DNA of 64,000 nucleotides from Cellulosimicrobium sp. Marseille-Q4280 (lineage in GTDB: Bacteria; Actinomycetota; Actinomycetes; Actinomycetales; Cellulomonadaceae). The first letter of the stretch is position 1; every line of letters begins with the position of its first letter. A program made the position numbers and the translations under genes. Positions 1-64,000 of this stretch are shown one piece after another. The stretch is taken from contig NZ_CALPBY010000006.1 in NCBI RefSeq assembly GCF_943181405.1, positions 248,001 through 312,000 on the forward strand, read 5' to 3'. The notes under the pieces are model-generated. The model had not been told where the DNA came from. It did no database searches and worked only from the letters and a program-made list of their open reading frames with translations.

Positions 1-221
1 GACACGGTCGGCTGGGAGACGTCCGTGAGCGCCACGAGGTCGCACACGCACGCCTCCCCCGCCGGAGAGGTCGCGATGAAGGACAGCATCCGCAGGCGCA
101 GCGGCTCCGCGAGAGCCTTGAGCGTGGTGGCGACGGCGCCGGCGACCTCGGTGCCGATCGCGTGGGACTCGATCTGCGGGGCGCAGTCCGGGTCCGCGAC
201 GGTCAGGGGGGTGGTGGTCAT
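1..221 (-). CDS. arsR: ArsR-family metalloregulator, 3' part beyond left edge
   Basis: The first 73 residues of a winged-helix repressor are visible; the rest lies outside the window. A CVCDL motif with Cys58 and Cys60 sits where ArsR proteins bind As(III)/Sb(III), followed by the start of the recognition helix (TDVSQPTV). In this family, metalloid binding releases the repressor from DNA. The ATG at 221 overlaps the stop of acr3 (ATGA), with a GAAGAGG ribosome site inside acr3, so it is the last gene seen of the trxB-acr3 operon. It probably represses that operon through the palindrome at 2460-2473 (inference). Confidence 0.93.
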   Translation of the reverse strand, partial: MTTTPLTVADPDCAPQIESHAIGTEVAGAVATTLKALAEPLRLRMLSFIATSPAGEACVCDLVALTDVSQPTV

Positions 222-1321
222 GACCTCACCTCTTCCAGCTCACGTGCAGGGGTCGTGGCGGCGTACGGGTCGACGGCGAACCAGCGGCGCGCGAGCCACA
301 GGGAGACGTAGACGAGGCCCACCAGGACCGGGACCTCGATGAGCGGACCCACGACGCCGGCCAGGGCCTGGCCCGAGGTCGCGCCGAAGGTGCCGATCGC
401 GACGGCGATCGCGAGCTCGAAGTTGTTGCCCGCGGCGGTGAACGCGAGCGTCGTGGAGCGTGCGTAGCCGAGCGCGAGCATCTTGCCGACGACGATGCCG
501 ATGCCCCACATGGCGGCGAAGTAGACCAGCAGCGGGAGCGCGATGCGGGCGACGTCGAGCGGGTTGGACGTGACGGCCTCGCCCTGCAGGGCGAAGAGCA
601 GGACGATCGTGAACAGCAGCCCGTACAGCGCCCACGGCCCGACGGCGGGCAGGAACCGGTCCTCGTACCAGGTGCGGCCCTTGGCGCGCTCCCCGACCAG
701 GCGGGAGGCGAACCCGGCCGCCAGCGGGACGCCGAGGAAGACGAGGACGTTGAGGGCGATCTGCCCGACCGAGACGCCCAGGCCCTGGGTGTCCAGACCG
801 AGCCACCCGGGCAGCACGGTGAGGTAGAAGTAGCCGAGCAGCGAGAACGCGACCACCTGGAACACGGAGTTGATCGCGACCAGCACCGCGGCGGCCTCGC
901 GGTCCCCGCACGCGAGGTCGTTCCAGATGACGACCATGGCGATGCAGCGGGCGAGACCGACGATGATCAGCCCGGTGCGGTACTCGGGCAGGTCGGGCAG
1001 GAAGACCCAGGCCAGCGCGAACATCAGCGCCGGCCCCACCAGCCAGTTCAGCACCAGCGAGGAGACCAGGAGCTTCTTGTCGCCCGTGACCGCGCCGACG
1101 CGGTCGTAGCGGACCTTCGCCAGCACCGGGTACATCATGACCAGCAGGCCGAGCGCGATCGGGACCGAGATGCCGCCGACCTCCATCGCCGTCAGCGCGT
1201 CCGACAGCGCGGGGACGAACCGGCCCAGGACGAGGCCGGCGACCATCGCGAGCCCGATCCACAGCGGCAGCCATCGGTCCAGCGTGGACAGGCGCGGCGC
1301 GGTCGCGGTGGGGCCGCTCAC
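218..1321 (-). CDS. acr3: ACR3-type arsenite efflux permease
   Basis: A 367-residue inner-membrane carrier with about ten hydrophobic segments. The ACR3 signature is clear: the segment around residues 121-150 carries Cys126 and Cys138 in the context ARCIAMVVIWNDLACGD. ACR3 proteins extrude arsenite using the proton gradient. The start is GTG, overlapping the stop of the preceding 35-codon reading frame (GTGA), with GAGGAGG seven bases upstream. The downstream stop overlaps arsR. Length is typical for the family (350-400). Confidence 0.96.
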   Translation of the reverse strand: MSGPTATAPRLSTLDRWLPLWIGLAMVAGLVLGRFVPALSDALTAMEVGGISVPIALGLLVMMYPVLAKVRYDRVGAVTGDKKLLVSSLVLNWLVGPALMFALAWVFLPDLPEYRTGLIIVGLARCIAMVVIWNDLACGDREAAAVLVAINSVFQVVAFSLLGYFYLTVLPGWLGLDTQGLGVSVGQIALNVLVFLGVPLAAGFASRLVGERAKGRTWYEDRFLPAVGPWALYGLLFTIVLLFALQGEAVTSNPLDVARIALPLLVYFAAMWGIGIVVGKMLALGYARSTTLAFTAAGNNFELAIAVAIGTFGATSGQALAGVVGPLIEVPVLVGLVYVSLWLARRWFAVDPYAATTPARELEEVRS

Positions 1322-1425
1322 GCGAGGACCTCCTCGATCTCGGCGACCAGCGCCTGCTTCGGGCGCGCACCCACGACGGACCTCACGAACTTGCCGCCGG
1401 CGTCGGTGACGGTCACGGTGCTCAT
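1318..1425 (-). CDS. 35-residue thioredoxin C-terminal remnant, translated stub
   Basis: This short frame encodes only the last strand and helix of a thioredoxin: residues 6-34 ([20 protein letters not shown] and following) resemble the C-terminal end of thioredoxins with the usual VGA(R/K)PK motif. The CGPC active site and about 70 upstream residues are absent. Its ATG overlaps the trxB stop (ATGA) behind a strong GGAGGAGG site, and its TGA overlaps the GTG of acr3. Translation and coupling therefore look preserved although redox activity is impossible. A full trxB-trx-acr3 operon ancestor is inferred. Confidence 0.7.
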
Positions 1426-2447
1426 CGGACCTCCTCCAGCGCCAGCGGCAGCTCGTCGGGGTTCGGGGTCTCGGGCGTGCCCGCCCGGTGCGGGAGGCCG
1501 ACTGCGCCCTCGAACCGGTCGGCGAGCGCGGTGAGGTAGCGCTGGGCGTCGAGTGCCGCCGCGCACCCCGACCCGGCCGCGGTGATGGCCTGGCGGTAGG
1601 TGTGGTCGACGGCGTCGCCGCACGCGAACACGCCCTCGACGCTGGTCGCGGTCGTGCGACCGACGACCTGGACGTAGCCCTCGTCGTCCAGGTCGACCTG
1701 CCCCTTGACGAGCTCGGTGCGCGGCTCGTGGCCGATCGCGACGAAGAGGCCCGTGGCGGGCAGGGCGCTCTCGACGCCGGTCACGGTGTCGCGCAGGCGC
1801 ACGCCCTCGACCTTGCTCTCGCCGTCGATGCCCACGACCTCGGAGTTCCACGCGAACTCGATCTTGGGGTCGGCGAGGGCGCGGTCGGCCATGATCTTCG
1901 ACGCGCGCAGCTCGTCGCGGCGGTGCACGAGCGTCACCTTCGAGGCGAACCGGGTGAGGAACGTGGCCTCCTCCACCGCGGAGTCGCCGCCACCGACGAC
2001 CGCGATGTGCTGGTCACGGAAGAAGAATCCGTCGCACGTCGCGCACCAGGACACCCCGCGCCCGGACAGGCGCTTCTCGTCGCCCAGGCCCAGCTCGCGG
2101 TACGCCGACCCCGTCGCGAGGATCACCGCGCGAGCACGGTACGTCTCACCGTTGCCCGTCACGACCGTCTTGACCGGTCCCTCGAGGTCGAGCAGCGTCG
2201 CGTCGTCCCACTCGATGTGCGCACCGAACCGCTCGGCCTGCGTGCGCATGCTCTCCATGAGGTCCGGCCCCATGATCCCGTCCGGGAAGCCCGGGAAGTT
2301 CTCGACGTCCGTCGTGTTCATCAGGGCGCCGCCGGCCGTCACCGAACCGGCCAGCACCACGGGTGCCATACCTGCGCGGGCCGCGTAGATCGCTGCGGTG
2401 TACCCCGCCGGCCCGGAGCCCACGATGATCACGTTCTGTATCGACAT
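1422..2447 (-). CDS. trxB: thioredoxin reductase
   Basis: A 341-residue flavoprotein. The FAD-binding GSGPAG lies at residues 10-15, the redox pair CATC at Cys135/Cys138, the NADPH-binding GGGDSA near 152-157, and a C-terminal GDAVD that contacts FAD. It passes electrons from NADPH to thioredoxin; in ars operons this supports thioredoxin-dependent arsenate reductases. It is first in a coupled operon with the thioredoxin stub, acr3 and arsR. No Shine-Dalgarno is seen before the ATG, so the mRNA may begin at or near the start codon. Whether it is the cell's main trxB cannot be told from the window. Confidence 0.96.
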
Positions 2448-2459
2448 GTGTCTATGTTG

Positions 2460-2473
2460 ACATCGATCGATGT
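2460..2473. promoter_or_regulatory. ars operator palindrome
   Basis: ACATCGATCGATGT is a perfect 14-bp palindrome 12 nt upstream of the trxB start codon. Read toward trxB it lies between a TTGCGC and a weak CAACAT hexamer 17 nt apart, where a repressor would block RNA polymerase. ArsR-family operators are short AT-flanked inverted repeats of this kind. Binding by the ArsR at the operon's end is inference. Confidence 0.6.
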
Positions 2474-2517
2474 AGCGCGCAAGGAGCCGCTCGAGGGTCG
2501 GGGCGACGTCCCGTTCG

Positions 2518-3072
2518 CTAGCGCGTCGGCGGCAACACGACCTCCCGCGTGCTGGTGAGCACCGTGACGGGCTCGTCGGCCGGCAGCCCGTCGACGTGCA
2601 CGACGCTCGTGCTCGGGACGACGTCGAGCGTGCACGGACGGGTGTCCGTGGCCGCCCTCCGGCCGAACGTGAAGGCGAGGGTGCGCTCGGCGGCGTCCCA
2701 CTCGACGTCGACCGGGGTGAGCGGGCACGAGCTCGACCCGACGGTCACGACGTTCACCGTCTGCGGCTCGCCACCCCTGGCGAAACCGACGCCGTGCTCC
2801 TCGGGGTCGACCGCCGGACGGAGCTCGCCGCCCTCCGCCGGGAGCCCGAGGTAGGTGACGTCGGCGACCGACCTGACGTGCACGGCGGGGTCCGCGACGC
2901 ACGCCGTCAGCCCGAGGCCCGCCACGAGGGCGACTGCCGCGCCGACGGCGGCGCGCGTCGCACGACCGCCGGCCGGGCGGGTCCTCCGGGTCGTCCCGGT
3001 GTGCCGGGTCGATCGAGCCTCCCGGGTGGTCCTCGTCCGGGTCGCCCGCGTCGTGGTCGTGCTCCAGGTCAT
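2518..3072 (-). CDS. putative lipoprotein with Thr/Arg-rich N-terminus
   Basis: A 184-residue protein without a recognised family. From the ATG at 3072 (GGAAGGA ribosome site), residues 1-40 are almost only Thr, Arg and Ala, followed by a hydrophobic segment and a lipobox LTAC with Cys58, then an extracytoplasmic domain with one further Cys pair. The n-region is unusually long for a lipoprotein, so the true start could be internal, although I see no convincing in-frame start nearer the hydrophobic stretch. It is divergent from the fasciclin-domain gene, and a surface role is likely. An in-frame ATG farther upstream (to 3201) gives a longer version lacking a ribosome site. Confidence 0.6.
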
Positions 3073-3356
3073 GGCTCGTCCTTCCGTGCGGTCCGCGCGC
3101 CGGGCGACGTCCGTCCCGGTCGCGCGACCCACGCTCGTCCTGAGGCCGCGTCGGCCGCATCGGGCGATCGCGCACGACCGGCGACGCGGGGACTCAGGCA
3201 CACCTCGGCGGCACGACCGTCCCGGCTGAGGCCCCTCAGACGGACCTGGTCGCCGTCCGGTGCATCCGCGCGGACCGTCCCGGGGGAAGAGCAGGTGGAC
3301 GTCGCCACGACGTCCGGCGGCCCCGGGCCGCCGTGCTCCGACGAAGGGACTCGACG

Positions 3357-4007
3357 ATGAACCTCCGACGCACGCTCCGCCGCACCACCGCCGCCATGAC
3401 GGCGGTCCTTCTCGCCTCGACGGGCGTCGCGGTCGCCGCGACCTCGGCCTCCGCCGCGCCCGGCACCACCAGCCTGGCCTCCGTGCTCGCCGCGGACGGC
3501 GACACGTTCGACCGGAACTGGTACGACTTCGACATCGTCGACCAGGCGGTCGCCGCCGTGCTCGCCGCGAAGCCGGACAGCCCGGTCGCCGTCCTCGCCG
3601 ACGGGACGGTCCCGCTCACCGCGTTCCTGCCCAACGACCGCGCCTTCCAGCTCCTCGCGTTCGACCTCACGCACCGGTGGCAGCGGACCGAGAGCGGCAC
3701 GCTGACGGCGATCGCGGAGGCCGTCGGCATCGACGCCGTCGAGCAGGTGCTCCTCTACCACGTGGTCCCGGGCGCGACGATCGACGCCCGCACCGCGCTC
3801 GCGTCCGACGACGCCGCGCTCACCACCGCCCAGGGCGGCACCTTCCGCGTCGACGTCCTGAGCAAGAAGCTCGCCCTCGTCCGGCTGGTCGACCAGGACC
3901 GGAACGACCTCAACCCGTTCCTCGTGGCGAGCAGGCTCGACCTCAACAAGGGCAACGTGCAGATCGCGCACGGGATCTCGGCCGTGCTGCGCCCGCTCGA
4001 TCTCTGA
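3357..4007 (+). CDS. secreted fasciclin (FAS1) domain protein
   Basis: A 216-residue exported protein. Residues 1-33 form a Sec signal peptide (RR near the start, Ala-rich core, cleavage near SASA). The remainder is one FAS1 domain: the H1-like LTAFLPNDRAFQ motif near residue 90, and the YHVVPGATID motif followed by a C-terminal hydrophobic strand. FAS1 domains mediate adhesion or bind polysaccharide or lipid. The ATG was chosen because GAAGGGA lies about eight bases before it. No anchor or sortase motif is visible, so it is probably released or bound non-covalently. Confidence 0.88.
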   Translation: MNLRRTLRRTTAAMTAVLLASTGVAVAATSASAAPGTTSLASVLAADGDTFDRNWYDFDIVDQAVAAVLAAKPDSPVAVLADGTVPLTAFLPNDRAFQLLAFDLTHRWQRTESGTLTAIAEAVGIDAVEQVLLYHVVPGATIDARTALASDDAALTTAQGGTFRVDVLSKKLALVRLVDQDRNDLNPFLVASRLDLNKGNVQIAHGISAVLRPLDL

Positions 4008-4067
4008 GCCCTCGCACCACACCCCGACGGTTCGGCACCCCGACGGTCCGGCACCCCGTGCGCCGCT

Positions 4068-4124
4068 CGGCACCTCGTGCGCTCCTCGGCGTCTGCAGCT
4101 GCCGGACGAGCGCACGAGGTGCCG
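4068..4124. terminator. bidirectional terminator hairpin
   Basis: A perfect 17-bp inverted repeat (4068-4084 and 4108-4124) with a 23-nt loop lies between convergent genes. The core CGGCACC also recurs upstream at 4031-4037 and in degenerate form at 4049-4055. The stem has no U-tract, as is common in GC-rich actinobacteria. Confidence 0.65.
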
Positions 4125-4152
4125 AACCGTCCTCCGCGCGTCAGTCCTCTCG

Positions 4153-4776
4153 TCAGGCAGGACCGGTGTCGTCGGACGCGGGGCGGAGCCGGAAGCGGAG
4201 GTGGGTCACGCGCTCGCCCGGGGTCACGTCCGGGCCGTCGAGCACGTACGGGGCCGGGCCGATCGCGTCGAAGAACCGCACGCCGTCGCCCAGCAGGACG
4301 GGGACGAGGTCGAGCACGACCTCGTCGAGAAGACCGGCCGCGAGCGCCTGGCTCGCCATCTCGCCCGCGTTGACCGCGACGTCGAGGCCGCCGGCGAGCT
4401 CGTGCCCCGCCGCGACGGCGTCCTCGATCCCCGTCGTGACGAACCGGAAGGGCGCGCCGGGGTGCGCGTCGACCCACTCCTGCGGGACGGTGTGCGTGAG
4501 CACGACGACGGGCTTGTCGAGCGGGTGCGTCCCTCCCCAGCCGTCGGTCATGTCGAAGAGCCGCCGACCCACGACGAGGACCCCGATCTGCGGCATGACG
4601 GCGCTCAGGTAGCGGTGGTCGGCCGGTGACAGGTGGAAGTGCACGTCCGGGTTCGCGCTCGGGAACTCCTGGTCCCCGCCGTCGTACCAGGCGAAGAGGT
4701 GCTCGAACCCGGTGCCCTGCGGTCCCGCGATGAACCCGTCCAGCGACACGCTCGCGCTCGTGGTCACGATGCCCAT
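4153..4776 (-). CDS. dihydrofolate reductase / RibD C-terminal family protein
   Basis: A 207-residue cytosolic protein of the RibD_C/DHFR-like fold (YyaP/YwjB group). Typical features are the N-terminal SVSLDGFIAGP motif (residues 10-20), VVGRRLFDMTDGWGG in the middle, and the C-terminal LLDEVVLDLVPVLLGDGVRFF. Family members use NAD(P)H but most have unknown substrates; this is not the folA enzyme. It stands alone between convergent and divergent neighbours. Confidence 0.85.
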   Translation of the reverse strand: MGIVTTSASVSLDGFIAGPQGTGFEHLFAWYDGGDQEFPSANPDVHFHLSPADHRYLSAVMPQIGVLVVGRRLFDMTDGWGGTHPLDKPVVVLTHTVPQEWVDAHPGAPFRFVTTGIEDAVAAGHELAGGLDVAVNAGEMASQALAAGLLDEVVLDLVPVLLGDGVRFFDAIGPAPYVLDGPDVTPGERVTHLRFRLRPASDDTGPA

Positions 4777-4904
4777 GCCGTCCGCTCCCTCCGTCTCGAC
4801 GGCCCGCGCTCCTGCGCGAGCCCACCCGTGGTCCGACCGGACCGGTGCTCCCGACTCATCGGCCTGCGTACGGTGGGACCACTCGCCCGACCCCGGAGGT
4901 CCGT

Positions 4905-5600
4905 GTGCCCGAGCCCGTCGTCCTCTCGCTGCCGTTCACCGGACGGTGGCTCGTGCAGAACAGCCCGGCGCGGCGGGTCCCCAGCCACGGCGTCGAGCTC
5001 TACGGCATGCGGTACGCGATCGACTTCGTCGGCGTCGACGAGCGGCACCGCACGAGCCCCGTCCGCGACTGGCGGACCGTGCTCACGACCGAGCCGCCGG
5101 AGCGGTTCGTCGCGTTCGGGCGACCGGTCCTCGCGCCCGGTGCGGGCGTCGTCGTGCACGTGCACGACGGAGAGCCCGACCACGAGGCACGGCGGTCACC
5201 GTTCGCCCTGGCCCCCTACGCGCTCGGCCAGGCTGGGCGCGTGCGGCAGGGCCCGGCGGCGATCGCGGGGAACCACGTCGTCGTGGCGCTCGCCGGGCGG
5301 CGCGCGTGGGTCACGCTCGTGCACCTGCGGCTCGGGTCGCTCCGCGTCCGTCCGGGCGAGGAGGTCGCCGAGGGCCAGGTGCTCGGCGAGTGCGGGAACT
5401 CGGGGAACTCGACGCAGCCGCACGTGCACGTGCAGGTCACCGACAGCCCGGACCTCGCCGTCGCGCGCGGGCTCCCGACGGCGTTCCGCGACTTCCGCGA
5501 GCGGCCGCACCGGGGTGGTGCGGCGCTCGAGCGCGACGTCGGCGTGCCGGACGAGAGGTCCGTGGTGGAGCCGCTCGCTGCCGGTCCGGCAGGCTCCTAG
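4905..5600 (+). CDS. M23-like peptidase domain protein
   Basis: A 231-residue protein with LytM/M23 zinc-site features: His28 in SHGVELYG, Asp40 in YAIDF, and an H-x-H pair His173/His175 after GNSGNSTQP. This matches the H..D..HxH ligand set of lysostaphin-type endopeptidases. The region between carries the GxxxxxGNxVVV core. There is no signal peptide or membrane segment, which is unusual for a wall hydrolase, so the substrate may be intracellular or export may be non-classical. The GTG start has GGAGG six bases upstream; an earlier in-frame ATG at 4845 lacks a ribosome site. Confidence 0.8.
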   Translation: MPEPVVLSLPFTGRWLVQNSPARRVPSHGVELYGMRYAIDFVGVDERHRTSPVRDWRTVLTTEPPERFVAFGRPVLAPGAGVVVHVHDGEPDHEARRSPFALAPYALGQAGRVRQGPAAIAGNHVVVALAGRRAWVTLVHLRLGSLRVRPGEEVAEGQVLGECGNSGNSTQPHVHVQVTDSPDLAVARGLPTAFRDFRERPHRGGAALERDVGVPDERSVVEPLAAGPAGS

Positions 5601-5607
5601 CCGGGCG

Positions 5608-6012
5608 TCACGCCTGGCGCACCTCGTGCGCGCGCTGCCAGGAGCCGACGAGGCGGCCGTCGTCGGTCACGAGCCGGAACGGGGCGAGGGGCAGGTTCCC
5701 CGCCCGCAGCCGGGACCGCAGGACGTCGAGCGCCGCGGCGTCGTCGACGGCGCCGAAGACCTCGCCCCGGACCGCACCACCCGCCGTGACCACCTGGTAC
5801 CGCGTGGTACCCGTGTCGCTCACGTGCACCTCGTGGGCGTGCTGCGCGACCTCCTGGGCGACCTCCCGTGTCGGGAGCTCGTGCCACGTGCGGTCCTCGG
5901 TCTCGAGCTCCCACGTCCCGTGGGTCGCCTCGGGACGGACCGTGTACGAACGGTCCTCGGAGGCCGCGCGCCACGCGTCGTCCTCCTGCGCAGTCCACCG
6001 CAACGTGCTCAT
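5608..6012 (-). CDS. conserved hypothetical protein
   Basis: A 134-residue acidic soluble protein of unrecognised family. It begins MSTLRWTAQEDDAWRAA and is rich in Glu/Asp/Val with an alternating strand-like pattern (RYQVVTAGG, FRLVTDDGRLVGSW), suggesting a small beta-sheet domain. The ATG at 6012 follows AGGGGA. It is convergent with the M23-like gene and divergent from the giant secreted protein. Confidence 0.65.
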   Translation of the reverse strand: MSTLRWTAQEDDAWRAASEDRSYTVRPEATHGTWELETEDRTWHELPTREVAQEVAQHAHEVHVSDTGTTRYQVVTAGGAVRGEVFGAVDDAAALDVLRSRLRAGNLPLAPFRLVTDDGRLVGSWQRAHEVRQA

Positions 6013-6255
6013 CACATCCCCTGACGGCCAGACCCGGCACCGGCGTTCACCCCACGTCGGGCTCGAACAGTGTGACCCATGGGCGGGCGTGGACGAACTC
6101 GACCGCCTGGTCGGTGTGTGAGCCGGGCCCCCGGCCGTGGCGAGCCCGCGGCCCCCACCTGCGACGACGCCGAACTTCACCCTCGACACCCTGCGGTGCT
6201 GCCCCCAGGATGAAGGCGCTCGGCCACTGCCGGCCAGACCCGACGGGAGACCTGC

Positions 6256-9200
6256 ATGCGCACCGCACGCGCCCTGATCGCCGGTGGCCTCGCCGCCGTC
6301 CTCGCCGTGGGAGGGTCGGTCGTCGTCGCGGCACCGGCCTCCGCGAACGCCGCGACGTTCCTGTTCGGCAAGGCCGTCTACGGCCCGAACGAGGTCGTCC
6401 TCATCGAGACGGGCGGCCTCACCCGGGACTGCGACTTCATCGAGACGACGTCGGACGTGTACGTCGTGCCGACGGGCACCGTCGGTCCCGGCGGCAGCCT
6501 GTCCGACGTGAGCGGGACGCCGAACACGCTCCAGAGCTTCCTGCTCGGCAGCGCGGTGATCGACGAGCAGGTCGCGATCACGGCGCCGGGCGGCACTCTG
6601 GGCACCGGGACGTACGACGTCGTCGAGGACACGTGCCAGAACGGCGTCTTCGACGGCTCCGACTCGATCCAGCGCGAGGCGTTCTCCGTCGCGATCCCGA
6701 GCAGCGTGCCCGAGCTGCCGAGCGGCGCGATCGCCGCCATGAAGTCCGCGGCCTCGGCCGAGGCGGACCACTGGCGCGACGCCGCCCTGGCGTACACCGT
6801 GCTCTTCACCGCGTACAGCACGTACGAGCTCGTGTCGTCGGCGATGGTCCGCGACATGAAGGGCTTCATGATGTTCTACCTGACCTACGTGTGCAGCACC
6901 CCGCTCGTGCCGGCGGCACCGGGTGGGTCGCCGGTCAGCCCGTGGTGCCCCACGGTGAGCATCCAGGACACGCTGCGGCTCCAGATGGAGGTCGTGCGCA
7001 CGGTCGTCAACCACTCGCGCCACTACGAGGGCATCGCGGCCGACCCGCCGGACCCCGACTTCGCCGACCCCGCGCTCCCCGGCGCCGTCGCGACGTTCGA
7101 CTGGCCGTCCGGCGACCCGGTCGGCACGGCGCTCGCCGACTGGGCCGACACCGCGGCGCAGGGCGAGACGCTGACCCAGGCCTATCTCGCCTCGATGGAG
7201 AAGTACCAGGGCGCCGCGGAGCAGGACGACGTCGCCGCGGCCCTCATGCACGGCCGGGACGTCCAGGCCCGCGCGGCCGACCTCGCCCTCGTCCTCGAGC
7301 AGCAGGACGCCGCCGCGGCCGCGCTCACCACGACGCTGGACGAGCAGGGCGTGGACCTCGACGCCGCCGTCCAGGACCTCCGCGACCTGCAGGCACGTGT
7401 CGCCACGGACGGGCTGACCGACGAGGAGCAGCGCCACCTGCGCAACGCGGGCTTCTCGACGACCGAGATCACGGAGCTGAACCGGGTCCTCGTGGAGGAC
7501 GTCGAGCTCGAGCACCCGTTCGCGTCGGTCCAGGACCTCGTCGACGCGCAGGCCGCGGTCAACGGATCGATGTCGTCGGCGTTCGTCGGCGTCGCCGACG
7601 CGATGGACCCGGTCGTCGCGGAGCTCGAGACGGCGGTCGCCGCCCGCGGCGTCCCCGCGTACCCCGTGGTCGACGCCGGCGGCCCCTACGCCACGACGGT
7701 CGGCGCCCCGGTGCAGGTCGCGGCGTCGTGCGCGGACTGCGCGCAGGCGGCGTGGGACCTCGACGCCGACGGCGCCTTCGACGACGCGACCGGCCCGACG
7801 GCGACCGTCACCCCCACGAGCACGGGCGACACGCTCGTGGCCGTGCAGGTGACCGACGGCGGCGGTCGCCTCGGCGTCGACGTCGCGACGCTCTCGGTCG
7901 CCGCGCGCGACCCGGGCGTGACCCTCGGCGGCCTCACCCCGCCGCCCGACGGGGGCGTCGTCGAGATCCCGCTCGGTTCCGCCGTCGAGCTGACCGCCAC
8001 CGGAACGGGGCCGGCGGGCGAGACGCTCACGCCGCAGTGGGAGCTCGACGGGCAGCCGGCCGGGACGGGTGGCACGTTCACCGTCACGGCGACGACCGCC
8101 GACCCGGCGGCCCGCGACGTGCGCGTCACCGTGTCCGACGGCACCTCACGGCGCACCGCGCACTGGTCCGTGCTCGTCACGCACCCCGACGCGGACGCTG
8201 ACGGCTGGACCGCGAACGCCGACTGCGCCGACGACGACGCCGCCGTGCACCCGGGCACGCCGGAGGTCCCGGGGAACGGGCTCGACGACGACTGCGACCC
8301 GGGCACGCGCGACTCCGGTCCGCCCGAGGCGGGGTTCGACGTCGGGCCGCAGCCGGGGATCCTCGGCGAGGAGGTCACCCTGACCGACACCTCGACCGAC
8401 CCGGACGGCGAGGTGCGCGACCGGGCGTGGGACCTCGACGCGGACGGCTCGCCCGACGCGACGACCCGCGAGGTCGTGCACACGTGGACGACGGCCGGCC
8501 CCCACCCCGTGACGCTCACCGTCACCGACGACGACGGCGAGAGCGCGAGCGTGACCCGCGAGGTGGTCGTCACCGACCGCCCGGTGGCGGCGTTCTCCGT
8601 CGAGCCGGCCGAGCCCGAGGTGGGCGCGACCGTCCTGCTCGCGGACACCTCGACCGACGCGGACGGGATCGCCTCCTGGGAGTGGGACCTCGACCACGAC
8701 GGCACGACGTTCGACGTCGACAGCACCGAGCAGTCCCCGCAGCACGTGTTCGCGGCCGACGCGACGGTCGCGCTGCGCGTCACGGACGCGCTCGGCGCGA
8801 TCTCGGAGGTCGTCACGCGGCGCGTCGACGTGTCGGGCCCGCCCGTCGCGTCGTTCGAGCCGCTCCCGGCGGGCGGCCGCACCGACGTCGCGCTGCTCGC
8901 CCACGGCGCGACCGTCGTCGGGTCGTCCAGCCAGGCGTCCGCGACGTACGCGCCGCAGGAGATGGTGGACGTCGACTACCCGGACGCCTCCCGCCCTTGG
9001 CGCACCGCGAACGGCCAGGTCACCGACCAGTGGGCGACGCTCCGGCTCGGGGCCGACTACCTCGTGAGCGCGGTCGAGCTGCGCTCCGCGGCGTCCGGCG
9101 CGCGCGTGCGCGACGTCGAGCTCGCCGTCTCGACGACCGGCACCGACCCGGCGGACCTCACGACGGTCCTCCGGGGTCGCGTCGCGAACGACGCCACGCT

Positions 9201-12200
9201 GCAGACCTTCGAGCTCGACCGCCCGGTCGCCGCACGGTACGTGCGACTCGACGCCAAGGACCGCTGGGGCACGACGGCCTACCTCGCCGTCGACGAGCTG
9301 CGGCTCCTCACCGGGCAGGTGGGCGACGCGACGGTCACCTTCAGCGACGCCTCCCAGGACCCCGACGGGGACGTCGTCGCGTGGGTGTGGGACTTCGGCG
9401 ACGGGGCGACCTCGACCGAGGCGAGCCCGACGCACACCTTCGCGGCGCCGGGCACCTACCCCGTGACGCTCACCGTCACCGACGCGACCGGCCGCACGGC
9501 CGGCACGACCCTGCCCCAGACCGTCGTCGGTCCGCCCGCGGTCGCGGCCACCGGGCCCGCGTCCGTCGCGGAGGGGTCGGGCGCCGCGTTCCGCGACACG
9601 ACCCCGACGACCGACCGCGGCGTCGTGGACCGCACGTGGACCTGGGGCGACGGCACCACGACCGCCGGCACCGTGGCCCCGAGCCACTCCTTCCCCGACG
9701 ACGGCACGTACGACGTGACCCTCGCCGTCACCGACACCTTCGGGCAGCGGGCGAGCACGACCCGCTCGGTCACCGTGACCAACGCCCCGCCGACGGCCGA
9801 CGCCGGAGCGAACGCGTCGCTCTTCGTCGACGCCCTCTGGACGCCGGCCGCGAGCGCGACCGACCCCGGCACCGGCGACCGCGGCACGCTCGCGTGCCGC
9901 TGGGACTTCGGGGACGGCACGACCGCCGACGTGCAGCCGTGCTCGACGAGCACGGTCCGCGTGCCGCACGCGTACACCGCCGCGGGGACCTACACCGCGA
10001 CGCTCACCGTGACGGACAAGGACGGCGGGACGCGGACCGACACGACGACGGCGACCGTCGGCACCCGACGGTCGTACCTGTCGGTGCACCCGGTCCCGGG
10101 CACCGCCGCAGGCGGCGACGTCGACGTGCGCGCGGTGCTGTGGGACCGCGAGTCGTGGGCCCCCCTGGGCGGGGCCCCGGTGACGCTCGCGCTCGGTGCG
10201 GAGTCCCGCACGCTGACGACCGACGCCGACGGCGTCGTGCGCGCGACCCTGCCCCTCGCCGGGTCCGAGGGATCGGTGACGGGGACGTTCGCCGGCGACC
10301 GCGTCCGCGGTGCGGCCACCGACACGGACGCGGTGACCACGGCCCTGCGCCCGCCGGGCGACGTCGTGTTCCTCGTGGACGAGTCGGGGTCGATGGGGAC
10401 GTACCAGGCCGCGGTGCGCAACAACGTCGTCTCGATCTCGAACCAGCTCGCGGCGGGCATCGACCACCAGATCGGCCTGTGGGGCTTCGGCGCGGGCAGC
10501 GACCACGACCTCCCGGGCCGCGCCGGGTACCTCCCGCACCTGCACGTCCCGCCGACGGACAACCTCGACGAGGTCTCCGCGGCCGCGGCGGCGCTCACCA
10601 CGAGCGGCGGCACCGAGCCGGGGGTCAACGCGATCGTCGACGCGCTCGGCCCGACGGCCGGGCTGCGGCCCGGCGCGGGCGTGTGCCTCGTCCTCGTCGC
10701 GGACGAGCCGGTCCAGCAGGCCCTCGGCGTGACGCTCGCGGACGCCCGCGCTGCCCTCGCCGCGCGCGGGGCGGTGCTGTACTCGATCGTCACGCCCGGT
10801 GCGGGCTCGCAGGGGTACCAGGACCTCGCGGTCGAGAGCGGCGGCGCCGTGTTCGACATCGGCACGTTCGGCGCGAACCCCACGCCGGTGCTCGAGGCGC
10901 TGCTGTCGGGCTGCGTCACGCAGATCACGCAGCGGCCCGACCTCGTCGTCACGATCGACGACGGCCGCACCGAGGTGGGCGCCGGCGAGCAGGTGGAGCA
11001 CACCGTCACCGTCGCGAACGCGGGCGAGGCGGACGCGACGGGCGTCGCGGTGAGCGTCGACCTCCCGGCGGGCGCGACGTTCGTCGCCGCGTCCGACGGC
11101 GGCACGGCCACCGACGGGACGGTGACGTTCCCGACGACCGACCTCGCCGCCGGCGCCGAGCTGGTCCGCACGGTGACGGTGCGCGCGGACGGCGGTCACG
11201 GCGACGAGCTCACGGTCACCGCGACGGCCACGGACGACGGGACGCACGGTGCGGACCTCACACCCGCCAACAACACCGCCACGGACACGGACACGGTGGT
11301 CGCCCGGCCTCGCCTGACGATCGTGACGCGCGTCGTGAACGACGCCGGCGGGGCGGCCTCGCCCGCCGACGTCGCGGTCTCGGTGACGCGCGACGGCACC
11401 GTCGTCGCGGTCTCGTCGGGATCGGGGTCCGGCGTCACGCACGAGCTCGCACCGGGGACGTACGCGGTCGCGCCCTCGACCGTCCCGGCCGGCTACGCGG
11501 AGGGCGCGCGCGACGGCTGCACGGCGCCGCTCGACCTGGCGTACGGAGACCACGTGACGTGCGTGGTCACGGTCGACGACGTGGCGCCCGTCCTCTCCTC
11601 GACCGTCACCGTCGAGGGCGGGACGGCCGCCGTCGACGACGTCGTGCTCACGCTCGACGGCACCGCGGTCACCAGCGGCTCGCCGGTCACCACCACCGCC
11701 GGGGTGCGGACGCTCGTGGCGACCGCGCCCGCGGGGTACGCGGTCGCCGTCGGCGGGGACTGCGCGGCGGACGGCACCGTCACCCTGACGCTCGGCCAGG
11801 ACGCCGCGTGCACGGTGCACGCGACGTTCCTCGAGACCGACACGGACGGCGACGGCGTGGACGACGGCGAGGACGTCTGCCCGGCCTACCCCGACCCGGC
11901 GCAGACCGACACGGACGGCGACGGGACCGGCGACGCGTGCGAGCCGTGGTCGTGGCCCGTGGGCGGCTTCTACGCGGTCGGCGCGGACGCAGCGCACGCC
12001 GACGGGGACGACGTGTACTTCTGGGGCTCGCAGTGGGCCGGCCGCAACGCGGGCGGTCCGGCGGCCTTCAAGGGCTTCGTCGGTGCGGGCGGCGTGGCCC
12101 CCGTGTGCGGCGGGACCTGGACGTCGCGCCCGGGCAACAGCTCGCACCCGCCGGCGACCGTGCCGCCCTTCATGGCGGTCGTCGTCACGTCCGACCCGGT

Positions 12201-12327
12201 GAAGACGGGGTCGACGACCACCGGCACGGTCGAGAAGGTCGTCGTCGTGCGGACCGACGCGGGGTACGCGGGGAACCCGGGTCACCCGGGCACCGGAGAG
12301 GTGGTGGCGACGCTCTGCGGGTCGTGA
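6256..12327 (+). CDS. giant secreted multi-domain protein (PKD, MopE, discoidin, vWA, DUF11, TSP3)
   Basis: A 2023-residue exported protein. Signal peptide 1-31; a helical region about 160-460 with heptad-like Ala/Leu/Gln runs; PKD-like domain about 469-550; Ig-like segment; MopE metal-binding type repeat 643-685 (DADADGW, NADCADDD); PKD domains about 690-775 and 776-862; a fourth PKD beginning PPVASFEPLP near 863 but interrupted by an F5/8-type C (discoidin) domain to about 1020 before resuming with SDASQDPDGD; PKD domains about 1091-1175 and 1176-1270; Ig-like repeat; vWA domain from 1369 with an intact MIDAS DESGS; DUF11 from about 1561; two SpaA-like beta modules; thrombospondin type-3 calcium repeat 1862-1895 (DTDGDGVDDG); unique C-terminus. 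There is no LPxTG or membrane anchor. A surface or matrix adhesion role, possibly carbohydrate- and calcium-dependent, is inferred. GGGAGA precedes the ATG. Confidence 0.9.
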   Translation: MRTARALIAGGLAAVLAVGGSVVVAAPASANAATFLFGKAVYGPNEVVLIETGGLTRDCDFIETTSDVYVVPTGTVGPGGSLSDVSGTPNTLQSFLLGSAVIDEQVAITAPGGTLGTGTYDVVEDTCQNGVFDGSDSIQREAFSVAIPSSVPELPSGAIAAMKSAASAEADHWRDAALAYTVLFTAYSTYELVSSAMVRDMKGFMMFYLTYVCSTPLVPAAPGGSPVSPWCPTVSIQDTLRLQMEVVRTVVNHSRHYEGIAADPPDPDFADPALPGAVATFDWPSGDPVGTALADWADTAAQGETLTQAYLASMEKYQGAAEQDDVAAALMHGRDVQARAADLALVLEQQDAAAAALTTTLDEQGVDLDAAVQDLRDLQARVATDGLTDEEQRHLRNAGFSTTEITELNRVLVEDVELEHPFASVQDLVDAQAAVNGSMSSAFVGVADAMDPVVAELETAVAARGVPAYPVVDAGGPYATTVGAPVQVAASCADCAQAAWDLDADGAFDDATGPTATVTPTSTGDTLVAVQVTDGGGRLGVDVATLSVAARDPGVTLGGLTPPPDGGVVEIPLGSAVELTATGTGPAGETLTPQWELDGQPAGTGGTFTVTATTADPAARDVRVTVSDGTSRRTAHWSVLVTHPDADADGWTANADCADDDAAVHPGTPEVPGNGLDDDCDPGTRDSGPPEAGFDVGPQPGILGEEVTLTDTSTDPDGEVRDRAWDLDADGSPDATTREVVHTWTTAGPHPVTLTVTDDDGESASVTREVVVTDRPVAAFSVEPAEPEVGATVLLADTSTDADGIASWEWDLDHDGTTFDVDSTEQSPQHVFAADATVALRVTDALGAISEVVTRRVDVSGPPVASFEPLPAGGRTDVALLAHGATVVGSSSQASATYAPQEMVDVDYPDASRPWRTANGQVTDQWATLRLGADYLVSAVELRSAASGARVRDVELAVSTTGTDPADLTTVLRGRVANDATLQTFELDRPVAARYVRLDAKDRWGTTAYLAVDELRLLTGQVGDATVTFSDASQDPDGDVVAWVWDFGDGATSTEASPTHTFAAPGTYPVTLTVTDATGRTAGTTLPQTVVGPPAVAATGPASVAEGSGAAFRDTTPTTDRGVVDRTWTWGDGTTTAGTVAPSHSFPDDGTYDVTLAVTDTFGQRASTTRSVTVTNAPPTADAGANASLFVDALWTPAASATDPGTGDRGTLACRWDFGDGTTADVQPCSTSTVRVPHAYTAAGTYTATLTVTDKDGGTRTDTTTATVGTRRSYLSVHPVPGTAAGGDVDVRAVLWDRESWAPLGGAPVTLALGAESRTLTTDADGVVRATLPLAGSEGSVTGTFAGDRVRGAATDTDAVTTALRPPGDVVFLVDESGSMGTYQAAVRNNVVSISNQLAAGIDHQIGLWGFGAGSDHDLPGRAGYLPHLHVPPTDNLDEVSAAAAALTTSGGTEPGVNAIVDALGPTAGLRPGAGVCLVLVADEPVQQALGVTLADARAALAARGAVLYSIVTPGAGSQGYQDLAVESGGAVFDIGTFGANPTPVLEALLSGCVTQITQRPDLVVTIDDGRTEVGAGEQVEHTVTVANAGEADATGVAVSVDLPAGATFVAASDGGTATDGTVTFPTTDLAAGAELVRTVTVRADGGHGDELTVTATATDDGTHGADLTPANNTATDTDTVVARPRLTIVTRVVNDAGGAASPADVAVSVTRDGTVVAVSSGSGSGVTHELAPGTYAVAPSTVPAGYAEGARDGCTAPLDLAYGDHVTCVVTVDDVAPVLSSTVTVEGGTAAVDDVVLTLDGTAVTSGSPVTTTAGVRTLVATAPAGYAVAVGGDCAADGTVTLTLGQDAACTVHATFLETDTDGDGVDDGEDVCPAYPDPAQTDTDGDGTGDACEPWSWPVGGFYAVGADAAHADGDDVYFWGSQWAGRNAGGPAAFKGFVGAGGVAPVCGGTWTSRPGNSSHPPATVPPFMAVVVTSDPVKTGSTTTGTVEKVVVVRTDAGYAGNPGHPGTGEVVATLCGS

Positions 12328-12357
12328 GGATCCGCGCCCCGCACCGCCAGGCCGGAT

Positions 12358-12390
12358 GCGGGCGTCCCGCACGTCGCGCGGGACGCCCGC
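12358..12390. terminator. bidirectional terminator hairpin
   Basis: A 13-bp perfect inverted repeat GCGGGCGTCCCGC with a 7-nt loop lies 30 nt after the giant gene and just before the stop of the convergent RidA gene. Confidence 0.75.
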
Positions 12391-12396
12391 CCCGGC

Positions 12397-12798
12397 TCAC
12401 GCGACGGCCGTGCCCGTGAGCTCGACCATCTGCCCGGGGACCGCCAGGCGCGACACCCCGAGCATCGTCGTGGTCGGTGCCACCCCGGCGGCGCCGAGAC
12501 GCGAGGCCAGCACCCCGTGGTGCCGGAGAAGCAGATCGGTGTCCGTGCTGTGGACGTCGAGCCGCACGAGGTTCGCCAGGGACATCCCGGCCGCACCGAG
12601 CACGGCCTCCACGTTGTCGAGGCTCAGCGCGAGCTGCGCCGCCATGTCCCCCTCGAACCGGGGCGAGCCGTCGGTGCCGGTTGCCGTCTGGCCCGAGCAG
12701 TACAGGGTCCGGGTGTGCCCCGAGACCAGCTCGCCCTGGTTGAAACCGAGCTCCTCCGACCACGTCACCGGGTTGATCGCCGTTCGTTCCACTGCCAC
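12397..12798 (-). CDS. RidA/YjgF-family protein
   Basis: A 133-residue Rid-superfamily protein. The typical segments are SGHTRTLYCSGQTATGTDG near residue 27, the NVEAVLGAAGMSLANLVRLDVH helix-strand, and the C-terminal VELTGTAVA. RidA trimers hydrolyse reactive enamine/imine intermediates; here the more divergent subfamily may act on another imine. A GTG start follows GGAG. It is divergent from the WYL regulator with about 128 bp between, which suggests regulation by it. Confidence 0.85.
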   Translation of the reverse strand: MAVERTAINPVTWSEELGFNQGELVSGHTRTLYCSGQTATGTDGSPRFEGDMAAQLALSLDNVEAVLGAAGMSLANLVRLDVHSTDTDLLLRHHGVLASRLGAAGVAPTTTMLGVSRLAVPGQMVELTGTAVA

Positions 12799-12889
12799 GT
12801 CAGTCTCCGTCCGCTCATCGAGGTAAGCGCTCGCGCCGGCTCGACAGCCGTCGTCCGTGCTTCGTACGACGAGCCTCCCGGTGCATCAC

Positions 12890-12902
12890 GACACCCTGTG
12901 TC
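12890..12902. promoter_or_regulatory. candidate WYL-regulator operator
   Basis: GACAC-CCT-GTGTC, a perfect 5-bp inverted repeat with 3-nt centre, lies 24 nt upstream of the likely regulator start in the divergent RidA/WYL promoter region. Its role is inferred from position. Confidence 0.35.
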
Positions 12903-12926
12903 ATGTATGTCCGTAGGATCTTTCCC

Positions 12927-14039
12927 GTGCGCGCCGATCGGTTGGTCTCGCTGGTGCTGCTGCTGCGCCAGCGCGGTCGGCTGTCCGCGGCCACGCTGGC
13001 CCGCGAGCTGGAGGTGTCCACCCGCACCGTGCTGCGCGACATCGAGGCGCTGGCCGCGGCCGGCGTGCCGGTCTACTCCGAGCGCGGCCGCCACGGCGGG
13101 TTCGCGCTGCTGGCCGGCTTCCGGACGGAGCTGACCGGGCTGAGCCACGACGAGGCGCTCGCGGTGCTGACCGCCGGTTCGGTGCGCGGCGGTCAGCCGC
13201 TCGGCCTCGGGTCCGCACACGCCGCCGCCGTGCGCAAGGTGCTGGACGCCCTGCCCGAGGGCCACCGGGCGACGGCGAGCGACGCAGCCCGGCGCATCCT
13301 CGTCGACCCCGAGACGGACCTGCTCTCTCGCCGGCAGGCCACCGACGAGGTCCCCCGCCCGGTCATGGTCGCGGTGCGGGGGGCCGTCCTGGCCGGGCGC
13401 AGGCTGCGGATCCGCTACGCCCCGGTGGGCCGGACCGCGGCCTGGCGGACGGTGGACCCGATCGGACTGGTCACCGTGCGCGGCACCGGATACCTGCTCG
13501 CCACGACGTCCGGCGCGGACCGCACGTACCGGTTGTCCCGGATCGAGGCCGCGGAGGAGCTGGCCGAACCCGCGGACCGACCGGCCCAGGTCGACCTGGA
13601 CCGCCTCTGGCAGGAGCGCAGCACCCAGTTCCGGACCGGGGGCGACCAGGTGACCGTCCTGGTCCGGGTGCACACGGGGAGGCGCGAGGAGCTGGTGGAC
13701 ACCGCGCTGGCCGTCCTCGCCGAGGAGCTCGACGAGGACGGCTCGACACGGCTGGAGGTGACCTTTCAGGACACACGGCACGCCGAGTGGGCCCTCTGGC
13801 AGCTCGGCACGGATGCGGAAGCCCTGTCCCCGGCGTCGTTGCGCGCCTCCCTCCGCGATCGGGCCGTCGCGATCGCCACCCGCTACGAGGACAGGCCCGG
13901 AGCACGGTCTCCGACGGGACCCCGCACCGGGCCGAGCCGCGCCTCCAGCAGGGCCGAGGCGGCGCGGGTGCCGCCGGTACTGCCCGCCGCGTCCGTTCAG
14001 GTCTCGGGTGACGGGTCCGGGATCTCGCCCGGGCGGTAG
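12927..14039 (+). CDS. DeoR-type HTH, WYL-domain transcriptional regulator
   Basis: A 370-residue regulator. The N-terminal winged helix (MRADRLVSLVLLLRQRG, then ARELEVSTRTVLRDIEAL) is the typical WYL-regulator DNA-binding domain; the central WYL domain has RRLRIRYAP, VDPIGLVTVRGTGYLLATT and YRLSRIEAAEEL, followed by a C-terminal WCX extension. I chose the GTG at 12927 because AGGA lies eight bases upstream and homologues start with MRADRL; an ATG at 12903 is possible. The Pro/Ser-rich tail after residue 330 overlaps the 3' end of the convergent MFS gene by 43 bp. It probably controls RidA and itself. Confidence 0.87.
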   Translation: MRADRLVSLVLLLRQRGRLSAATLARELEVSTRTVLRDIEALAAAGVPVYSERGRHGGFALLAGFRTELTGLSHDEALAVLTAGSVRGGQPLGLGSAHAAAVRKVLDALPEGHRATASDAARRILVDPETDLLSRRQATDEVPRPVMVAVRGAVLAGRRLRIRYAPVGRTAAWRTVDPIGLVTVRGTGYLLATTSGADRTYRLSRIEAAEELAEPADRPAQVDLDRLWQERSTQFRTGGDQVTVLVRVHTGRREELVDTALAVLAEELDEDGSTRLEVTFQDTRHAEWALWQLGTDAEALSPASLRASLRDRAVAIATRYEDRPGARSPTGPRTGPSRASSRAEAARVPPVLPAASVQVSGDGSGISPGR

Positions 14040-15652
14040 CGCGGGAGGCGGCTCGCCGGGAGGATCGCCGTCGCGCTGATCCCCGCGAGGATGAGCAGAC
14101 CGAGTCGCAGGGTGTCGAGACGCGCCTCCTCGTTGAGCGCCACGGCGGCGTCGACCTGGACCGCGTCCGCGTCGGTGCGGTCGAGCACCTCCTTGAGGTC
14201 GTCGTTGCTCACGAAGTTCACGCTGTCGAGGTCGACCTGTGCGACGAGCGTCGGCGGCAGCTCGGGGTGCTCGACGACGGCACGCCCCACGTTGATCCCG
14301 AGGATCGTCACGAGCAGCGCGCCGACCAGGGCGGTGCCGACCGCCGACGCGAGGTTCTGCGTGGTCCCGCGGATCGACCCGACGTCGCCCGCGAGGGTCT
14401 TGGGCACCGCCGTCACGAGGACGTTGAACACCAGGGTGACGAGCGCGCCCTGGCCCACCCCGAAGACGAAGAGCCCGAGGATGGTCGGGAAGGTCTCCCA
14501 GTTGTTGGTGACGACGAGCGCGAGCCACGCGAGCCCGACGGTCGTGAGGACGAAGCCGAAGACGCCGATGACCCGCGGCGAGAACCGCCCGTAGAAGCGC
14601 ACGACGAGCGTCGCCGTGACGAACACCGTGAGGTTGAACGGCATCATCGCGAGGGCGGTGTCGAACGGTGTACGACCCTGCACGATCTGGATGTACAACG
14701 GCACGGTGAAGTTCAGCGCGGCCTCGAGCGCGACGACCACGAACATCGCGTAGACGGCGGCGCGCTCGCTCGGCGAGCCGAGCACGGTGAGGTCGACGAG
14801 AGGCGTCCGGCCTTGCGCGGCCCGTCGCCTCGTCCACCAGAAGAACGTCTGGCCGAGCACGATGCCGACGACCACGAAGAGCGGCGCGGGCGAGGCGCCG
14901 GCGACGCTGAACGGCGCGTCGGGGGTCGCGGTGAGCAGGCCCCAGGAGTTGAGGTTGTTGAACCCGAGCGTGAGGAGGACGATCGCCGCGCCGATGAGCA
15001 CCGCCGCGACGAGGTCGATCCGGATCCCGGGGTCGCCCCGGTCGGAGCGCAGGCGGAAGCTGAAGACGAACACGGTGATCGCCAGGGCGAGCACGATGCC
15101 GAACACCGGCCGCCACCCGACGAGCGTGCCGAGCGCGCCGCCGATGAAGAACGCGCTCACCCCGGAGATGGCCCGGGCGGACCCGAGCGACCCGATCGCC
15201 GTCGCCTGCTGCGCGCCGTGGTAGTTCTCGGCGATGAGGGCCACGAGCGCGGGGACGATGATCGCCGCGGACGCGCCCGCGACGGCCTGCCCCGCGATCG
15301 CCCAGCCGACCGACGGCGAGAGGATCATGAGCACCGCGGAGCCCGCGAACGTCGCGACGACCACGCGGAAGACCGTGACCCACCCGATCCGCTGACCGAG
15401 CTTCGCGCCCGTCATGACGAGCGCGGCGACGGCGAGCCCGTAGACGACGATCGTCGAGCTGACGACCGTCGGGGGCACGCCGAACTCCTCGACCATCCCG
15501 CCCAGGGACACGGGGAGGGCCGCGACGTTGAAGGACATGAGGACCTGCGCGAGGAACAGGCCGACCATCGGGACCCAGGACCGCCGCTCCTCGGCCGCGG
15601 GCGGCGGAGCGGTCGACCCGCGCGCGGGACCGGCCGCGTCGTCGTGCGTCAT
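13997..15652 (-). CDS. MFS transporter, DHA2-like 14-TM
   Basis: A 551-residue membrane protein with about 14 hydrophobic segments, in the drug:H+ antiporter-2 style: first helix MVGLFLAQVLMSFNVAALPVS, then VVSSTIVVYGLAVAALVMTGAKLGQRIG. A long hydrophilic segment near the C-terminus (DLDSVNFVSNDDLKEVLDRTDAD) precedes the last helix, as in many actinobacterial DHA2 proteins. Its ATG overlaps the stop of the glutaminase (ATGA), so the two are co-translated. The substrate is unknown; the coupling suggests a link with glutamine, glutamate or a structural analogue. Confidence 0.88.
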   Translation of the reverse strand: MTHDDAAGPARGSTAPPPAAEERRSWVPMVGLFLAQVLMSFNVAALPVSLGGMVEEFGVPPTVVSSTIVVYGLAVAALVMTGAKLGQRIGWVTVFRVVVATFAGSAVLMILSPSVGWAIAGQAVAGASAAIIVPALVALIAENYHGAQQATAIGSLGSARAISGVSAFFIGGALGTLVGWRPVFGIVLALAITVFVFSFRLRSDRGDPGIRIDLVAAVLIGAAIVLLTLGFNNLNSWGLLTATPDAPFSVAGASPAPLFVVVGIVLGQTFFWWTRRRAAQGRTPLVDLTVLGSPSERAAVYAMFVVVALEAALNFTVPLYIQIVQGRTPFDTALAMMPFNLTVFVTATLVVRFYGRFSPRVIGVFGFVLTTVGLAWLALVVTNNWETFPTILGLFVFGVGQGALVTLVFNVLVTAVPKTLAGDVGSIRGTTQNLASAVGTALVGALLVTILGINVGRAVVEHPELPPTLVAQVDLDSVNFVSNDDLKEVLDRTDADAVQVDAAVALNEEARLDTLRLGLLILAGISATAILPASRLPRYRPGEIPDPSPET

Positions 15653-16695
15653 GAGCCGCGCTCCGTTCGTTCGGGGACGTGGACCGAGGAGGCGAAGAGG
15701 TTGAGCCCGAGGGCGCGCGAGAGGTAGGCCGTCGCACGCTGCCCACGCACGCTGTTGCCCGCGGGGTCGAGCGGCGGGGAGAACGTCCCGATCGCGCCCT
15801 TGCCCGGCGCGACCGCCACGATGCCGCCCGCGACGCCCGACTTCGCCGGGAGCCCGATCTCGAAGAGCCACTCCCCCGACCGCTCGTACAACCCGGTCGA
15901 CGCGAGGACCGCGAGCGTGTCCCGGCACACCTGCGCGGAGACGACACGCTCGCCCGTGAGCGGGTTGACCCCGCCGTCGGCGAGCGTCGCGCCCATCACC
16001 GCGAGGTCCCGCGCGGTCACGCGCAGGGAGCACTGGCGCGTGTAGACGTCGACCACCTCGAGCGGGTCCGTCTCGATGCGCCCGTAGCTCTCGAGCAGTC
16101 GTGCGATCGCCTTGTTGCGCATGTTCGTCGCTGACTCCGACCGGTACACGACGCCGTCGAGCTCGAGCTGGCGGCCGGCGAAGCGCGACAGCCCGGTGCG
16201 GACGGTCTCCCACTGCTCGGCCGGCGAACCGCCGGGCACGAGCGCCGTCGTGGCCAGCGCACCGGCGTTGACCATGGGGTTCCGCGGATGGCCGTCGTGC
16301 AGCTCGACCGCCATGACCGAGTTGAACGCGAGACCCGTGTTGTCCACGCCGACGCGCTCGAGCACACGCTCGTGCCCGTGCTCCTCGCACACGAGCGCGT
16401 AGACGAACGCCTTGGAGATCGACTGCACCGAGAACTCCACGTCGGCGTCGCCCACCGCGTGCACCGCCCCGCCCGACTCGGCGACGCACACCCCGAACCA
16501 CGCCGGGTCCGCCTCGGCGAGGACCGGGATGTAGTCGGCGACCGTGCCGCCCGCGTGGTCGCGGTACCGCTCGTGCGCGGCGTGGACGAGCTCCTCGACG
16601 CGGTCCCAGCCCGGCAGCGAGCCGGTCGACACCTCCTGCTCGACGCCCTCGACGTCCGTGTCCACGTCCACCCCCGTCCGGTTGCGCGCGACCAT
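15649..16695 (-). CDS. glsA: glutaminase (serine-dependent, GlsA type)
   Basis: A 348-residue enzyme converting glutamine to glutamate and ammonia. The beta-lactamase-like dyad is Ser92 and Lys95 (SVQSISKAF), with downstream NPMVNAGALATTAL, SESATNMRNKAIARLL and GLPAKSGVAGGI conserved. I chose ATG 16695 for usual family length; TTG at 16734 and GTG at 16728 extend it by 11-13 residues, and neither has a good ribosome site. The next gene is a coupled MFS carrier, an arrangement resembling glutaminase-antiporter acid-resistance pairs of other bacteria, although the transporter family differs. Confidence 0.93.
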   Translation of the reverse strand: MVARNRTGVDVDTDVEGVEQEVSTGSLPGWDRVEELVHAAHERYRDHAGGTVADYIPVLAEADPAWFGVCVAESGGAVHAVGDADVEFSVQSISKAFVYALVCEEHGHERVLERVGVDNTGLAFNSVMAVELHDGHPRNPMVNAGALATTALVPGGSPAEQWETVRTGLSRFAGRQLELDGVVYRSESATNMRNKAIARLLESYGRIETDPLEVVDVYTRQCSLRVTARDLAVMGATLADGGVNPLTGERVVSAQVCRDTLAVLASTGLYERSGEWLFEIGLPAKSGVAGGIVAVAPGKGAIGTFSPPLDPAGNSVRGQRATAYLSRALGLNLFASSVHVPERTERGS

Positions 16696-16738
16696 CGCGA
16701 TGGTTCCACGGACGAGGGGGCACGGCACGCGCAACGGG

Positions 16739-17647
16739 TCAGCCGAAGAGCTGCGCCACCTCGTGGTCCGCCACGACGAACAGCGCGGCGCTCGCGAGCT
16801 CGGTCGCCGGGCCGCTGTGCGCCGCGGTGGTGTCGCCGAGCCGGACGAGCACCACGACGCTCCCGGTGGCGTGCAGGATCGGCGTCCCGCTCCCGTCGTC
16901 GAGCACCGCGTACGAGTCCTCGTAGCCCGGCGGGGGTGCGACCTGCAGCGCCGCGCCGGCCGCGCCCGAGGCGTCCGCGAGCTCGCTCCCCGATCCGGCG
17001 GCCCTGTCGTACGCCGCCACGATCTCGTCGGCCACCTCCTCGGAGCCCACCTCGACCACGACGAGGTCCGCCGCGACCTGCGGGCCCTGCCGCGACACCA
17101 CGCGCACCGCGAAGCCCTGCACGCAGTCGTCGGCGACGCCCTGCGTCAGTGCCGGCACCTGCGGCAGGGCGTCGCACGCGACGTCCTGGCGGGCCGCGAG
17201 GGAGAGAGGGTAGTCGTTCACCGTCCAGTCGTTGTCGCCGTAGAACTCCCACGACATCGGCGCGAGCGACGGTCCTGAGGCCGGGTCCATCTCCGCGCCC
17301 ACGCGGTACTCCTCCTCGAGCCAGGCCGGTTCCGCCTTCTCGGGCTCCGCGCGCTCGTCAGCAGGCTCGTCGTCCGTGACCTCCCCCTCGGCCCGGCCAC
17401 CCGCCGCCGGATCGCCCGGCTCCTCGGCGCTCCGGCTCGGCTCGGGCTGGGCGACCGAGGACTCTGCCTGGGCGGGTCGTGGACCCGGGTCCGGGCCCCA
17501 GACGGCGGCGAGGATCGCGAGCCCGGCCCCCCACACGACCACGGCGCCGCCGCTCACGAGGCCGACGAACAGTCCGGTGCGCTCGCGGCGGACGGGAGGC
17601 GGGACGCGGTGCTCCGCCTGGTGTGCGGCGTCGTGCGGGACGGTCAC
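16739..17647 (-). CDS. membrane-anchored hypothetical protein
   Basis: A 302-residue protein of unrecognised family. A short cytoplasmic N-terminus with PPPVRRERTG is followed by one membrane helix (residues about 30-55), then a Pro/Glu/Ala-rich linker (about 60-105) and an extracytoplasmic domain with two cysteines that may pair (Cys in DVACDAL and DDCVQG). The GTG start follows GGAGG at ten bases, and longer in-frame versions reach into the TetR promoter. It ends four bases before the longest possible glutaminase start, so it may be cotranscribed with glutaminase and the MFS gene. Confidence 0.65.
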   Translation of the reverse strand: MTVPHDAAHQAEHRVPPPVRRERTGLFVGLVSGGAVVVWGAGLAILAAVWGPDPGPRPAQAESSVAQPEPSRSAEEPGDPAAGGRAEGEVTDDEPADERAEPEKAEPAWLEEEYRVGAEMDPASGPSLAPMSWEFYGDNDWTVNDYPLSLAARQDVACDALPQVPALTQGVADDCVQGFAVRVVSRQGPQVAADLVVVEVGSEEVADEIVAAYDRAAGSGSELADASGAAGAALQVAPPPGYEDSYAVLDDGSGTPILHATGSVVVLVRLGDTTAAHSGPATELASAALFVVADHEVAQLFG

Positions 17648-17770
17648 GGTCGCGGTGCCTCCGGGGATCTCGTCGGCAGGCGGCTCCTGCCGACGGCCAC
17701 GGTACGGGGCCCGTCGTCCCCGGGAGGCGTTCGTCCACAGGGATGCCGCCCGACCGTCCTCTCGACACAG

Positions 17771-17807
17771 TGCTGAACACGCGGTTAGCATGCTGAACAT
17801 GCGTTCA
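17771..17807. promoter_or_regulatory. TetR operator with tandem repeats over the start codon
   Basis: Two direct copies of TGCTGAACAyGCG start at 17771 and 17791, exactly 20 bp (two helical turns) apart. Each is itself an imperfect inverted repeat; the second contains TGAAC-atgc-GTTCA and covers the start codon of the TetR gene. Autorepression, and control of the ABC exporter, is inferred. Confidence 0.55.
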
Positions 17808-18485
17808 ACGACGGACGACCGACCGAGCGGGACGAGCTCCGACCTCACCACGCGCGCCCGGATCCGGGACGCCGCGGTCGAGCGGTTCGCGCGCGACGGG
17901 TTCGGCGCCCCGCTGCGTGCGGTCGCGACGGACGCCGGGGTGAGCGCGGCCCTCGTCGTCCACCACTTCGGGTCCAAGGACGGGCTGCGGGAGGCGTGCG
18001 ACGAGCGCGTCCTCGAGCAGATCCGCACGGCGAAGTCGGAGGCGATCGTCCGGACGGACTCCGGCGCGTTCCTCCAGTACTTCGCCACGGCCGACCGCTA
18101 CTCGACGGCCATGGGGTACGTGCTGCGCTCGCTGCTCGACGGCGGCCCGCTCGCCCGTGCGTTCGTCGCGCACATGATCGAGGACTCCGAGGAGTACGTC
18201 GGCACCGCGGTGGCCGCCGGTGTCGCCGTGGCGAGCCGCGACGAACGACGCCGCGCGCGCTACCTCACGCTGTCCGCCCTGGGCGCGATCCTCCTGTCGA
18301 TCACGATCGACCCGCCCGAGGACCTCGGCGACGTGAGCGCCTCCATGCGCCGCATCTTCGACGAGATCACGCTCCCCGCCCTCGAGCTGTACACCGAGGG
18401 CTTCCTCACGTCCCGCCGCATGCTCGACGAGTACCTCCTCTACGTGGGCGACCCGCCCGCCGAGCCGGGCGCGCCGTCGGCCTGA
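17799..18485 (+). CDS. TetR-family repressor
   Basis: A 228-residue regulator. The N-terminal HTH is clear: RARIRDAAVERFARDGFGAP, then VATDAGVSAALVVHHFGSKD. The ligand domain ends ALELYTEGFLTSR. It can start at ATG 17799 or at ATG 17790 (three residues longer); both are inside the tandem operator, so the transcript is probably leaderless. It lies 54 bp upstream of an ABC ATP-binding gene and its permease, a frequent arrangement in which the repressor senses the exported compound. Confidence 0.92.
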   Translation: MRSTTDDRPSGTSSDLTTRARIRDAAVERFARDGFGAPLRAVATDAGVSAALVVHHFGSKDGLREACDERVLEQIRTAKSEAIVRTDSGAFLQYFATADRYSTAMGYVLRSLLDGGPLARAFVAHMIEDSEEYVGTAVAAGVAVASRDERRRARYLTLSALGAILLSITIDPPEDLGDVSASMRRIFDEITLPALELYTEGFLTSRRMLDEYLLYVGDPPAEPGAPSA

Positions 18486-18539
18486 GCCGGCACCGCGCGC
18501 CGTCCGCCACGTGCTCCCATCGTCGCGAGAAGAGGAACC

Positions 18540-19553
18540 ATGACCACCAGCACCCGGGCCTCCGAGGCCCCCGCCATCGAGACCCACGACCTGCGCAAGT
18601 CCTTCGGGACCGTCGCCGCCCTCGACGGGCTCGACCTCACGGTCCGGCCCGGCGAGGTCGCCGGGTTCCTCGGCCCCAACGGGGCCGGGAAGTCGACCGC
18701 CATCCGCGTCCTGCTCGGGCTCCTGCGCGCCGACTCCGGCTCGGTGCGCCTGCTCGGCGGCGACCCGTGGCGCGACGCCGTCGCGCTGCACCGCCGGCTG
18801 GCGTACGTCCCCGGTGACGTCACGCTGTGGCCGAACCTCACGGGCGGCGAGGCGATCGACCTCCTCACGCGCCTGCGCGGCCGCGGTCGCAGCGAGAGCA
18901 CCGCGCGCCGCCGCCGGGAGCTGCTCGAGCGCTTCGAGCTCGACCCGACGAAGAAGGCGCGCACGTACTCCAAGGGCAACCGGCAGAAGGTCGCGCTCGT
19001 CGCCGCCTTCCTGTCGGACGTCGACCTCCTCGTCCTCGACGAGCCGACCTCGGGCCTCGACCCGCTCATGGAGGCCGTGTTCACGGAGCACGTGCGCGAG
19101 GCCAAGGCCGCCGGCACGTCGGTGCTGCTGTCGAGCCACATCCTCTCCGAGGTGGAGAAGGTGTGCGACACCGTGACGATCATCCGCGCCGGGCGTGCGG
19201 TCGAGTCCGGCACCCTCGCGGAGCTGCGGCACCTGACCCGGTCCACGGTCACCGCCGTGGTCGACGGCGACCCGGCACCGCTCGCCGCGATGGACGGCGT
19301 CCACGACCTCGCCTCCACGCGGACCGACGCGGGGACGCGCGTCGGGTTCGACGTCGACGATGCGCAGGTGGGTCGCGTCCTGGCCGCCCTGAGCGCCCTC
19401 GGCGTGCACAGCCTCACCGCGGCCCCGCCGTCCCTCGAGGAGCTGTTCCTGCGCCACTACGGCGACGACGTCTCGGGCGACGGTCCCGAGAGCGCGTCCG
19501 ACGGCGACGCACCCGGCCGCCACGGCGCGCGCAGCACGGCAGGTGCGCGATGA
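18540..19553 (+). CDS. ABC transporter ATP-binding protein, drug-exporter type
   Basis: A 337-residue ATPase. Walker [10 protein letters not shown] at residues 45-53; signature YSKGNRQKV instead of LSGGQ, typical for this antibiotic-export subgroup; Walker [14 protein letters not shown]-loop [11 protein letters not shown]-terminal regulatory extension follows (about 225-315), then a Gly/Ser/Asp-rich tail. AGAGGAA precedes the ATG. Its stop overlaps the permease start (ATGA), so the two form one exporter. Confidence 0.94.
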
Positions 19554-21223
19554 CGACGACGCTGACGCGACCCGCGGCAGCGGGTCCGGTGGACCGCTCC
19601 ACCGGCGGGACGACGCTCACCGGCACGTGGACCCTGGTCCGGTCGATCCTGCGGCGCGACCGGGTGCGCCTCGCGGTGTGGGCCGGGTCCGTCGTGCTGT
19701 TCTACGCCTACTTCACGTTCGCGCTCGACACGCTGTTCGCCGACCCCGCCGCCCAGCAGGCGCGCGCCACGGTCATGGAGACGCCGGCCGGCATCGTCAT
19801 GGGCGGCCCGGGCTACGGGGTCGACCACTACACGACCGGTGTCGCGATGGCGAACGAGGGCATCACGTGGGTCGTGCTGGCGCTCGCGCTGTTCAGCATC
19901 CTGCACGTCGTGCGGCACACGCGCGCGGAGGAGGAGTCGAACCGTGCGGAGCTCGTCCGTGCGGCTCCCGTGGGCCGCCACGCGCCCGCCGTCGCGACGA
20001 CGATCACGCTCGTGGCCGCCCAGCTCGTCATCGCGACCCTGTCCGCTCTGACGATGGTCGGCACGGGCGGGCTCGCCGTCGTCGACTCGTTCGCGATGAC
20101 CCTCGGGTCGGCGCTCAGCGCGATGGTCTTCGGCGCGGTCGCCCTGGTGCTGTGCCAGGTCACCGAGCACGGGCGCACCGCGACGGGTCTGAGCCTCGCG
20201 GTGTTCGGGGTCGCGTTCGTCGTCCGCGCCGCGGGCGACATGCGAGAGCTCGGCGGGAGCGCGCTGTCGTGGTTCTCGCCGATCGCGTGGGCGCAGCAGA
20301 TGCGCGCGTTCGTCGACCTGCGCTGGTGGCCGGCGCTGCTGAGCGTGGTCGCGATCGCGCTCCTCCTGTGGCTCGCGGCCGTGCTCGCGTCGCACCGGGA
20401 CTTCGGCGCCGGTCTGCTCGCGACGCGCGGGGGGCGGGCGGCCGCGCGCGCCTCCCTGCGCGGTCCCGTGTCGCTGGCCTGGCTCCAGCAGCGCTCCGCC
20501 CTGCTGTGGTCGTGCCTCGGGCTCGGCCTGATGTGGTTCGCGTCGGGCACGATGCTTCCCGACATCGACGAGATGGTCGGCGGGATCGCCCAGGACAACC
20601 CGACCGTCGCCGCGATCTTCGGCGCGGACCCCGACCAGTTCACCCTCGGGTTCCTCGGCGTGATGATGCTGTACGGGGCGCTGTGCTGCGCCGCGTACGC
20701 CGTCGTCATGGGGCTGCGGCCGAAGGCGGAGGAGTCGGCCGGGCGCGCCGAGGTCGTGCTCGCGCTGCCGGTGTCCCGCGCGCGCTGGCTCGGCGCGCAG
20801 CTCCTCGTCGCGGGCGTCGGCACGGCCGTCCTGCTCGCCGTGAGCGTCTACGCGGTGTGGCTCGGCGGCGTGGCGGTCGACGGCGGCGGCCCCGACCTGG
20901 GCGCCTACACGACCGTGCTCGTGGGCTACCTCCCGGCCGTGCTCGTGTACCTCGCGCTCACCGCGGCGCTCTACGCCTGGGTGCCGCGCGCGACCGGGGC
21001 CGGCTGGGCGCTGCTCGCCTACACGTTCGTGATCGGGATGTTCGGCGGGCTGATCGAGGACCTGCCCGACGCCGCGCTCTGGGTCTCCCCGTTCCACTGG
21101 GTCCCGACGGCGTTCAGCGAGGATCTCGACGTCGGCTACCTGCTCGGGCTGTCCGCCGTCGTGGTCCTGCTGCTCGGCGCAGCCGTCGCGGGCTTCCGAC
21201 GACGGGACGTCGCCTCGGCCTGA
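19550..21223 (+). CDS. ABC-2 permease, polyketide-antibiotic exporter type
   Basis: A 557-residue integral membrane protein made of two similar six-helix halves (about 25-260 and 300-557). The repeated segment [19 protein letters not shown] in half one and [21 protein letters not shown] in half two is the hallmark of the TnrB/COG3559 type exporter permeases. Together with the preceding ATPase it would export a hydrophobic compound or antibiotic. It is controlled by the upstream TetR (inference). The ATG is in the stop codon of the ATPase gene. Confidence 0.9.
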
Positions 21224-21243
21224 GCGCCACGTCCCGCTCGCCG

Positions 21244-22314
21244 TCAGACCTGCGCGTCGAGCGGGACGTGCAGCGCGAGGTGGTCCGACAACGCGGCGAG
21301 GAAGTCCGGTGCGTCGAAGGCCGCGCCCGCGGAGGCGACGCCCGTCGTCCTGGTCCGGCCCGTCAGGATGCGCTCGACCGCCTCGACCGCGAGCGGCGCG
21401 GTGACGGCGTAGATGTCCCGGCCGCTCACCACCGCGCGCCGCTCGACCCTGCCGCTGCGCACCCGGGCGTCGACGACGAACGTCTGGTCGGAGCGCCCCT
21501 GCGCGTCGACCGCGACCGGGGCCGATGCGTCGGGGGCCGACAGGTCTGCCGCCGCGACGGCCGTCATGGAGGTGCGCACCACCGGGACGTCCAGGTGACT
21601 GGGCACCGTCACGACGTCGGCCATGGTGAACTCGCCGAGCACGGGCTGCGGGCCGAGCGGGGCGGGGAAGGCCCACTTCAGCGTCGGCAGCGGGTCGTCG
21701 TGGTACTCCAGCCGCCCTCCCGCGAAGCGGACGCGGCGTCCACCACGCCGACGGCCCGAGACCGCACCCGCGTCGAGCGTGCCCGCGGTGGGGTGCCAGC
21801 TGCTGAGCCCGTACGCGACGTGCACCTCGTCCGCGGCCTCCCAATCACCCTTGGCCGTCGTGACGAGGAGGTCGCCGAGGCCGCCGAAGAACGCCATCGC
21901 AGGGACCACGAGCGCACCTGCGGCGCGCGCCCGGTCCCCGAAGCGGGCGAACGTGTCGACGTTCGCCTCGATCTCCGCCGCCACGTCGACGTACGGGATC
22001 ACCGCGCGCAGCGCGGCCTCGATCAGCGGCGCCGCGGTCGTGGCGAACGGCCCGGCACAGTTGATCACGGCGGCCGCGCCGGCGAGGGCGCGGTCGAGGG
22101 AACCCGGGTCGTCCACCGACGCCTGTCGCGCCTCGAGGTCGGGCCGGTCCTGCACCATCGCCGCCAGCCGGTCCCCGCTGCGACCGAGGAGGAGCGGCCG
22201 GTACCCGCGCTCGCGCAGCTCGGCGACCACGAACCGTCCCGTGTGCCCGGTGGCGCCGAGCACGGCCACGACCGGACCCTGGCTGCTGTCTTCACGTGCG
22301 CGCTCATCGCCCAT
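21244..22314 (-). CDS. saccharopine dehydrogenase-like NAD(P)-binding protein
   Basis: A 356-residue soluble protein. The N-terminal Rossmann motif GATGHTGRFV (about residues 22-31) is followed by AAAVINCAGPFATTAAPL, as in trans-acting enoyl reductase/saccharopine-dehydrogenase-like proteins. The rest shows the TMADVVTVPSHL type central domain of these putative dehydrogenases. The substrate is unknown. A CATGAT hexamer seven bases before ATG 22314 suggests a leaderless start; ATG 22326 adds four residues. Confidence 0.82.
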   Translation of the reverse strand: MGDERAREDSSQGPVVAVLGATGHTGRFVVAELRERGYRPLLLGRSGDRLAAMVQDRPDLEARQASVDDPGSLDRALAGAAAVINCAGPFATTAAPLIEAALRAVIPYVDVAAEIEANVDTFARFGDRARAAGALVVPAMAFFGGLGDLLVTTAKGDWEAADEVHVAYGLSSWHPTAGTLDAGAVSGRRRGGRRVRFAGGRLEYHDDPLPTLKWAFPAPLGPQPVLGEFTMADVVTVPSHLDVPVVRTSMTAVAAADLSAPDASAPVAVDAQGRSDQTFVVDARVRSGRVERRAVVSGRDIYAVTAPLAVEAVERILTGRTRTTGVASAGAAFDAPDFLAALSDHLALHVPLDAQV

Positions 22315-22350
22315 GACGGTGATCATGCCGTGCGAGGTCGTCCGAGCCCA

Positions 22351-22366
22351 GTGTCCGGACTGACAC
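22351..22366. promoter_or_regulatory. inverted repeat upstream of the saccharopine dehydrogenase-like gene
   Basis: GTGTC-CGGACT-GACAC, a perfect 5-bp inverted repeat with 6-nt centre, lies 37 nt upstream of the likely start, just ahead of where a -35 element would fall. It is a candidate operator of unknown regulator. Confidence 0.3.
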
Positions 22367-22417
22367 ACATCGTCCATTTCCTGCCAGGCCTGCCGAGTCG
22401 CCGGAGCTGGGCGTCGC

Positions 22418-23320
22418 TCAGCGGGTTGCGCCCTCCGCGGTCGTGGTCAGCGCGGTCGCGGCCCAGGACGCGAGCAGCTTGAGGCCGTCGTCCGACGGCG
22501 ATCCCGGCACCGCGGTGTAGACGTTGAGCTGGAGACCCGTGTCGGCCGGCAGCACGAGCGCCTCGTAGTCGAGCTCGAGCGCACCGACGACGGGGTGGTG
22601 GAACGTCTTGGTGCCCGTGCGGTGCAGCCGCACGTCGTGCGAGGCCCACATCCGCCGGAAGTCCTCGCTGCGCGTGGACAGCTCGCCGACCAGGGCCGTG
22701 AGCTTCTTGTCGTACGGGTTCTTCCCGGCCTCGGCCCGCAGGATGGCGACGGCGTCGTGCGCGATCCGCTCGGAGCGCTCGCCCCAGAACTCGCGCGCCG
22801 CCCGCGGGTCGAGGAAGTGGAACCTCGCGCTGTTGACCGGCTGGTTCGCGACCTGCTCCGGCGAGTCGTACAGCGGCGCGTAGAGCGCCCGGCCCAGCCG
22901 GTTCGCCCCGAGCACGTCGAGGCGGCCGTTGCGGACGAAGGCGGGGGCACCCTCCATCGCGTCGAGGATCCTCTGGACGGCGGGCCGCAGGACGGGCGCC
23001 GGGGCGCGGCGTGCGCGGGACCGCGCCGCACCCGAGGCGTTCGCCGCCCGGGCGAGGTCGAAGAGGTGGACGCGCTCGGCGTCGTCGAGCTGGAGGGCCT
23101 CGCACAGCGCCTCGAGCACCTCCTCGGACGCGCCCGCGAGGTTGCCGCGCTCCAGACGCGTGTAGTAGTCCACGCTCACGCCGGCGAGCATCGCGACCTC
23201 CTCGCGCCGCAGGCCGGGCACGCGACGGTTGCCGCCCCAGGCGGGCAGACCGGCGCGGTCCGGCGTGATGCGTGCGCGGCGGGACGCGAGGAACTCGCGG
23301 GTCTCGGCCTTCAGGTCCAT
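22418..23320 (-). CDS. XRE-family regulator with MmyB-type ligand domain
   Basis: A 300-residue regulator. The N-terminal HTH spans about residues 9-75 with the characteristic PGLRREEVAMLAGVSVDYYTRLERG; the C-terminal MmyB-like domain contains APAFVRNGRLDVLGANRLGRAL and ends FHHPVVGALELDYEALVLP. MmyB-type domains bind fatty-acid-like ligands, and in actinobacteria the gene often sits beside an SDR gene. The promoter has the same 24-bp motif, 18-nt spacer and TACCGT box as the neighbouring flavodoxin-SDR and aldo-keto reductase operons, so it probably regulates itself and them. Confidence 0.92.
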   Translation of the reverse strand: MDLKAETREFLASRRARITPDRAGLPAWGGNRRVPGLRREEVAMLAGVSVDYYTRLERGNLAGASEEVLEALCEALQLDDAERVHLFDLARAANASGAARSRARRAPAPVLRPAVQRILDAMEGAPAFVRNGRLDVLGANRLGRALYAPLYDSPEQVANQPVNSARFHFLDPRAAREFWGERSERIAHDAVAILRAEAGKNPYDKKLTALVGELSTRSEDFRRMWASHDVRLHRTGTKTFHHPVVGALELDYEALVLPADTGLQLNVYTAVPGSPSDDGLKLLASWAATALTTTAEGATR

Positions 23321-23326
23321 GCCTCG

Positions 23327-23374
23327 ACGGTACGTCCGGGCGCCGCGGCGTGGGAGGCACTGGTGTTACCCGGG
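23327..23374 (-). promoter_or_regulatory. regulon promoter A (XRE gene)
   Basis: A -10 TACCGT (complement of 23327-23332) lies six bases before the ATG; 18 nt upstream is the shared motif at 23351-23374, ending toward the gene in CCTCCCA. Same architecture as promoters at 24914-24961 and 24996-25043. Confidence 0.65.
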
Positions 23375-23411
23375 AAGCGAGGCCCGTCGCCGCTCCCGCA
23401 CCGAGAGGTCG

Positions 23412-24149
23412 CTATCCGAGCTGGTCCGCGGGACGCAGGAGGATCTCGTTGATCGCGAGGTGACGAGGGCGGGCGAGGACGAACGCGACCACCTCCGCGA
23501 TCTCCTCGGGCTGGACGGTCGCGACGTCGTAGCCCTTCTGCACGGCTGCGCGCGTCGCCTCGTCGGTGATGTGGCTCGGCAGGTCGGTGTCGACCACGCC
23601 CGGCTCGATCAGGGTCACGCGTACGTCGGGAAGGAGCTCCTGGCGCAACGACTCCGACCAGCCGTTGACGCCCCACTTCGTGGCGGCATACACGCCGTTG
23701 GACGCCCGAGCGGTGCGCCCCGCCACGGACGAGATGTTGATCAGGTCGCCGCCGCCGTCCTTCAGCTGGTCGAGGAACACCTCCGTGGTGGTGATGGCGC
23801 CGAGGAGGTTCACCTCGACCATCGCGCGGTAGTCGTCGCGCCGGTCGGACGAGAACGGGCCCAGGAGCATCACGCCGGCGTTGTTGACGAGCACGTCGGC
23901 ACCGCCGAGCTCCTCCCGGACGCGCGCCGCGGCCGCGACGAGCGCGTCCCGGTCGGTCACGTCGGCCGGGATCGCGATCGCGCCGCCGCCGATCTCCGCG
24001 GCGAGGGCGTCGATGCGGTCGGCCCGGCGCGCCAGCAGCGCGACGCGGTAGCCGTCGGCCGCGAGCGCGCGAGCGGTCGCCGCGCCGATCCCGGACGACG
24101 CGCCGGTGATGACCGCGACGCGGCCCTGGTTCCCGGTGTTCTCACTCAT
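23412..24149 (-). CDS. short-chain dehydrogenase/reductase
   Basis: A 245-residue classical SDR: NAD(P)-binding TGASSGIG at 15-22, NNAG in VLVNNAGVML, catalytic Ser in ISSVAG, and YAATK as the Tyr/Lys pair. The RR/R after the second strand (LLARRADR) favours NADP(H). AGGGAA precedes the ATG; longer in-frame forms lack a site. The start overlaps the 3' end of the flavodoxin gene by 8 bp, so both belong to one operon driven from promoter B. Confidence 0.93.
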   Translation of the reverse strand: MSENTGNQGRVAVITGASSGIGAATARALAADGYRVALLARRADRIDALAAEIGGGAIAIPADVTDRDALVAAAARVREELGGADVLVNNAGVMLLGPFSSDRRDDYRAMVEVNLLGAITTTEVFLDQLKDGGGDLINISSVAGRTARASNGVYAATKWGVNGWSESLRQELLPDVRVTLIEPGVVDTDLPSHITDEATRAAVQKGYDVATVQPEEIAEVVAFVLARPRHLAINEILLRPADQLG

Positions 24150-24906
24150 CTGCTTCCCTCTCGTCCAGGAGGCCGGCTGCGGTGAGCCAGTCCTCGAGCT
24201 CCGCACCCGCGTCCGCGACGGTCTCCCCGCGGACCGCCAGGCCGGCGCCCACGTCGGAGTCCGGCAGGGCGTCGCGGTAGTCGTCGTCGATCCCGGCCAT
24301 GCCGGAGACGGCGTAGGTGACGAACGGCAGGACGCTCTTGCCGCGCAGGTCCACGCCCTCGACGAACGTGGACATGATCATCGGCGCCCGGACGTTCCAC
24401 ACCGGGCTGCCGAGCAGCACGACGTCGTACCCCGCGACGTCCGGGAGATCCCCCGCGATCGCCGGCCGGGCGTCGGACTCCTGCTCCCGGACGTTGCGCT
24501 CGACCGTCGGGTCGTACGCCTCCGGGTAGGGGTCGGCCGCCTCGATCTCGTAGACGTCGCAGTCGACCCGGTCCGAGATCATCCCGGCCAGGACCGCCGT
24601 GTTGCCGACCTCGAGGTCCCGTCGGCCTCCCTCGTGGTAGTTCTCCCCGGCACGCGAGAAGTACACGAGCAGCACGCTCGCCGTGGGGTCTGCCGTCATC
24701 TCCGTGGTCTCCTCCGACTGCTGGGTGCCGTCCTGCGACGGGTCGCCGGGCACCGCGGTCGTCCTCGGCCCGGGTCGCGGGTCTCCGGCGCACCCGGCGG
24801 CGATCGTCGCCGCACCCGCGAGCGCGGCACGCAGCAGCGTCCGCCGGCTCGGTGCGGGCCCGCCCATCGTCCTGACCTCGGCGAGGTTCGCGTGCGTGAT
24901 GTCCAC
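24142..24906 (-). CDS. exported flavodoxin-domain protein (Tat lipoprotein signal)
   Basis: A 254-residue protein. Residues about 19-45 carry a twin-arginine motif (PSRRTLLRAALAG) followed by a lipobox-like IAAGC, then a Ser/Thr/Glu linker and a flavodoxin domain: LLVYFSRAGENYHEGG for the FMN phosphate, VVLLGSPVWNVRAPM and FVTYAVSG. Tat export fits a protein folded around FMN before export. The GTG at 24906 is chosen because a TACCGT box lies seven bases upstream exactly as in two sister promoters; ATG 24867 (241 residues) is the alternative and starts just before the Tat motif. Exported flavodoxins are unusual, and the electron partners are unknown. Confidence 0.82.
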   Translation of the reverse strand: MDITHANLAEVRTMGGPAPSRRTLLRAALAGAATIAAGCAGDPRPGPRTTAVPGDPSQDGTQQSEETTEMTADPTASVLLVYFSRAGENYHEGGRRDLEVGNTAVLAGMISDRVDCDVYEIEAADPYPEAYDPTVERNVREQESDARPAIAGDLPDVAGYDVVLLGSPVWNVRAPMIMSTFVEGVDLRGKSVLPFVTYAVSGMAGIDDDYRDALPDSDVGAGLAVRGETVADAGAELEDWLTAAGLLDEREADE

Positions 24907-24913
24907 CTCCCCG

Positions 24914-24961
24914 ACGGTAGGACCGCAGCGCGGGACGTGGGAGGCCCTGGCAGTACCCCGC
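24914..24961 (-). promoter_or_regulatory. regulon promoter B (flavodoxin-SDR operon)
   Basis: TACCGT (complement of 24914-24919) lies seven bases before GTG 24906; 18 nt farther is the shared 24-bp motif at 24938-24961, in the same orientation relative to transcription as in promoters A and C. Confidence 0.65.
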
Positions 24962-24995
24962 CCGTCCGGTCCTCCTCGCACCGCCGTCCTGAGGA

Positions 24996-25043
24996 GCGGG
25001 GTACCAGCAGGACCTCCCGTGCTCAGCTGAGCGCGCCTACCGT
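24996..25043 (+). promoter_or_regulatory. regulon promoter C (aldo-keto reductase operon)
   Basis: The shared motif at 24996-25019 (GCGGGGTACC followed by AGCAGGACCTCCCG) lies 18 nt before TACCGT (25038-25043), which is seven bases before the ATG. It is divergent from promoter B, with the two motifs 34 bp apart. Confidence 0.65.
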
Positions 25044-25050
25044 CGAGAGC

Positions 25051-25944
25051 ATGACCACGAACCCGGTACCCACGCTCACCCTGAACAACGGCGTCGAGAT
25101 GCCCGCCCTGGGCTACGGCGTCTTCCAGACGCCGCCCGACGAGACGGTGACCGCGGTCGAGGCCGCGCTGTCCACCGGCTACCGGCACATCGACACCGCC
25201 GCCGCGTACGGCAACGAGGCAGGCGTCGGCGAGGCGATCCGCCGCTCCGGCCTGGACCGCTCCGACGTGTTCGTCGAGTCGAAGGTCTGGATCAGCGACT
25301 ACGGCTACGACACCACGCTGCACGCGTTCGACAAGAGCGCCGGCAAGCTCGGCGTCGACCAGATCGACCTCTTCATCCTCCACCAGGCCCTGCCCTCCCG
25401 CTTCGACCTCACCATCGAGGCCTACAAGGCCCTGGAGACGCTGCTCGCCGACGGCAAGGTCCGCGCCATCGGCGTCAGCAACTTCATGCCCGAGCACCTG
25501 GACCGGCTCCTGGCCGAGACGTCCGTCGTGCCCGCCGTCAACCAGGTCGAGGTGCACCCGTACTTCCGCCAGCCCGACGTGCTCGCGACCGACGCCGCCC
25601 ACGGCATCCTCACCCAGGCCTGGTCGCCGATCGGCGGCATCACGTTCTACCGCGACGGCGAGCACACCAGCACGCTGCAGGACCCGACGATCGTCGGCAT
25701 CGGCGAGGCGCACGGCAAGAGCCCAGCCCAGGTGATGCTGCGCTGGCACCTGCAGCAGGGCCGCTCCGCCATCCCCAAGTCGGTCACCCCGCACCGCATC
25801 GCGGAGAACTTCGACGTCCTCGACTTCGAGCTCACCGACGACGAGATCGCCGCCGTCGACGCCCTCGACACCGGCCAGCGCGGCGGCCCCGAGCCCGAGG
25901 ACATCACGCTCGAGGCCTTCGGCCGCGAGATCCCCGAGGCGTGA
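25051..25944 (+). CDS. aldo-keto reductase (AKR5-like)
   Basis: A 297-residue NADPH-dependent oxidoreductase with the complete catalytic tetrad Asp48, Tyr53, Lys78 and His111 (HIDTAAAYGNE, ESKVW, LHQAL). The C-terminal IPKSVTPHRIAENFDVLDF is the cofactor 2'-phosphate clamp. Length and motifs fit 2,5-diketogluconate reductase-like AKRs, which reduce a range of aldehydes and ketones. Its start is probably leaderless, from promoter C. A second AKR follows two bases after its stop. Confidence 0.94.
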   Translation: MTTNPVPTLTLNNGVEMPALGYGVFQTPPDETVTAVEAALSTGYRHIDTAAAYGNEAGVGEAIRRSGLDRSDVFVESKVWISDYGYDTTLHAFDKSAGKLGVDQIDLFILHQALPSRFDLTIEAYKALETLLADGKVRAIGVSNFMPEHLDRLLAETSVVPAVNQVEVHPYFRQPDVLATDAAHGILTQAWSPIGGITFYRDGEHTSTLQDPTIVGIGEAHGKSPAQVMLRWHLQQGRSAIPKSVTPHRIAENFDVLDFELTDDEIAAVDALDTGQRGGPEPEDITLEAFGREIPEA

Positions 25945-25946
25945 GC

Positions 25947-26963
25947 ATGGATCTCCGACCGCTCGGACGCACCGGCGTCCAGGTCAGCCCGCTGACCCTC
26001 GGCGCGATGATGCTCGGCCCCTGGGGCAACGACGACCGGCAGGACGCGACCCGGATCGTCCACCGTGCCCTCGACGCCGGGATCAACGTCGTCGACACCG
26101 CCGACGTGTACTCCGCCGGCGTCTCCGAGGAGATCGTCGGCGAGGCGATCTCCGGGCGTCGGGACGACGTCTTCCTCGCGACGAAGTTCTTCATGCCGAT
26201 GGGTGACGACCCGAACCACCGGGGCGGGTCCCGCCGGTGGATCATGCGGGCCGTCGAGGACTCGCTGCGGCGCCTCAGGACCGACCACCTCGACCTCTAC
26301 CAGGTGCACCGGCCGTCGCCCGACACCGACGTGGAGGAGACGCTCGGCGCGCTCACCGACCTCGTGCGGCAGGGCAAGGTCCGGTACATCGGGTCGTCGT
26401 CGTACTCGGCGTCGCAGATCGTCGAGGCCCAGTGGGCGTCCAGGGAGCGGAACCTCGAGCGCTTCGTGACCGAGCAGCCGCCGTACTCGATCCTCGTGCG
26501 CGGCATCGAGGAGGACGTCCTGCCGACCGTCCTCCGGAACGGCATGGGCACCTTCACGTACAGCCCTCTCAGCGGCGGCTGGCTGTCGGGCCGGTGGCGC
26601 AAGGACTCCGCGTCCGCCCCGACCTCGAGCGCGCGGCCCAGCGCCCGCTTCGACATGAGCAGCCCCGCGAACCAGCGCAAGCTCGACGTCGTCGAGGAGC
26701 TCGCCCAGCTCGCGGAGCAGGCGGGCATGACGCTCGTCGAGCTGGCGATCGCGTTCGTGGTCCGACACCCGGGCGTCACCTCCGCGATCGTCGGTCCGCG
26801 CACGATGGAGCAGCTCGAGTCGTACCTGCCGGCCCTCGACATCACGCTCGGCGACGACGTCCTCGACCGGATCGACGAGCTCGTCGCCCCCGGCGTCACC
26901 GTCAACCCGGACGACAACAGCTACGGCGCCCACGAGCTCACGCCGACCGCGCGGCGACGCTGA
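25947..26963 (+). CDS. aldo-keto reductase (Tas/YajO-like)
   Basis: A 338-residue AKR of the subgroup formerly related to Kv channel beta subunits. The tetrad is Asp50, Tyr55, Lys80 and His121 (VVDTADVYSAG, LATKF, YQVHRP). The C-terminal SAIVGPRTMEQLESYLPAL binds NADP. GAGG lies eight bases before ATG 25947; a GTG at 25941 overlaps the previous stop. It is cotranscribed with the preceding AKR, giving two reductases of different subfamilies under the same promoter. Confidence 0.93.
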   Translation: MDLRPLGRTGVQVSPLTLGAMMLGPWGNDDRQDATRIVHRALDAGINVVDTADVYSAGVSEEIVGEAISGRRDDVFLATKFFMPMGDDPNHRGGSRRWIMRAVEDSLRRLRTDHLDLYQVHRPSPDTDVEETLGALTDLVRQGKVRYIGSSSYSASQIVEAQWASRERNLERFVTEQPPYSILVRGIEEDVLPTVLRNGMGTFTYSPLSGGWLSGRWRKDSASAPTSSARPSARFDMSSPANQRKLDVVEELAQLAEQAGMTLVELAIAFVVRHPGVTSAIVGPRTMEQLESYLPALDITLGDDVLDRIDELVAPGVTVNPDDNSYGAHELTPTARRR

Positions 26964-27017
26964 CACCCGGAGCCCGTCCTCCTGACCACCACGGCCACGG
27001 AGGGCGGGCCGGGCCGT

Positions 27018-28007
27018 TCAGCGCGACGCGGCGCGGATCTCGGCGAGCAGGGCGTCGCGCCGCTCCGGCGGCAGGAACGACGACCGGACGGAGTTCTCCG
27101 CGAGCGCCACGCGCTGCTCCGACGTCAACCCGAGCGCGCCCTCCAGCGCGTGGAGCGTGTCGTCGAGGTAGCCGCCGAAGTACGCGGGGTCGTCGGAGTG
27201 CACGGACACGTTGAGCCCCCGCTCGAGCATCACGAGGACCGGGTGCTCCTCCAGGGACGGGACCGCACGCAGCGCGACGTTCGACAGCGGACAGACGGTC
27301 AGCGGCGTCTGCTCGGCGACGAGGCGCGCCACGAGCGCGTCGTCCTCGAGGCACCGGATCCCGTGGTCGATCCGTTCCGCACCCAGCACGTCGAGCGCCT
27401 CCGCGACGTACTCGGGCGGCCCCTCCTCCCCCGCGTGCGCGATGCGTCGCAGCCCTGCGGACCGGGCGCGCTCGAACAGCCGGGCGAACTTCGACGGCGG
27501 GTGCCCCACCTCCGCCGAGTCGAGACCGATCCCGACGATCGGCGCACCGGCCGCGAGCAGCCGGTCGAGCACGTCGAGCGCCTCGTCCTCGTCCCGGTCC
27601 CGCAGGAAGGCCGCGACGAGGAGGGTCGTCACCCCGTGGTCGCGCTCGCTGGTCGCGAGGACCGACCAGATGCCGTCCACGACCGTCTCGAGCGGCACAC
27701 CGCGGGACACGTGGGCCTGCGGGTCGAACATGATCTCGGCGTGCCGGACGCCGGCCCGGGCCGCCCGCTCGAGGTAGGCGCGCGTCATGTCGGCGAAGTC
27801 CTGCGGCTCGCGCAGCACCGACATGGTCGCGTAGTACAGGTCGAGGAACGACTGGAGGTCGCCGAACGCGTACGCGCGGCGCAGCTCGTCGGTGTCCCGG
27901 TAGGGCAGGGCGACGCCGTTGCGCCGCGCCAGGGCCATGACGAGCTCGGGCTCCAGCGTGCCCTCGACGTGCAGGTGCAGCTCGGCGTACGGCAGGTCGG
28001 CGGTCAC
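27018..28007 (-). CDS. adenine/adenosine deaminase family protein, adenine deaminase-like
   Basis: A 329-residue amidohydrolase. Zinc ligands are visible in [12 protein letters not shown] near the N-terminus, [11 protein letters not shown], and [13 protein letters not shown] with the paired Asp. The Glu in HVEGTLEP and the DPAYFGGY signature match fungal-type adenine deaminases more than adenosine deaminases, so the product of choice is adenine to hypoxanthine and ammonia (purine salvage). The GTG start has GGAGGAG about seven bases upstream. It is convergent with the AKR pair and divergent from the mannonate dehydratase-like gene. Confidence 0.88.
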
Positions 28008-28197
28008 GCGGGACTCCTCCGGTGGGGACGGTGGCGGGGTGACAGGAGCATCGCACGGGGACCGACGGCGACAGGAACGCGCGGGGCGTCGTCCGCCCCG
28101 TTGCTACGGTCGTCCTGGCCGTGCCGGCGAACCGGTCGCACCGGACGCGCGCCGCCCGGCACCCGCACGTCCTGTACCTCCCCAGAATCGAGCAGCC

Positions 28198-30469
<2,272 letters not shown>

Positions 30470-30519
30470 GCGACCCACCCGACCGTGCCGCGCACCCGAC
30501 GACCTGCCCGCCGCGCGGG

Positions 30520-31080
30520 TCAGCCCAGCTGCTGCATCGTCTGCACGGCCGTGACCGCGCCGAGGATGAAGCCGAGCGCCGTGCAGCCGATCGCCACGCC
30601 GAGGGCGATCTTCGCCGTCTTCTCGTTCCGCTTGACCGCGAGCGCGGAGAACACGATCGCGAGCACCCCGAACACGATGGGCAGGAAGATCACCGCGATC
30701 GGGCTGAAGACGTACGCGAGGATCGTGCGCCAGGTCAGGGGCTGAGGGCCGGCGGGGGCGGTGTAGGGGGCGTAGCCGCCGGGACCGCCGTAGGGCGACC
30801 CGTACGGCTGGCCCTGCGCGGGGTAGGCACCGTACGGCTGACCGGGCGCAGGGGCCGGAGCCACGGGAGGTGCCTGGGGCGCCATCTGCCCGTAGGCCGG
30901 CTGCGCTGCCTGCCCGTAGCCAGGCTGGACCGGCTGGCCGTAGGCGGGCTGCGCGGGCTGGCCGTAGGCGGGCTGCGCGGGCTGGCCGTAGGCGGGCTGC
31001 TCCTGACCGTGCGGCGAGGAGCCCTGCGGAGGCTGAGGGGCGTCGCCGCCCTGGTACGGCTGGTACGGGGGCTGGCTCAC
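30520..31080 (-). CDS. DUF4190-like membrane protein with AYGQPxQP repeats
   Basis: A 186-residue protein. The N-terminal 100 residues are Gln/Pro/Gly/Tyr-rich with five near-identical (Q/P)AYGQPAQ units; the C-terminus has two membrane helices with the DUF4190 pattern (LAYVFSPIAVIFLPIVFGVLAIVFSAL, then a basic loop RNEKTAKIALGVAIGC, then LGFILGAVTAV). The function of the family is unknown; Gln/Pro tails of this kind are common on small actinobacterial membrane proteins. The GTG start follows AAGGAA. Confidence 0.82.
   Translation of the reverse strand: MSQPPYQPYQGGDAPQPPQGSSPHGQEQPAYGQPAQPAYGQPAQPAYGQPVQPGYGQAAQPAYGQMAPQAPPVAPAPAPGQPYGAYPAQGQPYGSPYGGPGGYAPYTAPAGPQPLTWRTILAYVFSPIAVIFLPIVFGVLAIVFSALAVKRNEKTAKIALGVAIGCTALGFILGAVTAVQTMQQLG
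30938..31004. repeat. 24-bp tandem coding repeat
   Basis: Nearly perfect 24-bp direct repeats (unit beginning GGCTGGCCGTAGGCGGGCTG) encode the AYGQPAQP units of the DUF4190-like gene. They are coding, contiguous and without spacers, so not a CRISPR array. Confidence 0.8.
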
Positions 31081-31217
31081 GGCTTCGTTCCTTCGTCCCG
31101 GTGGGTTCTGCGGCTGGCACGGCAGAGTGCGCCGTGCGGCGCGCTTCGAAGGGTAGTGCCTCCCGGTGTCGCTCCGTGGCCTCTTTCACGGTCTCCCGGT
31201 GCGCGCTCGCGCAGGCG

Positions 31218-31838
31218 TCACCGGAGCAGACGACGGCGGTAGCCCTCGCCCACCGCCGAGGCTCGATCACGCACGCCGAGCTTGTCGTAGATGTGCTGCA
31301 GATGGGTCTTGATGCTCGCCTCGCCGATGAACAGCGCCGTGGCGGCCTCACGGTTCGAGCTGCCGTTGGCGACCAGCTGCAGCACCTCCTTCTCCCGATC
31401 GGTCAGGGTGCCGGCGCCGGGCTTCCGCACCTGCCCCATCAGGTGCTGCGTCACCGACGGCGCGAGCACCGGCTCTCCGCGCGCGGCGGCACGGACTGCT
31501 CGCATCAGGTCGTCGGGCAGCGCATCCTTCAGGAGATAGCCGGTCGCACCCGCCTCGATCGCCGGCAGCACGTCGCTCTCGCTGTCGAACGTGGTCAGGA
31601 TCAGCACCCGGGCGTCCGGCGCCTGCTCGCGCAGGTCCGCGGTCGCGGCGACGCCGTCCATGCCGGGCATCCGCAGGTCCATGAGCACGACGTCCGCCGC
31701 CAGCGCCTTCGCACGGTCGACGCCCTCGGCGCCGTCACCCGCCTCGCCGACCACGACGATGTCCTCGGCGTCCGCGAAGGTGTCGCGGAGGCCGCCCCTC
31801 ACGACCGGGTGGTCGTCGACGATCACGAGTCGGATCAT
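31218..31838 (-). CDS. NarL/LuxR-type response regulator
   Basis: A 206-residue response regulator: receiver domain with phospho-acceptor Asp54 (VVLMDLRMPGMDG), acidic pair DD at 8-9, conserved Thr and Lys (LTTFD, LLKDA), then a C-terminal LuxR HTH (LTDREKEVLQLVANGSSNREAATALFIGEASIKTHLQHIYDKL). The ATG overlaps the histidine kinase stop. Last gene of an ABC ATPase-permease-kinase-regulator operon, so it probably controls that exporter in answer to an envelope or antibiotic signal. Confidence 0.95.
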   Translation of the reverse strand: MIRLVIVDDHPVVRGGLRDTFADAEDIVVVGEAGDGAEGVDRAKALAADVVLMDLRMPGMDGVAATADLREQAPDARVLILTTFDSESDVLPAIEAGATGYLLKDALPDDLMRAVRAAARGEPVLAPSVTQHLMGQVRKPGAGTLTDREKEVLQLVANGSSNREAATALFIGEASIKTHLQHIYDKLGVRDRASAVGEGYRRRLLR

Positions 31839-33178
31839 CGGTCGATCTCCTCTGCTCTCGTGCCCCCTGGGGCGATCGCCGGGACGCGCGCGCTCACGGA
31901 CGTCCCTTCGCCCGGTGCGCTCTGCACCTCGACGTGGCCGCCGACGCCTCTGATGCGCTGGCGCATGCTCGTCAGGCCGAAGCCGGTGCCGCCCCCGCTC
32001 GCGAACCCGCGGCCGTCGTCGCGCACGTCCAGCAGCACCTCCGTGCCCGTGTACGACAGCGTGACACCGACGCGCGAGGCCTCGGCGTGCTTCGCCACGT
32101 TGGTCAGCGACTCCTGCGCGACGCGGAACAGCGACACCTCGATCGCCGGGCTCAGTGGCTCGCGGGTGCCGGTGACCTCCACCCGCGCGCCGATCCCCTG
32201 GTCCTCCGACCATCGCTCGGCCAGCGTACGGAGCGCGTCCGGGAGATGCGCTCTCCCGAGCTCCTGGGGAGCGAGGGCCTGCACGGACCGTCGCGCCTCG
32301 GTCAGGCTGCTGCGCGCGAGGCGCAGCGCACGCGCGACGTGCTCCTCCGTCTCCCCCTGCACGCTCGCGGAACGCTCCGCGGCCTGGAGCTGCGTGATGA
32401 TGCCCGCAAGACCCTGGGCCAGGGTGTCGTGGATCTCGCCGGCCAGCCGCTGCCGCTCGTCCTGCGCCCCCGACTCCCGGGCCTGGGCGACCAGCTGCGC
32501 ATGGAGCCCGGCGTTCTCGTGCAGAGCCGCCTCGAGCCGCTCGACGAGCTGCTCGCGCCTGCGCTCCTCCGGTTCGCTGCGCGCCGTCAGCAGGATGCCC
32601 ACGCCGATCGCCGCGGTCTGCACGGCGACGATCAGGAGGAACTCCGCGAGCACGTCGGGGCTCGGGTCCTCCCCGACGCGCATCGCCGAGCCGTTGAGGA
32701 CCACGGAGGTCACCAGGACCCCGAGCACCCCCACCGGCCACGGCCTGAGCAGGTACGCCTGGAAGAAGCCCGCGACGGTGAAGACGAGGAACGCGTCGGA
32801 GTACGTCATGAGGGCGACGCACAGTGCGAGCAGCCCGACGAGGTAGACGCCCGCCTGCACCGGCCGGAGCGCCCGTCTCCTGAGAGGCAGCGTCTGGCCG
32901 AACAGCACCCACGTCGCCGAGACCGCGACCAGCCCGGCGACGGTGGCCCCCTCCGGCCAGAAGGGTGCACCGGACGCCGGGAGCACCCGTGCGAAGTAGA
33001 TCGCCGTCGAGACGGTCAGCAGCAGCCACGGTGTGACCAGCTGCAGAAGATCCCAGACGCGCAGCTGCTCCTGCCTCCAGGCCAACCGGGAGCGGTGAGC
33101 CGTCTCCGCCTCGTGCACGAGGGCGGGCTCGAGCGTCCCGGAGCCCGGGCGCTCGTCGGCCCCGGCATCCCGCATCAT
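31835..33178 (-). CDS. sensor histidine kinase, HisKA_3 (NarL-partner) type
   Basis: A 447-residue membrane kinase. About six hydrophobic helices occupy residues 45-205 without a large outside loop, so sensing is probably within the membrane or via the ABC exporter. The HisKA_3 box has His250 (LAGEIHDTLAQGLAG), and the ATPase domain shows NVAKHAEA and DDGRGF. ATG 33178 has GGGAG nine bases upstream in the permease end; GTG 33184 is also possible. It is paired with the next gene and coupled to the preceding permease. Confidence 0.93.
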   Translation of the reverse strand: MMRDAGADERPGSGTLEPALVHEAETAHRSRLAWRQEQLRVWDLLQLVTPWLLLTVSTAIYFARVLPASGAPFWPEGATVAGLVAVSATWVLFGQTLPLRRRALRPVQAGVYLVGLLALCVALMTYSDAFLVFTVAGFFQAYLLRPWPVGVLGVLVTSVVLNGSAMRVGEDPSPDVLAEFLLIVAVQTAAIGVGILLTARSEPEERRREQLVERLEAALHENAGLHAQLVAQARESGAQDERQRLAGEIHDTLAQGLAGIITQLQAAERSASVQGETEEHVARALRLARSSLTEARRSVQALAPQELGRAHLPDALRTLAERWSEDQGIGARVEVTGTREPLSPAIEVSLFRVAQESLTNVAKHAEASRVGVTLSYTGTEVLLDVRDDGRGFASGGGTGFGLTSMRQRIRGVGGHVEVQSAPGEGTSVSARVPAIAPGGTRAEEIDR

Positions 33179-33184
33179 CGACAC

Positions 33185-33979
33185 CTACTCCCAGCGGAAG
33201 AGCTTCGCGGCGATCGCGCTCGCGCTCACGGCGATCCCCGCCATTATGGCGATCTGCAGCCAGAACGGCTGCCCACCGGCGGTGGCGGTGACCTCGCCCG
33301 CCTCGGCGGACCACGCCGTGGTGAGCGCCTGCAGCCCGGGCGGTACGAGCTCGCCGACCGCGCGCAGCGCGTCCGGCATGAGGACACGGGGCAGGAAGGC
33401 CCCGCCGAAGAACATCAGCGCGACGAACAGGACGGTGCCGACCTGGTTCGCGGCGCTGCTCGTGCGGACCACGGCCGCGGAGATCATGCCGATTCCGAGC
33501 AGCGCGGCGTAGCCGACGACGAAGGCGACGACGAACTCGAGGGGCCGCTCGGGCGGCGCGATGTCCAGCACGGCCCACGCGACGAGGATCAGGAGCGTCG
33601 CGGAGACGACCACCGAGGCGAACGCGACGACCATCTGCGCGAGCAGGACGCTCCGCGGAGACGCAGGAGTGGTCGACAGCCTGCGCAGGACGGCGCGCTC
33701 GCGGTACGTCGCGATCACCGCCGGGACGTGCTGCACGGCGATCATCACCATCCCGAACACCAGCGCGGTCGGCGCCCAGACGTCGATCGCCCGGAGCCCG
33801 CCGGTCTCCGGCGTCGGCTCCCTGAGCGCCGGGACGGCACCCAGCCCGAGCAGGAGCCCCGCCGGGAACAGCACGCCGAAGAGGACCGTGGCGGAGTCTC
33901 GGAGGAAGAGCTTCGTCTCGACCGCGACCATCTTCAGGCGAGGACGCGATCCGAGACCGTAGGTGGTGGAGGCGGACAT
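33185..33979 (-). CDS. ABC-2 type permease
   Basis: A 264-residue integral membrane protein with six hydrophobic segments and the ABC-2 central motif (YRERAVLRRLSTTPASPRSVLLAQ) after the second helix, as in DrrB/YadH-like exporters. It forms a transporter with the ATPase encoded just upstream, whose stop overlaps its start (TGATG). The end abuts the kinase gene. Confidence 0.92.
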   Translation of the reverse strand: MSASTTYGLGSRPRLKMVAVETKLFLRDSATVLFGVLFPAGLLLGLGAVPALREPTPETGGLRAIDVWAPTALVFGMVMIAVQHVPAVIATYRERAVLRRLSTTPASPRSVLLAQMVVAFASVVVSATLLILVAWAVLDIAPPERPLEFVVAFVVGYAALLGIGMISAAVVRTSSAANQVGTVLFVALMFFGGAFLPRVLMPDALRAVGELVPPGLQALTTAWSAEAGEVTATAGGQPFWLQIAIMAGIAVSASAIAAKLFRWE

Positions 33980-34914
33980 CAGTCGACCTTCCTCTCGGTG
34001 GATGCCGGGGACTCCAGGGCGCGTCCCGTGAAGGCCACGAACGCGTCGTCGAGGGTGCGCTGGTCGACGCGGAGGTCCTCCGCGACGACCTGCGCCCTCG
34101 CGAGCGCCCCTGCGACGCTGGTCAGGAGCTGTCCCGTACCGGTGACCAGCCAGCGCCCTTCGACGATCTCGACGTCGGACACCTCGGGGAGCCCGGTGAG
34201 GACGCTCTCGTCCAGCGGCCGGCTCGGGCGGAACCGGATCTGCTGCACCGCGCTCGACCGCGCGATCAGCCCCGCCGGCGTGTCCACCGCGGCGACCCGG
34301 CCACCGTCGATCACGGCGATCCGGTCGCTGAGACGCTCCGCCTCGTCCATGAAGTGCGTGACGAGGAGGATCGTGACGCCCGTGTCACGCACCCGTTCGA
34401 CGAGGCTCCAGGTGTCCCGCCTCGCCTGCGGGTCCAGTCCCGTCGTGAGCTCGTCGAGGATCGCGACCTCCGGGTTGCCGACCAGGGCGAGCGCGATCGA
34501 GAGCCGCTGCTTCTGCCCGCCGGAGAGAGCCTTGTACCGCGTGCGGCGCTTCGCGGTGAGTCCGAGGAGCTCCATGAGCTCGCGCCAGTCGGCGGGGTCC
34601 CGGTAGAACGAGCTGTAGAGGTCGAGCGCCTCGGCGACCGTGATCGCGTCGGGGAAGCTGCTCTCCTGCAGCTGCACGCCGAGCCGCTCGCGCACCTCCG
34701 CCCGGTCCGTGACCGGGTCGAGCCCCAGCACGGAGATCGACCCCGAGTCGGGCGTCCGCAGGCCGGCGATGCTCTCGACGGTCGTCGTCTTCCCGGCGCC
34801 GTTCGGCCCGATGATGCCGAAGATCTCCCCCTCCTCGACGGTGAAGGAGACGTCGTCGACGGCGACGTGCTCCCCGTAGCGCTTGTGCAGGTTCCGTACG
34901 TCCAACGCGGTCAT
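33979..34914 (-). CDS. ABC transporter ATP-binding protein
   Basis: A 311-residue ATPase: Walker A GPNGAGKTT at about 36-44, signature LSGGQKQRL, Walker B VAILDELTTGLD (Leu replacing the usual Pro of DEPT), H-loop VTHFMDEAERL, and a C-terminal domain similar to DrrA-type exporters. First gene of a four-gene operon with permease, sensor kinase and response regulator. A palindrome lies about 70 bp upstream of the start. Confidence 0.94.
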   Translation of the reverse strand: MTALDVRNLHKRYGEHVAVDDVSFTVEEGEIFGIIGPNGAGKTTTVESIAGLRTPDSGSISVLGLDPVTDRAEVRERLGVQLQESSFPDAITVAEALDLYSSFYRDPADWRELMELLGLTAKRRTRYKALSGGQKQRLSIALALVGNPEVAILDELTTGLDPQARRDTWSLVERVRDTGVTILLVTHFMDEAERLSDRIAVIDGGRVAAVDTPAGLIARSSAVQQIRFRPSRPLDESVLTGLPEVSDVEIVEGRWLVTGTGQLLTSVAGALARAQVVAEDLRVDQRTLDDAFVAFTGRALESPASTERKVD

Positions 34915-34984
34915 GCCGCGACGCTACGGAGGCACGGCACCCCGGCACATCGACCGTGGCGCCAGAGCCGGGGTTGATCCGCGC

Positions 34985-35002
34985 ATCCACCGTTCGGTGG
35001 AT
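34985..35002. promoter_or_regulatory. 18-bp palindrome, candidate response-regulator site
   Basis: ATCCACCG-TT-CGGTGGAT has perfect 8-bp arms around a 2-nt centre and lies between the divergent ABC operon and a methyltransferase gene, 70 bp upstream of the ABC start. Binding by the operon's NarL-type regulator is an inference. Confidence 0.5.
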
Positions 35003-35095
35003 CGTCGGCACCGTGCGGAGCGTCCGGAGTCCAGGGTCGCGCGGGTCCGCCGGGCGGCCTTGTGGTGCGAACGCTCGCTCACTACCGTCGACGCC

Positions 35096-35761
35096 ATGAC
35101 CGCGCCGCGTCCCTGGCAGTCCGAGGCCGACCGGCTCGGCCACGCCGACCCGTCCGACCCCACCGGCTGGTTCGAGCGGCTCTGGTCCTCCGCCCGGTCC
35201 GGCGACGTCACGACGCCGTGGGACCGGGACGACCCGCACCCGGCGCTCGCCTCGTGGACCGGTGCGCCTGCCCCCGGCCTCGCGACCGGGACGGCCGTCG
35301 TCGTCGGGTGCGGGCTCGGGGCCGACGCCGAGCACCTCGCCCGGCTCGGCTACGACACGACGGGGTTCGACGTCTCCCCCGCCGCGATCGCCGCGGCCCG
35401 CGAGCGCCGTGCGGGTTCACCGGTCACGTACGTGGTCGGAAACCTGCTCGACCTGCCGCACGAGTGGGCCGGTGCGTTCGACCTGGTCGTCGAGATCTAC
35501 ACCGTGCAGGCGGTGAGCCGCAGCGTGCGGGACGACATGACGGCCGGCGTCCGCTCCCTGGTGGCGCCGGGCGGGACGCTGCTGGTGGTCCAGGCCGCCA
35601 CCGGGACGGCCGACGAGGACGGCCCGCCCTGGCCGCTGACCCGCGCGGAGATCGAGGCGTTCGGCCAGGACGGGCTGTCGGCCGTGTCGATCGAGGAACT
35701 CGCGGGTCCCGGCTCCCCCGGCCGACCCGGGACCTGGCGCGCGGAGCTCCGGCGGGCCTGA
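35096..35761 (+). CDS. SAM-dependent methyltransferase
   Basis: A 221-residue class I methyltransferase. SAM-binding motif I is VVVGCGLGADAEHLARLG (about residues 64-81), motif II GFDVSPAAIAAARER, and a post-motif VGNLLDLP; the N-terminal FERLWSSARSGDVTTPWDRDDP is typical of the thiopurine/TehB-like group. The acceptor substrate is unknown. TACCGT lies seven bases before ATG, so the start is probably leaderless. Confidence 0.88.
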   Translation: MTAPRPWQSEADRLGHADPSDPTGWFERLWSSARSGDVTTPWDRDDPHPALASWTGAPAPGLATGTAVVVGCGLGADAEHLARLGYDTTGFDVSPAAIAAARERRAGSPVTYVVGNLLDLPHEWAGAFDLVVEIYTVQAVSRSVRDDMTAGVRSLVAPGGTLLVVQAATGTADEDGPPWPLTRAEIEAFGQDGLSAVSIEELAGPGSPGRPGTWRAELRRA

Positions 35762-35820
35762 GCGCGACGTCGTGCCCGCTCGTGGCCCACCGCGACGCCC
35801 CCGCCGGACCGCCGCGACCG

Positions 35821-37950
35821 CTACTGCACGTTGCCGTGCTCGCGGAACTCGCGCCAGACGTTCTCGAAGAAGTCGTCGTCCGCCGGGAGCGGGCGCCGGG
35901 GACGCCAGCGGAACACCGGGACGCCCGCGGCGTCGGCGGCGTCGCGCGGGACCACCGGGGTCCACGGGCCGCCGTCCGCGGCGGCCGGCGCGGTCCCGCC
36001 GGGCGCGACCCACGCGGTCTCCTGGACCTCCTCGTCGAGCGCGCCGCCGTCGAGCCGGAAGCGGTAGAGCTCGGGCAGGTCGAGCTCGCGCTCCGCGTCG
36101 TCGCCGTACCCGACGAGGGGCAGGTCGCCGTCGGCGTCGGTGTACAGGACCGACCCGCGCGAGCGCCCGCCGTGGGCGACGTAGTCGGCCATGGCCGAGA
36201 GGTAGACGTACGCGCTCGTGAGGATGTCGCGCACGAGGAACGTCCGGTTCACGGCGCGCCGCGACCCGGCGTCGGCGCTGACCAGGTCCTCGTAGCCGGT
36301 CAGCCACGCGTGGACCTGGTCGAGCGCCTCGCGGATCGACGCCTCCGACCGCACCGGTCCGGCCTTCTCGCTCATGAGCCGCTGCACGTCGCGCAGCAGG
36401 TCGCCCGTGTTGTCCGGCACGCCCGCGGCCACGCGACCCGTCGCGCGGGCCGTGAGGTCCAGCGCGGCGGCGAGCACCGGCGCCGCCACCTCGGCGAAGG
36501 CGGCCTCGTCGGACGGCTTCTCGTCGCGCCGCGCCGCGATGAACTGCGCGGCGCGCGTCGCGCCGACCTGACCGCTGTTGAGCGCCGCGCCGCCCGGGCG
36601 GTACACGCCGTGGGCGCCGCCGGCCTCGCCGACGGGGAAGAACCCGGCGACGTTCGACTGCCACCACGCGTCGACCACGAGGCCGCCGTTGTTGTGCTGC
36701 GCGCACACGTCGACCTCGAGCATCTCCTTCTCGAGGTCCACGTACGGGTTCTTGTCCAGGTAGAACTGGTACGCGGGCTCGTTCATGCGCCGCAACCGCT
36801 CGATCGGCGTCCCGGACAGCACGCCCGCCTTCTCGAGGTACTGGTACGCCTCGGGGGCGAGCGCCGTCGGGTCGAAGTCGTCGCGCACGGGGTTGCGCCG
36901 GAAGTCGAGGAACACGCGCCGCCCGCGCAGCACCGTCTCGCGGTACACCAGCAGGTCGATCAGGCTCGACCCGTCGCGGGCCTTGCGGATGTCGAACGGC
37001 CACTGGTAGCCCTTGAGGAACACGAGCGTCAGGAGCCGCCCGTAGTCCGTGATCGCCTCGGTGAGGAACTCGCGCTCGTCGCCGCCGTCGGCGTCCGTCG
37101 AGACGAACCGCGGCACGACCTGCATGTACGTCCCCGACACGTTCCACCGGGGCTTGGTCGACGCGAGCCCGAACTGCCACTCGGTGAGGTTCTTGCCGTG
37201 CACGCCGGCGCGGTAGGCCGCGCCGGACGCACCCCACTGCCCGTTGGGGAACACACGCGTCGCGTACATGCCCGCGGGTCCGCCCGTCGCGTAGACGAGG
37301 TTGGTGCAGCGGAACAGCAGCCACGGGCTCGCGGCGCCGTCGTGGGGCACGTCGGTCCGCAGCACGAGCAGGCCCGCGACCCGGCGCGCTCCGGGCCCGC
37401 CGTGCGGGTCGGGTGCGGTGACGACGTCGACGACGCGGCACTCGTCGAACACCCGGGTACCGTCGGCCTGGACCTTCCGCTCGAGCTTCTCGACCATCGT
37501 CCGGCTCGTGTACGGGCCGACCGACGTCGCGCGGCGCCGCGGGTCGTGGTCCGTCTTGTACCCGATGAACTCGCCGAACCGGTTCTGCGGGAACGGCACG
37601 CCCAGGTCGACCAGGTGGAGGAAGCCGCGCGCCGACAGGGCGGCCTCCGCGAGCGCGTTGTCGCCGTCCATCGCGCCGCCCGAGTAGAGCGTCTGCGCCA
37701 TCTCGCGCACCGAGTCGTCGTCGCCGCCCGAGAGCGTGAGCTTGTAGTAGGTCTGCTTGTCGGAGCCCGCGTTGCGCGACGCCCCGGCGTGCACCTTGTC
37801 CGCAACCATGACGACGTCGTCGTGCCCGAACTGGACGAGCCGGTCCGCCGCGCAGTACCCGGCCGACCCGGTGCCGACGACGACGGTCGTGGCGGTCACG
37901 ACGGGCACGTCGTGCCCGCCGATGCGGAGCGTCTCTGGCTCGTGGCTCAT
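35821..37950 (-). CDS. FAD-binding dehydrogenase, fumarate reductase/succinate dehydrogenase flavoprotein-like
   Basis: A 709-residue flavoprotein. The dinucleotide motif GTGSAGY starts at Gly26, and the FAD domain includes NLVYATGGPAGMYA and PVGEAGGAHGVYRPGGAALNSGQVGA. The capping domain is longer than in SdhA, and the C-terminal third is specific (WVAPGG, PRRPLPADDDFFENVWREF). No iron-sulfur or membrane subunits are nearby, so it is not a respiratory complex; oxidation of a carbohydrate-derived acid or alcohol is a guess from the upstream SDR and a LacI-type site. GGAGAG precedes the ATG, and the SDR gene ends 11 bp upstream. Confidence 0.85.
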   Translation of the reverse strand: MSHEPETLRIGGHDVPVVTATTVVVGTGSAGYCAADRLVQFGHDDVVMVADKVHAGASRNAGSDKQTYYKLTLSGGDDDSVREMAQTLYSGGAMDGDNALAEAALSARGFLHLVDLGVPFPQNRFGEFIGYKTDHDPRRRATSVGPYTSRTMVEKLERKVQADGTRVFDECRVVDVVTAPDPHGGPGARRVAGLLVLRTDVPHDGAASPWLLFRCTNLVYATGGPAGMYATRVFPNGQWGASGAAYRAGVHGKNLTEWQFGLASTKPRWNVSGTYMQVVPRFVSTDADGGDEREFLTEAITDYGRLLTLVFLKGYQWPFDIRKARDGSSLIDLLVYRETVLRGRRVFLDFRRNPVRDDFDPTALAPEAYQYLEKAGVLSGTPIERLRRMNEPAYQFYLDKNPYVDLEKEMLEVDVCAQHNNGGLVVDAWWQSNVAGFFPVGEAGGAHGVYRPGGAALNSGQVGATRAAQFIAARRDEKPSDEAAFAEVAAPVLAAALDLTARATGRVAAGVPDNTGDLLRDVQRLMSEKAGPVRSEASIREALDQVHAWLTGYEDLVSADAGSRRAVNRTFLVRDILTSAYVYLSAMADYVAHGGRSRGSVLYTDADGDLPLVGYGDDAERELDLPELYRFRLDGGALDEEVQETAWVAPGGTAPAAADGGPWTPVVPRDAADAAGVPVFRWRPRRPLPADDDFFENVWREFREHGNVQ

Positions 37951-37961
37951 GGGTTCTCTCC

Positions 37962-38756
37962 TCACAGGACCGGGATGTGCATGCCGCCGTCGACGTGGAA
38001 CACCTCGCCGGTCGAGTACGGGGTCTGGCCGGACGCCAGGATCGAGACGGCGCCCGCGACGTCGGCCGGGCGTCCCCAGCGGTTGATCGGCGCGAGGCCC
38101 TGCTCGATGAGGCCGTCGTACTTCGCGGTGACGCCCGCGGTCATGTCGGTCGCGATGACCCCCGGCCGCACCTCGTACACCACGACCCCCTCGGGGCCGA
38201 GGCGTGCCGCCCACAGCTGCGTGGCCATGCCGACGCCCGCCTTGGAGATGCAGTAGTCGCCCCGGTTGGTCGAGACCGTGGTCGCCGAGATCGACGAGAC
38301 GTTGACGACCGTCGCGACCGGACCGGCCGGCGGCTCCGGCAGCGCGTCGAGCGGTCCGCGCAGCTCGATCACGCGGCGCGCGAACTCCTGCGTGAGGAAG
38401 TACGGCCCGCGCAGGTTGATGCCGAGGACCCGGTCGAACGACTCGGCGGTCGCGTCCAGCAGGTCTGCGCGCACGCTCGGCGCGACACCCGCGTTGTTGA
38501 CCAGCACGTCGAGCCGGCCCCACGTGTCGACGGCGTCCGCGACGTACCGGCGGTGGTCGTCCAGGTCGGCGACCGATCCCCGCACGTACCGGACGCGCGA
38601 GTCGTCCCCCGCGAGCTCGCGCAGCTCCGCGATCACGTCGGCGGGCTCCTCGCGCGTCGCCAGGATCGACACCGCGAACCCGTCCGCGAGCAGACGTCGG
38701 CTGATACCCAGCCCGATCCCGCGGTTCCCACCAGTGACCAGCGCGACAGTCGGCAT
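37962..38756 (-). CDS. 3-oxoacyl-ACP reductase-like SDR
   Basis: A 264-residue SDR: TGGNRGIG at 8-15, VNNAG at VLVNNAGVAPS, catalytic Ser in NVSSISA, YCISK as the Tyr/Lys pair, and the C-terminal EVFHVDGGMHIP typical of FabG-like enzymes. The insert in the middle (LDALPEPPAGPVATV) resembles sugar-acid dehydrogenase relatives. GAGGAGAGG precedes the ATG. It is operonic with the FAD dehydrogenase. Confidence 0.92.
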   Translation of the reverse strand: MPTVALVTGGNRGIGLGISRRLLADGFAVSILATREEPADVIAELRELAGDDSRVRYVRGSVADLDDHRRYVADAVDTWGRLDVLVNNAGVAPSVRADLLDATAESFDRVLGINLRGPYFLTQEFARRVIELRGPLDALPEPPAGPVATVVNVSSISATTVSTNRGDYCISKAGVGMATQLWAARLGPEGVVVYEVRPGVIATDMTAGVTAKYDGLIEQGLAPINRWGRPADVAGAVSILASGQTPYSTGEVFHVDGGMHIPVL

Positions 38757-38860
38757 CGTCGCCTCTCCTCCTCGAGCGTGCGGTCCGCACCCCTACAGCG
38801 TGCACGACTCGCGTGCCGCCGGTGCGACGGGCCTGATCCTGCCACGTCGGGGACTCCGTC

Positions 38861-38874
38861 GGCAAGCGCTTTCC
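38861..38874. promoter_or_regulatory. LacI-type operator
   Basis: GGCAAGCGCTTTCC matches the general LacI/GalR pattern NGNAANCGNTTNCN. It lies 105 bp upstream of the SDR-FAD operon and 84 bp upstream of the divergent methyltransferase gene. No LacI-family gene is in the window. Confidence 0.5.
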
Positions 38875-38957
38875 GCTCGCAGCGGCGCGCCGTCGGGCCT
38901 CGCGGAGCCGTCGTCCCGACGACGCGCGGCCCGGTCCGGCCGCGCGAGAATGGGCGG

Positions 38958-39758
38958 GTGCGACCCTACGACGCGCTGATCAGCGAGGCCCTGGACGCGG
39001 ACGTCACCGGCTGGGGGTTCGGCTGGCTCGACGGCCGTGCGACCGAGGAACGCCCGCCGTGGCGCTTCGTCTCCCTCCTGTCCCATCGCCTCGCCGCGGC
39101 GGACTCGGCGCTCGACCTCGACACGGGGGGCGGCGAGGTACTGGCCGAGGCGCTGGCGGGCGCAGACACGCGCGGCGAGACGACACCCGCCACGCTGGTC
39201 GCCACGGAGACCTGGGTTCCGAACGCCGCCCTCGCCCGCGAACGCCTCGCACCCTGGGGCGCCCGCGTCGTCACGCCCGACGACGGCGCGCTCCCGGTCG
39301 ACGACGCGTCCTTCAGCCTCGTCACGGCTCGCCATCCCGTCGCCCCGGCGTGGTCGGAGATCCACCGCGTGCTGCGCCCGGGCGGTGCGTACCTCGCGCA
39401 GCACGTCGGACCGGCCTCCGCGTTCGAGCTGATCGAGCAGTTCCTCGGCCCGCAGCCCGAGGCCCGCACGGGCCGCGACCCGAACGTCGAGGCCGAGCAG
39501 GCTCGCGCGGCCGGCCTCGACGTCGTCGACCTGCGCACGGCGAGGTGCCGGATGGAGCTCTACGACGTCGGCGCCGTCGTGTGGCTCCTGCGCAAGTGCG
39601 TGTGGTGGGTGCCGGACTTCTCCGTCGACCGGTACGGCGACGTCCTCGAGGAGCTCGACGCCCGGATGCGGGCCGGGGCACGCGACGGCGGGCCCACGAC
39701 CACCCCGTTCCTCGCGCATTCGACCCGCCATCTCGTCGAGGCGCGCCGGAACGCCTGA
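38958..39758 (+). CDS. methyltransferase-domain protein
   Basis: A 266-residue protein similar to SAM-dependent methyltransferases of the UbiE/methyltransf_11 type: ALDLDTGGGEVLAEAL as motif I (about 51-66), LPVDDASFSLVTARHPV as the motif II/III area, EIHRVLRPGGAYLAQHVG downstream. The substrate is unknown. The GTG is preceded by GAGAAT at six bases with no ribosome site, suggesting leaderless initiation. Confidence 0.83.
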   Translation: MRPYDALISEALDADVTGWGFGWLDGRATEERPPWRFVSLLSHRLAAADSALDLDTGGGEVLAEALAGADTRGETTPATLVATETWVPNAALARERLAPWGARVVTPDDGALPVDDASFSLVTARHPVAPAWSEIHRVLRPGGAYLAQHVGPASAFELIEQFLGPQPEARTGRDPNVEAEQARAAGLDVVDLRTARCRMELYDVGAVVWLLRKCVWWVPDFSVDRYGDVLEELDARMRAGARDGGPTTTPFLAHSTRHLVEARRNA

Positions 39759-39760
39759 AC

Positions 39761-39797
39761 CCGTCCGTGGGCCGCCGAGAGACGACGGCCCGGACGG
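39761..39797 (+). terminator. terminator of methyltransferase gene
   Basis: The hairpin CCGTCCGTGGGCCG / CGGCCCGGACGG (two-base bulge) begins three bases after the stop codon. Confidence 0.6.
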
Positions 39798-39828
39798 AGG
39801 GTTTCGCGGCGCCTGACGGTCACCCCGC

Positions 39829-39856
39829 ACCTGCCCGCGTTCTGGGGCGGGCAGGT
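39829..39856 (-). terminator. terminator of convergent SDR gene
   Basis: A perfect 10-bp stem ACCTGCCCGC / GCGGGCAGGT with an 8-nt loop, 16 bases beyond the SDR stop codon on the minus strand. Confidence 0.6.
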
Positions 39857-39872
39857 CGAGCCGTCCATGGGC

Positions 39873-40664
39873 TCACAGGGTGGTCGTGAGGATTCCTCCG
39901 TCGGCACGCAGTGCGGCGCCGTTGGTCGCGGACGAGACAGGGCTGGCCAGGTAGGTGGCGAGGCGAGCGATCTCGACGGGCTCGATGAAGCGTTGCAGCA
40001 GCGACGTCTGGTTCGCCGTCGCGATCGCGCTCTTCATGCTGTCCACCGACTGCCCTCGGGCCTGGGAGATCTCCTCGACCGCCTGGGCGACGCCGTCGGA
40101 GTACGTCGGTCCCCCGAGGATGGTGTTGACGGTGACGTCCGTCCCTCGGGTGAGCTTGGCCAGCCCGTTGCCCACGGCGATCATCCCGGCCTTGGTCATG
40201 CCGTAGTGCGTCATGTCGGCGGGGACGTTCACGCCGGACTCGCTGCTGATGAAGATGATCCGACCCCAGCCCCGGGCCAGCATGTGCGGCAGCTCGTGCC
40301 GAGACAGGCGGACGCCGCTCATGACGTTGACGTCGAAGTACCGCTGCCAGTCGTCGTCCGAGATCTCCTCGAAGGCGTCGACGCCGAAGACGCCCACGTT
40401 GTTCACGAGGATGTCCACCTCGCCGAGCGACCCGAGCAGCCGTCGGACCTGTTCGGCGTCCTCGAAGTCTGCCGGGATCCCGGAGACCGCAGCACCCGGG
40501 ACAGCGGCCTCCAGCTTCCTCACCGCGGCAGCGACCCGGTCCTCGCTGCGTCCGTTGACGACGACCGTCGCCCCTTCTGCGAGCAACGCCTCGGCGATCG
40601 CGTAGCCGATGCCCTGCGTCGACCCGCTGACGAAGGCCCTCTTTCCCACCAGGTCCAGATCCAT
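39873..40664 (-). CDS. short-chain dehydrogenase/reductase, MarR-controlled
   Basis: A 263-residue SDR: SGSTQGIG near residues 13-20, NNVGVFG, catalytic Ser in ISSESGV, and HYGMTKAG as Tyr/Lys. The long C-terminal segment (SQARGQSVDSMKSAIATANQTSLLQRFIEP) is common in SDRs related to 3-oxoacyl reductases. The ATG at 40664 follows AGGA. Its divergent neighbour is a MarR gene, and a strong inverted repeat covers its promoter (TTGCTC, 18 nt, TACAGT). Confidence 0.92.
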   Translation of the reverse strand: MDLDLVGKRAFVSGSTQGIGYAIAEALLAEGATVVVNGRSEDRVAAAVRKLEAAVPGAAVSGIPADFEDAEQVRRLLGSLGEVDILVNNVGVFGVDAFEEISDDDWQRYFDVNVMSGVRLSRHELPHMLARGWGRIIFISSESGVNVPADMTHYGMTKAGMIAVGNGLAKLTRGTDVTVNTILGGPTYSDGVAQAVEEISQARGQSVDSMKSAIATANQTSLLQRFIEPVEIARLATYLASPVSSATNGAALRADGGILTTTL

Positions 40665-40700
40665 CGATCCTGCTCTCCTCTCGCCCCCTGCGCCGTGGAA

Positions 40701-40758
40701 GATCACTTGCTCAAGCAAGCGAACTGTATGGCCGCATGACTTTCCTGAGCAAGTGATC
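40701..40758. promoter_or_regulatory. MarR operator and divergent promoter region
   Basis: A perfect 13-bp inverted repeat GATCACTTGCTCA (40701-40713) and TGAGCAAGTGATC (40746-40758) encloses the SDR promoter (-35 TTGCTC and -10 TACAGT on the minus strand). The first arm is part of a smaller palindrome CTTGCT-CA-AGCAAG around the expected start point. Binding at both would block the promoter fully. Confidence 0.65.
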
Positions 40759-40799
40759 GACCGGGTGGTCGACCCCTCCGCTCGCGTACGCTGGCCGTC

Positions 40800-41297
40800 A
40801 TGCACGACCCTGACGCCCCTGCCGGCGTTCCTGCCGAGCTCACAGGCGACGACCTCGAGACCTGGGCGGGTGTGGCGACGGTCCTGGAGTGGCTGCCGTC
40901 CGCTCTCGACGCACAGCTCCTGCGCGACGCCCAGCTGTCCCACTTCGAGTACGGCGTCCTCTACGCGCTGGCCAAGGCGCCAGATCTCACGCTCCGGATG
41001 AGCGTCCTGGCGGGGTATGCGAACAGCACCCTCTCCCGCCTGTCACGCGCGGCGACCCGGCTGGAGTCCCAGGGATGGTTGAGACGCACGCCCGATCCCG
41101 CCGACGGGCGCTACACCCTGGCCGTCCTCACCGACCTCGGCAGGGCGAAGGTCGAGGACGCCACCCCGGGCCATGTGCAGACCGTCCACCGGCTCGTCCT
41201 CGACCGCCTCACCGAGCGGCAGACCCGTCAGCTGCGGGAGATCACGCAGCGCATCCTGCGGGCCATCCGCGAGGACGAGGGCTGGCGACCTTCGTGA
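40800..41297 (+). CDS. MarR-family regulator
   Basis: A 165-residue MarR protein: LSHFEYGVLYALAKAPDLTLRMSVLAGYANSTLSRLSRAATRLESQGWLRR is the winged-helix domain, with the wing DPADGRYTLAVLTDLGRAKV; N- and C-terminal helices for dimerisation. TACGCT seven bases before the ATG suggests leaderless initiation. It probably represses the divergent SDR gene through the inverted repeat at 40701-40758. Confidence 0.94.
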   Translation: MHDPDAPAGVPAELTGDDLETWAGVATVLEWLPSALDAQLLRDAQLSHFEYGVLYALAKAPDLTLRMSVLAGYANSTLSRLSRAATRLESQGWLRRTPDPADGRYTLAVLTDLGRAKVEDATPGHVQTVHRLVLDRLTERQTRQLREITQRILRAIREDEGWRPS

Positions 41298-41434
41298 CCC
41301 GCCCGGACCGGGATGTTGACCGTCAGGTGTCACCGACCACGCCGTAGTGCGGCGGGCTCGGATCGCTGTAGGGGCGTCGTACGGCGATGGAGTACGCGCG
41401 GACGCGGCTCGGGACGAGGTCGAGCGGGGTGGTC

Positions 41435-42652
41435 TCACGACGCGGCGTCCTGCGATGCTGCCACGAACCGGCGCCGCTGCTCGAGCCGGGCCGTCCACGC
41501 CGCCCCGGCGACCGCCACCGCGCACGTCGCCGCGAACGCCCACGGGATGCCGAGGCTCTCGGCGACGAGCCCGAGGGCGAGCGGCCCGGCGAGACCGAGG
41601 TCGATGCACGCCGTCGCCGTGCCGGCCGCCGACCCCCGCTCGGCGGCCGGCACCCGCGCGAAGACGGCGGCGAAGAACGCGGGCGTGCTCAGCGCGACCC
41701 CGACCCCGAGGACCGCCGTCCCGAGCAGGAGCCCTGCCGGGGAGGACCACGCCGCGCAGAGCGCCGTGCCCAGCGCGACCACGACGAGCGCGAAGGTCCC
41801 GAGGGCGAGCGGCTGGAACCGGTCGACCGCGCGGGCGAGCGCGAGACGGCAGACGACGACGACGGCTCCGTAGACGGCGACCACCACACTCGTGGATGCC
41901 ATGCCGACGTCGACCGCGTGCAACGGTGCGAAGGCGAGGAAGCCCCCGATGGCGACGACCGACGTCAGGAACCCGAGCGACGGCGCGATCGCGGCACGGT
42001 GCACGAGCGGTGCACGCTCGCCCGGTGCGACGGGCCCGAGCGTCTCGGGCAGACCGGCCGACAGCACGGCGGCGACGGCGCAGGAGGCGGCGGCGCCGTA
42101 CCATCCGGCGACCAGGCCGCCGGCGGAGACGAGCACCTCGCCGAGCGGGGGCCCGAGCGCGAGGCCGAGGTAGAGACCGAGGGAGTTGTAGCTGAGAGCC
42201 TCCCCGCGCCTGCTCCGGGGGGCGAGGTCGACGAGCATCGCGAACGACGCCACGAAGAACGCGGCCTCCGCGGCGCCCGCGGCGAGACGGACCAGCACGA
42301 TCGGGACGAGCGCGGAGAGGTGTGCCATGACGACCAGCAACGGGACGCCCAGTAGCGCCCCACCGACGAGGAGCGGGCGTCGGCCCCACGTGTCGCCGAG
42401 CCGGCCGGCTACGGGCCGCAGCACGAGAGCCGTCACGGCGAAGGCGCCGAAGGCCATCCCCGCGTCCGCGACACCGCCCCGCGCGGGCCCGGTGACGTGC
42501 AGGGGAAGCACGTGGATCGTGACGCCCGCCGCGACGAACCAGGCGAGGTCCGCCGCGGTGAGGCGCAGGAAGGCGGGGGTGAGGAGCCGTTCCCGCGACG
42601 AGGTGCCGGTGGCCGGGGACGAGCCGAGAGCAGGAGCGCCGTGGTTGTTCAT
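41435..42652 (-). CDS. MFS transporter, 12-TM
   Basis: A 405-residue carrier with 12 hydrophobic segments and the motif A loop GRLGDTWGRRPLL between helices 2 and 3. The N-terminus FLRLTAADLAWFVAAGVTIHVLPLHV resembles the drug/sugar efflux group (YfcJ/SetB-like). The substrate is unknown. No ribosome site is obvious before ATG 42652. It ends convergently against the MarR gene. Confidence 0.88.
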   Translation of the reverse strand: MNNHGAPALGSSPATGTSSRERLLTPAFLRLTAADLAWFVAAGVTIHVLPLHVTGPARGGVADAGMAFGAFAVTALVLRPVAGRLGDTWGRRPLLVGGALLGVPLLVVMAHLSALVPIVLVRLAAGAAEAAFFVASFAMLVDLAPRSRRGEALSYNSLGLYLGLALGPPLGEVLVSAGGLVAGWYGAAASCAVAAVLSAGLPETLGPVAPGERAPLVHRAAIAPSLGFLTSVVAIGGFLAFAPLHAVDVGMASTSVVVAVYGAVVVVCRLALARAVDRFQPLALGTFALVVVALGTALCAAWSSPAGLLLGTAVLGVGVALSTPAFFAAVFARVPAAERGSAAGTATACIDLGLAGPLALGLVAESLGIPWAFAATCAVAVAGAAWTARLEQRRRFVAASQDAAS

Positions 42653-42697
42653 ACCGTCGAGGCTGTGACTCCAGGGCCCCCGCCCGCATGGGCAGAC

Positions 42698-44254
42698 CTA
42701 CTCATCTCCCGGCGCCGCACCCGTGCCCGGCGACTCCACGAGGCCGTGGCGCAGGGCGTACATCGCGACGCCTGCACGGCTCGATACGCCCGCGCGCGCG
42801 TAGACGTCCTGGACGTGGTGCTCGGCGGTGCGTCGCGAGATCACGAGCTCGCGCGCGATCTCGGCGTTCGAGAGTCCTCGCGCGACGAGCCGCAGGACCT
42901 CCACCTGCCGGCGGGTGAGACCCGACGGCCGCACCCGGTGCCCGCCCTTGTCGCGGGCGGCGCCCCCGAGGACGGCGTCGACCGCATCGGGGTCGAGGCG
43001 ACCCCCGCCTGCCTGCGCGCGCATCCAGGCCGCTGCCCGCGCGGGAGGCTCGGGCGGGGTGCCCGGTCGGCCCTCGAGCCGCGCCCGGTAGGCGTCCGCG
43101 GCGGCCAGCACCCGGGACGCGAGGGAGAGGTACGGCGCCGTCAGTCCGCGGTGGTACCCGCTGCCGTCGAGCCGTTCGTGGTGCTCGCCGACGAGCCGGG
43201 CCACGAGAGCCAGCTCGGGGACACGGCCCACGACCCTCTCCCCGTGATAGGCGTGGAGACGTGCCTGCTCCTGCTCGGTCGCGGTCGGCGCGGTGGCTCG
43301 GGCCCAGACCGAGCTCGGCACGCCGACCTTCCCCAGGTCGTGCAGGTGCCCGGCGAGGCGAAGACGCGCGGCGTCGTCGTCGAGCCCGAGCGCCAGCGCC
43401 GCACGTTCGGCGAGCGCGGCGACCGCGTCCGAGTGACCGAGGGTCCCCGGGCACTTGAGGTCGACGATCCGCCCGAACGTCTGCGCCACGTCGACCACGG
43501 CGCTGTCGGGGACACGACGGACCGGGTCCGGCTCCGCGTCCAGCACCGCCTGGTAGGCGTCGAGCTCGTCGACGCCGTCGAGAAGATCCGAGCCGTCGGC
43601 GACGAACGCGGCGACGAGGCCCGGGTCGAGCACCGACCCCGACCACCGGGAGAGGCGTGCCAGTGCAGCGGGGACACCTGCGTAGAGCGCCGTCCCGACC
43701 GCGGCCGAGGCCACGTGGACGACCCGGGTGGAGCGCGGGATCGCGGCGCCCCGCTCGTGCGGCACCCCCGTTCCGTCCCAGGACGCCGTGACGGAGCCGA
43801 GCGCACGCTGCACCCGGTCGGGGAGCCCGAGGTCGCGGGACGCCGCCCGCGCGACCTCGCACGTCGCGACCGGTGCCGCCGCCCCGAACGACCGGGCGGT
43901 CGCCAGGGTCGTGGCGAGCACCCGAGCGCGGGATCGGCCGCTCGCCGCAGCGATCCCCGGGACCCACTCGCGCAGCACCTCCCGGGCGCTGGCGAAGTCG
44001 GTGCGGACGGCGTACCGGGTCACGGCGACGTCGTCGCCCCAGACGAGTCCTGCCTCGTACGCGTACGCCGTGCAGCCCACGTGCTGGAGGAGCGCGGTGT
44101 ACAGCACCTCGGCGACCTCGTCCTGCGGGCAGCCCAGCGCGTGCGCGAACCGTGTCGCGACGACGCACCGAGTCAGCGACTCGTCCAACGCGGCCCCGGA
44201 CCCGAGGTCGATGGCGGCCGACAGCCCGCCGAGAAGCCCCAGCAGCCGGTACAC
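42698..44254 (-). CDS. HD-GYP-type phosphohydrolase fused to LuxR HTH
   Basis: A 518-residue fusion. The N-terminal half is a degenerate HD-like region beginning LLGLLGGLSAAIDLGSG; the second half has HLHDLGKVGVP and EHHERLDGSGYH, the HD-GYP metal and GYP-like motifs; the last 65 residues form a LuxR HTH (LTRRQVEVLRLVARGLSNAEIARELVISRRTAEHHVQDVYARAGV). It lacks a receiver domain. HD-GYP domains can hydrolyse cyclic di-GMP, so DNA binding could be tied to a nucleotide signal; that is inference. The GTG at 44254 is chosen by alignment with relatives starting at this helix; longer frames have no support. Confidence 0.82.
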   Translation of the reverse strand: MYRLLGLLGGLSAAIDLGSGAALDESLTRCVVATRFAHALGCPQDEVAEVLYTALLQHVGCTAYAYEAGLVWGDDVAVTRYAVRTDFASAREVLREWVPGIAAASGRSRARVLATTLATARSFGAAAPVATCEVARAASRDLGLPDRVQRALGSVTASWDGTGVPHERGAAIPRSTRVVHVASAAVGTALYAGVPAALARLSRWSGSVLDPGLVAAFVADGSDLLDGVDELDAYQAVLDAEPDPVRRVPDSAVVDVAQTFGRIVDLKCPGTLGHSDAVAALAERAALALGLDDDAARLRLAGHLHDLGKVGVPSSVWARATAPTATEQEQARLHAYHGERVVGRVPELALVARLVGEHHERLDGSGYHRGLTAPYLSLASRVLAAADAYRARLEGRPGTPPEPPARAAAWMRAQAGGGRLDPDAVDAVLGGAARDKGGHRVRPSGLTRRQVEVLRLVARGLSNAEIARELVISRRTAEHHVQDVYARAGVSSRAGVAMYALRHGLVESPGTGAAPGDE

Positions 44255-44398
44255 CCCTCCACCATGGCACGCCCGGGACCGATCGACCCACGGTCGCGCC
44301 GCGTCACCCGGGGTCGCCGGTGACGGAAGACCGTGGACCACACCCCGTCCTCGTCGGCGGAGACGCCCCGTACGTGCCAGCGCCTCACCTTGACGTGC

Positions 44399-44490
44399 CT
44401 GCAAACGGCCCTTACGGTGCTTTTGCAAACCCATCAGTCAGAAGTCGCATGATCGCCATCCTAAAAGACAACGCTGTCAATTGGAGTCCC
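44399..44490 (+). promoter_or_regulatory. AT-richer promoter region of the isomerase-like gene
   Basis: This stretch is clearly less GC-rich than its surroundings and carries two TGCAAAC repeats (44399 and 44426); the second is within TTTTGCAAAC, containing the palindrome TTTGCAAA. It is a candidate activator or LacI-type site for the downstream exported protein; the -10 is uncertain. Confidence 0.35.
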
Positions 44491-46170
44491 ATGCAGAACT
44501 CTCACCTCTCACCTCGCGCGCGGCGCCTCGGCGCCGCGCTCACCGGCGGCGCGCTCCTCGCGGGCACGCTCGCCGCGACCCCGGCCCTGGCGGCCCAGAC
44601 CGTCACCGGCCCACCACTCGTCACCGCAGGGACCCCAGCCTGCGGTGAGGACATGGGCCTCCCTGATTCAAAGATCTCCATCCAGCTGTACACGCACGTG
44701 GGTGAGCTCGGGTCTTCCGGCACACCGTCCCCCGAGACGCTCGACCGCGTGCTCGGCGAGGTGGCCGCCGCCGGGTTCACCAACGTCGAGCCCTACAACC
44801 AGCCCTACTCGATGCCGGTCGACGAGTACAAGGCGATCCTCGACAAGCACGGTCTCGAGGTGTCGTCGAGCCACGGCAGCACCAGCTGGGACACGTGGCC
44901 CGAGACCGTCGCCTACGCCGTCGCGCTGGGCCAGGACTACATCGGGACGGGCGGGATGGCGGGTGGCTACGGCACCTATGACGAAGCGCTCGCGACCGCG
45001 GCGTACGTCAACCAGCTCGGCCAGTACGCCCACGAGAACGGCGCGAACAAGATCGTGCTGCACAACCACCAGGGCGAGCTCACCACGCGGTACCCCCACC
45101 CGGAGACGGGTGAGATGGTCAGCGCCTGGCAGGTCATCGAGGAGAACACCGACCCGCGCTACGTCACGTTCGAGCTCGACGTCGGCTGGGCAGCCGACGC
45201 GGGCATCGACGTCCCGGCGTGGATCGAGGAGTACGGGGACCGCATCGAGCACCTCCACATCAAGGACGCCGTGAACGTCGACGCGGAGGGCGACATGAGG
45301 CAGGTCGCGCTCGGCAACGGTGACCTCGACCTTCCGGCGATCATCGCGGCGGCCGAGCCGTACGTCGAGTACTACACCTACGAGTGGGACTGGGCGCCGT
45401 CCTTCGAGACCTCTGCGGAGTCCTACCAGTACCTGCGCTGCTACCTGTCCGACGACGGGGGCGAAGGGGGCGACGACGAGGAGTCGCTGGCACTCGGCCG
45501 ACCGGTGACGGCCTCCAGCATCGACGAGCCCGGGCACGAGGCCGAGATGGCGGTGGACGGCAACGCCGGCACCCGGTGGGGCAGCGCGTGGAGCGAGCCC
45601 GAGTGGATCGCGGTGGACCTCGGCGCGAGCTACGACCTGGACCGCGTCGTCATCGACTGGGAGACCGCCTTCGCGTCGGGGTACGAGATCCAGACCTCGC
45701 CCGACGGCGAGACCTGGACCACCGTGCACACCGTCACCGACGGCGACGGCTTCTTCGACGAGCTGGACGTCTCGGGCACGGCCCGGTACGTGCGGCTCTA
45801 CGCCACGGAGCGCGCGACGCAGTGGGGCTTCTCCCTCTACGAGCTCGAGGTCTACGGCACGCCGAGCGGCGGACAGCCGGAGCTGGACCTCGACGCCGAG
45901 GTCGAGCCGCGGTGCATCGCCGGCCAGGCCTACCTCGCCGTCCGCGCGGCGAACGGTGAGGACTCACCGGTCGACGTGACCCTCGCGACGCCGTTCGGCA
46001 CCCGCGAGTTCGCGGACGTCGACCCCGGCACGGCCGCGTACCAGGCGTTCCCCGTGCGCTCGACCTCGGTCGCGAGCGGCTCGGTGACCGTCACCGGCAC
46101 CGGGGCGGTCGACGGCGAGACCGTCACCTCGACGTTCGACCTCGACCACGACGAGCTCGCCTGCTCGTGA
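44491..46170 (+). CDS. exported sugar phosphate isomerase/epimerase-like TIM barrel with discoidin domain
   Basis: A 559-residue secreted protein. Signal peptide 1-35 (cleavage near ALAA). Residues about 57-315 form an AP-endonuclease-2/xylose-isomerase-like barrel, with putative metal ligands in VEPYNQPY, HNHQGEL, FELDVGWA and HLHIKD. Residues 331-457 are an F5/8-type C (discoidin) carbohydrate-binding module, followed by a small beta domain (463-559) with Cys near both ends. An acidic Gly linker (DDGGEGGDDEE) joins the parts. Extracellular action on a glycan or keto-sugar is inferred. GGAG lies five bases before the ATG. Confidence 0.88.
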   Translation: MQNSHLSPRARRLGAALTGGALLAGTLAATPALAAQTVTGPPLVTAGTPACGEDMGLPDSKISIQLYTHVGELGSSGTPSPETLDRVLGEVAAAGFTNVEPYNQPYSMPVDEYKAILDKHGLEVSSSHGSTSWDTWPETVAYAVALGQDYIGTGGMAGGYGTYDEALATAAYVNQLGQYAHENGANKIVLHNHQGELTTRYPHPETGEMVSAWQVIEENTDPRYVTFELDVGWAADAGIDVPAWIEEYGDRIEHLHIKDAVNVDAEGDMRQVALGNGDLDLPAIIAAAEPYVEYYTYEWDWAPSFETSAESYQYLRCYLSDDGGEGGDDEESLALGRPVTASSIDEPGHEAEMAVDGNAGTRWGSAWSEPEWIAVDLGASYDLDRVVIDWETAFASGYEIQTSPDGETWTTVHTVTDGDGFFDELDVSGTARYVRLYATERATQWGFSLYELEVYGTPSGGQPELDLDAEVEPRCIAGQAYLAVRAANGEDSPVDVTLATPFGTREFADVDPGTAAYQAFPVRSTSVASGSVTVTGTGAVDGETVTSTFDLDHDELACS

Positions 46171-46237
46171 CCGTCTCCCGGACCGCGTGATCCCCTCGAC
46201 GGTCTCGACCGTTCGGGCCGCCCGGGAGCTCTGACCC

Positions 46238-46274
46238 GGCACCCGCCGGCCTCGTGACGAGGCCGGCGGGTGCC
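46238..46274 (+). terminator. strong terminator hairpin
   Basis: A perfect 17-bp stem (46238-46254 with 46258-46274) around a 3-nt TGA loop, 68 bases after the isomerase-like gene stop. Confidence 0.8.
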
Positions 46275-46671
46275 CTCGTCACGTCAGCCACAGGGCTGCG
46301 GGGCCAGTGGTGGCCTGAGGCACCGTGCAGCTGGACCGCGGATCGCGTCGTCGAGCGCGCTGATCTCCACAGATCTTCCGTCAAGCACAGGAGCCCATCG
46401 TAGAGAGGGTGGCCGCCGGTATGGATCTCCGGGGAGAGGGCGGCAAAGAAAGTGCTCTGCTCGAACGGAGCGCCTTCCAGCCGGGTACCCTGATGCGGAG
46501 ATGAAGAGCTGGGATGCGTGACGTCCCGCGGAGAACGACCACGCTCCGCTGCTGGCAGGCAGGACGCGTTGCGATCCGGCCGTCAGCGGGTCTGAGGATT
46601 TCTCCGCCACCGCAGGTCGCCGCTCGTACGAACCGACGCGCCCTCGGCTCACGACGTCACGGGAGACCCTC
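46275..46671. other. gene-free stretch
   Basis: About 400 bases with no supported gene. Codon composition is not coding-like in any frame, and the long minus-strand frame through it is only an extension of the antisense of the DinB gene. It contains a somewhat AT-richer area around 46435-46520. GGGAG at its end is the ribosome site of the DinB-like gene. No tRNA fold was found by eye. Confidence 0.5.
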
Positions 46672-47172
46672 ATGAGCTCGTTCGATGTGCCGCTGGACGA
46701 CGAACGCACACAGCTCGATGCGTTCGTGGACGAGTATCGCAGCGCCCTCGAGTCGACCCTCGACGGTCTCACGGAAGAGCAGGCCCGCCGTCGGCTGGTT
46801 CCGTCGGCGACGACGTTGCTCGGCCTGCTCAAGCACGTCACGTGGATGCAGCGGGTGTGGTTCGAGGAGTGCGTCGGAGGCACCTCCCGTCGGACTCTCG
46901 GCCTGGTCCAGAGCCCGGACGAGTCCTTCCGGCTCACCGACGCCGACACCGTCGCCTCCGTCACGGCGGCCCACCGCACGGCCTGTGCGACGGCCCGGGC
47001 GGTGGTCACCGACCTGTCGCTGGACACCGTCGCGACCGGCCACCGGGCCGGACCCCGAACGCTGCGCTGGGTGTACCTGCAGGTCCTGCGCGAGCTGGCC
47101 CACCACTGCGGGCACGCCGACATCCTGCGTGAGCAGCTGCTCGACGCCGAGCGACCGTCGAAGAGCACGTGA
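46672..47172 (+). CDS. DinB-family (DUF664) protein
   Basis: A 166-residue four-helix protein of the DinB/YfiT fold. Putative metal ligands are His54 (GLLKHVTWMQ) and the C-terminal HHCGHAD cluster in LRELAHHCGHADILREQL. Actinobacterial DUF664 members are related to mycothiol- or bacillithiol-dependent transferases; the substrate is unknown. GGGAG lies before the ATG. Confidence 0.9.
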   Translation: MSSFDVPLDDERTQLDAFVDEYRSALESTLDGLTEEQARRRLVPSATTLLGLLKHVTWMQRVWFEECVGGTSRRTLGLVQSPDESFRLTDADTVASVTAAHRTACATARAVVTDLSLDTVATGHRAGPRTLRWVYLQVLRELAHHCGHADILREQLLDAERPSKST

Positions 47173-47326
47173 CCTGGTGGTGGCCCCTCCCTCGACGCCC
47201 GCTGGGTCCACCCGAACGGCCGCCACGATCACCTATCACCCCGGCGGTTGCACACCGCCCCGACCCACCGGTGCCGACGTCGGCCGGCACGTGCCCGGAG
47301 CAGCTTCGCCGGGCCGTGACCTGGGG

Positions 47327-47674
47327 CTACTCAGTCGGCGCGGTCTGCCGCATCGCCTCGGCGGTGGCAGTGGCGTCGTAGCCCGCGGGGACGCCCTCGA
47401 CCAGGATGATGTCACCCTGGACGTGCCGCGAGCGCAGCGGTGCGATCTCCTGGTACGCGGGTGAGTCCCACCAGGCCCGTGCCTCGGCGATCCCCGGGAA
47501 GCCGATCACCACGACGTGCCCCGGCCAGCTCCCCTCCTTGACCTCGTGCTGCGCGGCGTGCACGAGGAATCGACCGCCGTGCGGCTCGAAGGTGCCGGTG
47601 ATGCGCTCGATGTACTCCACGACCTCAGGGGCCGGGGCGGCTTCTTGCAGGTGCGCTATGGCATAAGCGGGCAT
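47327..47674 (-). CDS. DUF1330 family protein
   Basis: A 115-residue ferredoxin-fold dimeric alpha/beta barrel type protein. Characteristic DUF1330 segments are MPAYAIAHLQ at the start, ITGTFEPHGGRFLV, GHVVVIGFPGIAEARAWWDSPAYQEI, and DIILVEGV. Function unknown. GAAGGA lies before ATG 47674; a longer in-frame start has no ribosome site. It is convergent with the DinB-like gene. Confidence 0.9.
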   Translation of the reverse strand: MPAYAIAHLQEAAPAPEVVEYIERITGTFEPHGGRFLVHAAQHEVKEGSWPGHVVVIGFPGIAEARAWWDSPAYQEIAPLRSRHVQGDIILVEGVPAGYDATATAEAMRQTAPTE

Positions 47675-47910
47675 GGTGTCCTTCCGGTCGGTCGGTCTCC
47701 CTACGCCGCCGATCATGGCATGCGGGAGCACCGGGACGATGTGGCCGCCGGTGTTCAGCGGAGGCTCGGCGGGTGGGACCTTCCAGGGTCGCGATCTCGA
47801 CGTCCTGAGCGCCTACGCCTCCCCCTTGGCCCGGGCAGGGGGTCGAAACCGAGACGGCGCCGCGGGTTGTCCCGACGGGCGGCTCCCGCATCGGTCTGGT
47901 GCTCGCTTCA

Positions 47911-47940
47911 GCGCAGGCCTGCGCTCGGCCTGGCTACGGT
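47911..47940 (+). promoter_or_regulatory. otsB promoter
   Basis: TACGGT (47935-47940) lies six bases before the ATG; upstream is the perfect 14-bp palindrome GCGCAGGCCTGCGC (47911-47924), in the position of a -35/operator. Confidence 0.45.
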
Positions 47941-47946
47941 GGATGC

Positions 47947-48720
47947 ATGGATCTTGCTCGCGACGCGATGCATGCGCTTGCCACCACGGAGAACGCCGGT
48001 CTGGTCATGGATTTCGACGGCGTTCTCTCCCCGATCACGGACGACCCCGCCGTCAGCCAGCTGCTTCCCGGTACCGCGGAGATCCTTGCCAGCCTGGCGG
48101 GCAAGCTCACCGTCGTCGCGCTCCTGTCCGGGCGCCCCGCCGGCTTCCTCGCGGCGCGAGCGACCGTTCCTGGCGTCGCCCTGTACGGCTCCTACGGGCT
48201 CGAGCGCGTCACGCCGAGCGGGATCGAGGTCGTACCGGGAGCTCACCAGTGGGCGGCTCGCGTCGACCAGGCCACTGAGATCCTGCGCCAGGAGCTCGGT
48301 GACGTCGATGGTCTGCACGTCGAGCAGAAGTCCCTCTCCGTCGCGGTGCACTGGCGCCGCGCACCAGACCGTGACGCCGCGGAGACTCGGATCGCGCCGC
48401 TCATCGCGAGAGTGATGGCGGTCTGCGAGCTGCGCAGGGAGCCCGGCAAGTTCGTGGAGGAGCTCCGCATGCCCCTGGACCTCGACAAGGGCACTGCTCT
48501 TCGCGCCATCATCGATGCTGACGACCTGAGCACCGTCGCCTATGCGGGCGACGACCGCGGGGACCTTCCGGCTCTGGCCATCGCGGCTGCGCGGGGTCAC
48601 GCACTGGTGGTCGACGGGCCGGAGGCCGTACCAGAGGTTCGGGAGGCACCCGGCGCACACTTCACCTCCCCCGACGACTTCCAGGCGTGGCTGCGGGAAC
48701 TCGACAGCACCCTGGGGTGA
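47947..48720 (+). CDS. otsB: trehalose-6-phosphate phosphatase family protein
   Basis: A 257-residue HAD phosphatase: nucleophile Asp22 and acid Asp24 (MDFDGVLSPI), motif II SGRP, basic Lys in DLDKGTAL, and motif IV GDDRGD with Asp202/203/206. This fits OtsB, which turns trehalose-6-phosphate into trehalose, an osmolyte and stress protectant. No otsA is in the window. It is probably a leaderless transcript. A longer frame from 47899 is unlikely. Confidence 0.92.
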   Translation: MDLARDAMHALATTENAGLVMDFDGVLSPITDDPAVSQLLPGTAEILASLAGKLTVVALLSGRPAGFLAARATVPGVALYGSYGLERVTPSGIEVVPGAHQWAARVDQATEILRQELGDVDGLHVEQKSLSVAVHWRRAPDRDAAETRIAPLIARVMAVCELRREPGKFVEELRMPLDLDKGTALRAIIDADDLSTVAYAGDDRGDLPALAIAAARGHALVVDGPEAVPEVREAPGAHFTSPDDFQAWLRELDSTLG

Positions 48721-48825
48721 CGGCCCCCTGGTGACGACGGGGGCGTCGTGCAGCGCAGCCGGCACGGACACGCCGCTGCACCGTGCACCCTCTCGGGCGC
48801 GCCGCGGGTGGCGTTGATGCGTGCC

Positions 48826-49467
48826 CTACACAGGCTCCGCCCCGCCTCCCTGTCCGGCGCGCGGGAACGACGTCTCGGTGAAGAGGCGGTCCAGATGCTG
48901 GTCGATGGCAGCCAGTGCGGCCCGCGGCTCGATCACCTCGAGCTCGAGCAGGGGGGTGAACCCCGTCAGCGCCATGATCAGATCTGTCTCGATGTCCGGG
49001 TCGCGGTCCGATGCGATCTGGCCTTGCGCGATCGCCCGTCGGACGAGGCGCTCGATCATGGCGCGACCGTCACGGAGCCCGAGGGCCGCCTGCCTGCGCA
49101 GTGCCGGCTCGTGCAGAGCCTCCAGGACGTAGGCGGCGCTCATCCGTGACGAGGCGCGGGCGTCGGGATGCAGGGGCAGCATCTCGGCGAGCACGAGGCG
49201 CAGCACATCCCTGGGGTGCGGAGGGTGGTCGAGCGCGGCCAGCCCGCGGGTGACCCGGTCGGCGGTTCGCTCTGCAGCGAACTCCATCGCGAAGGTCAGC
49301 ATCGCCGCTCGGGACGCGAAGTAGTGCTGCAGCTGCCCTAGCGAGACCCCCGCCTCGCCGGCGACCTCACGAAGAGTCGCCCGCGCCCAGCCGTGCTGGT
49401 CGACGACCCGCCACAGCGCATGCGCGATCGCCTCTCGTCGCTCCTGGTGGTCCACGACCTTCGGCAC
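48826..49467 (-). CDS. TetR-family regulator
   Basis: A 213-residue TetR protein: N-terminal HTH RREAIAHALWRVVDQHGWARATLREVAGEAGVSLGQLQHYFASRAAML; the C-terminal part resembles BetI/AcrR-like ligand domains. The GTG at 49467 has AAGGAGG five bases upstream and gives normal length. It is divergent from the DUF1992 gene, and a near-palindrome lies between them. It is convergent with otsB. Confidence 0.92.
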   Translation of the reverse strand: MPKVVDHQERREAIAHALWRVVDQHGWARATLREVAGEAGVSLGQLQHYFASRAAMLTFAMEFAAERTADRVTRGLAALDHPPHPRDVLRLVLAEMLPLHPDARASSRMSAAYVLEALHEPALRRQAALGLRDGRAMIERLVRRAIAQGQIASDRDPDIETDLIMALTGFTPLLELEVIEPRAALAAIDQHLDRLFTETSFPRAGQGGGAEPV

Positions 49468-49488
49468 CCTGCCTCCTTCCGTTGGCAA

Positions 49489-49512
49489 TACGCATGACAT
49501 AATACAGGCGTA
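49489..49512. promoter_or_regulatory. candidate TetR operator
   Basis: TACGCATG and CAGGCGTA are 7-of-8 inverted half sites separated by the AT-rich centre ACATAATA, which could serve as -10 in either direction. Position between divergent TetR and DUF1992 genes suggests autoregulation. Confidence 0.5.
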
Positions 49513-49537
49513 CGGTGAACCAGGGGACGGAGTGACG

Positions 49538-50062
49538 ATGGCCGAGACGGACCCACCACCCGCGTTCTTCAACCCGTACGCGGTCGCGATCGACGAGGAG
49601 GTGGCGATCGCGCTGCTGGCCGACATGCATGTTCGGAAAGCGATCGAACGAGGCGACTTCGACAACCTGCCCGGCAGCGGCAAACCGCTCGACATGCCTG
49701 ACCGCCACGACCCCGACTGGTGGCTGAAGAACCTCCTGAAGCGCGAGCGGCTCGTGCTGCTACCGCCCTCGATCCAACTGCGCCAGGAGGACGCCGCACT
49801 GGACGAACGCCTCGACGAGATGTGGAGCGAGGCGGACGTGCGTCACGAGATCGAGGAGTTCAACAGGCACGTGCTTCGTGGCCGCTACCAACTGCCCGCC
49901 GGACCGCCCCTGGTCACCATGCCGCGGGACGTCGAAGCGACGATTGCCGCATGGGCGAGTCGCCGCGCGAGGCGGTCCGCGGAGGCACGAGCCAGGGCAC
50001 GTGCGGACGCGCCTGATGAGAGGCGCCACCGACGTCGACGAGTCCGTCAGCGCCGCCGGTAG
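49538..50062 (+). CDS. DUF1992 (DnaJC28-like) protein
   Basis: A 174-residue protein with the conserved DUF1992 core: ADMHVRKAIERGDFDNLPGSGKPLDMP (about residues 28-54), typical of the J-domain-associated family found alone in bacteria. Residues 135-174 are highly basic (Arg/Ala runs), so nucleic-acid or ribosome association is possible. Function unknown. GGAG lies five bases before ATG 49538; GTG 49532 would add two residues. Confidence 0.85.
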   Translation: MAETDPPPAFFNPYAVAIDEEVAIALLADMHVRKAIERGDFDNLPGSGKPLDMPDRHDPDWWLKNLLKRERLVLLPPSIQLRQEDAALDERLDEMWSEADVRHEIEEFNRHVLRGRYQLPAGPPLVTMPRDVEATIAAWASRRARRSAEARARARADAPDERRHRRRRVRQRRR

Positions 50063-50138
50063 GTCCCGTCGCCGAACGGAGCTTCGGCTTCTACGCGCTG
50101 GCGAGCCAGGTGGTGCCCACCACGCACGAGGAGACCTT

Positions 50139-50154
50139 GAGGTTCCGGAACCTC
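50139..50154. repeat. 16-bp perfect palindrome
   Basis: GAGGTTCCGGAACCTC is a perfect palindrome in the 258-bp gap between the DUF1992 gene and dnaB, with CTCCAGAACC sequences repeated just downstream. It could be part of a terminator or a protein site. Confidence 0.5.
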
Positions 50155-50262
50155 CAGAACCCGACTCTGAACGCCTCCAGAACCGGTCGTTTCCGGGCCG
50201 CCGTGATCCTGCGGCCCCGCCCCCGGCCCGAGCCCTCGTCCCTTGTTGAGGACTGGTCGGTT

Positions 50263-50280
50263 CGATCTGCCGGCAGATCG
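50263..50280. repeat. 18-bp perfect palindrome 3' of dnaB
   Basis: CGATCTGCCGGCAGATCG is a perfect palindrome 41 bp downstream of the dnaB stop. It may form the 3' hairpin of the dnaB transcript. Confidence 0.5.
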
Positions 50281-50320
50281 CTCAATCAGGCTGCTGCATC
50301 ACACTTGCAAGATTGCGCGA

Positions 50321-52969
50321 CTACATCTGCATGTCAGCGAAGCGTTGGTAGTGCCCCTGGAACGCCACAGTGATGGTGTCCGTCGGCCCGTTTCGGTGCT
50401 TGGCCACGATGAGGTCTGCTTCGCCGGCGCGCGGCGACTCCTTCTCGTAGGCGTCCTCACGGTGCAGCAGGATCACCACGTCGGCGTCCTGCTCGATGCT
50501 GTTGTGAGCCGCGATCCCGTTGGCGATGAAGTTGTGCCCGTCGAGCACCGTGGCGTCGAAGACCTGCTTCTCCCCGACCGGCTCTATGGCGACGACCTCG
50601 TCCCACAGCAGGTCGTTGACCGCCATGATCTCGAGCTCCTCGCTCTCGAGGACGGCAGCGATCTTGCCGAGGCGGTGCCGGGAGGGGGCGTTCTTCCACA
50701 GCGCACTCCCGCAGAACTGTGTGCCGATCGCCGAGGCGAACTCCCGCTGCGTCATCCCTCTCTCGACGAGGATCTCGCGCACGTCGTCCCACACACGACG
50801 CGGCACGGTGTCGACGTTGGTGTTCGACCGGGTCTCGCGGATGATCGCGAGCAGCTTCTCGGCGATGTCGCCGCGGTCTCCATGCACGCCGATCTCCTGG
50901 AGGAACCGGCGCTGGTCGTCGACACCGCTGACGTCGAGCGAGTAGCCAGGGCGGTAGTCGCCCTTGATCGTCGTCCGGCGCAGCCGCGTCGAGATGCCGA
51001 ACCGGAGCAGGAGCCGCGACAGCCCGTCGACGAGCTCGCGTGAGGTGGAGGCGTAATAGATGCGCCCGCTGCGTCCGTTCTTGTTCACCGTCACCGAGCC
51101 GTCGGTAGCCCAGATGTGCTTGATGAAGAGCGCGATCTGACGCTTCGGCAGGTGGAAGACGCTCGTCGGGATGAACTTCTCGTGGCTGCGCGCGCCGAAC
51201 AGACCCATCTCGTCCAGCCACTCGGCGATCGGGTTCCGTCGACCGCGGGCGAGCCGGTACGGCGCCGGTAGCCGGAGGGTCGTCACGCGGGCAGCGGCGT
51301 ACTCGTCACGGATGGGGGTGATCCCGAACGCGGTCGCCGCGTCACTGACCGCCGTGAGGTTTCGCTCGTCGATCGAGGCGTAGCGGATCGGCTGACGCTT
51401 GACGAACGACCCGTCACCGAGGAGATGAGCCAGCATGACGACCTTCCGGTCGTCCCACTCGGCGTTCCGCTCGGGACCGGGGACGTGGCGCGGCGCACCG
51501 ATGCGCGAGCCGACCTCGAGGTCGCCGAGGGCTGTCCAGCCGTCGTAGGTGAGGAACGGGTGGTTGGCGGTCGCCTCGATCTCCTTGCCCGACGCGAGCC
51601 GCATCCGAAAGACGGGCTTCGCGCCCGTCGGGAAGACGTGGGTCAGGTGCCGGCGCACGTACTGGAGGCGGTCGTTGAGCGCCCACACCGGGACGTCCTT
51701 GGCGTTGAGGGCGAACAGCTCCCCCATCGTCGTCTCGGCACCCGTGTCCGCGCGCAGGATCTTCGTGTCCTCCGTCAGGCAGCCCGACTCACGAAGGTCA
51801 CTCATCTGCGGTTTCTTGTCTCCGCGCTGCTCCGGACCACGGTTCAGCTGGGAGATGGCGATCACCGGAACTTCGAGCTCCTTCGCGAGCAGCTTGAGCG
51901 CACGCGAGAACTCCGACACCTCCTGCTGTCGCGACTCGACACGCTTTCCCGAGGACATGAGCTGGAGATAGTCGATGACGACGAGCTTGAGATCGTGGCG
52001 CTGCTTGAGCCGTCGGCACTTCGCCCGGATCTCCATGAGCGACATGTTCGGCGAGTCGTCGATGAACAGCGGCGCCTCGGCGACCTTGCCCATGGTGCCG
52101 GCGAGCTTCTGCCAGTCGCCGTCGTCCATCTTTCCGGAGCGCATGCGCGTCAACGGGACCTTCGCCTCGGCGGCGAGCAGACGCATGGTGATCTCGTTGC
52201 GGCTCATCTCGAGGGAGAAGATGACGGACGCCATCTGGTGGTGCACCGCGGCATGCGTGGCAACGTTGATTCCCAAGACGCTTTTTCCGATGGCCGGACG
52301 CGCCGCGACGACGATCATCTGCCCGGGGTGCAGGCCGTTCGTCAGCCGGTCGAAGTCGGAGTAGCCGGTCGGCACGCCGGTCATGCCCTCGCCGCGTCCC
52401 TGCGCTGCCTCGATCTCGTCGAACGTCGGGCCGAGGATGTCGGACAGCGGCGCGTAGTCCTCCGTCGTCCGCCGCTCGGTGACGGCGTAGACCTCGGCCT
52501 GGGCGTTGTTGACGATCTCGTCGACGTCCCCGCCGTCGGTCGCGTACCCGAGCTGGACGATGCGCGTCCCGGCCTCGACGAGGCGGCGCAGCACCGCGCG
52601 CTCGCGCACGATGCGCGCGTAGTACCCGGCGTTCGCGGCGGTCGGGACGCCGGCCATGAGGTCGTGGATGTACGGGGCGCCGCCGATGCGCTGCAGCTCC
52701 CCGCGCTTGGTCAGCTCGGCGACGACCGTGATGGCGTCCGCCGGCTCGCCCCGGCCGTAGAGGTCGATGATCGCGTCGTAGACGAGCTCGTGCGCCGGGC
52801 GGTAGAAGTCGTTGCCGCGGATCTGCTCGATGACGTCGGCGATCGCGTCCTTGGAGAGCAGCATGCCGCCGAGGACGCTCATCTCGGCCGCGACGTCCTG
52901 AGGCGGCGTACGGTCGAAGCCGGAGTGACCGGATCCCCCGTAGCTCTCCTCGAGCTCGTCGATCGACAT
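50321..52969 (-). CDS. dnaB: replicative DNA helicase with intein
   Basis: An 882-codon gene: residues 1-396 and 824-882 are the DnaB exteins (455 residues after splicing, normal length), interrupted by a 427-residue intein. Extein motifs: N-terminal DnaG-interaction domain, Walker A ARPAIGKS, Walker B VVIDYLQLM, SQLNRGPEQRGDKKPQMSDL, and C-terminal HRNGPTDTITVAFQG. It unwinds DNA at the replication fork as a hexamer. ATG 52969 begins MSIDELEESYGG; a longer in-frame start at 53020 has no ribosome site. It is the last gene of the rpsF-ssb-rpsR-rplI direction but separated by an inverted MATE gene. Confidence 0.97.
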   Translation of the reverse strand: MSIDELEESYGGSGHSGFDRTPPQDVAAEMSVLGGMLLSKDAIADVIEQIRGNDFYRPAHELVYDAIIDLYGRGEPADAITVVAELTKRGELQRIGGAPYIHDLMAGVPTAANAGYYARIVRERAVLRRLVEAGTRIVQLGYATDGGDVDEIVNNAQAEVYAVTERRTTEDYAPLSDILGPTFDEIEAAQGRGEGMTGVPTGYSDFDRLTNGLHPGQMIVVAARPAIGKSVLGINVATHAAVHHQMASVIFSLEMSRNEITMRLLAAEAKVPLTRMRSGKMDDGDWQKLAGTMGKVAEAPLFIDDSPNMSLMEIRAKCRRLKQRHDLKLVVIDYLQLMSSGKRVESRQQEVSEFSRALKLLAKELEVPVIAISQLNRGPEQRGDKKPQMSDLRESGCLTEDTKILRADTGAETTMGELFALNAKDVPVWALNDRLQYVRRHLTHVFPTGAKPVFRMRLASGKEIEATANHPFLTYDGWTALGDLEVGSRIGAPRHVPGPERNAEWDDRKVVMLAHLLGDGSFVKRQPIRYASIDERNLTAVSDAATAFGITPIRDEYAAARVTTLRLPAPYRLARGRRNPIAEWLDEMGLFGARSHEKFIPTSVFHLPKRQIALFIKHIWATDGSVTVNKNGRSGRIYYASTSRELVDGLSRLLLRFGISTRLRRTTIKGDYRPGYSLDVSGVDDQRRFLQEIGVHGDRGDIAEKLLAIIRETRSNTNVDTVPRRVWDDVREILVERGMTQREFASAIGTQFCGSALWKNAPSRHRLGKIAAVLESEELEIMAVNDLLWDEVVAIEPVGEKQVFDATVLDGHNFIANGIAAHNSIEQDADVVILLHREDAYEKESPRAGEADLIVAKHRNGPTDTITVAFQGHYQRFADMQM
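50501..51781 (-). other. DnaB intein with LAGLIDADG endonuclease
   Basis: The intein spans Cys1 (codon 51779-51781; CLTEDTKIL) to the terminal Asn (50501-50503; NGIAAHN), followed by Ser+1 of SIEQDADVV. Splice blocks are present: TANHPFLT (block B), VFDATVLDGHNFIANGI (F) and AHN (G). The endonuclease motifs LAHLLGDGSF and IKHIWATDGSV carry both acidic residues (intein positions 123 and 227), so homing may still work. Near the end a segment EILVERGMTQREFASAIGT resembles an XRE helix-turn-helix. The insertion point ESG/SIEQD is the one used by the Synechocystis DnaB intein. Confidence 0.95.
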
Positions 52970-53158
52970 GCGCCCCTCGTTCCCCCGGGGACGCGGCCCT
53001 CTCGGGGGCGCCCCGGGCATCGCCCGCGTCGTACACCTGTCCTACAGCGGGCCACCCACACGACTGTCCCGGTGGCCGCACCTCCCACTGCCGACAGGCA
53101 CGACCCCGCGACACTAGATCCGCCTCCCGGGCACCGCAAACGTGCCTGTGCACGGGCC

Positions 53159-53232
53159 GGTGGACAGGCAGCCACAACCTGTGGACACGCGCCCTCATGC
53201 TGTGCACACCCGGTGGACAACCATGTGGACAA
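53159..53232. promoter_or_regulatory. cluster of DnaA-box-like 9-mers
   Basis: Four same-orientation 9-mers, GGTGGACAG (53159), TGTGGACAC (53180), GGTGGACAA (53212) and TGTGGACAA (53224), read on the other strand as variants of TTGTCCACA; the last is an exact match to the actinobacterial DnaA box. They lie 190-263 bp upstream of dnaB and before the MATE gene, in a 331-bp gap that otherwise holds no gene. Confidence 0.6.
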
Positions 53233-53287
53233 CGACGGGATATCCCTGTGTACAGGTGGCCGGAGCCCGCCTGACCAGCATCTTCAC

Positions 53288-53293
53288 TACCCT
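53288..53293 (+). promoter_or_regulatory. -10 of MATE gene
   Basis: TACCCT lies seven bases before GTG 53301, which has no usable ribosome site; leaderless initiation is likely. Confidence 0.45.
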
Positions 53294-53300
53294 CAAGGGT

Positions 53301-54656
53301 GTGGATGAAAGAAAGTCGGACGACACGCCGACGACACGCCGGTCGCTGCTCGACCGACAGATCCTCGCCCTCGCGGTCCCTGCCCTCGGCGCCCTCGTCG
53401 CCGAGCCGCTCTTCGTCCTCGTCGACTCGGCCGTCGTCGGACACCTCGGCACCGCGGAGCTCGCCGGCCTCTCGCTCGCCTCGACGTTGCTCGTCACGCT
53501 CGTCGGCCTCTGCGTCTTCCTCGCGTACGCGACCACCGCGGCCGTCGCACGACGCCTCGGCGCCGGGCAGGAGCGCGAGGCCCTCCAGTCCGGCGTCGAC
53601 GGCCTCTGGCTCGCCCTCGGCCTGGGGATCGTGCTGGCGGGCCTCCTGTGGATCACCGCACCCTGGGCCGTCGGCGCGATGGGCGGGACGGGAGACGTCG
53701 CGGAGCACGCCGTCGTCTACCTGCGCTGGTCGGCGTTCGGTCTCCCGGGCATGCTCCTCGTCCTCGCCTCCACGGGCGTGCTCCGCGGGCTGCAGGACAC
53801 CCGCACGCCCCTGTGGGTCGCCGCCGGCGGCGCGACGGCCAACGCCGTGCTCAACGTCGTCCTCGTCTACGGCGTCGGGCTCGGCATCGCCGGCTCGGGC
53901 ATCGGGACCGCTGTCGCCCAGCTCGGCATGGGCGCGATCCTCGTCGCGGTCGTCGTGCGCGGTGCCCGACGACGCGGCGCGGCCCTCCGCCCCGCCGCCG
54001 GTGGCATCTGGGCCAACGCGCGCGCCGGCACCCCGCTGTTCGTCCGCACCCTGTCGCTGCGCCTCGCGATCCTCCTGACGGTGTTCGTCGCCACCGGCCT
54101 CGGCGAGGTCACCCTCGCCGGCTACCAGGTCGTCGCCTCCGTCTGGGGACTCGCCGCGTTCGCGCTCGACGCGCTCGCGATCGCCGCGCAGGCGCTCGTC
54201 GGCTACGGCCTCGGCGCAGACGACGTCCCCCGGGTCCGCGCCGTCCTGCGCCGCACCCTGCAGTGGGGCGTCGCGGCAGGCGCGCTGCTCGGGCTCGTCA
54301 TGGCCGCCGGCGGCTGGTGGTTCGCCCTGCTCTTCACGTCCGACCCCGACGTGCGGACCGCCGTCGCGCTGGGCATGGCCGTCTGCGGCCTCCTCCTGCC
54401 CATGGCCGGGTGGGTGTTCGTGCTCGACGGTGTGCTCATCGGCGCCGGCGACGGCCGGTTCCTCGCGTGGGCCGGCATGCTGACGCTCGTCGTCTACGTG
54501 CCGTTCGCGCTCGCCGTCCGGCACTGGGCGCCCGACGGCGCGGCAGGCCTTGCGTGGCTCTGGCTCGCGTTCGCCGGGGTCTTCATGGCGGCCCGCGCCC
54601 TGACCACCGGTCTCCGCGCCCGCGGCTCGCGCTGGATGGTCACCGGCACCGCCTGA
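53301..54656 (+). CDS. MATE family efflux transporter (DinF-like)
   Basis: A 451-residue 12-helix carrier. MatE repeats: ILALAVPALGALVAEPLFVLVDSAVVGHLGT at the start and LFVRTLSLRLAILLTVFVATGLGEVTLAGYQ in the second half, with LDALAIAAQALVGYGLGADD. DinF-type MATE proteins export drugs or other cations with H+ or Na+ exchange. The GTG is chosen since DERKSDD marks the usual cytoplasmic N-terminus; upstream frames run into the DnaA-box cluster. It is inserted head-to-head with dnaB and convergent with rplI. Confidence 0.92.
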   Translation: MDERKSDDTPTTRRSLLDRQILALAVPALGALVAEPLFVLVDSAVVGHLGTAELAGLSLASTLLVTLVGLCVFLAYATTAAVARRLGAGQEREALQSGVDGLWLALGLGIVLAGLLWITAPWAVGAMGGTGDVAEHAVVYLRWSAFGLPGMLLVLASTGVLRGLQDTRTPLWVAAGGATANAVLNVVLVYGVGLGIAGSGIGTAVAQLGMGAILVAVVVRGARRRGAALRPAAGGIWANARAGTPLFVRTLSLRLAILLTVFVATGLGEVTLAGYQVVASVWGLAAFALDALAIAAQALVGYGLGADDVPRVRAVLRRTLQWGVAAGALLGLVMAAGGWWFALLFTSDPDVRTAVALGMAVCGLLLPMAGWVFVLDGVLIGAGDGRFLAWAGMLTLVVYVPFALAVRHWAPDGAAGLAWLWLAFAGVFMAARALTTGLRARGSRWMVTGTA

Positions 54657-54661
54657 GCCGA

Positions 54662-54769
54662 CGTGTCAGGACCACAGGACACTCGAGCGTTCCCTGACCC
54701 TGACGCGCGGTCCCGTCGGACATCGTGTCAGGGCCACGGGACACCCAGGTGACCTGTCGTCCTGACACG
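54662..54769. repeat. GTGTCAGG-type intergenic repeats
   Basis: CGTGTCAGGACCACAGGACA (54662) and CGTGTCAGGGCCACGGGACA (54724) are two direct copies of one unit, 62 bp apart, each with internal GTGTC/GACAC symmetry; an inverted partial copy TCCTGACACG is at 54760-54769. The array lies between the MATE stop and the rplI terminator. Confidence 0.7.
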
Positions 54770-54784
54770 GTCTGGGAGCGACAC

Positions 54785-54820
54785 GAAGGCCCGGCCCCTC
54801 CGGAGAGGGACCGGGCCTTC
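54785..54820. terminator. rplI/MATE bidirectional terminator
   Basis: A 16-bp stem GAAGGCCCGGCCCCTC / GAGGGACCGGGCCTTC with one mismatch and a CGGA tetraloop, 36 bp beyond the rplI stop. Confidence 0.88.
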
Positions 54821-54856
54821 GACGTCCGAGCCCGAGGGCTCAGCGGTACTGCGGGA

Positions 54857-55303
54857 TCAGGCAGCGACGACCTTCACCGCGACGGTCGCGGAGACCTCGG
54901 GGTGCAGGCGGACGGAGACCGTGTAGTCGCCCGTCGACTTGATCGGCTGACCGATCTCGATCTTGCGCTTGTCGACCGACGAGCCGGCAGCGGCGACCGC
55001 GGACGCGATGTCCGCCGTCGTCACGGCGCCGAAGAGACGACCGGCGGTGCCGGCCTTCGCCTCGACGACGACCGGCTTCGACTGCAGCGAGTCGCGGATC
55101 GCCTTCGCGTCGTCGAGCGACGCGATCTCGCGGGTCTTGCGCGCCTTGCGGATCGCGGAGACCTGCGACTCGGCACCCTTCGACCACGGCGTGGCGAGCT
55201 TGCGCGGGACGAGGTAGTTGCGGGCGTACCCGTCCTTGACCTCGACGACGTCGCCGGGCTCACCGAGACCGGTGACCTCGTGCGTCAGGATCAGCTTGGC
55301 CAT
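54857..55303 (-). CDS. rplI: 50S ribosomal protein bL9
   Basis: 148 residues, full length. The N-terminal domain [33 protein letters not shown] with the conserved GYARNYL, a long connecting helix and the C-terminal rRNA-binding domain are all present. bL9 binds 23S rRNA at the base of the L1 stalk. It follows rpsR by 19 bp and ends the ribosomal operon at a strong terminator. Confidence 0.98.
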
Positions 55304-55322
55304 GAGTTCTTCCCCTTCCCGC

Positions 55323-55559
55323 TCAGCGAGCCGTCGACGTGTACGGCAGCAGAGCCATCTCGCGGGCGTTCTTCACCGCACGGGCGATCTGGCGCTGCTC
55401 CTGGACGGAGACGCCGGTCACGCGACGCGCGCGGATCTTGCCGCGGTCGGAGATGAACTTGCGCAGCAGCGCGGTGTCCTTGTAGTCGACCGACTCGATC
55501 TTGGCCGACTTCAGCGGGTTGGACTTCTTCTTGGGCTTGCGCACCACAGGCTTCGCCAT
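55323..55559 (-). CDS. rpsR: 30S ribosomal protein bS18, zinc-free type
   Basis: 78 residues. The core [26 protein letters not shown] and the ending [13 protein letters not shown] are typical bS18. The N-terminal segment has no cysteine ([17 protein letters not shown]), so it lacks the zinc site of the C+ type. It binds bS6 on the 30S platform. Located between ssb and rplI as in most bacteria. Confidence 0.98.
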
Positions 55560-55650
55560 GGTGTTGCTCCTCTACAAGGTGCGATCTGAGCCGTGGCCGC
55601 TCACGCGGCGTCGGGCACCAGATGTCGGGTGTTCTGGGTGAGGCGAACGG

Positions 55651-56193
55651 TCAGAACGGGGGCTCGTCCGAGAACGAACCACCGGACGACGCGGGACCAG
55701 CCGTGGCCCACGGGTCGTTCTGCTGACCGCCGCCGGAAGCGCTGAATCCGCCACCGCCGGAGGCTCCGCCGGAGCCTCCGAAGCCGCCACCGCCGCCGCC
55801 GAAGTTGCCGCCGCCACCGCCACCCGAGCGCTGGGCCCGGGTGACCTTCGCGGAGGCGTAGCGCAGGGACGGACCGATCTCGTCCACCTGCAGCTCGACG
55901 ACGGTGCGCTTCTCTCCCTCACGGGTCTCGTACGAGCGCTGGACGAGACGGCCCTGCGCGATGACGCGCATGCCCTTCGTCAGCGACTCCGCGACGTTCT
56001 CCGCGGCCTCGCGCCAGATCGAGCAGCGCATGAACAGCGTGTCGCCGTCCTTCCACTCGTTCGACTGGCGGTCGAAGGTCCGCGGCGTCGACGCCACCGT
56101 GAAGTTGGCCACCGCCGCACCCGCAGGGGTGAAGCGCAGCTCCGGGTCACCCGTGAGGTTCCCGATCACCGTGATGACGGTGTCACCTGCCAT
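55651..56193 (-). CDS. ssb: single-stranded DNA-binding protein
   Basis: 180 residues: OB-fold about 1-115 ([59 protein letters not shown]), a Gly-rich disordered linker (about 120-165) and the acidic tip DEPPF for partner binding. It coats ssDNA in replication and repair. Second gene of the rpsF operon. Confidence 0.98.
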
Positions 56194-56353
56194 GGCCTGC
56201 TCCTTCGTGGTTCGTCGGTGTCGTCGGCGTCGATTCTCGACTCGTACGATCTCTCGCCGCTCGCGCGTCGGCCCATCCCATCACGCGGCGCCCACACGCG
56301 CTACGGCGTGGGGACGACCCGTGGACGAGGGCCGAGAGGGGGTGCGGGGAGGG

Positions 56354-56644
56354 TCAGCGAGCGTCCGTGCGCAGGATCTTGGTGCGCAGCACGACCTCGT
56401 TGAGGCCGAGCTGACGGTCCAGCTCCTTGGCGGTGTCGGACGTCGAGGTGAAGTCGACGACCGCGTAGATGCCCTCGGACTTCTTCTTGATGTCGAACGC
56501 CAGGCGGCGACGACCCCAGATGTCCACCTTGTCGACGGTGCCGCCGTCGGTCTTGATGACCGACAGGTACTTGTCGAGCGACGGGGCGACGGTGCGCTCC
56601 TCGACCTCAGGGTCGAGGATGATCATCAGTTCGTACTGGCGCAT
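56354..56644 (-). CDS. rpsF: 30S ribosomal protein bS6
   Basis: 96 residues: [27 protein letters not shown] at the start and [22 protein letters not shown], as in bS6. It dimerises with bS18 on the 30S platform. ATG 56644 follows a GAGGAGG site at a rather long 12-base distance; upstream codons in frame are not starts with better sites. First gene of the rpsF-ssb-rpsR-rplI operon. Confidence 0.98.
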
Positions 56645-56836
56645 GCGGGTAACCCACCTCCTCTGGTCTTCGCGGTCACGGTCCATCCGTGACAGGAGGG
56701 TTTTCATGCACTGCTGTGCGCTCTCGCGCACCTGCTGCCCGACGACGTCGCTCGCCCAGGTGGGCGGGCGTCGGCGTGGACAGCAGCTCCCCAGGCTACC
56801 CGCACGGGGCGGGGCCCGGGAAATCCGCGGGCGGCG

Positions 56837-59269
56837 TCAGCCTCCGGCGCCGCCGCCGCCGTTCCCGCCTCCGCCGGGGCCGCCCCCACCGCCGCCGGGT
56901 GGTGGTTCCTCGGTCTCGCCGTCCGTCGGCTCGTCCGTCGGCTCGGTGGGCTCGGTCGGCTCCTCGGTCGGCTGGGTCGCCGGGTCAGGTCCCTTCGACA
57001 CGACGATCGAGATCGTCGAGCCCGGGGGCACCTCGGCCATCGACGACTGGCTCAGCACGAACCCGCGCGGCTGCTGGTCCGAGAACTCCTCGGTGACCCG
57101 CACCTTGAGACCGGCCGCCTGGAGCGCCGAGCGCGCCGCACCCTGCTCCATGCCGACGACGCCGGGGACCGTGACGTTCTCCGGCTGCTCGACCGGCGGC
57201 GGCTCCTCCGCGGGCTCCTCCGTGGGCGTCTCCGCCGGCGTCTCGGTCGGCGTCTCGGTCGGCTGCGGCTTCCTCGGCGGGGTGTACGCGGGGAAGTCGG
57301 CGACGGGCATGTTCGCCGTCGCGGCCTGCATGTACGACGTCCAGGCCTCGACCGGCCACGTTCCACCGGTCATCGCGGGCTCGGGCCACGTCGCCCACTT
57401 GCCGAAGGGGGTGATGGACTCCTGCGCACCGTCCTCCGCGCCCGACTGGTACAGCCCGACGACGGTCGCGAGCTGCGGGGTGTATCCCGCGAACCACGCC
57501 GACTTGTTGTCGTTCGAGGTGCCCGTCTTTCCGGCCGCCGGACGTCCCAGCGCCTTCGCCGGCTCGCCCGACCCGCTCTCGACGACCTGCGTCATGGCGT
57601 AGGTCGCGGCCGCCATCACGTCGGGCTCGAACTCCTTCGTCCTCTTGTCGGTCCCGGGAGCCTCGTAGACGAGGCGGCCCTGCGCGTCGACGACGGACGC
57701 CACGATGTGCGGCGTCGACCGCTGCCCCTGGGCGGCGAAGGTCGCGTAGGCGTTGGCCAGCTCGAGCGGGGTGACCGTCGCCGTACCGAGCACGTTCGCC
57801 GCGTTGGCGGCCACCTCGGTCTTCTCACGGATCCCGGCGCGGTGAGCGACCTCGGCGGTCTTGTCGGGCCCGACGGCGATGTTGAGCTGCGCGTAGACCG
57901 TGTTCACGGAGTTCGCCGTCGCGGTCACCAGGTCGATGTTGCCCCAGGAGTTGAACCCGAAGTTCGTGACCTTCCAGTCCGCGCCGTCGTTCGCTCCCGG
58001 GAACGTCATCGGCTGGTTGCCGTCGAAGCGCTCGTCCAGCGTGTGCCCGGCCTCGAGCGCGGCGACGAGGGTGAACGGCTTGAAGGTCGACCCGCCCTGC
58101 GCGGCACCGCGCGTCGCGTTGTTGTAGGCCTGCTCCACGGCGTCCTGGCCGCCGTACAGCGCCCGGATCGACCCGTCGTTGGGGTCGATCGACACGATGG
58201 CCGCCCGCAGGTTCGGTGACGCCGGGTTGGCGTCCTGCTCCGGCGTCCGCGGGATGGAGTTCGCCGTGTCGACAGCGGCCTGCTGCATCGCGGGGTCGAT
58301 GGTCGTGGTGACCTTGTACCCCTTGCTCTGCAGCTTGTCCTCGTCGATGCCGTTCTCCGCCAGCTCCGCCTCGACCATGCCGAGGAGGTACCCCGTCGGA
58401 CCGGCGTACTTGTTCGACTTCACGTACTCGACAGGCTGCGGGAACCCCGCGGCGATCGCGGCCTCGTGGTCGGCCTTCGAGATGTGGCCGTCCTCTTCCA
58501 TCTGCCGCAGCGTGCGCTCCCAGCGATGCGTCGCCTGCTCGAGGTCGTTCGCCGGGTCCCAGTTCGTCGGGCTCGGGATGATGCCCGCGATCATCGCGGA
58601 CTCCGACAGCGTCAGCTCCGCGGCCGGCTTGCCGTAGTACTTCTGGGACGCAGCCTCGATGCCGTACGCGCCGCGCCCGAAGTAGATCGTGTTGAGGTAG
58701 TTCCCGAGGATCTCGGACTTCTCCTGCTGCTGCGTGATCTTCAGCGCGAGGATCGCCTCGCGCGCCTTGCCCGCGTAGTCGGTCACCGTGTTGGTGTAGT
58801 AGCGCTCGACGTACTGCTGCGTGAGCGTCGAGGCACCCTGGCGCCCGCCGCCCTTGAGGTTGTTGTAGAAGGCGCGCGCGATGCCTCGGACGTCCACGCC
58901 CGAGTTGGTCCAGAACGTGCGGTCCTCGGAGGCCACGACCGCGTTGCCCACGTACTCGGGCAGCGTCGAGTAGTCGACGATCTCGCGGTTCTCGACGGCG
59001 TAGGTGCCCATCGTCGTCGTACCGTCGCCCCAGTAGACCGTCGACGTCTGCGCGTCGACGCTCGGGAGCTCGTCGGGGACCTCGGTCGTGAACCACGCGG
59101 CGACGAGGACGCCCGCGACGAGCGCGACGCCCGTGAGCATCGTCCCGACGACGACGCGCCACGACGGCAGCCACCGACGGAAGCCCTGGACGCGCGAACG
59201 CGGGTAGTCGAAGAAGCGACGACGCCCGCTGGCGGTCGTCCGTCCCTTCGTCCTCGTGGATCGCGCCAC
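56837..59269 (-). CDS. ponA: bifunctional class A penicillin-binding protein with PASTA domain
   Basis: An 810-residue wall synthase. One membrane helix (about 38-60); GT51 transglycosylase with Glu115 in ASEDRTFW and [13 protein letters not shown]; transpeptidase with nucleophile Ser394 (GGSTFKP), SVN, and KTGT at 581-584; a Pro/Thr/Glu linker; one PASTA domain about 696-764 ([26 protein letters not shown]); and a Gly-rich tail. It makes and crosslinks peptidoglycan. PASTA modules bind muropeptides or lipid II. The GTG start has AGGAAGG six bases upstream. Confidence 0.96.
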
Positions 59270-59417
59270 GGTCTACCTTCCTCTGGGGGGCGAGCGGAGA
59301 GCGGCACTCGGCGCGCTCGTGGCCCGTCACGACCCGGCCCGGGGTCCGACGCCGCATCCCCGCCTGGGGCGAGGGACGTCGTCGGGCACGGGACCGGCAC
59401 ACGGCGGACCACCCTGA

Positions 59418-59445
59418 ACAATAGGGCGTCGCCCTGCGCGCACAA
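59418..59445 (-). promoter_or_regulatory. ponA promoter
   Basis: On the minus strand, TTGTGC (complement of 59440-59445) and TATTGT (complement of 59418-59423) are 16 nt apart, about 148 bp upstream of the ponA GTG. Confidence 0.5.
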
Positions 59446-59566
59446 GGGTGTGCGGTGCCGATCGGCGGATGCTGCCCCATTGATTCGCCCGGGCGTCCCC
59501 GCGCCTCCGCGGGTCCTTCACAAACCCGGGCGAGCCCGTGACGCGCGTCTCACCGGCGAGCCTGCA

Positions 59567-59619
59567 TTGCGCGACACCTCGGAAAGACCTAACCTTCCGA
59601 TGTATCGACTCGATACATC
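59567..59619 (+). promoter_or_regulatory. padR-ino1 promoter and PadR operator
   Basis: A -35 TTGCGC (59567-59572) and -10 TAACCT (59590-59595) are 17 nt apart. Covering the expected start point is the inverted repeat GATGTATCG-ACT-CGATACATC (59599-59619), of the ATGT...ACAT type bound by PadR proteins. Confidence 0.75.
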
Positions 59620-59672
59620 GAGTCCTTCGGCCGCTCGGCCGGCGAGGCGTGAGGCAGTCAGGAGGTGGGATC

Positions 59673-60368
59673 GTGCGCAGCAAGACACCGGTGCTCGAGA
59701 CCGCGATCCTCGGCCTGCTCAACGAGTCGCCGCTGCACGGGTACGAGCTGCGCAAGCGGCTCAACATCATGCTCGGCTCGTTCCGTGTGCTGTCGTACGG
59801 CTCGCTGTACCCGGCGCTGAAGTCGCTCGTCGCGCGGGGCCTCATCACGGGGACCCAGCAGACGGCGGCGCAGACGGCGCTCGCCCCGGCCCTGTCGGGC
59901 AAGCGGGCGCGCATCGTCTACGAGCTCACGGCCGAGGGCAAGGAACACCTCCAGGACGTGCTGGCCTCCTCAGGGCCGGCCGCGTGGGAGGACGAGAGCT
60001 TCGACGTCCGGTTCGCGTTCTTCGCGCAGACCGACGCCGAGACCCGCATCCGCATCCTCGAGGGCCGGCGCACCCGGCTCACGGAGAGGCTGGAGGCGGT
60101 CAGGGAGTCCGCGGCCCGCACCCGCGAGCGGCTCGACGAGTACACGCTCGAGCTGCAGCGCCACGGACTCGAGCAGGTCGAGCGCGAGGTGCGCTGGCTC
60201 GACGGTCTCATCACCACCGAGCGCGACCGGACCTTCGGGCACCCCCGAGGGAGCGGTCGCGCACGACCCAGCAGCACCCCGCATCCTGCGGAACCACCCG
60301 AGCAGGAGCCCGACGGCGCACGGCGACCCGAGGACCCTGGAACTTCGAACACCAAGGAGCGAGGATGA
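59673..60368 (+). CDS. PadR-family transcriptional regulator
   Basis: A 231-residue regulator. The PadR winged helix is [51 protein letters not shown], followed by a long insert, the wing, the C-terminal helical domain (about 90-195) and a charged disordered tail. GTG follows AGGAGG at seven bases. The stop overlaps ino1 (ATGA). A PadR gene directly before ino1 is also known in mycobacteria. It probably represses its own operon through the site at 59599-59619, tuning inositol synthesis. Confidence 0.94.
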
Positions 60369-61456
60369 CCTCCATCCGCGTCGCCATCGTCGGCGTAGGC
60401 AACTGCGCATCGTCTCTGGTCCAGGGCGTGCACTTCTACCGTGACGCCGACCCGAGCAGCACCGTCCCGGGCCTCATGCACGTGCAGTTCGGCGACTACC
60501 ACGTGTCGAGCCTCGAGTTCGTGGCGGCGTTCGACGTCGACGCGAAGAAGGTCGGCTTCGACCTCTCCGAGGCGATCAACGCCTCCGAGAACAACACGAT
60601 CAAGATCGCGGACGTCCCGCCGCTGGGCGTGACCGTCCAGCGCGGCCCGACGCTCGACGGCATCGGCAAGTACTACGCCGAGACCATCGAGGAGTCGGAC
60701 GCCGAGGCGGTCGACGTCGTCGCCACCCTGCGCGAGGCCCAGGTCGACGTGCTCGTCTGCTACCTGCCCGTCGGTTCCGAGGCCGCTGCGAAGTTCTACG
60801 CGCAGGCCGCTATCGACGCCGGCGTGGCGTTCGTCAACGCCCTCCCCGTGTTCATCGCGTCCGACCCGGAGTGGGCCGCGAAGTTCGAGGAGGCCGGCGT
60901 GCCGATCGTCGGCGACGACATCAAGTCGCAGGTCGGCGCGACGATCACGCACCGCGTGCTCGCGAAGCTGTTCGAGGACCGCGGCGTCGTGCTGGACCGC
61001 ACGTACCAGCTCAACGTCGGCGGCAACATGGACTTCAAGAACATGCTCGAGCGCGAGCGCCTGGAGTCCAAGAAGGTCTCCAAGACGCAGGCCGTGACCT
61101 CCAACCTCACCGGTGCCCTGGCCGGCAAGACGGAGGACCGCAACGTCCACATCGGCCCGTCGGACTACGTCGCGTGGCTCGACGACCGCAAGTGGGCGTA
61201 CGTGCGCCTCGAGGGCCGTGCGTTCGGCGAGGTCCCGCTGAACCTGGAGTACAAGCTCGAGGTCTGGGACTCCCCCAACTCGGCCGGCATCATCATCGAC
61301 GCCGTCCGCGCCGCGAAGATCGCCAAGGACCGCGGCGTCGGCGGCCCGATCCTCTCGGCGTCGACCTACTTCATGAAGTCCCCGCCGGTCCAGATGGAGG
61401 ACACGAAGGGCCGCGCCCAGCTCGAGGCCTTCATCGCCGGCGAGGTCGAGCGCTGA
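60365..61456 (+). CDS. ino1: inositol-3-phosphate synthase
   Basis: A 363-residue NAD-dependent enzyme converting glucose-6-phosphate to myo-inositol-3-phosphate, the first step toward phosphatidylinositol and mycothiol. Motifs: [13 protein letters not shown] for [31 protein letters not shown], and [26 protein letters not shown] near the end. It matches the actinobacterial short form (about 360 residues). It is translated with PadR. Confidence 0.97.
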
Positions 61457-61550
61457 TCCGGAGCGCAGCGTCGGGTGAGGGCCGAGGAACGAGGCTCTCG
61501 CGCGACGCGGAGCGCAGGATCAGCGCGACCGACAGGGTCGAGCGCTGATC
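61444..61550 (+). terminator. ino1 terminator with copied arm
   Basis: The hairpin at 61518-61550 (GATCAGCGC-GACC, loop GACAG, GGTCGAGCGCTGATC, with a two-base bulge) follows ino1. Its 3' arm is an exact 15-nt copy of the last ino1 codons plus stop (61444-61458), so the 5' arm can pair with either. Confidence 0.6.
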
Positions 61551-61580
61551 TGAACGCTCCGAGGTAGTACGCGGGTCCGC

Positions 61581-61688
61581 GGGTGGGGGCGGTCTCGGTG
61601 CTCGGGCTGCCGCGCCCTCACCCTGGCCTCTCGGCCGGAGGTTCAGGAGCGCGGCTCCACGCCCTTCGCATCCGAGACCGCCCCACCC
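61581..61688. other. structured intergenic element, possibly RNA
   Basis: Arms GGGTGGGGGCGGTCTCGG (61581-61598) and CCGAGACCGCCCCACCC (61672-61688) pair over 17 bp with one bulged G, closing a 73-nt loop that contains two further hairpins (CCTCTCGGCCGGAGG and GGAGCGCGGCTCC). No gene is seen in the surrounding 347-bp gap. Confidence 0.5.
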
Positions 61689-61791
61689 GTTCGCCCGCCG
61701 TGTCACCCCGGGCGACCAGGGCGCTACCTCGCGCCCACTCCGCACCGAGCTCCCAGGACACCGACCGCCGTCGGCCATGAACCACGAACCG

Positions 61792-61797
61792 TAGGGT
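61792..61797 (+). promoter_or_regulatory. -10 of MFS gene
   Basis: TAGGGT lies six bases before GTG 61804, with no ribosome site, so initiation is probably leaderless. Confidence 0.45.
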
Positions 61798-61803
61798 GGA
61801 CGT

Positions 61804-63135
61804 GTGGGTGTGATCTCCGAGCTCCGGGCGCTGCTGCGCCTCGAGGGCTTCCGTCGGCTGTTCGCGGTGCGGCTCGTGTCGCAGGCCGGCGACGGCATGT
61901 TCCAGGTCGGCCTCGCGTCCCTGCTGTTCTTCTCGCCCGAGTCGCAGGGCACGGCGTCGGCGATCGCGGGCGCGTTCGCGGTGATGCTCGCGCCGTTCAC
62001 GATCGTCGGCCCGTTCGCCGGCGTGTTCCTGGACCGGTGGCAGCGCCGCCAGGTCCTCGTGTGGGGCAACGCGGTCCGCGTCGTCCTGACGCTCGGCATG
62101 GCCGTGCTCATGCTGTCCGGCGGGGTGAGCGCCTGGATCTACGCGGTCGGCCTCGCGGTGCTCTCGGTGAACCGCTTCCTCCTGGCGGGCCTGTCCGCGG
62201 GTCTTCCGCGCGTCGTCGACGGCCCGCTGCTGCTCACGGCCAACTCGCTGACCCCCACGCTCGGCGCGGGGGCCGCGTTCGTCGGCGGCGGCATCGGCTT
62301 CCTCCTGGGCCTGACGTTCGAGCCGGGCCGCGTCAAGGACTCCTCGGCGCTCGTGTGCGCCGCGCTCGTCTTCGCCGTCGCGTCCCTGCTCGCGCTGCGG
62401 CTCGGTCGCACGCAGCTCGGTCCCGACCGCCCCGCCGAGGCCGCGATCGCGAGCGAGATCGTCAAGGTCGCGCGCGGGCTGGTCGACGGCGCGCGCTACC
62501 TCGTCGCGCGCCGCACGCCGGGTCAGGCGCTGCTCGCGATGGCGACGCACCGCTTCCTCTACGGCGTCGTGTTCATCGCGTCGATCCTCATCTCGCGCAA
62601 CCTGCTCGACCCGGGCAACCAGGACGCGGGCATGGCGACGTTCGCGATCGTCGTCGGCCTCACGGGCGTCGGCGGCGCGGGCGCGATGGTGCTGACCCCC
62701 ACGCTGTCGCGGTACACCGGCCCGCAGGCGTGGATCGCGATCATGCTGCTGCTCGCCGCGGCGAGCCAGCTCCTCCTCGTCACGACGCCGTCGCGCGCCG
62801 TCGTCTACACGGGCGCCGCGCTGCTGGGCCTCGCCGCGCAGGGCACGAAGATCGCGGTCGACACGATCGTCCAGCGCGACACCGAGGACGGGTACCGCGG
62901 ACGGGCGTTCGCGTTCTACGACGTCCTCTACAACGCGGCGTTCGTCGGCGCCGCGGCCCTCGCCGCCTTCACCCTCCCGGACACCGGGTGGTCGCGCGGC
63001 GTCTTCGTCGCGCTCGCCGTCGCGTACGTGCTCGCCGCGCTCGTCCTGTGGACGCGCGGCGCGCGCACGCCCGCCGAGACCGGGCGCGCCGTCGTGGCCG
63101 ACGCCGCGACGACGTCGGGCGCGACGCCCGCCTGA
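61804..63135 (+). CDS. MFS transporter (MFS_3/EntS-like)
   Basis: A 443-residue carrier with about 12 hydrophobic segments: N-terminal FRRLFAVRLVSQAGDGMFQVGLASLLFF and motif A loop DRWQRRQVLVWGN, as in the enterobactin-exporter/macrolide-efflux-like group. The insert RPAEAAIASEIVKVARGLVDGARYL between helices 6 and 7 is typical for actinobacterial members. The substrate is unknown. It is convergent with the epoxide hydrolase gene. Confidence 0.9.
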   Translation: MGVISELRALLRLEGFRRLFAVRLVSQAGDGMFQVGLASLLFFSPESQGTASAIAGAFAVMLAPFTIVGPFAGVFLDRWQRRQVLVWGNAVRVVLTLGMAVLMLSGGVSAWIYAVGLAVLSVNRFLLAGLSAGLPRVVDGPLLLTANSLTPTLGAGAAFVGGGIGFLLGLTFEPGRVKDSSALVCAALVFAVASLLALRLGRTQLGPDRPAEAAIASEIVKVARGLVDGARYLVARRTPGQALLAMATHRFLYGVVFIASILISRNLLDPGNQDAGMATFAIVVGLTGVGGAGAMVLTPTLSRYTGPQAWIAIMLLLAAASQLLLVTTPSRAVVYTGAALLGLAAQGTKIAVDTIVQRDTEDGYRGRAFAFYDVLYNAAFVGAAALAAFTLPDTGWSRGVFVALAVAYVLAALVLWTRGARTPAETGRAVVADAATTSGATPA

Positions 63136-64000
63136 TCAGCCGGTCGGCTCCGCGGCCCGGTCGGGCCCCGTGGTCCGGTCGAGCTGCGCGGCCCCGTCGA
63201 GCTCCGCGGCGAACGCCCGCAGGTCGTCGACGACGAGCTGCGGCTCCTCGAGCGCGGCGAAGTGCCCGCCGCGCGGCATCGTCGTGAACCGCCGGACGTC
63301 GAAGAACCGCTCGGCGTACTCGCGCGGCGGCGGAAGGATGTCGCGCGGGAAGATCGCCAGGGCCGTCGGCACGTCCACCCGCACGGACCAGCCGGCGTCG
63401 TCGCCCCCCTCGCCCCAACCGCCCTGCGAGCTCGCGCTGTCGTCTTCCGCGCCGTCGTCGCCCGCACCCTCCCAGGCGTCGTCCGAGGCTCCGTCTCCCC
63501 AGTCGCCGTCGAGACCCTCGTTGTACAGGCGCATCGACGAGCGGATCGAGTTGCCCACCCAGTACAGCATCACGTTGGTGAGCAGGTCGTCGTCGGACGG
63601 CAGGGTGTCGGACAGGTACGCGAAGTGGTCGACCAGCCACGCGGCGAGCCCGACCGGCGAGTCGCTCAGGCCGTAGGACAGCGTCAGCGGACGCGACGAC
63701 TGGATCCCGACGTACCCGCCGTGCGTCTCGCTCCACGTCTCGAGCGCGGCGAACATCGTGCGCTCGGCCTCGCTCGCCGTCTCCCGGTCGACCAGGAACA
63801 GGTTGGGGAACGGGACGTCCGTGAGGTGGAGACCGATGACGCGGTCGGGGTGGGCGCGCGCGACCTCCTGCGCGACGACGGAGCCCCAGTCGCCACCGTG
63901 CGCGAGGTAGCGCTCGTAGCCGAGCCCTGTCATGAGCCGCGCGACGACGTCGGCGGTCTGGGTCCCGCTCACGGTCCCGGCCTCGGGCTGCTCCGAGAAG
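63136..64000 (-). CDS. epoxide hydrolase family protein, 5' end beyond right edge
   Basis: The visible 287 C-terminal codons continue open to the window end (preceded by FSEQPEAGT, typical of EH1 proteins), so the gene starts outside. The alpha/beta-hydrolase nucleophile is the Asp of GGDWGSVVAQ, and the catalytic His is in PRGGHFAALEEP. The cap domain has WLVDHFAYLSD and NVMLYWVGNSIRSSMRLYNE. An unusual Asp/Gly/Ser-rich stretch of about 40 residues lies between the cap and the WSVRVDVPTALAIFPRDI strand. Epoxide hydrolases add water to epoxides; the substrate is unknown. Confidence 0.9.
   Translation of the reverse strand, partial: FSEQPEAGTVSGTQTADVVARLMTGLGYERYLAHGGDWGSVVAQEVARAHPDRVIGLHLTDVPFPNLFLVDRETASEAERTMFAALETWSETHGGYVGIQSSRPLTLSYGLSDSPVGLAAWLVDHFAYLSDTLPSDDDLLTNVMLYWVGNSIRSSMRLYNEGLDGDWGDGASDDAWEGAGDDGAEDDSASSQGGWGEGGDDAGWSVRVDVPTALAIFPRDILPPPREYAERFFDVRRFTTMPRGGHFAALEEPQLVVDDLRAFAAELDGAAQLDRTTGPDRAAEPTG

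Follow-up and report, generated by a model that had tools for sequence, protein, structure and literature searches.

Three neighbouring promoters in the genome of Cellulosimicrobium sp. Marseille-Q4280 carry one sequence motif, which raises the question of which protein reads it and how it acts on transcription. The window (the whole stretch of 64,000 nucleotides analysed here) corresponds to C6:248001-312000 of the 4.86-Mb genome and has a GC content of 72.6%. One of the promoters belongs to a 300-aa regulator of the XRE/MmyB type (22418..23320, minus strand). The protein has the domain order of the MmyB/MltR family, with an N-terminal XRE-type HTH and a C-terminal MLTR ligand-binding domain; the Pfam scores are 195.5 bits for MLTR_LBD (cut-off 26.3) and 43 for HTH_31 (cut-off 27). 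Its sole sequence match in the PDB is 3pxp (MltR; E 7.8e-07, aligned over 54-280). The source genome has eight MLTR_LBD matches above the Pfam cut-off.

The other two promoters drive short operons. On the minus strand, a 254-aa Flavodoxin_4 protein with a GTG start (24142..24906; Pfam 82.1 bits, cut-off 24) is followed by an SDR oxidoreductase (23412..24149; Pfam adh_short, 180.8 bits), and by their coordinates the two genes overlap by 8 nt. The Pfam scan of the flavodoxin covered 24148-24909; the start at 24906 was set from promoter geometry and the matrix scan described below. The SDR gene lies 91 nt upstream of the regulator gene and is co-directional with it, so that the regulator has the adjacent SDR that characterises its family. 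On the plus strand are two aldo-keto reductases separated by 2 nt: AKR1 (25051..25944; Pfam Aldo_ket_red, 165.8 bits) and AKR2 (25947..26963; 261.4 bits), which belongs to a different subgroup. The model nearest to AKR1 is NCBIfam DkgA, at 265 bits, below the model cut-off of 425. The Pfam matches bear out the preliminary description, which listed an exported flavodoxin, an SDR and two aldo-keto reductases as outputs; the export signal is a twin-arginine and lipobox-like N-terminus, SRRTLLRAALAGAATIAAGC, judged by eye. A further AKR-like reading frame is present at 29483-30469 (plus strand). It matches AKR2 at 35%, and the matrix scan found no operator upstream of it.

The exact pattern GGTANNNNCAGNNCCTCCC occurs three times in the window, and each copy is directed at its own gene. 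This agrees with the earlier claim that one motif stands before the XRE, flavodoxin-SDR and AKR genes in the same orientation to transcription. The predicted operators, as located by pattern and matrix, are GGTAACACCAGTGCCTCCC for the regulator (23352..23370, minus strand, also supported by alignment), GGTACTGCCAGGGCCTCCC for the flavodoxin-SDR operon (24939..24957, minus strand) and GGTACCAGCAGGACCTCCC for the AKR operon (25000..25018, plus strand). When up to two mismatches are allowed, the window has six places against 1.76 expected, a number reached by one of 100 shuffles. A genome-wide search returned these three exact copies only, and the pattern read backwards gave two; a looser pattern added one place, with two again for the backward control.

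The geometry of the three promoters is the same. A TACCGT box lies 6 nt before the ATG of the regulator at 23320 (box 23327..23332, minus strand), 7 nt before the GTG of the flavodoxin at 24906 (24914..24919, minus strand) and 7 nt before the ATG of AKR1 at 25051 (25038..25043, plus strand), just as had been described. All three thus have the leaderless type of geometry, with TANNNT 6-7 nt ahead of the start codon. The gap between CCTCCC and TACCGT is identical in all three, as had been claimed, but it is 19 nt and not 18; the earlier figure was counted from the end of a 24-bp block, one base past CCTCCC. If TACCGT is placed at -12..-7 as a -10 box, CCTCCC spans -37..-32, and the proposed overlap of the motif end with the -35 position therefore holds.

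Both motif and spacing are kept in orthologous loci, a check on which the preliminary description had staked its own refutation. The comparison used 40 distinct promoters whose regulators share at least 70% identity with that of the window, which was left out; Rhodococcus loci were included. Aligned on the box, these promoters have TACCGT at -12..-7 and GGTAMCGCCAGTACCTCCC at -50..-32, and the spacer between them is little conserved. TANNNT lies 6 or 7 nt before the ATG in 40 of 41 regulator promoters, the window's own included (13 at 6 nt, 27 at 7 nt), which extends the leaderless geometry noted earlier beyond this locus. In the one exception, L135, the start is mis-anchored and the same box is present further upstream. 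The block is decayed in L022, an example of an ortholog promoter that does not match.

The ortholog consensus also reveals a symmetry that is less plain in the window copies and that the preliminary description did not recognise. The core of the operator forms an imperfect dyad of 15 bp, with its centre near -43 and the ideal form GGTAC-TGNCA-GTACC. The TCCC at -35 is asymmetric and lies outside it. Over 62 sites, 61% of pairs are complementary at this centre, against 53% at the next best; a manual count gives three of seven dyad pairs for the regulator site of the window. In the relative L137, the regulator and AKR1 share a single dyad that has CTCCC at either end, at 19 nt each way. In many regulator promoters, an inverted second element adjoins on the upstream side (one example, read in its own direction, is GGGCACGTCCGGGACTCCC). 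These elements and L137 indicate that dyad and TCCC are separable, and that TCCC follows the direction of the promoter.

The genes behind the inverted elements widen the range of predicted targets. Eighteen such places were listed, and in 14 of them a reading frame begins at the expected distance. It encodes an MFS transporter in L125, L126, L128, L132, L134, L138, L147 and L161, and a shortened one in L150; AKR1 in L140, L142 and L148; and a flavodoxin in L126 and L162, the frame of the latter ending early. In L129, L151, L157 and L158 no start was found at that distance. The MFS genes are divergent from the regulator and have their own inverted operator with the same 19-nt geometry; their -10 boxes are poor (e.g. 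TCTGAT). The model nearest to the L126 transporter is DHA2/EmrB, with a score under its cut-off. In L125 and L150 the MFS reading frame crosses the AKR1 operator and continues, without a change of frame, into AKR1. No MFS gene adjoins the regulator in the window.

The promoters of 39 regulators, that of the window not among them, served to train a matrix covering operator and -10 box, which was then applied to 40 regions together with the window (797,434 bp). The matrix gave 66 matches, and none on the reversed sequence; within the window it found just the three sites. Downstream of the matches are 39 regulators, 20 AKR1 genes, two flavodoxins and one antisense frame, while four lack the expected start. 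The 39 regulator matches are mostly training genes and thus circular, whereas the AKR1 and flavodoxin promoters were untrained. The antisense match is in L126, where its dyad faces the flavodoxin gene in the other direction. Eight of the regions (L155-L160, L162 and L163), as well as L161, had been chosen for carrying the motif.

Across 200 genomes of the family, the exact motif is present in 49 and an ortholog of the regulator (at least 73% identity, read from the match list) in 32. Both occur in 31 genomes, the ortholog only in one, the motif only in 18 and neither in 150 (Fisher p 1.5e-22, computed without correction for relatedness). The surroundings examined comprise 70 distinct motif sites, and 52 of them have a regulator homolog no more than 6 kb away; TANNNT follows at 19 nt in 48 of these 52 and at 20 nt in two. 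Among the other 18 sites, a -10 box stands at 19 nt in four. These 18 count as not linked to a regulator within the stretch examined, which is about 3 kb for 16 of them. A class-wide scan of 296 genomes used the DNA pattern alone, as a composite with 18-20 nt between its parts. Fifteen genomes were positive, the source genome included, and there were 16 sites outside it. Thirteen of the 16 are directly upstream of a related regulator (59-65% identity; the pieces of L210 have 72 and 59%). The remaining sites are L216, upstream of a co-directional SDR, L222, with a divergent SDR, and L211, which has none of five window proteins nearby. The L210 regulator, on the minus strand from about 1493, is represented by two separate tblastn pieces; operator and -10 box are kept, and the frame stops after 103 aa.

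The presence of the site also follows the protein. The promoters of 119 MLTR regulators were scored for their best operator, and those above the 99% level of random sequence were taken to pass. All 41 pass at 70% identity or more, where most belong to the training set, as do 33 of 33 at 60-70% and nine of 12 at 55-60%. None passes among six at 45-55% or among 27 at 30-45%. At 55-70% identity, 22 of the 45 rows had entered via motif searches; of the 23 regulators picked by protein, 20 pass and L005, L191 and L192 fail. The operator accompanies a recognition region of the form YYxRLERGN and is absent with helices of the LEQGR type, with L191 and L192 as exceptions that keep the helix and lack the operator. 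This co-variation is good comparative evidence that the regulator reads the site. Other actinobacteria have this site and spacing next to related regulators, and on these grounds the regulator very likely controls its own gene and the adjoining detoxification reductase genes together. The compact regulon put forward earlier, which includes the regulator's own gene and has the XRE protein as its predicted reader, is thus supported by the comparative promoters, the matrix and the class-wide scan.

How the protein would act is best approached from the position of the site. Activators of class II sit near -41.5 at promoters with a poor -35; here the centre of the dyad falls near -43. A search of 23200-25200 returned no promoter of the sigma-70 consensus type. 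From the sites, their geometry, their conservation and their co-variation with the recognition region, all of which can be read in the DNA, we infer a model of binding, transcript starts, activation and signal that we consider somewhat better than even as the overall explanation. A homodimer of the MmyB/MltR-family XRE protein would bind the 15-bp dyad at its own promoter and at those of flavodoxin/SDR and AKR1-AKR2. The asymmetric TCCC would occupy the -35 position in place of a TTGACA-like hexamer. The bound dimer would then contact region 4 of sigma and compensate for the poor -35, most likely as a class II activator under ligand control, and the transcripts of the three promoters would be leaderless. 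Points against the model include the imperfect pairing of the dyad and the presence of a -10 box at just four of the 18 motif sites that are not linked to a regulator.

The same protein at the same sites could instead be a repressor that sits over the -35, with CTCCC as a real if weak -35 element; release by the ligand would then co-induce regulator, reductases and, in relatives, efflux. The predicted operator does cover the -35, autoregulation is usual among XRE regulators according to the part of PMC12565409 that was available, and in Corynebacterium glutamicum the regulator MsrR is a repressor both of its own gene and of an MFS gene divergent from it (PMC7532634, likewise available in part). 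CTCCC strings have 19 nt as their commonest spacing to a -10 box (14 of 50), and in the subset analysed 10 of these 14 have no operator; the spacing of TTGAC strings peaks at 18 nt (17 of 39). Since CTCCC is found at 19 nt where there is no operator, it may be an ordinary, usable weak -35 in these GC-rich genomes. A control on the -35 of 36 leaderless-like promoters gave no signal relative to shuffles (p 0.37) and no difference from eight motif promoters (p 0.41). What speaks against repression is that operator and -10 box keep an almost constant spacing whether the gene encodes a regulator, an AKR, a flavodoxin or an MFS transporter. Occlusion needs no such spacing, and contact with polymerase is favoured over it; the lack of a TTGACA-like hexamer points the same way. 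We regard activation as the probable mode and repression as a real possibility of lower standing, at roughly one chance in three. L196, L197 and L200 are among the places where a leaderless-type promoter has CTCCC 19 nt ahead of its -10 box and no operator. The surroundings of seven operator-less CTCCC strings, among them an AKR in L199, share no theme.

The block might also be a promoter element of an alternative sigma factor, or the site of another regulator, to which the XRE protein does not bind. It spans the -35 at a fixed distance from the -10 box, and 18 genomes have the motif and no ortholog at 73% identity or more. A 15-bp dyad is, however, unlike a sigma element. The site tracks a single clade of MLTR regulators, other members of the family lack it in their promoters, and a regulator of that clade follows 13 of the 16 class-wide sites. 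The sigma-factor element was rejected as the main reading because of the dyad and this association, and we consider the whole alternative very improbable.

A broader form of the preferred, activator model can be put forward tentatively, at a little less than an even chance: that MmyB/MltR regulators with YYxRLERGN in Actinomycetes use a rigid code, in which a dyad at -43 adjoins CTCCC at -35, CTCCC precedes TANNNT by 19 nt at a leaderless start and the regulator replaces the missing -35. If this is true, two leaderless genes in divergent orientation can share a single dyad that has CTCCC at either end.

The signal is a separate question. The redox label of the preliminary description invites comparison with a thiol switch like that of MsrR, which would sense oxidants through cysteine. 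Oxidoreductases are among the outputs, and the regulator has a single cysteine, C73, in its DNA-binding domain. This residue has a counterpart in only one of 40 orthologs and 35 of the 40 have no cysteine at all, yet the operator is kept. A conserved thiol redox switch was dismissed on this evidence, redox as a signal sensed through a conserved thiol is not supported, and an MsrR-like mode for this regulator is extremely unlikely. In the preferred model, the PAS-like domain would respond to a small compound, either lipophilic or carbonyl, and the output would be carbonyl or xenobiotic detoxification by the reductases, joined in several relatives by MFS efflux. A DkgA-like reductase, an SDR, a flavodoxin and efflux together suggest carbonyl or xenobiotic stress; such detoxification fits the reductase and MFS outputs at least as well as redox does.

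Regulators of the MmyB/MltR family have been proposed to be activators that respond to a small-molecule ligand such as a fatty acid, and an SDR/MDR or antibiotic gene is adjacent to them, often divergent. The XRE-type HTH dimer of lambda CI at PRM binds a dyad near -42, contacts sigma at -35 and activates in class II fashion; its likeness to the arrangement proposed here is one of geometry alone. YqhC of Escherichia coli regulates yqhD and dkgA; it belongs to the AraC family, and its fold is unrelated to that of the XRE regulator. Its regulon resembles the present one in having a local regulator, a DkgA-like reductase as target and a role in aldehyde detoxification (accessible parts of PMC5297802 and PMC8262776). 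In the portion of PMC3406030 covered, MmyB-like regulators number more than 1000, and the MmyB/MltR family is linked to SDR genes and is expected to bind as a dimer to a pseudo-palindrome over about one helical turn; B-boxes are named for MmyB, with no sequence given in that text. The window regulator is like MltR of Chloroflexus aurantiacus (3pxp) and MmyB of Streptomyces coelicolor in its order of HTH and MLTR_LBD and in its SDR neighbour, and the conserved dyad, known here from sequence, would fit the expected pseudo-palindromic target (PMC3406030, same portion). Unlike the pattern in that portion, the SDR is upstream in a co-directional operon and not divergent, and the predicted targets include two AKRs and a flavodoxin. 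MsrR is also XRE-type and controls a divergent MFS gene in addition to its own, much as orthologs of the window regulator adjoin MFS genes; it differs in being a repressor of 240 aa with a thiol switch at Cys62, whereas C73 is not conserved (PMC7532634, sections available).

A published operator for the YYxRLERGN clade was not found in the available text of PMC3406030, PMC7532634, PMC10717218 and PMC12565409, nor in searches whose reach ended at supplements and most subscription papers; the main text of PMC12565409, searched for the letters GGTAC and GTACC, had no match. Within these sources the regulator family, its SDR linkage and the expected symmetric target are known, and the operator and fixed geometry of the local regulon were not found described. 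Few MmyB-like regulators have known target sites. A readable operator of fixed geometry would make the targets of this clade predictable from sequence and would tie it to carbonyl or xenobiotic detoxification and efflux, and not to antibiotics alone. It also makes activation of leaderless promoters from -35 by these proteins directly testable.

Other MLTR regulators show different arrangements. L191 and L192 (57% identical) keep the helix YYTRLERGN and have no such operator before the annotated start. Two Streptomyces regulators, L037 and L038 (46-47% identical), carry a different dyad, TCCTGGGTCTGCCAGTACCAGGA, in a comparable position, just upstream of position 3001; perhaps this is the code of a sister clade. 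The nearest paralog of the window regulator (57% identical; L005/L204; MLTR gene 266375-267232 on C1) has a different and very large operator-like inverted repeat just upstream, GGGAGTCCCTGGCGTGGGGTGTACC..., with two 25-bp arms, one mismatch and three bases between them. The repeat ends in CTCCC, which is followed after 21 nt by a leaderless-type TACCCT box.
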